64,000 bases of DNA from Colius striatus. Its lineage: Eukaryota > Chordata > Aves > Coliiformes > Coliidae. Location of the stretch: positions 5,524,001 through 5,588,000 of the forward strand of contig NC_084790.1 of assembly GCF_028858725.1 (NCBI RefSeq). The letters run 5' to 3'. Positions 1 to 64,000 of this stretch are shown here, piece by piece. Numbering within the stretch: position 1 is the stretch's first letter; every line of letters starts with the position of its first letter. Below the pieces are notes generated by a model. It saw nothing but the letters and a program-made list of their open reading frames with translations. It did no database searches and was not told where the DNA came from. A program made the position numbers and the translations under genes.

Positions 1-2404
1 AACCTTCCATACCCTTTGGGAGAGCAGACTCCTAGCTCAGAAAAATCAGATGTGCAGTTTCTTGGAAAGATATTCTCAACTGATAAGCATTATCGAGATT
101 ATAATCTCAATAATGTCTCCTCTGTGCAGAAACAGGATTAAAAATATCTAAGACAACTAGAGTACTGCTGCATAGGGCAATTAAACCTAACAGTAACGAC
201 CCTGTACAGAGTTCTCCAAGTGAAAGATAATAATTAATAGATCATTTCAACAGGGAACTTTTGGTCTGCTTCCACACTCTGCCCAGGAGCTTGGCAGGTT
301 TTCCAGGAAAGGGAATTCAAACAAAAGTTGTGTTTCCTTTTTGGTGGAAAGTTTTATATAATTTCTCACTTTCAGATGTGTTTCAACTGTGTTATAAGGC
401 TCTTAACGCTGCAGTACACAGTGCAGAGCTTTAGACCACAGGGAACAGGACAAGAATGATAAATGTAAGCACATGACACATACCTGTTTTCGTGATAAAT
501 GAGAGTGATCGGTAAGACACAGGTGAAATAAATATTTTGCAATGTGATGAAATAAAAGGACAGACTCCAAACATCTAGACTGACTGCTGTTCTCAGGGAG
601 CCTCCACAGTGCTTGTGTACTTAAGTTCTTGGTACACAAAGAGGTGGCCTACATTGCAAAACCGATCCTCTCTGTACATATATGTAGGCCATGACTCAGT
701 GTAAAGGCAGCTATTCCCAATATTCAAAGATGTTTCATCAGAAGATATTTGCCAATTCCAATCTGTAAAAGCAGCAACAGATCAGGACAGCAAGAGGATT
801 TGTTTCAGACAAAAAAACCCCAAGGATGGGCCAGTTTTAAAAATAACTGAATTAAAAAAACACTGCCAAAACCCCAAACCACTAAATCCCTCTCAAATCT
901 TTACCCTCATTTAAAGAGGCACAGCTAACGAGACAGGAGAACATGCCATTGTCAAAAAAAAGAACACTGATTATTTCCCAAGATCAGAGGGTGCCCTCTG
1001 TGATCCACAACAAACTTTTTCTTAGGCATTAGAATAAATTTGAACAGGTCAACTCAGGCAGAAATTATCCTGATGGATCAGAAAGCAGTAATTCTCATTT
1101 CTTATTCAGAATTATATTAGAAGCTTAAAACCTGCAAAACTATCTTGCTGCTGCCAGGATAAAAATCTTTATTAAGGACATCTGTGAACCCTAAGGTCAA
1201 GGTTATTTTCTACTGTCTATAGGAAATGCAAATGCTTGCCACTCTTTTCAACTCCTCTCTCTTTAAGGGGGATTTTAATTCTTCTGTCATGTCCCCAATA
1301 TATATGTACAACAGAGTATGCAATTTATTTTTAGCACAATCAGTGTATTTAAATAAAAATGTAAGAATTAACTAATGTATACTTTTAAGGCCAGCAAGAC
1401 AATACCACTCACTAGAGCCAGATTACTTAAAAAAAATGCCCTCTGCCTGCTAAAACAGTGAAAGTTTCTAATTTGAGTCTTATTCCAGTTTTGAACACTT
1501 TTACATTGCCACAAAAAATTACCAAGTTTCGTTCAGATGCACACGTGTGCTGGGAATATGAGTATTCCTTCTTCTTCACCCACATCCTTTGCAGAGAACA
1601 ATCCCTATGAATTGATAGGAAAGAGCTTTCTACAAAACAGACGGTGAAATAGTACAATAGTGTTTTCAAGATGTGAATAAAGCTACTATTATGGCACAAG
1701 GCAAATTCATTTGATGGAAGCTGGCAAGTAGTGTGCTATGAAAGACTTGTTTAAATCTTAATGCCCATGTCAGAACTTGCACAGTGACACTTCTGCTTTC
1801 AAATATAAACTGTAAAAGAGTAAAAACATCTTACAGTCATTAATTTTCAATGTACCTTTCCTCTACTTCTGAAATACTCAAAAGATGTAGTGTACAGTCT
1901 AGAGAAGTACTGCATTTATCAGTTCCAAACTGATGAGCTTGTAGCTAAGGATGTTCATTTCCTAAGAGTCAAATGGCAACTCCAAATCTTTCATGCAGTG
2001 TGTGATAAGGCTATATGTAATTGCTCAGCAGAATATGTACTGCCAGTCTCACTGCCTTTAACAAAAAAATATCATCCCTCAAAGACATGTGTCTGCTGGT
2101 TCAAACAAGTACAATATACCTCCATTCTACACTTTTCTAACCAGGATGCAGATGATGACATCCCAGCTTGGATTCTACATTGAGTATTCTGCTCAGCAGT
2201 ACACATTGTGCCAACCAAAAGTCCTCATCTCAACAACAAAAAACCAACTAAACTCAACTAAAAAACACTCATTAAAAAAGGAGCAAAACATCAGCAGACT
2301 GTAAGGATGGAGATCTGAAGTACTTTTACAGTCACTCCTGAAAAACAGTAGAGCTTAAACTTCACAAGCAGCTACAATAGGAGAATAAAGTAATGTTTTC
2401 CTTT

Positions 2405-2640
2405 ATGAGTCACTCACACTGGACATTAGGGAAAGGTTCTTCCCTGAGGGGGAGGCTGCTGACTGGAACAGGCTCCCCAGCAAAGCAGTCATGGCACCAA
2501 ACCTGACAGAGTTCATCTGGATGAAGCTCTCAGTCACGTGGTTTAGCTTTAGGTAGCCCTGTGAGGAGCAGGGAGTTGGACAAAATGATCCTTATGAGTC
2601 CCTTTCAACTTGAAATATTCCATGATGCCCTCATCATGGT
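2405..2640 (+). mobile_element. CR1 LINE 3' fragment
   Basis: The text from GGACATTAGG through CAGGCTCCCCAG and the closing segment GATCCTTATGAGTCCCTTTCAACTTG is the 3' end of an avian CR1 element on the plus strand. It keeps the last part of the reverse transcriptase frame and the short 3' UTR. It is strongly truncated at the 5' end and diverged, so it is an old copy. It lies in the 3' flank of ZNF652. Confidence 0.8.
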
Positions 2641-3792
2641 GCAGTACATAACAGTCTGGAAAAACTGCCAGTTCCTCTTGTCATGAAAAGGGGTATTTAT
2701 TAAATTGACCTAGATCATTTCTCAGGCAGCCAGATTTAACAATCGAAGTCAACACTAGACCAGAAACTTCTATACCTTGTTTGGTTGTTTAGATTATTTT
2801 AAATACTCTTAGTCAATAAAACCACAAAACCATAAAAGAATCATTTAAACATTTTACAACCCTGAGCTCAAGTCTCAAGTGTGAAAAAAGTTTGACATCA
2901 TTAGTGTTCTTGAGTGCCTCACTGCAAATTGCATATTGTTTTATCATATTCTCCAAGGCACATTACTGATATATTCTGCAAGTGACAATCAAACCAAAAG
3001 GTGTCAACACAACACTATCTCTGCATAAACAGGAATGGAACACACTGTTGCCCTGAACAGTGTATCTCAAACTCCTAAAAAAGTAGTACTTGACCCAACA
3101 CATGGTCACACCATTAGTGACTATATTGCAAAGAAACAGGCAACAAAAGACATGTGTTACAGAAATCCTCATCTTTTCAGCTCAGAGGTGAACTTGGCCT
3201 GTCACCTGGCTACAATTAAAACTGTCAAAGGCAAGCACTGTATTTTAAACTGCAGAACTTGAGCTCTATCTCCTCTTCAACAAGGCAAAGACAAAGACAT
3301 CCAGATGGACTGCATTGTGGAGACATGAACTAATTTCCCAGTGATAAAAGCTGAAATTTTGCGTAAAGGTCTCTTTCAAAAGTCCATAATTTAAGGTTTA
3401 GTTTGGAATACAAAGTGGGTGACAGTAACTTTTTATGTGTGCAGCAATATAAATTAGGCCATTTAAGAAGTATCTGCACTGTGTAAATAAGAGTCAATAA
3501 TTCAGATAGGCATAAAAATTAGTAAAAACCCCAATAATCACATCTTTATCCATAAGATAGTTAGACTGAGATAATACACTTCACAAACAAGCTTAAACAG
3601 CTAATGCCTTTAGTAAGGATAAGGCACCGTCCTGTGGACTAGCAGTATAAACTTCTCCTGAAAAGCTGCTGTCATTTAAGTTTCCAACCTCCTCTGATGC
3701 AGTATTAATTCTGTTGAATTTTCCCCTTAAAATGTAATGTTGAAAATTCAGTAGGATTTGCCTTAGTCTGTAGGATATTTGGTAAAAAGAAA

Positions 3793-3922
3793 AGCAAGAA
3801 AGAAAGAGGGAGAGAGAAAGGGAGGGAGGAAGGGAGGGACAGAGGAAGGGAGGGAGGGAGGGAGGGAGGGAGAAAGGGAGGGAGAAAGGGAGGGAGAAAG
3901 GGAGGGAAGGATGGATGGACAG
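3793..3922. repeat. Homopurine (GGGA/GAAA)n tract
   Basis: About 130 bp that are almost entirely A and G on the plus strand, built from GAAA, GGGA and GGAA units, ending in a short GGAT run. It has mirror symmetry and many G-triplets, so it could form triplex (H-DNA) or G-quadruplex structures. The proline/serine/leucine-rich open frame on the opposite strand (3705-3965) is a by-product of this repeat. Confidence 0.95.
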
Positions 3923-6900
3923 GAAGGGACCTCAGGATTGATTTAGTCCTACTTTCCAGAAACATTCAAATCAAACCCAAAGTTGGCATAATTTGACTTT
4001 GCTTTTCTTGAAGACAGCATTTTAGCAACACAAGCCAACCCCTTAATTTACAACTGTAAAGCTGATGCAAAATATTCCACTTTGTCAATTGAGCAAAAAG
4101 TAGTTAACACATCTGAATTGGTGTTGCATAAACTCTGTAGAAGATGTGCACAGCAATGCAAATTTAAGCAGAGGGGAGAAGCCATAGCAAATCTCAACCT
4201 TGAATTTCCTGCCTTTTGTAACACTCATTTTCCTCTTCTGGCTTAAATAAATCCTTTGTAAGACATCACACTTTTAGACCAGTATAGTTGTTCCCAGACA
4301 AGAAGGGGAATCTGTTGACATAACATCCCATTTTGACAGACTGTTAAGCGGGTTAGATAGTTTAATCTTCCACTGAAAGAAAGTTTGTAAGTCTTGTAAG
4401 GTAAAAAATGCAAGGTGCATCATTGCTATGAACTAAATCATAGGGAAAAAAAAACTGTCTCAGATGTTAGGATTCTGAATAGCAGCCTAATACTGTAAAT
4501 TTATTGAGAAGAAAAATCATTTTGTAAAACTGGAATACAATTGATTTACCAAGGATTTTTTAGCATTTAAAAAAAAAATCATTTAATAACAGGCCTGACC
4601 ATAAAATAGTGGCACAACAGAAATGTAGGTTGCAGACGTGACGTGGAATGCATTGAACCTCCGGGGCAGACCAGCCACAGTAAATACAACAGTCATAATC
4701 ATGAAATTCACTTTCATATCTGCCTTTTTCTTCTAGAAAGTAAGAGGGTGTATATAAATATTATAGAGAAAACATTTTAAAAAACATTGGCTTATTTTTC
4801 GCAAATGCTGGAAAGGGTTTCAGCGCAGTCAAAAATTAGTATGTTTGTTGGGCCAAAATTGCCCTTTCTGGTTCCCAAAGCTTCCTGTGTTTGTTATTAA
4901 AAAAACACAACATTAATGTTTAGGTGATAGAAAATGGTGAAATACCTCAAACAAAGGAAACAACTCTTGACAGAGGACATGCTTTTCCAAAATACAGTGC
5001 TTAACAGCATTAACCTTGACGAAGTAATGCCAGGAAGAATTTCCACCATTTTTGCTATCTCGAAAGAAAAAAGGGTTAATCCCATCGGCCACAAAACCCC
5101 AGTTCATTACCAAGCAGAACAGTGAGTTTGACCTCTGCCTATGAGGATCTCTGGATGTATAGCTTGGTGGGATCCAATTAAAAAAAGCAGCACAGAAGAC
5201 TAGGAATTTTAAGGAAAAGAGGACTTACAGTACATTTGCCTTGGGCCTCTGTCTTCACTGAAGGTGGCAACAAGTTCCTAGACTGCATAATGCTGCTATA
5301 TTTAGTTTTAGTTGAAGAGAAATACAAACCTGAAAAAATAACTGCTACTCACTGGTTAAAACATACATTTGGCATTCCAGCCCACCATCCCTGCACTAAA
5401 CTTGACATTTCCCCCTCATTGCCTCCTCCCAGGATCATGAAACGACGACATGCCTACAATCTGAAGTTTCCTATCCTACAATTGTAAAACTCAGATTTGC
5501 CAAAAGTATGACTACAACCTCTAGAAAGCATCCCATCATTTTATGCACATTACGTTTATGGGATAGAGCTTCACATGGTACGTACAGTGCTATCAGCATC
5601 TTCTTCACAATGCAACTGAAACATCATCGTCTCGTTCAAACTCCTCTGCTCACTCTTAAAATCAACCAGTCAGGAACACATTTATGATCTCACTCAATTC
5701 CCTTCTCCTAACAACTCCAGGAATTCCAAAAAGCAATATGATGAGCAGCATTTGATATGATCCCCAATTTAAAATCATACCATGAAAAGCCACTAAATTC
5801 AGCTCTCCTACACAGAGAAAAGATGCTTGGCTGACTTGAGATACTTCTTTTCCACTCTGCTGTCTCCATTTCCCTTCCGCTTGTGACTCTCTTTTCCCAA
5901 CCTAGTGGGTCCCTATGTTTGAGGGGCTCCTTTTCCAATCCATCTCATACCTCACTCCAACTGAACTAATGAAAACCTGTGGAGCAGGAATACGGTATCC
6001 CAAGGTCCTTGTCCAAAAAGCTTAAGGGAAACTGTGAAAAGGGAAAAGTAAGGTTAAAAAAAAGGAGGGAAAAACCCCCGCCCTACCACAATAAATTACG
6101 TAAAGTTCTGAAATCAACACCACTTTTGAGGCAACCTTTCCAGACACCTTTTGGGTTCCCATCTTCTCTGAAGCACCTTTAAAGTTGTATGGTTGTAAGA
6201 ATAACTTTTAACTATAGAAGCTATACGCATCTTTTAAGAATCACATTTTGATGATTATAAAAATTTATCTATTATACAACATAGGTCCAGCTACACTGAA
6301 AAAATTACACCGCTTATTGAAATACATTTCATTTTAGAAACAGACTACTAAATAGGTCTATACAAAAAACTCTAAAATAATTTCTGTAGTAAAATAAAGA
6401 GTGTGTTAGGAGAGCTACACAAACAATAAGTTTTTTTGTCTTTCCTTGTAATGCTCGAATATACTGTGATACGTGGCTGGCTCACTGCATAGCCAGCACC
6501 AGAAGCTGAAAAGAATCCATTACGATACACAGTGATACAATTAATGCTCTGTATTAATCTCACAGCCTTTCCGATTAGTACAAAGAAAACCAGGTCTATC
6601 TCCTCTTTGAGGAGAAGTCCAGGATATAAAAGCAAGCATACCTCATGGGCTGATACGAAATTATAAAATTCCACAAGTCTCAGTCTCTGAAATTTATAAA
6701 AGTCACCAGTAAAACTCAAGCAGATGGGTTTAAGTCCTGTTGGTTCCCAGGTTCAAACGAGCGCTGCTGATCCAAAACAGGATTTCCTTGTTTGTTAACT
6801 AATTCGAGGGAGAAAATTGGGACCATTTGTTGGGGCTAAGAGAAAGACAAAGATCCCCACTGAGTAACCCCTCCGTACTTCCATGAGGGCATGTTTCCGT

Positions 6901-6940
6901 GCACATAACATGGGAAAAGAGCTGGCAGGAAGCAAAGATG

Positions 6941-13958
<7,018 letters not shown>

Positions 13959-14198
13959 TTGGGGAGCCCTGATTCATCAAGCACCTTTAATCCCAGAAAA
14001 CCAAGTAAGCAGCTTTAGATCAGGATGGACGCTCAAAACCGATGCTTGTTCCATCTACACAGAATGAACAAAAATATGATTCTCTGCTGGTGTTTAGCAC
14101 TGTTATGTAGGTCACAGAATTCTGGTATTATGGCAAGAGCCGAGCAGTAGTAGTTATTCTTCTGAAGAAAGTTGCCAACAAACCGTTGAACATTTTAT

Positions 14199-17100
14199 CT
14201 ATAAGAGATAACAGAGAAAACAAAGTCAGTTAAAAAAGAATAATCACTAAAACCTCCAGCAAATTGTTTTGCTTTGAGTACAAGCAGGGTACAAGCACAG
14301 AGCAGATTACCTGCTGGGGGTAGGCTGTACTATAGCACAGTCTCAAGCAAAACTGGCAGTCAGGTACAAATATGCACACCTTTGAGAGGACCAGAACTGG
14401 TACTAGACTCCTGAGATACAGAAATCAACAGAATGAATATTGCCTACTTGCCAAAGACCACTGCCTCAATGCAAGACCAAGATGCTGATTCTTGGGAGCA
14501 CCAATGGCCCTAAGCTTCTGCTCTACTCCTGTATGCATCTCTGTCAAACAAGGTGCATACCTACACAGAAATAACTCTTCTCCTGTAACTCCCAAACAGA
14601 GCCCATCCTTATCCAGAAAGAGGACATGTAATATCAAAAAACATTCCATTAATGTAGATACGCATGAAGAATTTCAATGGAGACATTTTCAACCCGCAGC
14701 AATAAATCAGATTAGAGAACACCATGTCCCCTGCTTGTTTCCGCCTCAGAGGTCCCTCACAGTCTCACCAAACTCTTGACTTAAGGCATTCTTTTGTCTC
14801 ATTCTCCCTTCCCCCAACTACTTATTCCTCAATGCAGTAGCCAAACAATATTACATTTGCCCATCTAAATTTCACTTGCAGTTATCCAAGTTGGAATTTG
14901 ACCAGGATCCTGTTACTTCCTCTTGCAAAAAAAATGCCACGTGATTCCTACTCTCTCCTAGGCTCCCACGTCTATTTTCACCAGGACAACTACATTTTGG
15001 TAGCACAGTATTGACATCAAGCCAAGACTTTTGGCTGTGCAGATCAATTCAGAAATACACAGGAACTCCTGACCAAACAGCATAGTCAGAGCTAAACCTG
15101 TTACTAAACGGTGTAGAAGAGGAGCATTATGGGCAGAGCCTAAGAGACATCCCATGACTACAGGAGAGAAGGGCTCTAACAGAAAATAGATAGCTTGAGC
15201 AACTAAGCATGAAGAAAACTGGATCCCCGCTGCCAGAGTCTCAAAATTTCCTTGAGGCTATAAGCTTGGGCTAAATCCAGCAGACAGGTATAAAACACTT
15301 GGACTTTGCAGAATCATCTGGTCATTTTTATTAGTCTTATTCTTGAAGCAACAATAAAACCCAACCAACCTAAAACAATTTTACAGACATGGGTTTTGAC
15401 GATAAATTTCTTTCCATATCATACTGAGTTAAATTAATCCCCACATAGCAAATCCATCCAAACATGTTTTGTTACAAATCATGTGTTACAGCTTCTATTT
15501 TACCCTTCCACCAGAAATTTCCCCTTTTGAAATGAATTCCGAAAGGAGATGAACCTCCCAATGGTCTTGGTAGTTTGAACAATAAAGACAAGTGAACTGT
15601 GCTCTACAACCTTTGCGATGCGACACACTGGGGCGGAAACGCCGGACCAGCTGTCTGACTCCCAGCTTTAAGTTACTGAAAACACTTTCTTGAATGGTTC
15701 TCCAGTATTTCCAAATGTGTTCCAAAGGCACTCTGAAGATGCCTGACAGAGTGACCTGCAGACAGACTCACAGCACCGCAACAGCAGGGTCTATTCCCGC
15801 TGCTGCGTACTCAGCAGGGTCTCTGGTCCCAGCTCCAGAGGTGAGGCAGGAAGGCAAGCGTCAAGATCCAGCTGAGCCAGGAAATAGGCAGAGATGGGCT
15901 GTTAACATTGGCTTGTGATCACAAACAATATTCAGATGAAAAAAGCTGGTAAATAACAAAATTAGCTGGTTGTGATTTCAAGCCAAAATTAACAACCCTA
16001 TACCCCAAAAGGCCCTCAGGAACCAGTGAGGATGAGGAAACCCAGTTTAGCTTTTAACAAAATTTAATAAATTACTCAGAAGCTCAGAAAAATGTCTCTG
16101 TCACGTAGAAAATGATATGCAATTATTTCCTCAGCACATTAAGCATCTCTCACAAGTACCAGGAATAAATTGAAAGGCTATCAGGATACTGCTGAAAGCC
16201 AGAAAAGGAAAAAAAAACCCTTGTCATGAAAAGGAAGCTTTACCTCTATTCCCCATTTACTCAGTATCAAATGATTCTCTTTACCTATCCTGCTTTATTT
16301 CTTAAAGAGCATTCTGTACAATAAATCACTTTGTATGAACACAGTACCACTTCAAATAAAAACAACAAAGTGGCTTATTCTGAGTTATCAAAGCTATTTG
16401 GTCTTAAAACCACTTCACTCTGCAGAATCAGTAACCTACTTTCACTTTGAATACACTGCCTGCTACCCTCAAGGGACCCACAACTTTCGAACATCATTAT
16501 TTAACAGTCAAACAGCTGCTAAAGTAAAGCCCTCTTGTATATTTTATATAATCTTTGCACTACTAAACTACAGACAGTTCTGAGAGATGGTAGTTTAAAT
16601 ACTGCCCAAAATATTTTAATTGAATGTTTTTCCTTTCAATTTCTATTCTCAAATGTAAGAAAGTAGCACTTGGGTGGTTTTATTTTTGCCTTAAAAAGGT
16701 GATTCCACTTTTTTTAAAGCTGATAAGCAGCTTGGGGTCATGGTGTGTTTTTCAGCACACTACTAAAGGCAGCAAATACAGGTTTGATTAAAAACAAAAA
16801 AAAAGATACAAAGTCTCAAAGCAATTTTTGAAGAAGCCTATCATAAAGCTAAGGAATAACTGTACTACCAGCACGGAATGAACTGTGAGGTACATGCAAC
16901 ACTTCACAATCAAAGATCATACAATGAATGTCGCAGATCTATGAATATTGAAGGCTCAAACACAGAAAAACGTACAAACAACTTGCAGACAAATGTGTAG
17001 GTGGAGGAAGCATGTGTATGTGGGAGCAACACTTCATACACTGCTTTCGCTGCTTCTAAAGAAAAACCACATTTCTTCACATTATCTGCACTAAAATTAG

Positions 17101-20100
17101 AACAATTTAGAGCAGAAAATGGTAGCACAATTACCTGCCTCAATTTTAGCTCAATAGATGCCTCGAAATCAGCATAGAGCAAGAACAACATACTCGGAGG
17201 TTTAGTGAAGGACTTTGAATGGCATGCCCTTAGTTTGCCTGCAGAGAGGGACCAGTTTGATAGTCTGGTGCTCTCCTAGTTTCAGCTAACCTGTGCCAAG
17301 GACTTTAAGATTTGACTTCTGGCAAGTATCCACCAGCAGCAGGCTCTGATGTAAAGAAAAACACTGCTTCTTCCAGCTTTTGTAGTGAGTGAAGCGGCTG
17401 CGCAGTCATTTCTGCGCAGCTCTGTGAACCCTGCGTGGCCCACAGCTGCTTGCCAGCGGCTGCACCAGGCTGCCAGCTCCACAGATGTACTCTAAACTGC
17501 TCCTTCTCACTGCCTGTACGCTTCTGGAGGCTCGCACAGAAGGACAGAAGAGGCACTTCGATGCACTCCACAACCAGCAATGACCCTGCCACTTTCTGGT
17601 CAATGTGACAGTGGCCTAATTTTAGTTCTTTAATTGCTGCCCATAGAAAAGTTATCAATACTAGTTCTGAAAATTGACAGGCCCTTGTCTGATTAACTTT
17701 GCTGTAGGTTGGCTAATCTAGAAGCATTGCAGGCACAAGGGTGATTTGTCTACAGACACAAAGACAGCAGTGTAGCAGTTTACTACTTAGTTAACATCTG
17801 GAAGTTCCTCCCACTCTTCCCAGGCAGCCATAAGGACCAGAACACTTCTTTAAAAAAATACCCATGTGTCAATTCACAAATGACTGGCATATGCCACGGA
17901 AGTCCTTACATACACCAAAAGGATAAGAGAAGGAAATAGTAAGAGCCTGGGGCTTTCCTGCAGCTCACCTAACTTGTTGCATGAACAGTGAATACTATGA
18001 AAAGAAAAAAGATTGCAATAGTCCATGTCCAACAGTAAAAATGCATTACTTTGTTAGCCATTATCTTATTTCTTTGTTGTAATACAGCGTTTCAAGGCAG
18101 GAACAGAACATTATCTCTTGTTTCTGTTTACTGGACGCTTGTACTAGATTTCACTTGCTAGAGTAAGAAGTGCTCTCAACCTCAATACAGCTCACAAGAC
18201 ACCAAGACAAAATTATTTCTTCAAAAATATACAGCACCTAACACATGGGGTAATCGGAGCCACAGCTACAGAACTGCACACAACACTGGTATTACAAATT
18301 ATGTGTAAACTTCCTTTACAACAAAGGACCTGTAACTGTCACACAAAACAATCCCCCAAGTATCTTTTTCTTCCCCTCTTCAGTCTCAGAGTAGGCAGAT
18401 GTCAGTTTAACAGCAGCTTTTACATCAAGAGGCGTGTCAAGGAGTTAACAAATTTTCCACTCTGCCATTTAACTGTACTGACCACTGTACACAAACCAAA
18501 GCTCAATGAGAAAGTTTGAGCATCTTGAAATTTGACATTTTCTCTCCATAAAACAAAACTTCTCTCAGACTACAGCTAGCAAACTGTGTTTTAACTAAAG
18601 ATAATGCCGTTTTGCACATGCGTTAACAATCTGATAATTGTAAGGATCTCGGTTGTCTTTTGGTTGGAAGCTACAACCCAGTAGCTCCATTAAGTCCTGT
18701 GGCAACTAGATTTGCATGAAGCTTACAAGTGGTGAAACCACTATGTGCATAAATAAATAAATAACGTAAGATAATGCATCAATTTCAAACTAGTCAAGTA
18801 GTTGTTGAAGAAACTACATTTAGATAAAGGGTATGACAGTGGTTGCAGGCTGGGAGAATTAATTAAGATTATGCCAAACCTGGAACACGTTACAGTCTGA
18901 CTACCACTCAAATTTCTAACCAAAACTGAAGGCCCGCCCAGCTTCCACGCTTCCTTTCTCCTCATGAGTTAGAAATTTCCACTACAGCTAAAACCTATGT
19001 GAATTCAGAATGCAACTGTAACTCAACCCTTTCAAAAGAGCAGTATAATTTTAAGTAAAACACTTTCATACTTACCAGTCATATTATTTGGATACAGAAG
19101 AAATATTAGAACTATGAAAAACTGACACACGTGTTTATTTTGAAAGGCTGGTAAGAAAATGCATCATTCTGGTAAGTACAAATGCAGAAGTAAATATGGG
19201 TGTGATTTTTCACTTTCATTAATCAGTTCCAAGTCATCTGTTTAATCAGCAGACAGGACAGAAATATGAGAAAATGTGGTAAAAAAATAACTTCAATTGC
19301 ACAGATACAACTTAGCTTTAAGTATACTGCCCAGCACAAAGTTCTGCCGTGATTTTCCTAAAAATAACAAAACATTAATGTTTTCTCACTACAGCTCTGC
19401 TCTTAGATAACGTCAACTCTGAAAAGCATACTAGCGAGAAATAACTAGATACTACAATGTGAAAATACAAAATATTTGACTCAAAAGGTTCAGTTACCTC
19501 CATTCAATGCATCAGGAATATTTCAGAGCACATTCAAGAAAAACCCAAAACTTTTCAATGTACTTGCACAGTTTGAAGAACAGGTGCACGAAACAGAACA
19601 GTGAACAGCCACAGCAATTCCCAGTTAGTGGGAAAACACATCTGGTACAAGGTAATAAGAGTAATCAGGACTATAACACAAGAGGGAATTATTTATATCA
19701 TCGCACAATTACTCCTTTCTTGTGCATCTCAGCTGCTTTATATGCAAAAAAACCCGAAAATATGTTCTTAAGTGGCAAGTTTTATCTCAAGACAGAGACA
19801 CAGTCAGCACATCCTCACAGCGTTTGCATTTCTGTGGGTGAGTACTCAAGCCTGCCTTTGCCCATGTAAATGCAAAATACAAAGGACTGCGGCTAACAAT
19901 CTGCCAGAAGTCAAGGGACAGCTTGTAACACCCACCTAAGAGATGGTATCTACAATGGATTCACCTTTAGTAAAGCTACAAAGGACAGGAGGGAAGCTTA
20001 ATCCTTTCTACTGTATCAAAAGGACAATTCTGTGCAGCTGACAGACATAGGAAATACAGTATAACACGGCAAGAGGATGCTCAGTATTCACCACACAATT

Positions 20101-23100
20101 CCTAGACAGTTCTGTGAAAAATAGAAAAAAAACCTCCCTCATCACCTGTTTGAAACAGGTTTTCCCTGCAACACATATGAAAGACCAGCCATAAAACAGT
20201 GTATGGCACTGTGGTTTCTGTTTTGGTGAAATTAAAGCTCTGCCACACATTTGGGCAACTCTGCTCAAATGGATTAGTCTTGGTACAACTAAGCAAATTG
20301 ACAAACACATCATAAAATCCAACAACGTTGGCAAGAACTGAGAGTACTGCAGTGGCTCTTGGCAAGGAAACAAAAGACTGGAGAGTGAATAAATACTGTC
20401 CAGTTCTCAAAGCAAAGGTCCAGGCAGAGGCATGGACAATGGGGTCGTGATGTAGGAAAGCCTGATGAGGCAACACAGCACCTCGATTGTCCCATCTCTC
20501 CCCCCACCTCTTTTTTTTTTTTTGTAACCATTCCTAAAATAATGTATGATGGGTATCTCACTAACTCAGCAGGCAACATATTTTCACTCTATGGAGCTGG
20601 CTATTTGCCTGTGAGTATTTAGGAGTCTAATGGAAAATGAAGCAGGCCGTATTTCCAATTCCAGAAAAAATGCCATGTATAATATCCTGCAGTTAAAACA
20701 AAAACAACGACAAAAAAAACCTTCAAGGTTTTTCTGTTTCTTAAGATTAATTATTTGGCTGTATCTAGAAATCTGGTTTCAGAGACAAAGGATTTCCAGA
20801 ACCATGAATATGGAATTTTTTCAAGCATTATCTCCACAGAAAATAGTTTACAAGGCTGCCATTTCAGACTTGAGCAGCATTATAACAAGTCAGCTTTTGC
20901 AATAAGCTGAAGGGTTTCTATTGGCTGTGAACTAGTGTTAGATATGACAGCCATAAACCTCAATCTTTTTCTTTTCCTAGGCAAAACCATCTGGAAAGAA
21001 GTTCTGGTCCCCCTTAATTTATATTCAAATTAAAAATCTATGCCCTTACAATTATCTTAAATATGTAAAAATTTAACATCTGTGTGACTGAATTAGGAAC
21101 TTCCTTGTACTCAAATTTATTGTTGTCTCTCATCTATATCTTTCAATGGAAGAAACCAAAAGCAAGATTAAAACAAGCCCAGGGAGTTACCACTCCACAG
21201 TAGTCATTCATGGGTCATGACTACCTTTCACATTTATCAAACAATTACAGAAAAGTAATAACTTGAAGACATATACATGAAGCAAAAAGCTTTATATGAC
21301 TACATTAACAGAAAATCTGTCCCTTGAAATTTGTGTACACATCAAAACGAGTGCCAGAAGCTCAGAACTACCCACTGCTGTGATAGGAAGGACAGTTGTT
21401 TCACCCATTAGACTACTCTTTGTTCCTAATCACTTTTTATGGCTTAGTTTTCTTCTTCAGTGGCAAGATTCCTTTTTGCTTTAAAAACTCTTGCTTTCAT
21501 CATTATCTGTTCACTTATCTTGAACACTAACAAAAACTGCACTAAGATTTAAAAGTCATTTATATTCATAGATGCCAGTGATGACACTCAACATCACTAA
21601 CATCCTAAGATGGCAAATGATTGCACTAACAATATAGGCTACAGACAAAGCTGCATGAAAACAAAAGGGAAATCTGTCATCAAGATCTGTATTTCTGTTT
21701 CCCAAAGTTAGCATTTTTCCTCCCGGAGGAGGTGTGGAGAAAGAGGCTCTTGATGGTTATCTGTGTCTTTGAATATGTAGATGGTGGTAAGTTGAGAAGC
21801 TAAAAAAAAATGTAAACTGTCTGTCCACAAAGTAAAGCTGACAGGTGTAACTTCCACCTGGAGGAAATTGTGGAGGAAAGCTGTTTTTTCCTGGTTTAGG
21901 AGCACTGACCTGGCAGGAAATAGTAAACTTTTATCTCTCTCATACCAAGCCCTGAAGTACATCTTTGCAAAATGCAGTATGGAAGTACCAGTGAAGTTGT
22001 TTTGGTTTGTTTTCTTTTTACAGATCGGTTTGGTTCAAGAAAAGTCACAGACAGGTTCACTTTGAATTATAGCTTTTTGTTGACCAGCCTGTACTACACA
22101 TAACAGCTCAGAATGTGCTCCTGTGTAATTTATCTTTTACACCATAGTAATGGAATATTTAAAATAATCTCATCTGAGCTGGGAGCATGACACTACACAC
22201 TTTACAGAGTCCCTCAGGAACAGTTTAATGTCGATTTTTTAAAAAACATTGATTCATTTCCAGTCTACCAGTTTATCTTTAAAAAACCCACTAAATATCT
22301 TGGAACTTTTCTGTGAGTGTTATGCAGCAGAAAAAAAAGGTTTAAATAGCAAAATCTTCTTTAGCTTCATGAAGTGTGAATCTGATCTCTCCAAAATAAG
22401 TTTGTTCTGACATCATTGGAATGTGCTTACAGATAGGTTTAAAATCTTCTCAATTTTTCATTTATAGCTCTTTACACACTGGGTAATTTTGGCTTTGAAA
22501 CCAGTAACAAGTTTGTAAAAACCTCCATAGCAACAAAAAAAATATCTTGTAGCAGCTGCACAACTATCCTCTACCCAGTTGCAAAGGCACTAGCCAGGAG
22601 CATGATTCACAGCTCTCCCACTGGTAAATGCTGCATTGATGGAAAATTAGTACATGGAGCTTTTCCCTTCTTTTCCTTACCTGGGCTGTTCTCAGCATCT
22701 CCTCCTTTCATACTGTCCACAAAAACACACCTGCAGTTGCCTGTAGAGTTTCAGGTTTACAACTTCTAGCAGTATTTTAACTACTGAATCATTAGATACT
22801 ACTCAGATCAAGGCCGAGTGATTAATGTGGTTAATGCAAAGACATGTGTCTTTTTGCAAGCACAACTCACCAGCAGAAGTTTCAGTAATGTAGTGTTGAC
22901 AAAGTCTAAATGTGCCAATACCATAACTATACTATTGTCGGTGTTTCCTCTTGCACAACTCCACAATGCTCCTGTAAACCCTGAATAACCATTCAGCATG
23001 GTTATCTTCCAGCACCAACTACTACCTACTTAATCTCCTGAAACAATATTACACACAGTTTGTTTTAGATGCATAAACTTTTTTGGGAAAATGTCTCTTT

Positions 23101-26100
23101 CATAATATTTACATAATTTACCAAAGCACACTTAACACAGAAGTGTATCAGCTTCTAAGAGATGCAAACAAAGTAGCAATATCTCAACAAACTCCCACTT
23201 GCGCATCTCCTACCTTTGCAAGCACTCTCCCTGAAATTAGGAGAGTTAGACACAGCAGTGCTGTTCAGCCAGTCTATGTGTGATCAAAATAGACACTGTA
23301 CAATGGCAACAGTTCATTTCAGCCTTCAAATGTTTTACAGTTGCAATTCTCAAGTATAAATACTCTTACCACTGATAAAACAGTGGATTTCATTCCCAGT
23401 TTTTCCTCTAATTCATCATGCAGCTTTGGACATCTCTCTAGTTTGTATTTAAATGTCCTTCTGAGCAAAGTGAGGGCAATTATCAGTTAAGGCCAAACTT
23501 ACTGGTTCATTTTAATCTGATCTAGGTCTGTGTGGCTGCCAGAGGAGGCAGTACACTCTTTTATTTATATGCCAACACCAGCAATCTCATGGTTGCAAAG
23601 TGGCATGCCTTGGGAAATCAGTTTGTCTGGGATAATTTTTCAGCTGGATCACTTCTCTGAACCAGCTCACCAAGCAACTTTATGAATACTACCATTGATT
23701 GCAAGACTTTGCTTCCTGATCAATTTATCCTACAGGCGAATTCTGGCTTTCATCTTCCATAAAATACCAAGGTAAGAGATTCACAAGCACAATAACAAAT
23801 TGTGGGGAAAAAAATCTGAGGATGATGCTTAAGAATCAAGGTTTAAAAAAATTATGTCTTTTCAAGAACCTGTTACAAACAGGAATTTATTCCAAATGAC
23901 TTCAGCCTTTGTGTGGCTCATGCTTTCATTTAAGTTCCCAATTATTATGAAAATAGTCTTAGATTTCTCTCTCCTTAGTGACATGTTACAATCTCATTCC
24001 ACAGATTTATCTTTAAGAACAGTAGGATCAGTTATAGACTTCAAGTCAAACCCATCTTTTGGCAGAGGCCTGAACAAAGCATCACAGAGAACACCTCAGG
24101 ACCTACCCAGTGGCACATGAATGCCAAATCTCAGCAATGAGATGCTGCATTTACAGCACCCAACAAGTTTCAGAATGAGAGGGAGAACACTTGGGAAAAC
24201 AACAAAAAGAAAATCCAAAAACTTTCATTTTCCCTCTTAGCAAAAATGGAACAAGTTACTTAATTTCCTAAATAGGACAGCAAATAGCACTTCAGTAAGA
24301 ATCTCAATAGGACTGGGATAATACATGCAAATGGAGGGTGAGAAAGGAAAATGAGTGTCCACTGACAGCAGTGATAATCAACTTCATCTTATTATTTGAA
24401 CTTTAAGTGCTTGGAGTGTAGGATAATGAAAGCTGTTTGTGCACAGGAGAGGTTAAGTTATTTTATAGTACTAGAAGTAGGCTAAGTAATTATCAAAGAG
24501 ATGTAGAAGGTGAGATCCTTCATCAAGAAATCTGCAGGTTAGAGGAAAAGCTATGAAAATCTAGAAGAAGGGAAACAGACTAGTTTAAGGAAAGAAGATT
24601 AAAGGACACCAAAAAACCCAGGATTATTGGAATGAATTTAGAAAGTTACAAGTAGAAGAAGGAAAGTTCGACGAAGTATGCGTTAAAACAAAACTGCCTG
24701 GCAAAAAGTTGCAATTATATTCAGGACATAATTTTCCTCAGACCTTTAAAATGCAGTCATCAGGGCATTTCACTCTGACTAATACATTTTGTCCTGCAGG
24801 TAGTGTGAAATGAATGATTCAAGACATGCACATTAAAATAACGCAAAGCAGAGATTCTCAGCAGCTGTTACTACTATTGGATGACATATGTGGTGAAGAT
24901 TTATTAGGATACGTTTCTGTCCCTGCCAAAGACTTCTGAAGTCACATCTATACACCACAACTTGTATTTGCATAATGTCAATCCTACACTGGTATTACAG
25001 TGCATTAAACACCTATCATAAGTCCCTCATAAAGTGATACGCAGTTAAAACACAGGAAATCTAATAAGCACAGTCCACATCACTGAACAGGGAACTTGGA
25101 GAATTTACTGCAGAAAGCAAGCATACAAAATATACTGAGGGATCACAAGGCATCTGACCCCACCATTTACATGTGTAACACCTCAAATATACTAGCCTGA
25201 AAAAGAAAAAAGGGAAAGCTACTGTTATTAAGGAAAGAGCCCCTGTCACTGTACAGTGTATTTTGTTAGAAAGGACAGAACCAGAAAAACCTACATGAGC
25301 AGGAAGGAGAGCTTCTTCTTTAAAACATATGTAGCAAAAAATGTCTTCATCAATCAGGAAACATAAATAGTCCTGTTCAGCAAACATCCAAAAATATTAC
25401 AGTGACACAGCTAGTTTACAGTATCTGCTGTGTGTCAGGATACTAGACACTAATAGCAATCAGGCTTTGTGTTAGAAATAATCTGCCTTCTACCATTCAA
25501 ATTCACAGTTGTCATTGCATGTAATTTGTCTTCAGATAGCAATGCTAAGAAAAATTCCGTAATTCCCTTTTCATCACATAAGCACTAAAAAGGCTTAAAT
25601 AAGCATGACCTGCAAGCAACTGTGGAGTTCAGAACAGATTTTTGCTGTTTTCCACAAGACTAGTCAGTCATAGGGAAAGCAAAGTTCTAGTAAGCTTTCT
25701 GCACCTGCAAGATTCAGCTACGCTCCAGCTCAAATATTTGCAACTTTCTGTGTACAACATTCCCATAAAAGAAGGCATGAGGATCCATGGATGCCTGTCT
25801 GTAAATTTTCAACTATAAAACTTTCTGCTTGCAAAAAAAGAAAAGCTCTATTACCTTATCCTACCAGGCCACCTGTCTTCGCAGTGGTACCACAAATATC
25901 TATCCAAAATTCCATCTGAAAAACTTTCTGTTCACTTGTATTTAGTACCTGGGAGAGAATCAAGCTGGCTTAACAGATTTTGCCTCAAATGTTAACATGG
26001 GTCCCAATTCCAGTGACCTGTCTTCAAGCCAGATCACTTGCCTTTCACATTATATTCTTAAAATCACTTTTCCACTAAAAGAATCAAGTTTCACAACTTT

Positions 26101-29100
26101 AAAATACACAAACAAGAGAGCAACACAGCATACTGTGCTGGTAGTTGCTTAGCATAGCTAAATGTTTCTCTTGAGTGAAAACTACTAATCTGAAACCTCC
26201 TCAGGGAAGGGTGTCTGAAAGTGTCAAGGAAACTAACGCAAGCTGCTTGTGTTAATGAGTTTAAGCTGCTGGCACCAGAGCTACTGCCAGTTTCACTCCC
26301 TATGCAATTGTTTTTCAGAAGGGAGGAGCAACCTAAAAATTCTCATTTTAAGATCACTTGGAAAATCAAGCACTTGGTGAAGGCAATTCAGATACTAGAT
26401 GCTGGAAGTTTGTGTTATAACAAATATTTCAACTGAAGCAGGAAAGTCTGCCTCTTGTGCTTTTACTAGTTACCAGAGCTACATGGATTATATGTAAGAG
26501 TTATTAGCAAACTCCACCTACTTTCCAAAAGTGAAAACTAAGATCTTGCTAAGACCTAAGATGGTCTATAACTTTATTCACACTTACTTATAAGGGTATG
26601 CGTTTAAACTGCATTTTCAATTTCAAGGACAAATAATATTTTATTAAAATATTCATAAAGGCATAAAATTTGTCACTTCTACATAAAATATCCTTCTGTG
26701 TTAAGAGATCAGTTACTTAGGCTTTTGATACTATAAAGGAATCATTGCAAAGTTTTCACAACTTTGCCAAGTATTTACAACAGAAGCATTGGAAATCGGG
26801 CATTCATAGTCACAGAAAGGACAGGTTAAAATCTACACATTCTTATTAGAAAACACTGCCTGAAATAATCAAACCATGCCTCCTTAGCTTGAGGAAGCTC
26901 AGGACATTACAGGGTGATGTCAACCGTAGGCAGTATCTGCTCATTGACTGTATTAATATTTAAAGTGTCCTAACTTCATGATAATAAAATTACCTCCACA
27001 CAAAATCCCACTTTCTTCTAACCATTGTGTGGGGAAAAACATCTAACAAATCATCAAACTTTGTTACCATAACACTCTGGAAAGACTAATAGCAAACACT
27101 TAGCAAAATGTAAACTAGTGTTTTGTTCTAAAAAAAAAAATTACTTTCCTTAAAATTGACTTAATCTTCCATTTAGAAGCCAAGATCTGGATCTTGTAGT
27201 GAGAAAGCTGTTTCACAGTATAAAAGAGATCAGCTTGTTCTGTGATATAGAAATTTAACCAAGAGAACAGTTGTGAAATATTTTAATACAACAATAATCC
27301 ACAGAATCAGGTCATTAGAGAACGCACCAATCTCCTCATTTGGTTGGGACTTCCTTCCAGATATGCTTGCCTTTTTTGTGGGGTTAGAAATGTATTCTTT
27401 GATAAGGCATATTATAGCGTGCCACAGAGAAATAGGTCACTGATGACACGTAGTTTTGTAATCACTTTAAATATACCTGCGCCTATCTCAAATATGCTAT
27501 TGGTACACTACTCTTCCATTAGGTACTGATACAGCACATGATATCAGGACTGGAAGATGGAATCTTGTTTATAGAAAATACCAATTTAATGCAGTTGTAT
27601 GAATTCAAAGGATTCATCCCAAGTTGTTCTCTTGCAGGTACATCTCATGTTCTAGGTGATGTGACACCAGAAAAATAGGCTTGACCTACTAGCAACTCCT
27701 TGTACATATCAAGAATTTTGTATCTCTCAGTCTGACATTTCCACCTTCTACGATCCTGGCAAAGAGAGTATGAACAGAACATCCCTGTGTCTTGCACTTA
27801 CAACAGAACCTGATGAACCACTGTTACAACTTACACCCTACATAGACCTAACCATTCATACTGAATACTGAAGAACTTACTCTCCAGAAAACATCATTTA
27901 GAGGCTTTCTGTGTCAGTATTAGTTGAGAAGAAGTAACAATATAATAAATTAAATACTTTAACATAAATTCACAAGTCTATAGTACAAAGGTCTCTTTTG
28001 ATCACGTAAATATTTGAAAGCTTTGCTACAAGTATTACAAATGCTAAGCCACGGAGCTTCCTAAATCTCAATCACTGCAACCAAATATGAAGTAGTTACA
28101 AATACTACTCACCAAATACTAGATGAAATCATAAATAAAATCTTATGTTTCTGACATCCTATTAAATACAATTGCTTAGAGAAATAAAAAGCCCTCACAA
28201 TTTTGCACTTTTCTTTCAAATACATATTCTTTGAAAAAAAAAAAAGCATTAAAAATTTCTGTCCCTCAACTACAAACTTACACTGTGAGGTTACTCTGTA
28301 TGTCAACTTTATTATCAACACCCAAATTCAAGCCTTGCCTGCCTGGGACAGGGATGGGGCTCTTCATTCAGGACAATCATATTGCAAATGCTTGATAAAT
28401 TGCTGTAAAGCAGAAAAAAAAATGAACTTTATGTGTAGGCAGAAAGAGAAAGGGAATTTAAATAGGTACTGATGAGAACACTAGACCCATGTAAATGATG
28501 AAAATTATCTGTTACCGTAAAGCACTAGATCCTTTTGAAAGGACATTTTGCAGCTCCACAGCCCTTTTAACCCCACCAGTGTCCACAGTCTTGCATCTAT
28601 AAAATGTGTTTTATACACAACAGATGCTTTCAGAGAGAGAGAGAGCGCCCAACTTTCACAGCAAACAATCAAGCTGCAGTCAATCAGCACGGTGGCAAAT
28701 CAAGGTGCACCAGACCATCCTTCACAAATCAATGCTTGCACATTACACCTCCTTTATTCAGCAGGAACACACATACCTCCACCATCATTCTCTTGATTCA
28801 CCGCGCATACACCACTGTCAACAAAGCATGTGCCAGTTGCCATTCCCAGAACAATACAGCTCAGGTCATCCCCTGAAAAGATAAAAAATGCACATTCCTC
28901 ACATCCTTTTTGTCTGCAGTACTTCCCTCGCTTTGACTTAAAAGGCTCCCACTGCACAAGATACCAAAACTCTGTTGTGATTAAAAGATACTTACATAGA
29001 TACTTTTAAGACCAAAGAGACACACTATCTTGAAGCATCTCTTTTCTTCTAGCAATACCTGACCAAGACAGCCACAGGACCAAAAGTTTCACGGGAGGCA

Positions 29101-29536
29101 GTTAAAAATCAAAACAAGTCCCTAAACCCTAGGGTGCACATACCACCTCATCTGTCCTGGTAGCAAAGAGAAGGGGAAGAAGAGAGAAAACAACTGATTT
29201 TTTTCTCCTCACACACCTAGACCCATAACCCGCAGCTGTAAAAGGTAACATTTCATCTCCTCACCTACTCAACAACTCCAGTCCCAGGAGCGAGCGCATT
29301 AAAGAACCGCGTTCCCTCCTAACAATCGCGGACCGTGCACCGGTCGTGGCTGTACAATTAGCAAGTGACAAGAAGGAAGGAGAGGGCTGCCAGTGGCCCT
29401 CGCACCTCCATGCCACCACTCCGCTGGAGGGGGATGGAAAGCAAAGGCAGAAAATGAAGAGAGGTGAGGAAAGGCAGTCCAGCAGAGCCAAATGCAGCAA
29501 GATTTCCACCCCCCACACTTGCTTCGTATAACTCAC
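14199..29536 (-). other. Large 5' intron of ZNF652
   Basis: About 15 kb between the exon carrying the start codon and the CpG island. It is AT-rich, with many short open frames of no recognisable identity. I see no exon with convincing splice sites, no LINE or LTR fragment and no RNA gene. A perfect 9-bp hairpin (GCTGCGCAG, 6-nt loop) lies at 17397-17420. The upstream border is inferred from a strong minus-strand donor, GGGAAG|GTGAGT, at about 29531-29537. Confidence 0.6.
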
Positions 29537-30218
29537 CTTCCCTCCCACAGGCAGGTGGCACAGATCCCTCCCAGCGGGGTGCAGCAGCCGGGACTGATCC
29601 CCCGGCCCTCCGGCAGCATTCCTCCCTAGCCCGCCCCCCTCCTCCCGCGAGGCTCCCCTGGCTGCACCCGCTCCGGCCGGGGGAGTCCTCTCCTGGTCGC
29701 ACCCTGCTCCCCCCGGGGAGCTCCAGGCCGGGCACGGCGCTCCCCCAACCGCAACCCCCCCTCCCGCCCAGCCCCGCTCCCTTCCAGGCCGGGAAGCGGC
29801 TCAACCCCGCTCCCTCCGTCACCCACCCCCGGGCTGGGCCTAGTGGTGTTCACCGGCTGCCGCCAGGCCCGAGGACAAGGGGGAAAGGGATCCCCAGCCA
29901 AGCGGGCGGCCCACACTCACCCAGGCCGATCCCCTCAGGGCCGCCCCCGCCGCCTTCCATGCCGGGCGGCGAGGGGAGGGGGGCACAGGCGAGGCGGCGG
30001 AGGGAGGTTGGAGGAGGCGAGGCGGGAGGGCGGAGGGCAGGGCGGCCGGGGCCCTCCCTCTCTCCCTCCGCTCGGCCCCCTCAACCGCCGCCGCGGCGCT
30101 CGAGTAGCCGCTGCCTCGGGCTCAGGCCCAGGCTGCGCCGCGAGCGGACGCGGCTCCCGCTCCCCTCGGCCGCCGCCGCAGCGCTACGTGGCCGCCGCAG
30201 CCAGTCTCGCGACTCCGC

Positions 30219-30248
30219 CGCGCGCACGCGCGCGCGTGTGTGTGTGTG
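30219..30248. repeat. Alternating CG/TG run (Z-DNA type)
   Basis: Thirty bases of strictly alternating purine and pyrimidine, CG units passing into TG units, followed by a further GTGTGTG after one slip. Such sequence readily adopts left-handed DNA. It lies inside the ZNF652 CpG island. Confidence 0.85.
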
Positions 30249-30301
30249 GTGTGTGTGCCGCTGCGGGCGCGCGCCTGGAAGGTGGTTGCCGCACGCGCGG
30301 T

Positions 30302-30326
30302 GGGGGGGGGGGGGGGGGGGGGGGGG
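30302..30326. repeat. Poly-G run of 25
   Basis: Twenty-five consecutive G on the plus strand inside the ZNF652 CpG island. The true length is uncertain, since long G runs are often misread in sequencing and assembly. Confidence 0.85.
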
Positions 30327-30440
30327 AGTGGGGGATGTGCACGAGCAGGGGAGCGCGCGCGGGACAGAGTCGGACCGAGGGGCGGGGGACGGGACACCCA
30401 TAGGCGGGAGGGGAGGGCGGCCGGCGCGAGGCGCCCGCGG

Positions 30441-30450
30441 GCGCATGCGC
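30441..30450. promoter_or_regulatory. NRF1 binding palindrome
   Basis: An exact GCGCATGCGC, the consensus for NRF1. The palindrome reads the same on both strands and lies within the ZNF652 CpG island. Confidence 0.75.
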
Positions 30451-30555
30451 TGTAGGGCGCTCGCCCCGCGCCCGCCCTTCGCCGTTCACCTCAGGCTGCG
30501 GCGGGGCCGGAGGGGAGCGCGGAGCGCAGGTGAGGCGCGGGGCGGGGGCGCCGCC

Positions 30556-30565
30556 GCGCATGCGC
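30556..30565. promoter_or_regulatory. NRF1 binding palindrome, second copy
   Basis: A second exact GCGCATGCGC, 115 bp from the first. Paired NRF1 sites are typical of CpG island core promoters and suggest that transcription starts close by. Confidence 0.75.
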
Positions 30566-30700
30566 AGGGGCCGGCACCCCGCGGGGCTCAGGTGAGGCGG
30601 CGCGCGGCGGGAAGGCGGGAGAGGGTGTTGGCTCCCCTCAGCGCGGGCCCGACCGTTACTCTGCTGAGGTAATTAGAGAGGCCGCCCTAATTGCAGTCAG

Positions 30701-33700
30701 TTGAGCCGGGTGAGCTGTGGCGAGCGCTCCGCCGTGCTGCGGCTAACCCCGACCCACACCTCACCTTGCCTCGCTCCGTGAGCACCTCTGTCACTCCAGT
30801 GAAGGCCTCTGGTCGCAGCGCTGCCGCCGGCAGCCGGGGGCATAATGGCCGTAATGAGAGCCGGGTCGGCACCAGGCCTGCGAGCCCCGGCCCTCACGGA
30901 TAAACGGGGGTAACGCTTCACGCAGCGGCTGCGGCCTCGGCATGAGGCACGTTTTCAAGGACCGTGTGTTGCGGAGGTGATAAAACCGCTCCTCAGGAGC
31001 CAGGTAAGGCCTTTGAAAAGGCCTCACCAGTGAGGCCATATCTGTTTTACAGTAGCCAGAGGAGTCAGTCATTCCTGTTGTGATGCCAAACCCCATCTCA
31101 CACTTGTTCAAACCTTCCTCACCCCTAGAAATGCTGATAACTACTTAACTCTGGCCTGTGGTTTTCTGGTTACACCAACCTGCGGGGCCAAAGCCTGATG
31201 TACAAGGGAGATGTGACAAGAAGTAAAGAAATGTTTTTTTGCTGGTGGAGATCTCTGTCAGTGCTGAGTATGGGGCTCGCAGAAGGATGTGAGGAGGATC
31301 AGAGCTGCAGCTTTCCAGGCTTGGCACTGAATTTCACAGGGGTATCACCTTCTCCGGGAAGCTGTGAAGACTACTCCATAGCCCTGAAAACCACTGCTGA
31401 GCGCTGTGTAGGAGGGAAGAGCACTGCTGTGGTTTAGGTTTGGCTGCCGTGAAAGAATTAGAGAGAGTAGCAGGAAAAAGGGGGAAGGGCACCAGCCCCT
31501 TTGGTAGTATTAGTTGCTTCTTTGGTACTTGAGGAATCCCTTATGCTCTGTAGCTTTGGCTTCCTCTTTCACTTCTTGCATTCCTACTGTACTCCACTTT
31601 TTAAATCCTGTAGTCTGCAATCCTTTCTCTGCCAGTGGTTTGTTTTCTCATCTGCTTTGTTTGCTGCAAATACCCCTCCCAGCAGTGCAGGGCGCTTGAT
31701 TTGAGGTTCTACAAAAAATATCTGTACACCCTCATTCCCCTGAAGCACATGCCAGACCTGCTCTTGAACATAAACCCCAGATTTGAGCTCCCTGTGCAGA
31801 ACAGGGATTGGGGCTTGAGTCAAAGTTCACAATCAAATGAAAAGGGCAGGGTAGGCTGGGGAAGCCCCATGGTGGGGATAAATCAATGCTGGCAGTTTTC
31901 TTCTTGCCCCAGGAACCCCTGCTGTGAAAGGCTGGGTAAACAGCAGAGCATGGCTCCTGTTACTCTGATCAGCCCCATGGGAGCTGTTACTAGCTGGCCC
32001 AGTTCAGAGGAGGCTTCAGGCTGCTCTAACCTTTGCTGGGATAGTGTGTAGCTGGAGGGGGAAGAGGCGGCCAGGAGAGACCCTGGGCTTTGAAAGCACG
32101 GGCATTGCTCCATCGGAGTGTACTATCCAGTGCAGTACAGTTTCTTTAGAATAAATGGAGGATGTCAGGGGATGAGGTGCTGCTGTTGGTTAACTCTGTG
32201 CATGTTAAGGATGCCATGGAGTAAAATTTCCTGTTTTGAAAAGAGCAGGAAGAAAAATGCTGGGGATCTTTATCCTGGAGGGTGAGTGACAGGACATCTC
32301 TTTCAAATGTGGAATTTCAGAAGAGGAGCAAGTGAGGAACGTTGGAAAACAGTGGGCACTCCTGTGCAAAGAGGTACGGATAAGGAGTAAAGCCATCAAC
32401 GTGTTAAACCTACGGAAGTGAAGATACTGCTGGTGTCTGTCCATGGGACAGTAGGCCAGAGCCTTGATGGCCTCTCTCTCTCCAGCACGTGAGGAGAGCA
32501 TGTGGTCTCCTGGGCTGTTTTTCAGTTCCCTCTTCTCTGTTGCAATTTGTGGTTTTCTAACCTGGCTTCTGTATCCTGAGCCTGCAGCATGAGGTCCCCT
32601 GACTGCTGGAGCCTTCGCAGGAGCCTTTCCCAACAAAGGTGCTCTGCATTCTCAGCTTCAGATGATGTCAGTGAGTATTATTTCACTCCCCCCAAAGAAG
32701 GGCTATGCAGAGATTACAAGACAGTGTTAAGTCCTCCTTAGTGGACACCATGACTCTGAATAGGGAGAGTTTAAAAAGAAAAATGTGAAATCAGGGACCA
32801 AGTGCAAATGTCCTTGGACGCTGAAGCCCTTTTGACATGATGAAACTGAAGCACTTGTCCTCACAGCCCTGCTTGTGTCCTGTTGGTAGCCGTGGTGGCG
32901 TAGGGAAGAGACAGAGGTAGGCAAGAGTAACTCTTTAGGCTCCCTGCAGGGTTTGGCTCCTTAACGCCCAGGGCACCCAGCAGTCGCACACTTTGTTCCG
33001 TGGGTGTTTGGCTAATGGAGGGTGACAGCTCTTCGTGCTGCTCCCAGGGAGTGATCCAGCTGAGAGGCTGGCTGTGGCACTCAGCCCCGTTCCCACAAGG
33101 AAGCCTGCTTCAGCTATTTACATCCCTGTCTTTGATCTAGCTTTTGACATGAAAAGACATGTCAGCCAGGTAAAGGGAAACAAACAGAATGCAGCAACAG
33201 CCTCACATCTCTGCTTGTACATGAACTGCGCCCTGGCGCACACCTGCCTCACAGCCACAGATCCTTATCGACCCTCTGATTTCCTTGCTGTCATCTCTGC
33301 TTTCCCTTCATGCCGGTGAGGAACTTCTAGGGGCAAGTATCTGCATCTTGGTCACTGCTCAGTAAGATGCTGTAGCTCCTGTGTTCCCTCTATCTGGCAT
33401 CTCCCTTCTCTCTTGAGTACCACCAGTGTGGGAAATGCCCTCCATTTCCTCCTTGTTGCACATGGTGCCAGGGATGGACGATACAGATCTTCATTTCCTC
33501 CCTAAGCTGCTGCCCTGTTTAATCAGTAGTTGTTTGCAGCTCTCTCCAGAAGTAGCAGTGATGCAGCAGTAGGTGACATTGTCCCTGCCTGGAAACCAGA
33601 TCTCTTTATTTTTTTTTTTTCCTGCTAAGCAGCTTAGGACCTTTCAGGGTGAAAAGTACAATGAAAGTAAAGAGAATTTGCTGGGCCAAGGGCCACAGAC

Positions 33701-36700
33701 TCAGCAGAAGACAGTGTTACCCACCTGTTTATTTTCTAGAGGACTAGATGTTGTGGACTTGCTGAGAAAGCAAACTTAACAAGTAACAGTGGTGGTGAGA
33801 TGCAGCGAGCTCTGTGGTGGGGATAAACACTATCAGCAGCTGCAGGATAGCATGGGAAGGAAAGAATCAAACAGAGGTGAACTCATCCTTTTATCAGCCG
33901 TTAATTTTCCTGTGGCATGGGCAGGTTTTCCTGGTTTTGCAAAGCTGTGTTTTCCTGGGCCATTCCTGAGCTATCTGCTCGAGTTATATTCTGTGCCTTT
34001 CAGGCAGCGAACCTTTAGTAGGGGAAGTGTCTGCCCAGGCTGGGGCCTGCAGAGCCCCATGATCTATACTGCTGAGAGATGGGGCTCAGTTCTCAAGCGT
34101 CCTGGACTTTACCCAGGTGGTGTTGACCCTCTGCTTCATCCAGATTCCTCCTGGATGTCTCAAAAACTTGACACAACCAGAGAAGCAACCCTTCTAGCCC
34201 TCTTTCTCCCCACAGCGAACAGGGAGATGAGCTACCTTCCTGCTCTCCTACCTGCCTCTTCCTGTGGTGAGAGGTGACTTTTGGTGGCTTACTGGTGCCG
34301 GTGACAGGGCCAAGTGGAACAGCACCAGCCCTTCTCCACATGCTTGGTGTTTCACTGAGGCCTCTACACGCTGACAGTTCTGCTTTGGGAACAGCCTTAA
34401 CTGGGCATGACTTACACTTGGGAGAATGCAGTTGTGACTGGGACTCTTTCTCCTCCCTCAAGGGAGAACAGGCCCTTCCCCAGGAGGAAAACAAGCCAAA
34501 GGTGAGAAGAGAAACTGAAGCATGGACACGGTGCTGACACCTTGCTGACCAAGCCTGCAACCCAACCATTTGACTCTCAGATTAATGCTTTATCTTCGAG
34601 GTATCTGGCTATGTCCTGCAGGAATCACGATCCTCTCAAGCAATGGGAAAGGAAGCAAAAAGAAAACAAAGGGGTTTTCCTGCTAGCTCTTGTCACAGGA
34701 AGCCCTGCACTGTCTAAGGGAGTCACCACAAGTAAGTGCGGAGGCACTGGGCTTTGAGACTACACAGAGCAAAGGAGACGTTCAAGCAGAGGAAATTCCT
34801 GTTGCCAATCTCCCTTCTTAACTAGGTCAGTGTGAGGCCACAAAGATGAACTCCAAAGAATACAGTAGCAGAGCTAACACTCATCAGCATCTCCTTGTGC
34901 CCAAGTTTAGACCTTTGGAGCAGCAGATTAGAGGTGGAGTTGACATCAGTGAACACCTGAGAAGAAGAACTGCAGACTGAGGATACCCACAGGAGTACCA
35001 GTAGCTTTATCTGTGGATACACACAGCTCTCCCTGACAAGTATTTCAGTGAAGCAGTGCAGGCACCTGGGTGCTGAGGGGCAGCTCTTCAGGAACCCAGC
35101 ATAGCCAGCTGGTTTCTGTGTGGGTATACAGGCTTGGTGCATTAAGGGCTTGAACTCAGCCTGGGAAGGGCAGCAAAAATAAAAAATTCTCTTTGGGTAG
35201 CCTTGGTTTTGTGCCTCTTTAAAAATAAGGTAAAATACAGATTCTAAGATACAGCAGTTGGACAAGAACGGGATGAGAGTGAGGGAAACACGGAATTGGA
35301 CTTTTTAGTGTCTGTTTGATCAGCTCTGGTGTTATGCTGTAATTTCAGGTGGTCTCCCCAGCAGATTGTCTACACGAGGCAAGTTTTAAAATGTGTGCCA
35401 GGGTAAAGGCTAAATGGAAGTATCAGCATAACAGGCTGATAGAGACATTTCTGTTCCTGCATTAAAGAACACCTCTGCTCAGGTCAGCATCAGCCGCTAC
35501 CAAAGCAGTGCAAGGAGAATCCACGTACCTTAGCTGATGAGGAACAACCAAGTTTAAATAGAGTCCTTTTTGTCCCCTGTAAGTCAGGACTTGCTGGACT
35601 GAAGTCAGCTCAGTTCTGCTGATGGAAAACAGGCATATGAGGAACGTCTCAGCCCCCAGTGCTGCCTAGTGCCAGGCAAGGAATAATTAAACCAAATTTG
35701 GCCCTAAGAATTTCTCCCTCTCTCTCAGCCAAGCTGGGCTCTGGCTTGGCTTAGGACATTATTTCCCACCTGTTTCCTCAAATGCTTTCTCCTACCGCAC
35801 ACTGTGCCGCATCCTCTGTGTTCCAAGACAGGCATTTTCTGTTCCATCTACTTAGACGTAAACAGCACGAAGGAAGCAATAAGGAAACTCCTCCCTATCC
35901 CTTGCTTTAACCACTTCAGACATGCTGCCAGCTTGCTGCAGGGTACAAATTATCACAAACACAGGGAGCTCCTTACCTGGAGAGGCTTTGGCTGTGGCAC
36001 ATCAGTGACTGTCAGGGAGCAGATGCCCATTTCAAGGGAGCAGCCGTGCTGCAAATCCCAGCTGCTTCAAGTACTTGTCCATGTGATTGCTTTCAGCCTC
36101 TTCACAGACTGGGTGTGCTGGTTATCTATTAAATAGGGAGAGAGAGCACGCGCGAGAGAGGGTGAACACAGAGGAAATCAGGCAGTTTCCTGTTTGTTTA
36201 TCATGAACAAAAGCTTGTTGGTCTGGTTTGAATGTTGCTAGCGGGCTGGCCCAGTTGCTGCGGCTGGTGCAGAGCTGAGCTCTTCCATGGGCATGAAAGG
36301 AAGAAGTAGTCTCCCAGGAAGGAAAAAAGCCAAACCCAAACCTCTCTGGAGGCTTGCATCCAAGGCAAGGTGGTGAGCAGGGAGATTTCATCTTGGTTTG
36401 TAGGGCTCTGATGTGTGAAGGTGGCAACCAACTGCTGCTTTGTGGTCTGAAGTAGGGGATGCATTCTGGCAGCAGGCCTCCTCAGACAGGGCCCCTTAGT
36501 TGCTCCAGCAGGTCTAGTGTTGCCCATTAATAGCAGACTTTGTCTAAAACCTGGTCCCCATAGCTTAGGTTTTGGGCTGTACTCAGAGAAACACAAGTTA
36601 TGAGTTTGTGCTGCCAGTACTCTAATCTCTCTGGAGCCATGTAACTACAGGGCTTCAAATTAAAAAACTGCCAAGCTTCTACTAACACTGGGCTCTTTAG

Positions 36701-37250
36701 GATGGATTCATCTACAGTAACATGGATTCATCGTACTAATGGTCTGGACTTGAGGACTCAATGCTGTTTTCTAACATCAGGCTAAACCACCTTGCACCTC
36801 TGAAGTCATGCCTAGACATTTCTGTTGTTCCTGTTCACCTTGAGTTAGTAATAAACTAGAGACAGCCTTTGGCAGGTGGGAAAGGAGGAATGCTCAAAGG
36901 GCTGCAAGGAGACAGGCTGCAAAGCCAACCCACCCTGGGACCGGGGTTAGAAAGAATAGAATAGAATCGAATCATTACGGTTGGAGAGACAGGCGTTTTC
37001 ACCTCGCATTGTAACACCTTAGGCTAGAGGAGTGAAGAGCTGGAGCTGCTCATCAGCGTGAAATAGGCATCACAGGTTTCCCAGGGCATCTCGGCAGTGA
37101 GACAACGCTTGTCACTGCCTGCCCGGGTTATACTCCTGCCTGTCAGGCTACTCTCCTGCCAGCTTGTGCTTCCTCCTCCTCACCTCGAGACTCTGCTGCT
37201 GCGTTTGCTCGCGTCCTCTGGCCGGGGCAGGGTGCCGGCCGAGGCCGAGT
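30701..37250. other. Intergenic region between ZNF652 and PHB1, left part
   Basis: No coding region with recognisable identity. Moderate GC content and many short meaningless open frames. It could hold exons of a divergent transcript starting at the CpG island, but none can be defined from sequence. A degraded CR1 tail lies at about 36951-36987 and a GC-rich patch begins at about 37090. Confidence 0.6.
36951..36987 (-). mobile_element. Possible CR1 3'-tail remnant
   Basis: GAATAGAATAGAATCG followed by a segment ending in GGTTGGAGAGAC resembles the reverse complement of the short repeated tail and end of a CR1 element. It is too short for a firm call. Confidence 0.35.
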
Positions 37251-37256
37251 CCCCCG

Positions 37257-37295
37257 TACTGGGCTGGAGAAGACACACATTTCTGTAGGCAACCC
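37257..37295 (+). repeat. 39-bp perfect inverted repeat, left arm
   Basis: This segment, starting TACTGGGCTGG and ending GGCAACCC, is exactly the reverse complement of 37660-37698. The spacer between the arms is 364 bp. It is not part of a transposon that I recognise. Confidence 0.95.
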
Positions 37296-37330
37296 TTTGT
37301 CCCCCGTATCGATCCCCGGCAGCGAGAGCT

Positions 37331-37345
37331 GCTGCCATCTGGTGG
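37331..37345 (-). promoter_or_regulatory. CTCF-like core motif in a CpG-rich patch
   Basis: The minus strand reads CCACCAGATGGCAGC, which agrees with the CTCF core CCASYAGRKGGC. It lies in a CpG-rich patch (about 37090-37500) between the two genes, a common setting for a domain boundary. Binding is inferred, not shown. Confidence 0.55.
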
Positions 37346-37659
37346 GACGGCAGCGAGGTTGCGGCCGCGACCGTTGCTGCTTCTCGCCTGGCGTTCATCT
37401 CGCCTGCTGAAAAAGGGGACCTTTTTGCAAAACCTTCCCGGCTGACATCTGTCACAGCAGCAAGGCCGCAGCCTCCATTGCTCACCGTCAAAACACCCGC
37501 AGCGCCAAGACTTTGGTGCTAAGCGTAACAATGTTGGAAAATTGGTTCGTGAGAACCTGATGTGATACTGGTGTGAGTCCTGGGGAGAGCCTGGAAGAAC
37601 AGTATTTCATTCTGACTAGTGAACACACAGACAGGGTAAATTCTTGGGCCATTTTAGCT

Positions 37660-37698
37660 GGGTTGCCTACAGAAATGTGTGTCTTCTCCAGCCCAGTA
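37660..37698 (-). repeat. 39-bp perfect inverted repeat, right arm
   Basis: The partner of 37257-37295, starting GGGTTGCC and ending CCCAGTA. It ends 17 bp before the CR1 element at 37716. Confidence 0.95.
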
Positions 37699-37715
37699 GG
37701 GAAACACTGGCTTTA

Positions 37716-38163
37716 TCACAGAATCTCAAGGGTTGGAAGGGACCTCAAGAGATCATCTAGTGCAACTCCCCCACCAGAGCAGAACCACCTAGAGTAGGTC
37801 ACACAGGAATTCATCCAGGTGGGTTTTCAATGTCCCCAGAGAAGGAGACTCCACAACCCATTTGGGCAGCCTGTTCCAGTGCTCCCTCACCTGAAGAGGG
37901 AATAAATTCTTCCTTGTATTTCTTTGGAACCCCTTATGTTCCAGCTTGTACCTGCTGCCCCTTGTCCTATCATTGGACATCATTGAGAAGAGCCTGGCTC
38001 CATCCTCCTGACACCCACCCTTTATGTATTTGTAAACAGTAATGAGATCACCCCTCAGTCTCCTCCAAGACAAAGAGCCCCAGCTCCCTCAGCCTTTCAT
38101 CATAAGGGAGATGTTCCACTCCATCATCTTTGTGACCTTGCAGTGAACTCTCTCCAGCAGCTG
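37716..38163 (-). mobile_element. CR1 LINE 3' fragment
   Basis: A minus-strand CR1 whose open stretch at 37789-38073 codes the last 94 residues of the CR1 reverse transcriptase protein, including the typical ending of residues around [15 protein letters not shown] and the C-terminal FLCDLL. The 3' UTR with GGTTGGAAGGGACCTC follows and the element ends at about 37716. It is truncated at the 5' end near 38163. The frame is still open, so it is a moderately young copy. Confidence 0.93.
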
Positions 38164-40450
38164 CAAATAGGTGGCAAAATGAAGAAAAACTGACCACAGA
38201 AAACATTTTTCTCCCAAAAGCAAAGTTCTGTCATGTCTGCAGTAAGCAGGAGAAAGCCCACAGAACAGAGAACTGGTATAACTGCCCAGCACTGGAAATT
38301 CTTCAGTCAGGATTGTGCCATGCATTTTGGACTGGGAATCCAGAGCAGGGGCCCACTGGCTTTTCTGTTCACAGGAGCAAACCTCAGGTTTCTTCATCTT
38401 CCTCAATGCAGCATCATCCATCTGCCTTCTACCTGTGATCACAGCTTTCCTTGGGCTGAAGCATCTTACACAAAAGATGCGACATGTGGTGGTCAGGGAG
38501 CACTGTCACAGACAGCGGTCGCTTCTCCAGGCTTGGTCAGAAGACAGACCCTCTCTTGCTCTAAGGAGGAGGTGAAAGGGGAAGATCTGCCATTTTTTGA
38601 GAACTTCCAGCACCTTTGTACACAAGTTGCAAGGGTGATCAGCCTTTGCGATAGCTCTGCCTGGCAGCTGGGACCCAGCCCCTCTTAGGCCAGCAGAGCA
38701 GCAGGTAACCAGGATTTACACAGGGACTCGAGGGCAGACCAGGGAGCCTGCACAGCAAAACTCCCTTTTGCCCTCAGTACAAAACCACATGCCATGACCC
38801 TTTCTCCTGTTTCTCCACTCTGCTTTCGTGAGCAGTTTTTGTTACTTGGATTGTTAAGAGCAACGAGGTTAGAAACACCAGAGAGGGTGGGGATGCCGTT
38901 TATTGGTGTAGTGAGGCAGCCTGCCTTTGTGTTACCCAAGCCGCAAGCTCTTTCTGTTGCCCTGACAAGTAATGCTCTGAGAGTGAGCATGCACACCCTG
39001 CTAATGCCTCCCAGTGCTGTGAGGGAAAGGATAGTCTCCAGGGAAGCCATGTTCAGCCTTTGACTCTCTTCAGTCCAGCCTTGGCCAGGAATGCCAGGCA
39101 GGCCAGTTCCTGACTACATGAATCTTGACTCTGTTTTGTTCTTAAATCAAGGAGTCGACTAGCACCCAAGTTTGGCAGAGGATGCAGGGCTCCCTCACTG
39201 CTGCACAGCTCAGAGCAGCAAGCAGGTGGCTGTTTCCTCAGTATCCCTCTGCAGCCCACACAAAACCAGGTCCTGATTTTAGGGTCACCATTTCCATCTG
39301 GAGTCAGATAGCTCGACGGTCCATGTGATCTACAAGGCTGAGGAACAGCTATAAACACAATATAAATGAGGGGTTCAGCTAGCACACACCAAGACAGCTA
39401 CAGGTTCAAGAGCAGCTTTGAAGTCTGATGAGTTCGTGGCAGCTTTAGGCATTAAGTGAGGCAGAGCAAGGGTAAAAGAGCAGTTAACAGCCAGGGAACA
39501 TTTGTAAAAAGAATTACACCCAAAAGCAAAGGAAATGGTGATTAATGACACCCAGGGGGCCACTGTTAGAGCCTCAGACACCTCCTCCAGAGAGGCTAAC
39601 AGCAAAAGCAGCAGGAAACACTCCACTGAAAACAGAACTGCAGGGAGAGGTAATGCAGAGCCACAGAAGCTGAGAAGGGTTTTCAGACACACTGTTTTGA
39701 GCGCAACACCTGGTGCATGAAACTAACTGAGAGAAATGCAGGAAACGATAAGGGGGCTTTAAAAAAGAGTCTTGGGAGAACGGTGGATGCTTCCTTAGAA
39801 GTGTCTGAAGCAGTAAACCAGAAGAATAAAGAATGAGAGCACTGGAAAGAGGTCTGGAAGTTATTTGAGTTATGGACCTGACTGCTTAGCTGCTTAAAAT
39901 ATTTTGTAAGCTCAGGCACCTCATTACTGCAAGAGCATACTCTGCCCAGCAGAAAAAGCATGAGAGTCTTTCCATTTGGCCAGAGGCAAGGGCAGCAACC
40001 CAAAGTGGCTGTAGGATGATGAAAAGAGCCCTTCATTCACAGCAGCTTTCCCCAGGGCTCAACATCCTCAGGGCAGTGATGACACCCACAGCAGCTTTCC
40101 CCAGGGCTCAACATCCTCAGGGCAGTGATGACACCCACCTAAGACTGCACTGCTCAGGGATAACAAACATCACATGAGCAACCTATTTGCAGGACAGAGT
40201 AATGCCTTTCTGACACTGTAGGCTGTACCTGGTACAATCCACCCATTTTCTAATGGGACAGTGATGCATCAAAAAAGCACTCTGGAAAATACATGTCCAT
40301 GCAGCAAGCAACCAACCTGAACTGCACATGGAAAGCAGTCAAAAGCCCTGGCAGTAACCTCCGGATACTCTGAGCCTAACCTTCTTGCAGGAATTCAGTC
40401 TAAGGATCACGCTTGAAGCTTGAAATTGTCAGGAGCAAGACCTATTTGCC
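38164..40450. other. Intergenic region downstream of PHB1
   Basis: Apart from the 49-bp tandem duplication, nothing recognisable. The short open frames on both strands have no domain or splice-site support. Confidence 0.6.
40038..40138. repeat. 49-bp tandem duplication
   Basis: Two identical consecutive copies of a 49-bp unit, beginning CACAGCAGCTTTCC and spaced exactly 49 bp apart, followed by a few bases of a third. It looks like a recent local duplication or slippage event. It lies just beyond the likely 3' end of PHB1. Confidence 0.95.
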
Positions 40451-40581
40451 TATGCTTGAGTGACTTTTATCCAAATAATCTAACACAAACATGAGGTGTT
40501 TTGCTCCACTCAGTGGAACCTTCATTCTTCTGAGATACCAAAAAACCACCAACCCACACTGCTACACTTGGAACTGTGACA

Positions 40582-40587
40582 TTTATT
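40582..40587 (-). terminator. PHB1 distal poly(A) signal
   Basis: AATAAA on the minus strand, about 950 nt past the stop codon, fitting the usual PHB 3' UTR length. Confidence 0.55.
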
Positions 40588-41394
40588 GAAGGCTGGTTAT
40601 ACAATCTCAAACCCATCACATCCTCCTCACAATTCAGATTCCCTACATAAGAGCATTGATGTAACAGAGAATTCTGCCCACTCCGACCACCTGAGCCACA
40701 GAGCACCAAGTTACCCCTCTTTGTTCCAGGTGCTGTTTGCAATAGGCAAACTCCCGCTTTTACCAACCTTGGTGAAAGAACTGTTGCTGCACAACAGGGT
40801 GAGTGGCAACAAACAGATCAGCGTGTTAGTGACAGGGGTAAGAAGTGGAGATGTCCCATTTCCAGCATGCATGGTAAGTATTTCCTGCAGAGGATGTATC
40901 TTCTCTCTGCCTGAAATCCATCTACTTCATAAAGTGAATTGCTGCTATTCTCACCCCCAACCACAACCCACTCAACCTCTGCCTCCAGCAAGCAGTGCTG
41001 TGGTTCACACAGGCACAGCAGAGCCACTGCCCTAACAGCAGAGATGTCCTCCTACTCTCCGCTGACACCTGAGAACAGACTGGCTCAACTGAAGAGCAAG
41101 TCCTGAGTGTTCCTGTTCTCTAGTTCAGGACCAGCAAGTCTGTAATGACTCTGGCTCAGCAAGCCTAAAGGCACTGAAGCATGACCGTGAAACCTGACTG
41201 ACAGAGCACTCGTGTGGCCAGGGAGTCACCTGTGCTCCGTGTTTGTCCCAGGAGTGACCAGATGAGAACTCTGCTCCTATTGCTCAAACTGCCTGGAAAG
41301 GGGCAATTCTCAACGCTAGCTTAATGGCCAGAGGAGCCTCTGCTCTGACCATACATGGGAGGGATATGCAGGTCTGTTGTCAAGAGTGTTCAGT

Positions 41395-41400
41395 TTTATT
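41395..41400 (-). terminator. PHB1 proximal poly(A) signal
   Basis: AATAAA on the minus strand, 137 nt past the stop codon. Confidence 0.5.
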
Positions 41401-41536
41401 TTGATTAAGAATTTGAAATAGGTCGAATTTTAATATCCTCAGCTTTTACCAATGAAGAAAATTGCAAAGATTCTTTTGGAAAGGGCTGATCTGGCAGGTA
41501 GAGGTGCCCAGACTAGCTATGGCTGCGGAGCTGGGT

Positions 41537-41749
41537 TCACTGTGGCAGCTGGAGGAGCACAGACTGTCCAGAGGGCAGGTAGGTGATATTGCGGGACCTT
41601 GAGAGCTGGTACGCGATGTCTTCAGCTGCCTCCAGCTTGCGCAGCTCAATCAAGCCATCGCCTGCAGTGGCCAGTGAGTTGGCAATCAGCTCGGCTGCTT
41701 TTGAGTCTCCCTCAGCAGAGATCACAGCTGCTTTCTTCTGCTGCTCAGC
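41537..41749 (-). CDS. PHB1: PHB1 last coding exon
   Basis: The acceptor TTCTAG precedes 41749 and the TGA stop is at 41537-41539. It codes the last 70 residues: the coiled-coil end, the conserved helix with [11 protein letters not shown], and the C-terminal tail ending LLQLPQ. Confidence 0.97.
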
Positions 41750-44700
41750 CTAGAAGTAGACAAGAAGGTGAATAAGCAATGGAGAAAACAAGAGCAAAAG
41801 CGAAGGGAGATGCTATTGATGTGTTTAAAATACAAATTCTCACTTCACCACTCCACCATTATTTTCCCCAGCAGGACAGCTAAGATAGAGGGTCATTTTA
41901 TTTTAAAGCTGTATTCTCCTGGACTCTTTTTCTGCCTACTGTGGAAAAGAAGGTTGAAAAAGTAATCTTTAAACTGCTTTTTCAGTCTTAACCACATGAA
42001 ACATTAACCCACCTAAAGGCACTCCTGGTGGAAAATTGTCTATGAAAGATTCAGGAACTTCACTGGAGTTAAAAACAGGTCAGGTAAACACTTCTGCTGT
42101 TTAATCATCTTGTCTGATTACATCCATCTTACTGCATGCACTGGTTTAGCTCTGGGTGTAGTTGCAGGTTCTCAGTGTCTCAAAAGGTGTGTGTTCTCAG
42201 TTGTACCAGGGTACACAGAATTGTTTCTGTGGATGTTCACTGAGGTCTTGGGTTGATCTGAGATCATGTGGTCTCACATGCAGCCAGTAACACTCATAAG
42301 ACACAGGTCCCTACGCCCCCCTCAGTATCAAACACCACGGAGAGCTTCAGTCACCCTCTCAAAATTCACAAACAGCAGGATAGGGTTGCAAATCTCAACA
42401 CTGAACCCCATTTCTAACTGATACTTCCTTCTGAGTGCAGTTCCCTCCCTCCTCCATGCAGACATTTCTGTTCAGCAATCCAGGAAAACTATGACATGGT
42501 ACTAGGAGAAAAAAAGACCCCAAAACCCAACAAAACCAACCTTAGGCTTTTTCTATCCAACAGTTGTGTACCAGAGCTGAGAACTGTACCAGCATTATGA
42601 CCCTAAGTGACTTTGTCATTCAACCTGCCCGGTCTCCTGGGCAGGTGAGTGAGATGTTCACTGCAAGCTAGAGTGAGAAAGGGAGTCCAACAGCCATTTC
42701 CAAGTTTCTCAGAAGGATAACGTACCTTTTCCACAATGAATCTGGCTCTCTCTGCTTCTTGCTGGGCCACTTGCTTCATTTCCACCGCCTCCGTGAACTC
42801 CTTGCCAAAGGTCAGATGGGTCTACAGGGCAGAAAGCAAGCACTGACAGTTTACAGGAGTACTGCTGCGACTCACACAGCTACCAGGGCAGGCAGCCTGC
42901 CTATACCAGTGAAACCTGAATGGAGATGGAAAGCCAGTACACCTGAAAGAACAGAAGCTGCAACAAGTGGGCCTCCCCAACCAGTTTATAACTCTTGTGG
43001 GAGACACTGCAAGCGCTGTTCCAGTCCAGCAGACCAGTAACAGTACCCTGAGAGACACAGCACGCTACCCTGCCACTACTGTTTGCTCAAACTTGCTCAC
43101 TCAGCACTCCTCTCCAAGGCAGGGAAGCCCACTGCCAAGCTAGCTAACTCCTTTCTTGCTTGCTGATGCACTGGTGTGCTCAGCCTGGGCTAAGCAGCTG
43201 CAGTGCAGGGTATGGGACAAGGGGGAAAGGTGAATTTCCTGCAGTATTGTCCTCAGCAGAAAGCACCAGAAACAGTCAAAACTCACATTTTACAGAAATG
43301 AAGTTGTCTTCCTGCAAAGACTCCCTGAATGTCCCTTTCTTCTAAGCAGGCTTTCGAGGGGAGGCCCAGAAGGGAGGGAGAGGTGTGTGTCCAGGCCAGA
43401 TATATAACACCAGAGTTTACGAGTTTATAAGCAGGTAGGAGGGAAGAGCTCCTTCCCTCCCTGAATAGCTTTCTCCTTGAATTAGAAGACTAAACAGCCA
43501 AGAGAATAATTTAATACCTCATAGAAAATCAGATGCTATGAAAAGTGTACATTTGCACTACCTCCTCATGCCCAGCACCTTCTCCCTGTGTCTCAACGTG
43601 GTTGTGGGACAGCTGCCTTCTCTAAAGCAACATGCAGCCTGAACCATCACCCACAGAAGCATCTGCTCTTCATTGTAAGGACAAAAGCCCTGCAACAGTG
43701 TAGTCTGTAGAAGAGCCAGTGTAGCAGAGCCTTCAAGGGCTCACTCAAGGTCACAGGCCAGTGACAAAACCGGAGGTAACAACTCGTAACTGCTATGTCA
43801 CATGTAACTGTAGAGAGATAAACTCAGTCCCTTTTCTTCACAGCTCTTATTTGGGCACATTCCCAAAGAGAAAAACTGAAAAGGGAGGACTCTTACCAAG
43901 GACACATCATCCAGAATGAGCCCAAAGGTTGCTGCTCTCTCCGTGAGGTCTTCGCTCACTTGCCTTGAGACCAGCTCTCTCTGAGTGATCAGTTCTCCAG
44001 CATCAAAGCGAGCCTGAAATCAGAATGGACAGAAGTGAGAAGAAAGCTCCAAAAGGTGGTAAACTCTCCAAGCTCTACCTGTCCTTGCACCCATTAAGCT
44101 CAGACTTAATCCCCTACTTGTCCCAAAGCTAGCAAATACCAAGCTCCCCAAGCATCTGAAGTCAAAGAAAGACTGAATGACTAGGAATTTAAACAGAAGC
44201 TGGAGGGGAGGTTGTCCACTTAATGTAAAAGCTGGACTACAGTTGGTTAGCAATTATTTGGCAGTCTCCTGGGGATGCTTCCAAAACCAGAGGTCTTCAG
44301 TAGGCTGAAATATAAGAATAAACAAGTGAAAATCCCAGTCTCCTGCCTGTGAGACTCCTAGAGAGCAGAACACAGGTAACAGCAGGTAACAAAAAAGCCT
44401 TTCATTCAGAGACCACCCGATGTGAAATGGGTCAGGCCAAGCAGTTAGAATGAGAAACAATAAGTATGGCTACTCTGGATGGCCCATGAGAGCCTGGGGG
44501 AAGGAAAGAGAAGCCTTATTCTGGAGCACAACATATTCCACACTCCAGTGGGTCCTTCACCCCTAAAAAGAAGAAAAGAAAGACATCCAGCAGAGCCCAG
44601 CAACTCTCACTTTGTCCTTACCACCACAGACTTGAGGATTTCAGTTGTGATTGAGGGCAGGACACGCTCATCGTAGTCCTCTCCGATACTGGTGAAGATC

Positions 44701-45834
44701 CGTGGTAACTGGGCAGTCACTGGCCTGAACAGGATCCGCAACGTGATGTTCACGTTCTGTAGATCTGTAGGAAGAGAGGCATGAGTTTACTGGCAAACCA
44801 CAGGGACAGGAGATCCTGAAGTTGTCTTCCTCCCCAGGGTAACTAAATAAAACGTAATAGGCATTCAGACTTCTTTTTGCCAGCAGAGAAGACCTGTTTT
44901 GGCTACCCCTTTTATCTTGGGATCCAAACCCTTAGCTTGTTTGTAATGCAGGGAACTACTTGCCCTAATGTAAAAGCGGGGACTTTTGTTTAAAGGGATG
45001 ACTCACAGGACTGAATGAAGGGTCTTTTCACCCATTTTGTAACTACAAACCCAGATCAAACCACTCCTGACTGTGCCAAACCGCACTTGGAAGTGGGATC
45101 TCCACAGCCAGAAGAAAAAAAACCCAAACAAATCATCAGAACATCTGGTTCTTTCAGAGTTGCTAGGTCCAAACACTCACCTTTGCTGCCAGTGATCACA
45201 GGAATGTTACGGGGGCGAGAGCGGCAGTCGAAAATGATGGGCTTCTGCACCCAGGGGATGAGGAAGTGGGTACCTTCTCCTACCACTACGTCCTGGACAC
45301 CACGGAATCGGTCAAAGATGACAGCTCTGTGGCCTGCGTCAACTACAGAAGCAAATAGCATGTCGATGACAGTTTCACCATTGCACTCCCTTGTACCTGC
45401 ACACCACCAAAGCCTTCTCCATGGCAACAGTCTGTTGGGGATAGACGCTTTGCTACAGGAGACTCGTGGAACTAGTTAAGAGCTTTGGGAGGCACAAAGC
45501 AATGGGAAAATGCAGCTCTGACTCCAGGGCTCACTTTGCTCACCAGGGCAGCAGCTAATTGGCACCCTTCTAGAGAATGGACTTGCAGTCCTCTTGCTTG
45601 TGCAATGTATGAGGTATAGAGCAATCCAGCAAGGCCTCATGCCATTAGCGGTAAAAGCAGAGGGCAGCCAAAATACTGACAACAACAAAACCCAACAAAA
45701 TAGAAGATACGAAGTGAACTGGAAGCAGTCAGCTTTGCACACTCACCATTGTAAAGAGCAGAATTAACAACTCCACCTGCAACTGCCAACCCCAGGCCAA
45801 GCTTCCCAAGGCTTTCAAACACTTTTGCAGCCAT
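41537..45834 (-). CDS. PHB1: PHB1, prohibitin 1 (spliced, 6 coding exons)
   Basis: Joined coding exons, in transcript order: 45834-45747, 45342-45181, 44764-44622, 44013-43897, 42821-42726, 41749-41537. They give 819 nt and exactly 272 residues, the family length. All junctions are GT/AG with matching phases. Features: a hydrophobic N-terminal anchor (about residues 2-24, rich in Gly and Ala), the SPFH/PHB domain (about 26-187), a Glu/Ala/Arg-rich coiled-coil (about 175-215), and the conserved C-terminus with the T258-Y259 pair. Known role: with PHB2 it builds ring assemblies in the mitochondrial inner membrane that stabilise new membrane proteins, m-AAA protease and cristae; nuclear roles are also reported. 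ZNF652 lies downstream on the same strand and an endogenous retrovirus lies upstream. No break or lost residue was seen. Confidence 0.99.
42726..42821 (-). CDS. PHB1: PHB1 coding exon 5
   Basis: The acceptor CCTGTAG precedes 42821 and the donor GTACGT follows 42726; the exon is 96 nt and codes 32 residues. It covers the end of the PHB domain and the start of the coiled-coil. Confidence 0.96.
43897..44013 (-). CDS. PHB1: PHB1 coding exon 4
   Basis: The acceptor ATTTCAG precedes 44013 and the donor GTAAGA follows 43897; the exon is 117 nt, phase 0 at both ends. It codes the [13 protein letters not shown] and [13 protein letters not shown] segments of the PHB domain. Confidence 0.96.
44622..44764 (-). 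CDS. PHB1: PHB1 coding exon 3
   Basis: The acceptor CCTACAG precedes 44764 and the donor GTAAGG follows 44622; the exon is 143 nt and returns to phase 0. It codes the central PHB domain, with the LRILFRPV and [11 protein letters not shown] segments. Confidence 0.96.
45181..45342 (-). CDS. PHB1: PHB1 coding exon 2
   Basis: The acceptor TCTGTAG precedes 45342 and the donor GTGAGT follows 45181; the exon is 162 nt. It codes the start of the PHB domain, including the DRFRGVQ and [10 protein letters not shown] stretches. The apparent open frame past the donor is intron. Confidence 0.97.
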
Positions 45835-45872
45835 TTCACACGTCCAGTTCCAGCTCCTTTAAAAAGTCCCTC
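45747..45872 (-). CDS. PHB1: PHB1 exon with start codon (residues 1-29)
   Basis: The acceptor TTTTTGCAG precedes 45872 and the ATG is at 45834, so 38 nt are 5' UTR. The donor GTGAGT follows 45747, leaving phase 1. The exon codes the N-terminal membrane anchor. Confidence 0.96.
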
Positions 45873-46452
45873 CTGCAAAAACCCACGAGCTTGTTCAAAC
45901 CACGTTAAGCAAGAAGCCCAGGGGTTCCTGGGTGCACGTGCCTACGGAGCCAAGGATTAAGCCTCCCCCCTCCAAAAAAAATCCCTCTACCCTGCAGTGA
46001 TCCTGCGTGGCCTCCAGGGACCCCTCTCCCCGCCACAGCCACCGCAGCCCCACGGGCCTCCTCTACCCACATACTCCCTGGCTCAGAGCCTGAGGCCTCG
46101 CAGTCCCCAACGCGTCTGCGCTCCCCGACCCAGGCCCGTCCCGGCCCCGCATCACGGCTACCCGCGGTCCCTCTCAGCACCCCGGATCCTCCCGCCGGGC
46201 CTCCCTCCCCCCAGCTCTCTCACAGGCCTCGCGCCCCCAGCACAGGCGTCCCATGAGCTGCGGCCCCGCTCCCGCCCGCAGACGGTAGCTCGGCCTCAGC
46301 CTCGGCGTCGTCCCCGACCCCGACCCCAGTCCCAGCCCCGGCCCCGGCCCCCGCCCCGGCCCCGGGAACTCCCGGGACGTACCGCACGCTGCCCGCCACT
46401 TCCCTCCCCCTGCCCCTGACCTCCACATGAATCCGCGGCCGCCCGTCCCAGT

Positions 46453-46462
46453 GCGCCTGCGC
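46453..46462. promoter_or_regulatory. NRF1-like site in PHB1 promoter
   Basis: GCGCCTGCGC, one mismatch from the NRF1 palindrome. NRF1 controls many nuclear genes for mitochondrial proteins, which suits prohibitin. Confidence 0.5.
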
Positions 46463-46507
46463 GCCGCCTCAAGAGGCCCGCTCCTTATTGGCTCGTGCGT
46501 CACCGCA

Positions 46508-46526
46508 GCATTCTGGGAAGTGTAGT
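46508..46526 (-). promoter_or_regulatory. ZNF143/Staf-type site, proximal
   Basis: The minus strand reads ACTACACTTCCCAGAA and then TGC, one base off the ACTACAATTCCCAGAATGC-type vertebrate promoter element bound by ZNF143. It sits where the PHB1 transcription start is expected. Confidence 0.75.
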
Positions 46527-46636
46527 TCTAAGTAACCCTGCTCTTTACCGGGCGACATACAACTCCCGGCGAGCTCCGCGGCGGCCTGCTCGCTGAGTAA
46601 GGCCGCTTCCCATTGGCTGCGGCTGTTTTCTGGGCC

Positions 46637-46652
46637 TCATGGGAATTGTAGT
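46637..46652 (-). promoter_or_regulatory. ZNF143/Staf-type site, distal
   Basis: The minus strand reads ACTACAATTCCCATGA, matching the core ACTACAATTCCCA. It has the same orientation as the proximal copy, about 126 bp away. Confidence 0.75.
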
Positions 46653-46934
46653 CCTGGCGGGGGGGGGGGACCCACATGGGGCTGCTCCGGGCCGAGGCCG
46701 GGGCAGGGACCAGGGCAGGGGCCGAGGTGTTGTCCGAAAAGCGGGTCAGTCGCCCCGCTGTGTGTACAATAAGCCAATCTACACAAAGAGCCTAAATATT
46801 GATTTGTTTCATGTCTGCACAGAGACAGGTTCTGGGGATAATGCCACAAAGGCAGCAGCTCTGCCAAGAGGAACCACATGAAGTTCAACAATGGCAAGTG
46901 CAGAGTCCTGTACCTGCAGAGGAACAGCTCCATG

Positions 46935-47436
46935 TGAAAGCTTCCCTTATTCGGAACTTTCTCTCTGAATACCGGACGGCGATCACCTCAAGGAAGACGA
47001 GAGACCAGCTTGCTGCAAAAACACGAGGTGGCTTTATTTCGGAGCTCCGGGCCGTCTCATACCTCACGCAGGAGATAGAGGAGGCGACCACGAGGCCCGG
47101 CGGGGAGGGTTTATATAGAGAGGGGAGGAGGCGGAAAATTCCAGCACATCTGCACATCAATAGTGTGGGGAAGGAGAGTGGAAAATCCCAGCACACCTGC
47201 GCAGTTCCATTCGATACAAACCCCAACATGTCCAGACATGCCCAAACGAGCCAAAACCCAAACAAGCCCCAACCATACCGAAACAAACCCCAACATATCC
47301 ATACATGCCCAAACGAGCCAAAACCCAAACAAGCCCCAACTCAGGTCACCCTGATAGCGTGGGGGGGGGTAATGTCCCCAGTTTTACCCTGCAGTTTCCG
47401 ACACCATTCCAGTTCAATCTTTTTTTCTTTCTTTCA
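46935..47436 (-). repeat. 3' LTR of the provirus
   Basis: 502 bp, TG...CA on both strands. On the minus strand it has a TATA box (TATATAAA, 47110-47117) and a poly(A) signal (AATAAA, 47033-47038), giving U3-R-U5 order leftward. U3 carries a direct repeat of 67 bp. It is the LTR nearest to the PHB1 promoter and points toward it. Confidence 0.95.
47217..47340 (-). repeat. 67-bp direct repeat in LTR U3
   Basis: Two near-identical units 67 bp apart, each with CCCAAACGAGCC and CAAGCCCCAAC. Tandem U3 repeats are the usual form of gammaretroviral enhancers. The same pair is in the other LTR at 51819-51942. Confidence 0.85.
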
Positions 47437-47452
47437 TTCCCCACTCCTTTTT
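47437..47452 (-). promoter_or_regulatory. Polypurine tract
   Basis: A purine-only stretch on the minus strand (AAAAAGGAGTGGGGAA) directly before the 3' LTR. It is the plus-strand primer site in reverse transcription and confirms the element's orientation. Confidence 0.92.
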
Positions 47453-47652
47453 GTTAATAATTCTAATCTTAGAATTCATGTTCACGCTCCAGGGTACTTG
47501 AGTTGGGCTTATTACCAATCCTATCATCTAACAAAAACAACTAATCTACTAATTATTGTAACAAAACAAGGCTGGAGACCAGGTTGATCAGTGCGAGCCA
47601 TCCACGCAGACCCCAGTCTCTTGTCAAGCCTTTTCTGACAGAAGTTTTCAGG

Positions 47653-47790
47653 CTACTTCAGCTCTCTTCTTATGTAACCTTCTCCCATAAGTCGGCTGAT
47701 GCTGTGCTTTTCTCTGGCAATGATTCCTAAAATACACTTGTAGACAACATAAATCATAGCTACTAATACAACAAACATAACAATATCATC
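47653..47790 (-). pseudogene. Probable env remnant (end of TM subunit)
   Basis: A 41-codon frame (47778-47653) starts with a hydrophobic stretch rich in Val, Ile and Leu, and then has a charged tail ending in a stop. Place, length and composition fit the membrane span and cytoplasmic tail of a retroviral envelope. All surface-subunit sequence is gone, joined directly to the integrase piece by deletion. Confidence 0.45.
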
Positions 47791-48140
47791 ATCAGGACGT
47801 GCCCAGCTCCCCAAAGTCTCATTAATGGGCGGGGCGCCCCATACATAATCTCAAAGGGGGTCAACCCCGTGGGTCCTGGGGTATTTCGCGCGCAGAAAAG
47901 AGCAAGGGAGAGAAGGGCTGTCCAATCACCCCCGCCGGTCTCTGTAACCAACTTAGTTAAAGTCTCCTTTATAGTTCTATTCATCCTTTCTACCTGTCCT
48001 GAACTTTGGGGCCGGTAAGCACAATGAAGCCTCCAATCAATCCCCAATTGTTTGGCCAGCCCCTGACTTACCTGGGCGACAAAGGCAGGTCCATTGTCTG
48101 ACCCAATTACCTTGGAGACTCCGCATTTTCTCAGGTCCCA
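47763..48140 (-). pseudogene. pol remnant: integrase core piece
   Basis: The frame holds an SDNGP motif (Asp codon 48096-48098) and the [11 protein letters not shown] motif with the catalytic Glu at 47988-47990, so two of the three acidic residues of the integrase core are present. The first Asp, the zinc-binding N-terminus and most of the C-terminal domain are absent. The tail runs into unrelated frame and stops at 47763. Confidence 0.85.
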
Positions 48141-48244
48141 AGTGCGTCAACTGGAGGCCACACTCTCTTCTTCAGACAGGATGACCTTTTCTCTAGTTTC
48201 TGAGCTTCCCACCGAGGTGAGTTCTTTGATTTTGGTCAGTACGA

Positions 48245-48650
48245 TCATGGGTCCTTGGGCCGCCTCCTTGGCATGTTTATCGGCCATTTGGTCAATTCAG
48301 CCTTCTGTGCTGAGGTCCCTTCAGGCAAGGCGCTGGCCCATACGACCCTCTTCCCATCTACCACTGCTGCTCCGGTCCTTCGCTTACCTTCCACGAGGTA
48401 GCTACTCCCGTCTGTGAACCACGACTGCACCCCTGGCAAGGGTTGGTCCGGGAGATCTGCCCAAATACCAGTCTCTTCCGCCAATATTTTCTCACAGCTG
48501 TGGACAGGAAGATTCCCTACCTCAGGCAGCAGGGCGGCCGGATTCAGGACAGCCGGTGGTGCGAGAACGATACGATCTGTTAACAGCAGGCTTTGATAAT
48601 GGGTAAATAGGCCACTGGGCGTTTCCATGGACCAAAGGCCTGAGTCAGAA
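48245..48650 (-). pseudogene. pol remnant: end of reverse transcriptase and RNase H piece
   Basis: A short RT-end segment, then an RNase H-like frame from 48628. Visible in it are a DGSS motif (D73) and an E in AQKAE (E111), two of the acidic residues that bind metal. After about 48292 the sequence jumps, and the remaining active-site region is missing. Internal deletions and a frame change make it nonfunctional. Confidence 0.8.
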
Positions 48651-48804
48651 CCCCTCGGGCAATCCCATTTATTTTTTTGTCCGCTGGCCCCAATTACCAG
48701 AGTACAGAATATTCAGCTCCTGTATCGATCAAGAAGTTAACAGGAGTTCCCCCCACACTTAGGGTTACCCTAGGCTTGGGGAGGGGGGCCGAGCCCCGTC
48801 TCCC
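48650..48804 (-). pseudogene. pro (retroviral protease), N-terminal piece
   Basis: Open in the gag frame straight after the amber stop, so the read-through arrangement is kept. The aspartic protease active-site motif DTGA is at 48715-48726. A stop codon follows at 48694-48696, and beyond about 48650 the sequence changes to late reverse transcriptase, so the protease end and most of reverse transcriptase are deleted. Confidence 0.8.
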
Positions 48805-50390
48805 CTAATTTTCGTCTTCCAAGATCATGACTTTCAACCCTTTCTTCTTAGGGCATTCTCGGGCCCAATGTCCCTTCTCCTTGCAAAAAGCACATTGATC
48901 ATTTTCCAAGGGCGCCCATCCTCTTCCGGGTCTCCTTGGCCCTTGCCTTTGACTGTCGCCCAGGTTCCCTCCCTGTCTGGATCTCTCTGCTCCTTGTCGC
49001 TTTCCCTCTTGTATTACTGTACTTAAAATCCTAGTTAAATTCCTATCCTGACACTTCTGTCTTCGTCTTTCTGCTTCCTCCCTTTCCTTTTTTTCTCTTT
49101 CTTGTTTCTCCTCCTCTGTTTCTCTCTTATGATATACTTTCTCAGCCTCTTTTACCACATCCCGAAGAGTATAGTCCTGTAACCCTTCTATATGCTGCAA
49201 TTTTCTTTTTATGTCTGGGGCAGACTGCCCAATAAATGACATAATAACAGACGCCCTCTGCCCTTCTGATGTCGGATCAAAAGGAGTGTATATCCGATAG
49301 GCTTCCATAAGCCTCTCAAGGAACACAGAGGGAGGTTCGTTAGAACCTTGCATAATTTCCCTTACCTTAGCCAAATTAGTAGGTTTCCTTGCAGCCCCCC
49401 TAAGTCCTGCCACCAGAGCCCGGCGATAGATGGACAGCCGTTCCCTACCTGCTGCTGTATTATAGTCCCACTGCGGCCGTGTCAAAGGAAAAGCCTCATC
49501 GACTTCTGCCGCCGTCAGCGTTGGTTGCCCGGCAGGATCACGAACAGCTTTTCGCGCCTCCGAGACAATTCTTTCTCTCTCTTCGGTGGTCAAGAGGGTG
49601 TTTAGTAATTGCTGACAGTCGTCCCAAGTCGGTTGATGGGAGTACATCAGAGACTCGACTAAACCTGTAAGAGCAGCAGGATTCTCCGAAAAAGGAGGGT
49701 GATTAGTTTTCCAATTATATAGATCAGATGAAGAAAAAGGCCAATATTGCAACACCTGCAACTCATTTTGGTCTGCCGGGGGTGGCCCACCCACTCGAAG
49801 AGGCAAAGTGACGGCCGAATCAGGCCCATCCGCCCACGCCCGTCTCCTGCTGCGGGTGCCGGCGGGCGGTCCCCCGGCAGGCACTTGAGGAGGGGGGGGT
49901 TGATAAAGAGGGGGCTGAATTGGTTCCGGCGGTGGCGCCGTGGGCCATTCAGGAGGCCCTTCTATTTCAGGGTAAATTTTGGACGGTTCTTTTTTACTTT
50001 TCTCACTTTTCTCCTCATTATCTCGGTCAGCCCCTTCCCCAGTATTTAATGTCAAAGCACTAACTTCTGCGGGTAAATCCATTAATCCCCACGGGGGGAG
50101 AAAAGGTCTAACCCAGTTAGGGGGGTAGAGAACCAAGTCTTCCCATAATGAGATGTAAGGTACCTGGTCCGGGTGCCCTCCCTTGATAATAGCCTGGACT
50201 GCTCGAATGGTTGTGATATCAAAAGTACCAGTCCGAGGCCAGCCCACTTTAAGGGTGGGCCATTCGCTTTCACAATAGACATGCCATTTTCCCTTTTTTT
50301 TACAATTAACGATAAATTCCGTCCTCTAGCCGTAACGTCCGCCCAATGATCCAGAATCAAAGACAAAGGAGTAGATTCAGCTTGACCCAT
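48805..50390 (-). pseudogene. gag: gag (matrix-p12-capsid-nucleocapsid), one frame break
   Basis: Starts at 50390 with an MGQ end fit for myristoylation. The matrix frame is lost at an eight-base A run (50294-50301 on the plus strand as T8) and resumes in another frame, open from about 50290 through to 48805. In that second frame, counted from 50247: a PPLY late-domain motif at residues 112-115, a basic cleavage-like segment at 133-136, the capsid from about 147, the major homology region at about 298-325, a charged coiled region at 376-400, and one CCHC knuckle (C452, C455, H460, C465). It ends in an amber TAG, the usual gammaretroviral read-through stop. Total length is near that of a full Gag. 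The break is a single-base length change in a homopolymer, so a sequencing error is possible. Confidence 0.93.
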
Positions 50391-50534
50391 TTTACTCCAA
50401 TAAAAACCGAGACTTCCTAGTACGAAAACAAAGAAAAACACTAACACCGAGCCTGTTTCCAACCAACTCTGTTTGCACTCAGACAGCAAAGACTGAAGCA
50501 TTACTTCAGATGGCCTGAGGCCTCTCCTTCCCAT
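50391..50534 (-). other. In-frame N-terminal extension of Gag with hydrophobic segment
   Basis: An ATG at 50534 opens a frame that runs without stop into the Gag start at 50390, adding 48 residues. Residues 29-46 are a strongly hydrophobic stretch of Val, Phe, Leu and Gly, fit for a membrane anchor. Some gammaretroviruses make a glycosylated Gag from an upstream start with such a leader. This is therefore a candidate relic of that product, by position and composition only. The frame breaks soon after, at 50294-50301, as for Gag. Confidence 0.5.
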
Positions 50535-50795
50535 TCAACAAAGACCACAATCGCCTGTTAAATACCGATACCGACACCTCATTAACAGAAACAAGACCAC
50601 AGAAACAAGACCAGCGGTTCACTGAATTCCGGGCAGTCAGACCCTCCTGACTCCCTTCCACCCTTGAGGCGTCCCTCAGGGCCGCAGCCTGCGGTTCTGG
50701 ACACGTCTATCCCCGCAGTCACTGAGTCCTCACGGTCCTCAGTGACAGCTGCACCAAAATACCAACGGGATCCCAAATCGCCAACACGCCAAGTG

Positions 50796-51068
50796 AACCA
50801 AAAGTGGGACTTTAACCCACGAGTGGGACTTAAACCCACAACCAGGGGTGGGACTCGAACCCACAATCCCTGTCCTCAGACCAGTAAACCAAAAGTGGGA
50901 CTTTAACCCACGAGTGGGACTTAAACCCACAACCAGGGGTGGGACTCGAACCCACGATCCCTGTCCTCAGACCAGTGAACCAAAAGTGGGACTTTAACCC
51001 ACGAGTGGGACTTAAACCCACAACCAGGGGTGGGACTCGAACCCACGATCCCTGTCCTCAGACCAGTG
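50796..51068 (-). repeat. Three 91-bp tandem units with tRNA T-arm-like hairpins
   Basis: Three units, spaced exactly 91 bp, in the leader between primer site and gag. Each holds three 17-nt hairpins with stem GTGGG/CCCAC and a 7-nt loop. On the minus strand one loop is TTCGAGT, which fits the tRNA T-loop; these copies are at 50848-50864, 50939-50955 and 51030-51046 and include GGTTCGAGTCC, an exact RNA polymerase III B box. The other two loops per unit (TTTAAGT and TTAAAGT; for example 50823-50839 and 50804-50820) are altered forms that lose the invariant C and G. The text around the intact hairpin (TCTGAGG... GATCGTGGGTTCGAG) resembles a tRNA 3' half. No full cloverleaf or A box was found. 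Confidence 0.92.
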
Positions 51069-51516
51069 TCGGGTATTTTGCTTCCTTCAGACAGATCTTA
51101 TTCTAACAGGCTAGATTACTTCGTGGTTTTTTTGTTGGTTTTTTTGCAACTATTCTCACGCGGCTCGGAACGATGACAAAAACGAATAAGTCCTGCAATC
51201 CAAACTCCCAGTCGTATACAATATAAACAACACTCACTAAAACATTTAAAGAGACACAGACCAGCCTTCCAAAATATACACGAAACAGACCCCCAAGATA
51301 TAGCTCAGTAAGACACCCACAGTACAAACCAGATTCCCAAGAAAAATGCACAAGAACATTCGTAGTGTATCCCTAAAACAGCATAAGATTTTATAGCAGC
51401 ACAGAAATTCTTTTTCAATCACTCATGTGGCGCCACACACTCACAAACACTCACAAGCACATTCACACAAAAAGCTCACCTCCAAGGGGTCATCGTTTCC
51501 TGAGGTGTTCGTCGAT

Positions 51517-51534
51517 ATCCCGGACGAGCCCCCA
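51517..51534 (-). promoter_or_regulatory. Primer binding site, tRNA-Pro type
   Basis: Eighteen bases, starting TGGGGGCTCG on the minus strand, two bases after the 5' LTR. They match the proline-tRNA primer site known from murine-type gammaretroviruses. Confidence 0.93.
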
Positions 51535-51536
51535 AA

Positions 51537-52038
51537 TGAAAGCTTCCCTTATTCGGAACTTTCTCTCTGAATACCGGACGGCGATCACCTCAAGGAAGAC
51601 GAGAGACCAGCTTGCTGCAAAAACACGAGGTGGCTTTATTTCGGAGCTCCGGGCCGTCTCATACCTCACGCAGGAGATAGAGGAGGCGACCACGAGGCCC
51701 GGCGGGGAGGGTTTATATAGAGAGGGGAGGAGGCGGAAAATTCCAGCACATCTGCACATCAATAGTGTGGGGAAGGAGAGTGGAAAATCCCAGCACACCT
51801 GCGCAGTTCCATTCGATACAAACCCCAACATGTCCAGACATGCCCAAACGAGCCAAAACCCAAACAAGCCCCAACCATACCGAAACAAACCCCAACATAT
51901 CCATACATGCCCAAACGAGCCAAAACCCAAACAAGCCCCAACTCAGGTCACCCTGATAGCGTGGGGGGGGGTAATGTCCCCAGTTTTACCCTGCAGTTTC
52001 CGACACCATTCCAGTTCAATCTTTTTTTCTTTCTTTCA
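51537..52038 (-). repeat. 5' LTR of the provirus
   Basis: 502 bp, base-for-base the same as the 3' LTR in my reading, offset by 4602 bp. TATA box at 51712-51719 and poly(A) signal at 51635-51640 on the minus strand. Confidence 0.95.
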
Positions 52039-52752
52039 CATGCACCAGGACAGGCTGGAGGTTCAGCTGCTGGAGAGCAGCTCCATGGAGAGGAGCCTGG
52101 GAGTCCTGGTTGGTAATAAACTAACCATGAGCCAGCAACGTGCTCTCGTGGCCAAGAAGCCAACGGCATCCTGGGGGGCATTAGGAAGTGTGTGGGCAAC
52201 AGGTCAAGAGAGGTTCTCCTGCACCTCTATTTTGCCCTGGTGAGGCCTCATCTGGAGTCCTGTGTCCAGCTCTGGGCTCAAGACAGACAAGGTACTGCTG
52301 AAGAGAGTTCAGTACAGGGCTACGAAGATGAAGGGGCTGGAATGTCTCTCTGAGGAAGAAAGGCTGTGGGATCTGCAGCTGTTCAGCCTGGAGAAGAGAA
52401 AACTTAAGAGTGGGCCTCATTAGTACTTAACAAGATCTTACAAGTACTTAAAGGGTGGATGTCAGGAGGATGGAATGATGCTTTTTTTTATGGTGTTCAG
52501 TGAGTAATAGACATAAATTGAAGCACAAAACGTTGCACTTAAACACAAGGAAAAACTTCTTTGCTGTTCAGGTTGGAGAGCCCTGGCACAAGCTGCCCAG
52601 GGAGGGTGTGAAGTCTCCTTCTCTGGAGGCTCCTAAATCCACCTGGACAAGTTCCTGTGTGACCTGATGGAGGGGAACCTGCTTTCACAGGTAGCTGGGC
52701 TGGATGAACCCTCCAGAGCCCTTCCAACCACCACTTATAATTCTATGAATTC

Positions 52753-53105
52753 ATGCACTGTTACAATGACTGGTTAGTGATTAGCATGCAATTATAATAT
52801 GGCTTATGCAACCATTTTACTCTGAGCCATGCCCAGGGGAAGAGTCTCCACCGGGGCAGGGGTCTTTTTGACCTGTGAGTGTGATTTTTAGGACTATAAA
52901 AAGGTAGTTCAGTTAAGGATACTCAGCCCTTGCGTCTCTCTGCCAAGTTGGCCTGTTCTTTGGAAACTTGATTAGCGTGTTGTGCTGAATCCATCAGTTC
53001 CAGGACGTTCTTTGTGAGGGACATCATCTTGATTGGTACAACTTAGCTTTAGTTACCTAGTAAGGACTGCTTTGATCTGCATATCCTGATTTTCTTTCAT
53101 CAGGC
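52753..53105 (+). other. Unclassified repeat-like segment, possible solo LTR
   Basis: Directly after the CR1 end, a segment with an octamer-like ATGCAATTA region, GACTATAAAAAGG (a good TATA box at about 52893) and CCTTGCGTCTCTCTGCC 30-45 bp on, an arrangement seen in LTR promoters. No clear TG...CA ends, target duplication or poly(A) signal were found, so the call is weak. Confidence 0.25.
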
Positions 53106-53500
53106 AAATGTTGGAACCGCGGCAATGCCGAGGAGGGACCCGCGACACTGCCGCTGTCCGGGCAGACACCCGCCATGCGCTTCGTCCCCTTTGGCGTCAG
53201 AAAGCAGACAGCCCCCGGGGCAGCGCCCGTCCTCTGCGGACAAAGGTCCCTTGTCCCTCGCCGTGAGCCTCCCCCGGTCCCGAGAAGCCCGCGGGCAAGC
53301 AGGCTGGGGCCGCTAGAGGGAACCAGCGCTCTCCCGTCGGTCTTAGGAATCCCGGTTAAAAAGGGAAAAAAAGAGAGGGGAGATGAAAAAACAACCCCCT
53401 CTCGCCGGGGAAAGCCCAGCGGAGCCACCTTCCCCCGAAGCCCCGTACTGTCCCACCGTGGCAGCCTCTTCCGAGCCTCTTCCTTCAGAGGGACTTGACA
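53106..53500. other. CpG-rich block, no gene recognised
   Basis: GC- and CpG-rich stretch next to the repeat-like segment. Open frames on both strands have no recognisable domain. It could be an orphan CpG island or part of an old mobile element. Confidence 0.5.
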
Positions 53501-55695
53501 CCGCTGGGCACTGGGTACATTCTCCCCGACAGCATCTCAGGATGAAAATGGTGCTGAACCCCGCTTCCTTAGTGCCCAGCAGGCGCCAGGAGCCATCGGG
53601 GAGCATCATGTCCCCTCCGTGAGCTCAGAGGGTCCCTTTCTATGTGGGGAAGCTGAGGCATGGAGCTGCTCAACAACCTGGCAATGGAAGCTGCTGTGCC
53701 TCAGCTGCCCAGGTGCCTGCACTGGCCTTCGAGTGGGGTGGCTCTAAAAGTGAGTGCAGGTCCCAGCTGATGTCCCCCATCCCCAGCTCTCACCTGCTTG
53801 TGTCTGCAGCCCCGTGTCTACAGTTGGAAGTTTTGGCTGCTCTTGCCTGGGAAGGTCACCCCCTCCCATGTCCCCTGTGGCATCCCAGGGTGCCTTGGGT
53901 CCCCAGCACAGCTGTGTGCACAGATGTGCTGTGGAAGCCCTGTCCTGTGTCTGGCAACGCTCCTTCTGAGACCACAAAAGCTCGTTTGTGCCTTGGCAGC
54001 ACTGGGAAGCGGACGCCAAAGACGAGTAGAGTGAAGTGAAGGTGTTCAGTGGCAGCTGCGTGTGCTGGGGACCCCCTTGAAGCCCAGCTGAAATAGGGAT
54101 GCCCCAAGGAGCCATAGTCAAGCCCTAAAATCTGCTCAGGGCACTCTTTGCAGTCATTGTTCCCAAAACTCCAAGTTGCCACAAACTGCTTTGGGGGCCA
54201 GATCCTGGCAATTCCCCACTGCAGCAAGTGGGAAGTATACAGACAAATTTTGGGTGCTCCCACGTCTGCCCTCAGCTCCTCCACCTCCACCTGCAGCCCA
54301 GCCATCAGGATCAGCCCCCACAGCCCAACACCATCCCAACGCATCCCCCCCAACCACTGGGCTTTCCCCCAAGGATGACTCTGTCCCAGGAGGCTTCTAT
54401 CTACTTGCATCTAATCCAATAACAACATCCTAATTGGTGACAAAGCCGCTGCTATAAACACTGAGAGATTTATTCCCATTTGACATGAGATTCACGCAGG
54501 GCACTATGCAATCAATCACTAAACTGTGGCTTTACGGAACTGAGGGGCTGGGGCTTTGCAACCCCTGGCCGGCATCTCTCTGCATTTCAGAGCAGCCCTC
54601 GCGGGTGCGTTGGCTGCGGGGTTTGTGCAGCCCCTCTCCCTTTTCCTCACTGTGTAAAATGAGCGTTTCCTATTCATGAAAGGGAAAGGAAAAATAAAGG
54701 GCTCCTGGCAATCAGGGTTTTTGGTCCAGGGCCCGGGATTCAGGGTGGGAACTCCAGGAGCCGCCCGGTTGGAGCCGATGGCACCCGCACGGCAAAATCA
54801 GAGGAAAATGGGTCCTTTGTGCGGGGAATATCTGGTGTGTGATTCAGAAGGGGCTGACGCCGGCAGCAGGGGCTGACACGCTGCGTGGTGGCATGTGGGG
54901 ACCCAATAGGTCTCTCCACTGCCTGCCAAGATTATCCCCTGTTTTGTGGGCTGGGGGATGTGACACAAAGCCTTGGTGGCTGGTGGCTTGCTGGGTTCAG
55001 GATGGTGGCAAAGGGCTGAGCAGCCCCAAAGCAGTCAGGAGCATCCTGTGCCTAGGGAATGAGGTTAAGGCAGCTTTGGAGGTGCACCCCAAAACTGCCA
55101 AGCTGAGAGCCTGCTGTTGGGCACAGGCAGTGGCCACTGTCCCTGGGGCTGCAAACTGCACTCCTTGCTTGAGTCTTTTAATGAGAAAGCTGCTGCCCGT
55201 GTTTCAGGGGGACATTCCTCCACTGGGCAAAGAAACAGCAGCTTCAAGAAGCAGCTCATTGTCCTCGAATGGCGCGGCCGGGGCCAAGCAGCCTGGCCCA
55301 GCTCCGGCCACTGCGGCACGGGAACAAAAAGCCTCCTCTTCTCAAGCCCTCTGCAACCGGGTGTCCCCAGCCAGCGCTGCCCCTGAAAAATTCATGGCAT
55401 GAAGTTTGCAAACTGCAGAGAATCCGAGCACTCGGTGGCCAGTGACCCCGGGACTGCGGGGCAGCCAAGGCAGGTGGCTGCCCGCAGCGACACAGCGGCT
55501 GAGCCACCCCAGCGGAGAGTGGCTTTTGGCAGAAATTAGGTATTCCCAACCCAAACCACTGGTTTGGTTTGCAGATGGCAGGATGGGGGTGATGCTCTTG
55601 GCCCGTTCCCACCCCGCCCTGGCCCCACACGGGGGTCCCAGCCTGAGCCCCGGCGGCTCCAGCCCTGTGCCCGGCACGTAACCCAGTTTAGTCTC
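53501..55695. other. Intergenic, nothing recognised
   Basis: Moderately GC-rich sequence with overlapping short open frames that carry no domain, no consistent splice sites and no repeat that I can name. Confidence 0.55.
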
Positions 55696-55699
55696 AATA

Positions 55700-55900
55700 A
55701 GCGTTCAAATTAAATTAGTTAAACTACATTAAACCGCTGTGAGGACACGGTTCAGAGTGGAAACGGCCTTAATGTGATTTCAGCTGACTTCCCTGCCACG
55801 ATTTGCAAGTCAGAGAAATCGAATTAAGGCTGTTTTTGTTCTGAACTCTGTCCACACAGGCCCACAATGCAGTTTAATTAATCTGCTTTAAAATTGAGCC
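55700..55900. mobile_element. Palindromic non-autonomous DNA transposon-like element
   Basis: Two arms of about 85-95 bp, roughly 55703-55790 and 55806-55900, are imperfect reverse complements across a spacer of about 15 bp. Matching parts include TTAAACTACATT against AATGCAGTTTAA, GTGAGGACA against TGTCCACAC, and GGCCTTAAT against ATTAAGGCT. Long terminal inverted repeats without coding capacity are the mark of foldback or MITE-type elements. Divergence of the arms shows that it is old. Confidence 0.7.
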
Positions 55901-58900
55901 TGTCTTTCATTCAGGCAACTTCACCTGACTCACGCCAGAGAGCCAAGAACCCCCTGGGCAGGCAGTGGGGCTGAGCTGGGACCCCTGGGCAGGCACAGGG
56001 CTCAGCTGTAGGTTTGGGGATGGAAAATCCTGGAGGATATAGAGAAAACTGGGATTATCTCTAATCCCATCAGGGAATGATCTGGGATCCACACAGCAGT
56101 GAGCTGCATCCACCTGCACTGGGCTCCCCGATGCCCAGGGAGCTGCCGCTGGAGCATCCCGGCTCTCTGCTGCCCTGTGTCCCAGAAGTGCTGTGGGCAC
56201 CAGGACCAGGGGTTCTTGGCTCTCCTCGATGGTTATCACTGCTTAACAAAGTTTCCTCCTCAGTGGAAGCGAGCAGCCAGCTGAAACTGGCTGCATTAAG
56301 CCCCTGCTGCTCCCGGGAAGGCTGTAATGGCTGGTAATTGCCAGCCAGCAGCTCTGAGGAGGCTGGGGTTGGGCCAGGGAGAGCCTTGGTTCCCAAAACC
56401 CACAGCCCCTTCATCTTCTCTGCACCCTTCAGCTGTTCCTCACCCCCTTCCCTGTCTCCTTCCTCTGGCTTGCATCAAATTTGCGAATCAAACGGGCTGC
56501 TCCAACGCTGGTCCCTAAACGTGAGCCCAGGGGGATCTGGGGTTCCCCGAAGCACAGCAGGACCTCACGTGCTCCAAGAGCTTCTCTCACATCCTCCCTT
56601 CACTCTCAGCTCAGTTTTCTTTGCAAAGGTAAAACTGCATCTCCATGAAAGAGCTCCAATTAAAAGGGAGTTAATGACTTAATGAATCATAACAAAACCT
56701 GCTTGCATTAGCACATGAACTACTGACCCTCTCTGGTTGTGGCTACCAGCTTTTTAATTGCATACCTTTTTATTTCCTTCCCAGCAAATTGGCTGCTTGT
56801 TAAGTGTGTTGGAGGAGGGGAGCAAGTAGGGCTCTGGAGGGCAGGTAAAGCCCAGCCTGGAGGGGGTGAGCCCGCTGCAGCACCACATCCCACACCAGCA
56901 CTGACCTGAAGCCTGACTCCAGCACACCAAGCAGCTGCACTGTTGGCTCCCCTTCCTTTCCTCAATGATGAGAATTTGCAGTGCTGCCGAAAATTAGGAC
57001 TTAAGAATTTAGGGATGCTAGGGGCTGTACAAACACCCTAACAAGGTTCATGTACATCATCCCCATCAGCCCAACCCACCTTATAACCCTCTCAGAGCAG
57101 GTACCATTGGGCTGGACTTTCCTTCTCATTGCACCACAAGGAGCAGCTCTGGGATGGGCTTTTCCCTCCCCACAGCTTGACCCAGGGACCCACCTGGTTG
57201 CTTGTATCCCGGGCCACAGGAGAATCTGCTAACGAGCACCTTCTCTCCCCTTGGCTTTGAGGGGGGGATGGAGGTCCTGTAGACACCAGAATAACACCCG
57301 GAACACCCCAGTCTAGTGGAGGCTGGGGGCCTGGGAAGCCCTGGGCCTCTTGTGAGGCTGGTGGGAGCTGCTTTACTCGGGGAATGTGGTGTTTTTGTGC
57401 TGCTCCCTCGGTCTGCTGGAAGAGCTGCAACAGTCCATGGTTCATTTGAAGGTAAAAAAAAAGAAAAGAGAGCAAAATTGATAGTTCAGTGGCTGAGCTT
57501 CACTGGGGGTCTCTGCTGCTGGGATGTCCATGTCGAGGAAGAAACTTGCTGATGGCTTTTGCATAGCTGAGAGCAAAGTGGGGGGCCGGCCTGGGGCCGT
57601 GCAGTTGATGCATCCCAGTGGTCCCTGACTGAGACTGCTGTGTCCCACCAGCCCACACTGCCCCCAACATGGGCATCCCCAGGCTTGAGCCGAAATCTTC
57701 CCAGGAGCACGGGCTGGGCTTGGTGCACGCAGCATCCTGTGCTGGGACAAATCCTGCCCTGTCCCACGGCGGCCCATCCGCCCCCAGGACAATAGCACTT
57801 CAGTCTCAGCAGCTGCCCGCGCCGCCGTGCCCCACGGCCCCGGGCCCCTCCTGCCCCGAGGGGCTGCGATGCCCCCCATCCCTCTGGGAACCGCTGGGCT
57901 GAGCATCCCGGACCTGCCGCCTCAGCGACTGTTTCCAAGGGAACTACGAGGGGGGTCAAGGAGAGGTCTGGGGTGTTTTAGTCTTCCTGTAATGTCTGTA
58001 ATTGCTCATTTATTTAGCGCAATTAGTCCCAGGTGCTTGCTCTTGTCTGCGTGACCCCGGCGGATGCCTCTCCAGCCTGGCCCGGCTGTTCCGAGCTGAC
58101 AGATCGATAGACTCTCGGAGCAGGTTGCCGAGTCCCCTCTCGGCCCTGAGCCAGGCTCTGGCGATGCGTGTGCATGTCCCTCACCCCTGATATTGTCCTC
58201 GGCACGGTCCCCTCCACGTCCCCGCCAAGGTCAGCTCATCCCCAGCATCCCCCTGTGCCCAGGCAGGAGGGATAGGGTGGGGGGGGATGCCGCACTGCAG
58301 CCCCTAAACGTGTGCAGCCCAGGAGAGGCGGTACCACCCAGAGCATCCTCACCCCGAGCTGCGCACACCGGGATCAGCAGCCGGACGGGCAGTGCCGGGT
58401 GCGGGAGCCATCCCTGGAGCAGCTCCCTGGGCGGGGGGAAATGCCTCCCCCCGCTTTCCGCCGTGTCGGATGATGCAGGAACGCTGCCGGAGCTGGAGGC
58501 TGCCTGGGGGGGAAACAATCTGGCGCTTTGTGGAAGCTGCTGTGAAAAGAAACGATCCCGAAACGCCGGCGAGGTCAGGCAGCCCCGGGCTGCCTTTTGT
58601 CCCGCGGGCAGAGCGCTGCGGGGGGGGGACACACGACGCAAACCGCAGCGTCCCTTCGCTGTGAGTCAGGGCAGGAGTCACCAGGGCTGGCAGAGAGGGG
58701 ACAACAGGGGGCTTGCAGGCATTGGGGGGATTGACAGGCATCAGGGGGTTACCCAACCCCTGCCCCTCGCCTGCTGGCGCAACCTGCCCCACCACCGGCC
58801 TCAGCAGCCCGGCCGGGCAGCGGGCAGTGGGGGGTTTGCAGCCGCCCCCCCACGTTCAGCACCCGGTTGCCTCCAGCCCTTCCTTTTAATTCCTCCAGCT

Positions 58901-61900
58901 TCTAAAAGGCTGGGGGCTTTCTCTGCCAAATGCATCTCCACAGCTCCCCAGGTATTACTTCCCCCATGGCTCTCTCCCAGCGTGTTCATTCCCTGGCACC
59001 GTTAACAACCGGGAGCTCGCCGAGATTAAACCTTTTTGCTGCCTATTTCTCCATACACCCAAATTTCAGTGCACTTTAATTGTCTGCCAATTGATTCCCT
59101 AAATTCCCCACTGACACACATAATGTTTAATTCGCAGATACTGGGAAAGAGGCAGCTCAGGGGCTGTATGAATCCTTCTTTAACTCAGCTGCACTCAACC
59201 AGATCACAGAGTGTCTGGGAAAAGATGCTGAGAAAGCCTGTTCTTTGTGGGCTGGTTACTGGGGACTGGTTAGAGCAAAGTGGGGGGGTCCACTGGTGCA
59301 GACCCAGGGACCACCCCCACAGCCAGGCTGCCAGACCCTGAAGTTCATGTCTATCCAATGCTCCTACTGAAACATCCCCAAAGCCAGGAGGGTAAGGGCA
59401 TGGCCTGACCCTACCCTGTGGGGAATGGACCTGGGGGGGCTCAGGGGAAGGCACCCTCCTACTCCACTTCCCACCTTCTGCCAGTACTCTCATCCATGGG
59501 ATAGCTCCTGCAGTCCCCGGGTCTGGCCATACCTGGTGAGGCCGCATCCTGCCCCATCCCTACTTCACTTTGCAAGGGGCAGAGCTGTGATGCTGCCCCA
59601 AGCAAGGTGGGGAGTGCCTCCAGCCCCCCCTCAGCCTTGCCTGGGGAAGCCTTGGCAGCAGCCAGCACAAATAATGAGTCTGACCACGAAACAGAGATGA
59701 AAAAACACTTCAGCTAATGGCAGCCCATGGAGGAGGCTTTGAAGTTTATTGGAGCCAGACCTGCAGGGGCTGTGTGGGTCCCAGGGAGAGAGCGGGAGGG
59801 ATGAGCCCTGGGGAAAGCCTGGGTTCACCCACTGCTCAAGAGATAGCAGATGCATCCCTGTCAGGTCACCTCTCGTCACCACAGCATGGGGACACGCTGG
59901 GGACATGTGGGAGGAGACCTTCCCCACCAGAAACATAGCCCCCCATCGCTGCCAAGGAGGGGGTCTCTGCAGCACAAGGTGGGTGCTCTGGGCAGAGAGG
60001 GGGACCTTGGCTTGGAGCACTGCTGTGCAACCTCCAGCTGAGGCATTTTATGGAGCAGCTCCCCCAGTGCCCCTGAGAAGGGAGGTGGTCACACAGCCCC
60101 TGATTGCACAGCCACAAAGGAGAGCAGGAGCTGGGAGTGCTGGTCCCATCAGGCTGTGCTTGAGCTCGGTTTTTAAACTGCTGATTACTGAGCAACTGGG
60201 CAAGTCAGTGGCAGAGCTAACGAGAGGGTCTTGAGGCAAGGGTGGACATGGAGCCCTTAGGCAGAGCCCTCACCTCTGAAAGCTCAGCCTGTGTGGGACC
60301 AGTCAGTGGCTCCCAGCACCTGCAGTTGATTTGTGGAGGGGGGAAGCAAAAGAGGGCAAGAGAAAGTAACTTTTTTCCTTCTGGAATGAAAGATGAGAGG
60401 TCTGTGAGGGTGCTGCAGTACAGCAGGGAGCAGAAATCCCCATTCCAAGGAGCTTGTATGAAGCCAGGACACAGACACAGCTTCCAGCCGCTCTTCCTGC
60501 AGTGAAGGGGAAATCCTTAAATCACTTAATTCAATTAAGCCTTGTGGTCACTGCCAGTTAAATAGATGGATCATAAGGACCTCTGCTCTCCTCTCTCCCA
60601 AAGCTGATCCCTCCCATCCTTCACTAAAGCATTTCCTCAGGCCTAGCAGGAGAGAGGGTGAGGCTGCTGGAGAGGAGCTAGAGAGATGTTGAGTGCTCAG
60701 AAAGGTGAGTCCTGGAGAGTCAGATCCTGCCAGGAGGGCCAGGTGCTAGACAAGGTTAAGGGGTTATCGCTGTCCCAGCTTCATCCAGGACCTGGAACAT
60801 GATGGACCTTACCCAGGCACAAGCAGCCCCTGCAGGGGTCCTTCCCCCCATTTCTGACCCCCACCGCTCTTCTCCAGCTCATCACAAGAGCAGGAGGGCT
60901 TCATGAACACTACCAGGTCTGGAACACCCACCACCCATGTGTGGTTTTGAGTGGAGGAAGGCTGAGGCTCAGCTCTCCTCACTTATTCCTCCAGGAGCAG
61001 CTGATCCACCCAGGAACACAGACAGCCATCAAAGCAGAGCGATGCTCCCAGCCTCTTTATAGAGACAATAAAAGGGTTTAAACAAAAGCTGCTAAGTAAA
61101 TAATAAAAGCCAAAAAAAGACTGGAGGGAATTTTTTGCCCTGATAGGAACTGCCCTCCCTCCTCCCCCCATCAGCTTTGCCCAAACCTCTCTGCTGAGGC
61201 TTGTTTCTCCAGGCGGCATCTCGGAAGTCTGCGCTGCACCCGATTTGCTCCCCAGGGCCTCTGAATGGAGGTTTTACAAGAGCTAATAAATATTGAGACT
61301 GAAGCTGTTCAAAATGTCACTTGGCAGCGCCTCGTGATGAGGAGGAGGGCTGTGGGGCATTTGGAGGTTCTCACTGCAAGGGGTTGGCAGCATCAGCCCT
61401 GGCCATGTTATGGGTCTGGCTCGGTCACAGAGTGTCACAGAGGTTTATGCCTCAGTAGATACATATAACCCCTCTGCACATGACCCTCCTCACTGCTGCC
61501 AGCTCTGCCCTCATCCAGACATTGGGTTGGAGTCATCTGTCTCCCTCCTGCACACCCCTCATCCTTCCCATCACCCTCCTGTTCCTGTGACCCCAGAGCT
61601 CGGTGGTACCAATACAACTGGCAGCAGCTCCTTCCCAACTTACCTTGCCACTGGCCAGAGGGAACAGGAATGGTCAGGATCAACCAGAGCTCCCTGAGCC
61701 CATTGATCCCCAACCCTCCAGCCCAGAGGCTGTCCCTGGAGGGGGAGGATCCCACATCCTCCTTTTTCTAGCACTTTCTGGGGAAAGCATCCCTGCCATG
61801 GGCAGCTGTCTGGGGGAGATGCTCTTTCCAGAGGAAAAGCTGCTGCTTTTCCCCCAGATCCCATCCAAGCTTTAACATCTTTGGGAACTCAAAGCAGATT

Positions 61901-64000
61901 GCCCAAGCTCCCTGCTCTGCACAGCTCGCTGGCAGCATGGGCTAGCTGCTGGTGATGGAGATGCTCTTCCGCAAGGGTTCCTCCTCTCAGCCCAGGGCAC
62001 GTTCAAGAGAGTTTTTTTCCCAAGGTTTCCTGTTTTACTGTGTCCCTCACAGCCGTTTGCACATGGTCCCAACAGCTGCTGAGAAAGCAGGTCCTTGCAG
62101 ACCTATGAAGGGGTGAAGGTGGGTCCCTATGTGGCATCGCAGGAGGGGAGAGGTGATTGCATCCTCAGAGGAGCCTTGTCAAGGGGAGCAGCTGGAGGAC
62201 ATACCCAGGAAGATTTCCCTGAGGAGAAGGAGCCTGAGCTGCTTTCTGCTCCATGGATGTGGGTAGAATCTGGGAGAGCAGCTGTCTGCTGTGGGCTCAA
62301 GGGTTTCTGTGCAGAGCAAGCAAAGCTTTCACCAAAGCCCTGTGCAGGTGGGAGTGTTTCACTGGTTCTCTTTTTTTTTTTCTTGATTAAGTACAATTAA
62401 GTGCTGGGAGTTTGCAGGATGGTTTGGATTAATTGTAATATCCTTTGGGGGTGCTGGAAATGGGATTGCCAAGCAGCGTTCACAGGCTGGGTGCTGAGGC
62501 ACACGGCCCACCTCTCGCCTCCAGCAGTTGCACGCCTTGCCGCAGCCCCCCCATCTGCCCTGGGAGCTCAGGAGGGGTCACAGCTCTCTTGGAGCAGTCA
62601 CTGGGTCAAGCAGAGGGAGATGAAGCAGCGGCAGCAGGGGCTGCAAGGGTGCAGAGCCCCAAAGATGAAGCAGCATGGGAGCAGGCAAACAGCCACCCTG
62701 CCAGCTCCTCCACCTGTACCCTTTGGCCTCAGCACGTTTCCCTACCCCGGGTCTCCCAATGGAACCTCCCATGAGCAGAAGACATGAGACAACCCACAGC
62801 CAAGCAGGTGCCTTTGTCTCAGTGTAGATGCAGAAAGAAGCATCACAGTCTTCCTGAGAGCTGCCTGGCTGAACAGAAAATCAACGGAGGGATTATAAGA
62901 AAACCAGAGCAGAGAGCAGCTGCCACATTTTGGGAGAGTTGTTTGTGCAGAATAATCCATCCCAGTGCTCAGACTGCAGACAGGACCTGACAGAGTGGAT
63001 CACATTCCCATCCTCAGCAAAGACCTCTAGCCAAAACTGAGTGAAAGCTCTGGATTTGTGGGTTTGGGCAGGGAGCAATGGTTTTGTTGTTAATGTTGGT
63101 TTAAAACGTGTTGCTTAGAAAGGTTGTTGTGGGAAAAGCTGTTTTCCAGCAGAGCCTTCCATTTTCATCCCCCGTGCAGCCTCAGGGACCTGGCTTGTTG
63201 GAGGGATGCAGTGAGCCCAGAGGAGCCCATCCTCACATACAGATGGAGCTCAGGGCTTCTCCTGGGCACGAGCCATGCCAGCTGGGGGTGGATGCAGCTG
63301 TGCCCCCCTGCCAAGGTCTCCTGCTCCCCAAGAGCCTTTGGGGCTGCAATGTGAGGCTACACCAGAGTGGGTAGGAAGAAGGGAGTGGGATGCTCCATAA
63401 TTAGATCCCTGGGATGCTGATGTCCCAAATGCACCATCTATTTATTCTTATTCTGCCCCTTGTGAACAGAGCAGGCAGCACCCTGCTCCCAGGAGGACTC
63501 AGCTGAAGAAGCCCATTAGTGTTCTGTGGTCTCTTTTTCAAACTGTATGACAGTAACCAGAGACCTACAAAGCAAAACCACCTCGAGGCTCTGAGCTGGA
63601 GAGCTGATTCCTTGGAACCACCACAGGCTCCAAGAGCCAGGAGTGCCTTGCACCATCAGCAGGGATGCTCTAACAGGACACTCAAGCACCTTTCCAATGC
63701 AAACACATGTGGAAGGAGCTGCTCTTCCCCAGGAGCCTCACAGGGAGCCATTTGTTCTGAAGACACCACTTATGGGAAGTGCAGGTCCAGAGCTCAAGCA
63801 GCCTAAGCTGGCTTTTCCAAGGGCTCTACAGCAAAGCACAGGCTTTTGGCATTCTATATGCCCTGGGAAGTCTTGTCTCAGGGATGTAAGTGAAGCTGGG
63901 TGCATGCATGAAGACAAATCCTCCTCCTGAGCTGCTCTGAGTGATTGTCTGCCTTAAGAACCCTCAAGAAGGGACAGAGATGCCTCTTTCATCCTGGGCA
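55901..64000. other. Intergenic flank, no gene recognised
   Basis: GC-rich, C/T-rich sequence with many overlapping open frames on both strands and none that resembles a known protein. The gene that follows PHB in human (NGFR) is not seen. A compact stretch at about 57990-58030 has paired TAATTGC/GCAATTA and may be a regulatory element. A T-run lies at 62371-62380. Confidence 0.6.

What the first reader, a model, noticed from the sequence alone, without database searches (positions are those of the whole stretch)
50796..51068. Provirus leader carries an array of tRNA T-arm mimics with exact Pol III B boxes
Seen: three 91-bp units, nine GTGGG/CCCAC hairpins with 7-nt loops, three of them with loop TTCGAGT and the exact B-box GGTTCGAGTCC. 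Known: the B box is bound by TFIIIC, and T-arm-like RNA folds are used by some viruses as tRNA mimics. Inference: the array could recruit TFIIIC to the provirus (boundary or promoter effect), act as an RNA structure in packaging or primer handling, or be a captured tRNA 3' half that then multiplied. I know of no described gammaretroviral leader with this arrangement.
Basis: partly seen in the sequence, partly recalled or inferred. Interest (0 to 1): 0.8.

Follow-up and report, generated by a model that had tools for sequence, protein, structure and literature searches.

The report
tRNA-arm-like hairpin array in bird provirus
The RNA leader of a bird retrovirus family carries a row of small hairpins shaped like one arm of a transfer RNA, and nearly the same hairpin is known from mouse VL30 elements, where its repeats go with sorting of the RNA into vesicles.

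Summary
In detail: 50796-51068 (minus strand) holds three 91-bp units with nine GTGGG-N7-CCCAC hairpins. They lie in the leader of a gammaretrovirus-type provirus, after the PBS (tRNA-Pro) and a splice-donor-like site, just before encapsidation-type hairpins. All 44 copies that I read in the same genome carry the array, with 3 to 15 hairpins. The B-box reading is not supported: an exact B box is in 73 of 272 hairpins and 30 of 44 copies, and base 56 is the most variable loop position. What all 272 hairpins keep is the loop TTNRAGT, the signature of a T-loop fold. tRNA likeness is real over about 25 nt; no cloverleaf beyond the hairpins is supported. Most likely it is an RNA sorting or packaging element of T-loop hairpins. 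That role is inferred; computed stability and self-dimerisation do not exceed shuffles.

The parts
51537..52038 (-). 5' LTR, 502 bp, TG...CA; identical to the 3' LTR; CATG on both outer sides
46935..47436 (-). 3' LTR, 502 bp
51517..51534 (-). primer binding site, exact complement of the last 18 nt of tRNA-Pro
   Evidence: tRNA-Pro letters in PMC12217144 passage
51474..51483 (-). splice-donor-like GGAG|GTGAGC; the array lies downstream, so only in unspliced RNA if this donor is used
   Evidence: use as a donor is inferred
50796..51068 (-). array: three 91-bp units, nine hairpins
51025..51054 (-). first unit in the RNA, hp1 with outer stem CAGGG/CCCTG, 3-nt ATC bulge, inner stem GTGGG/CCCAC, loop TTCGAGT
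50934..50963 (-). second unit, hp1 with outer stem
50843..50872 (-). third unit, hp1 with outer stem (bulge ATT)
51005..51021 (-). first unit hp2, loop TTTAAGT (copies at 50914-50930 and 50823-50839)
50986..51002 (-). first unit hp3, loop TTAAAGT (copies at 50895-50911 and 50804-50820)
50715..50749 (-). inverted repeat, 12-nt arms 92% complementary, 11-nt loop: possible dimer-initiation hairpin
   Evidence: role inferred
50660..50745 (-). core encapsidation signal-like region with two GACG hairpins (50699-50712, 50663-50679); Rfam RF00374 29.6 bits, gathering 93, E 0.088
50391..50534 (-). in-frame N-terminal extension with a hydrophobic stretch before MGQ, as in glycosylated Gag
   Evidence: function inferred
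48805..50390 (-). gag (MA, p30, zinc knuckle), in two reading frames, so broken

Best explanation
The array is an RNA element of the leader of an avian gammaretrovirus-type provirus family. It is made of stand-alone T-loop hairpins (5-bp GUGGG/CCCAC stem, 7-nt loop UUNRAGU) that probably began as a piece of a host tRNA, about from the variable loop to the first acceptor base, copied in sense orientation into the viral RNA, doubled inside one unit, and then multiplied as 91-bp units. It lies after a donor-like site and next to encapsidation-type hairpins, so it would mark unspliced RNA, and it most likely helps sort that RNA into particles or vesicles, as proposed for the matching VL30 repeats. 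Shown: anatomy, presence in every copy read, invariant loop positions, 22-nt identity and same predicted shape as the VL30 motif, tRNA-type letters. Inferred: capture by template switching during reverse transcription, the sorting role, and that the T-loop fold is what is recognised.
For: Array in 40 of 40 places found with the leader alone, the array left out of the query (36 seen before, four new), and in all 44 copies read. All 272 hairpins found fit TTNRAGT, 263 with perfect stems. Over 60 units of 30 rows the loop columns 54, 55, 58, 59, 60 vary in 0 of 15, columns 56-57 in 5 of 6, stems in 8 of 30, spacers in 18 of 40; 0 of 15 against 26 of 70 gives p = 0.004, 0.007 with the three dropped rearranged units put back (columns 22 on), and 0.034 with one unit per row. 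VL30's 26-nt motif shares 22 nt exactly (0 of 200 shuffles reach the score), and both fold to outer stem, 3-nt AUC bulge, inner stem, 7-nt loop, with unlike outer stems GCGAG/CUCGU and CAGGG/CCCUG. In the VL30 paper the motif occurs in tandem (nine copies in the clone used), is absent from the ten least enriched isoforms, and a fragment with the repeats was about 600-fold enriched in vesicles; its authors match it to the VL30 Psi signal. A review says VL30 has imperfect repeats in its dimer linkage (PMC516450 passage). The 12-row clade (99/93 support) has 6-15 hairpins per copy, while 11 of the 18 other rows have 3.
Against: No experiment on this virus. Stem columns are not significantly quieter than spacers (p = 0.14). 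Unit and leader are no more stable than shuffles (61 of 200 and 5 of 20 fold as well); array self-dimer gain is not above shuffles (37 of 60; unit 60 of 200). In full context some hp1 hairpins pair with each other instead (pair probabilities 0.01-0.87). VL30 was compared only through short letters printed in papers; of four VL30 primers aligned, the two outside the motif match weakly (140 of 200 and 5 of 200 shuffles as good). The VL30 fragment tested held more than the motif and its authors did not define a minimum. Units of one copy and copies of one family are not independent. Only 40 of 120 first-look candidates were scored, so copies without the array may exist.
Confidence: 0.53

Rival explanations
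1. Neutral passenger: a tRNA piece was captured and the inverted repeats then expanded by slippage and recombination during reverse transcription, with no function.
For: Unit numbers differ within the family (3, 5, 6, 8, 9, 12 or 15 hairpins); stems not quieter than spacers; no excess stability; with one unit per row the loop test is only p = 0.034.
Against: No copy read lacks it; five loop positions never vary while their two neighbours do; nearly the same hairpin is tandem in VL30.
Confidence: 0.27
2. T-arm-like substrate for tRNA-modifying enzymes: TRMT6/61A makes m1A in GUUCRA T-loop-like hairpins of mRNA, and TRUB1 makes pseudouridine in similar ones, changing RNA fate or copying by reverse transcriptase.
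For: 73 of 272 hairpins carry a TTCRA loop in the right stem; TRMT6/61A needs GUUCRA and a T-loop-like structure in mRNA (PMC9141559 passages; PMC9317671 passages).
Against: 14 of 44 copies have no such loop; most hp2 and hp3 lack C56; an m1A in the genome would tend to stop reverse transcription. The TRUB1 motif is recalled: its paper was not held, and the review passage seen gives GUUCNANNC for m1A (PMC9916637).
Confidence: 0.08
3. DNA-level B-box array that recruits TFIIIC or Pol III to the provirus.
For: Exact B box in hp1 of the window copy, three times; the human tRNA-Arg gene in the TFIIIC structure has the same 17-nt arm; 30 of 44 copies, and 16 of 30 rows, have at least one exact B box, among them rows outside the young clade, two in hp1 (L028, L040) and two in hp3 (L047, L105).
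Against: 14 of 44 copies have none; bases 56 and 57 are the variable ones; 6 of 9 hairpins in the window lack it; no tRNA gene is supported.
Confidence: 0.06
4. Dimer-linkage element that works by duplex formation between palindromic hairpins of two RNAs.
For: Each hairpin is an inverted repeat; VL30 has imperfect repeats in its dimer linkage.
Against: Computed self-dimer gain equals that of shuffles; a separate 12-nt inverted repeat lies nearer the GACG hairpins.
Confidence: 0.06

Closest known systems
VL30 26-nt tandem SEV enrichment motif (mouse gammaretrovirus-like elements)
   Same: 22 of 26 nt identical; tandem; LTR element with 4-bp target duplication; same predicted bulged hairpin; a VL30 primer also shows a TTAGA loop, as in most deep bird rows
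   Different: outer-stem letters differ but still pair; VL30 PBS is tRNA-Gly (35 of 36) and here tRNA-Pro; here two further plain hairpins per 91-bp unit; host taken to be a bird
tRNA T arm (human tRNA-Lys-CTT, tRNA-Arg-TCT-3)
   Same: 23 of 25 aligned columns identical to tRNA-Lys-CTT (one 1-nt gap, one change); 19 nt identical to tRNA-Arg-TCT-3 in the third unit
   Different: no D arm, anticodon arm, acceptor stem or CCA end supported; RF00005 19.1 bits in L042, gathering 29
Gammaretroviral core encapsidation signal (GACG hairpins)
   Same: present about 50 nt 3' of the array
   Different: the array is a separate element; the CES matches (29.6-32.6 bits) are below Rfam's gathering score of 93
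Interdigitated T-loops that bind the tRNA elbow (T-box, RNase P, ribosome E site)
   Same: pentanucleotide T-loops, UGxRA or AGAGA there and UUNRA here (PMC7583486 passages)
   Different: there two interlocked loops in one apex; interlocking not tested here

Membership tests
VL30-type tandem motif | 26-nt motif letters | tested here: inconclusive
   22 nt identical; the end letters differ but the outer stem still pairs
VL30-type tandem motif | tandem repetition of the hairpin in a gammaretrovirus-type element | tested here: met
VL30 element | PBS for tRNA-Gly (35 of 36 in PMC8615591) | tested here: not met
   PBS complements tRNA-Pro over 18 nt
VL30-type tandem motif | enrichment of the RNA in small vesicles | not testable with these tools
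   needs expression data
tRNA or tRNA-like structure | T arm: 5-bp stem and 7-nt loop with U54, U55, R57, A58 | tested here: met
tRNA or tRNA-like structure | cloverleaf above Rfam RF00005 gathering score, beyond the hairpins | tested here: not met
   19.1 of 29 bits in L042; ARAGORN control
Pol III type 2 promoter or TFIIIC-only site | conserved B box | tested here: not met
   73 of 272 hairpins, 30 of 44 copies
Pol III type 2 promoter or TFIIIC-only site | A box 30-67 bp from the B box | not tested
   spacing from PMC11811891 passage; no scan run
Gammaretrovirus | Gag_p30 and Gag_MA domains | tested here: met
   E 4.2e-94 and 1.2e-23
Gammaretrovirus | GACG encapsidation hairpins and UAG readthrough knot | tested here: inconclusive
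   RF00374 29.6 of 93 bits, RF01073 63.1 of 67.7 bits

The most novel reading that the evidence does not exclude
Gammaretroviruses of birds and of rodents have each built tandem arrays from the same tRNA T-arm hairpin, and a host factor that reads the T-loop fold (not the letter at 56) uses them to sort unspliced viral RNA into particles and vesicles. The VL30 'vesicle motif' would then be a tRNA T-loop mimic, and array length would be a dose setting under selection in the youngest lineages.
Probability: 0.2. Interest if true: 0.85.

Novelty: new variant of a known kind. Interest (0 to 1): 0.6.

Why it matters
The bird family shows which loop letters are kept (U54, U55, a purine at 57, A58, G59, U60) and which is free (56), so the T-loop fold becomes a concrete, testable candidate for what is recognised. 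In what I saw neither VL30 paper relates the motif to tRNA: 'tRNA' has 0 hits in PMC8472637, and the 3 hits in PMC8615591 concern the PBS. I make no wider claim of absence from print.

Tried and rejected
B box as the conserved feature: rejected on 44 copies. Complete tRNA or cloverleaf: rejected by the hairpin-keeping shuffle control (98-123 of 1000) and RF00005 below threshold. Extra stability and self-dimerisation: not above shuffles. PBS read-through as the source: rejected by reasoning, because the piece is in tRNA sense on the viral RNA strand whereas a PBS is antisense. Relatives in IMG/VR: none for the array pattern, the gag piece or a gag alignment. Plus-strand ORF over the array in the protein database: 4 candidates, none scored. 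Papers by general terms gave two papers, one and four, none on such an array by their listing; the VL30 link came from searching the 17-mer itself. The shorter 14-mer GATCGTGGGTTCGA also sits in a primer for the mouse AP2-alpha promoter (PMC5607342 passage), so short stretches alone are weak evidence. Wanted and never answered: tRNA genes and other provirus families of this genome with the same arm, and further older copies. LTR dating of other copies was not done; age statements rest on tree branches only.

Full report
What is there. The provirus is on the minus strand. Its LTRs, 502 bp, are identical, begin TG and end CA, and have CATG on both outer sides. The PBS is an exact 18-nt complement of the tRNA-Pro 3' end (tRNA-Pro letters). 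About 35 nt further a splice-donor-like GGAG|GTGAGC follows. Gag has MA, p30 and a zinc knuckle but lies in two frames; an RNase H piece and an integrase piece follow, both below Pfam's cut-offs. From the spacing (about 90 bp between gag and the RNase H piece, about 330 bp between the integrase piece and the 3' LTR) there is no room for RT or env; no separate search for them was made. Gag relatives number 442 at E <= 0.001 among 7989 scored candidates, 120 listed; most names shown are mammalian, and two are birds (Colius striatus P0017, Nothoprocta perdicaria P0118).

The array. 50796-51068 is three 91-bp units, 98-99% alike. Each has hp1 (loop TTCGAGT), hp2 (TTTAAGT) and hp3 (TTAAAGT) on the same GTGGG/CCCAC stem; hp1 also has an outer stem CAGGG/CCCTG with a 3-nt bulge. 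In one unit alone each hairpin has pair probability 0.85-0.95; in the full leader hp3 stays at 0.88-0.98 but hp1 ranges from 0.01 to 0.87 because hp1 copies can pair with each other. Energies do not beat shuffles.

Other copies. A search of the same genome (1.21 Gb) with the array gave 42 matches, which are 40 places, all fetched. A search with the leader alone gave 40 places, of which 36 were among these; the other four were fetched and also carry the array. So 44 of 44 copies read have it: 3 hairpins in 11, 5 in 2, 6 in 19, 8 in 2, 9 in 8, 12 in 1 and 15 in 1. Fifteen of the 44 are near-identical copies on contigs C171 and C177, mostly 10-14 kb apart, taken here as one amplified segment; collapsing them leaves 30 rows. 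The first search could not find copies without the array, and the second scored 40 of 120 candidates.

What is conserved. All 272 hairpins fit TTNRAGT; 263 have perfect stems. Hairpins were sought with at most one mismatch per arm, a 7-nt loop of any letters, within a set distance of the PBS, so more decayed ones would be missed. Base 56 takes all four letters and base 57 is A or G. Over 60 units of 30 rows, the five other loop positions vary in 0 of 15 columns, against 26 of 70 stem and spacer columns (p = 0.004). Three units with a rearranged 5' flank (L026, L027, L102) were dropped before that count; with them back, columns 22 on, p = 0.007, and with one unit per row p = 0.034. Duplicated hairpins and shared ancestry make columns and units not independent. 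Stems against spacers: 8 of 30 and 18 of 40, p = 0.14. UUNRA resembles the pentanucleotide T-loop (UGxRA in PMC7583486 passages; the UU form of tRNA is general knowledge).

History. In the leader tree with the array cut out (30 rows, midpoint root), a supported clade of 12 rows (99/93) has 6-15 hairpins and a first hp1 loop TTCGAGT (TTCAAGT in L017). Of the 18 other rows, 16 have hp1 loop TTAGAGT and 11 have 3 hairpins. So in hp1 the exact B box looks derived; against that, L028 and L040 have it in hp1 and L047 and L105 in hp3 (TTCAAGT), outside the clade. Multi-unit or rearranged arrays also occur in L023 and L025, L024, L026, L027, L028 and L102, so growth of the array has probably happened more than once; many inner branches are weakly supported. 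That the 12-row clade is the youngest rests on its short end branches.

tRNA origin. In IMG/VR, 54 contigs hold GATCGTGGGTTNRAGTCCCACC and 49 of the 54 matches lie inside ARAGORN tRNA genes (Met 21, Ile 11, Lys 7, Val 4, Pro 3, His 1, unassigned 2), so this stretch, variable-loop end included, is tRNA-type sequence, at least in viruses of microbes. Their loops are TTCGAGT 32, TTCAAGT 20, TTTGAGT 2; none is TTAGAGT, the commoner hp1 loop outside the young clade, which tells against a simple capture of the TTCGAGT form followed by copying. Human tRNA-Lys-CTT matches over 25 columns with 23 identities (one gap, one change), and tRNA-Arg-TCT-3 over 19 identical nt in the third unit. The parent is not settled; the tRNA genes of this genome could not be searched. 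Sense orientation fits template switching onto a packaged tRNA during minus-strand synthesis (inference).

VL30. Searching papers for the 17-mer found the VL30 26-nt motif. PMC8472637 (parts 2 and 3 of 5 read; passages) reports the motif in tandem in vesicle-enriched VL30 isoforms and absent from the ten least enriched; a fragment with nine copies, about 20% of the full length, was about 600-fold enriched in vesicles, was predicted as a long dsRNA hairpin, and induced interferon-stimulated genes when overexpressed, unlike full-length VL30; its authors state that the motif matches the VL30 Psi packaging signal. PMC8615591 (parts 1 and 2 of 4 read) dates the motif to about 4.4 million years, with most carriers recent. 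A VL30 reverse primer, read in sense, shows a TTAGA loop. A mouse study lists primers CGAGATCGTGGGTTCGAGTC for two 'novel miRNAs', letters that fit the VL30 hairpin (PMC12153713 passage). Whether bird and mouse elements share the hairpin by descent, recombination or separate capture is open; the unlike outer stems with the same bulge favour the structure as the kept thing.

Verdict. The finding is real and more interesting than a local repeat, but it is not shown to be a B-box array and it is not without precedent.

Noticed in passing
G000 contigs C171 and C177 (L019-L022, L029-L039): Fifteen near-identical copies of this provirus leader, mostly 10-14 kb apart: apparently an amplified segment that carries the provirus.
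   Followed up: partly
47212-47340 and 51814-51942: Both LTRs hold a 67-bp direct repeat, 1.9 copies, of the kind seen in retroviral enhancers.
   Followed up: no
50391-50534 (-): In-frame extension before MGQ with a hydrophobic stretch and a PSEV start shared with gag proteins P0001 and P0002: glycosylated-Gag-like.
   Followed up: partly
48747-48807 (-): UAG readthrough pseudoknot-like match (RF01073, 63.1 bits, gathering 67.7) at the gag end.
   Followed up: no
46935-52038: LTRs identical and target duplication intact although gag is frameshifted and no room is left for RT and env: a young, internally deleted insertion, probably spread with help from others.
   Followed up: partly
51075-51536: About 400 nt between the donor-like site and the array with no known element found; PBS to array is 401-483 nt in the 40 copies.
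   Followed up: no
PMC12153713 table: Primers for mouse cumulus-cell 'novel-miR-28' and 'novel-miR-168' have letters that fit the VL30 hairpin, so small RNAs may come from such arrays.
   Followed up: no
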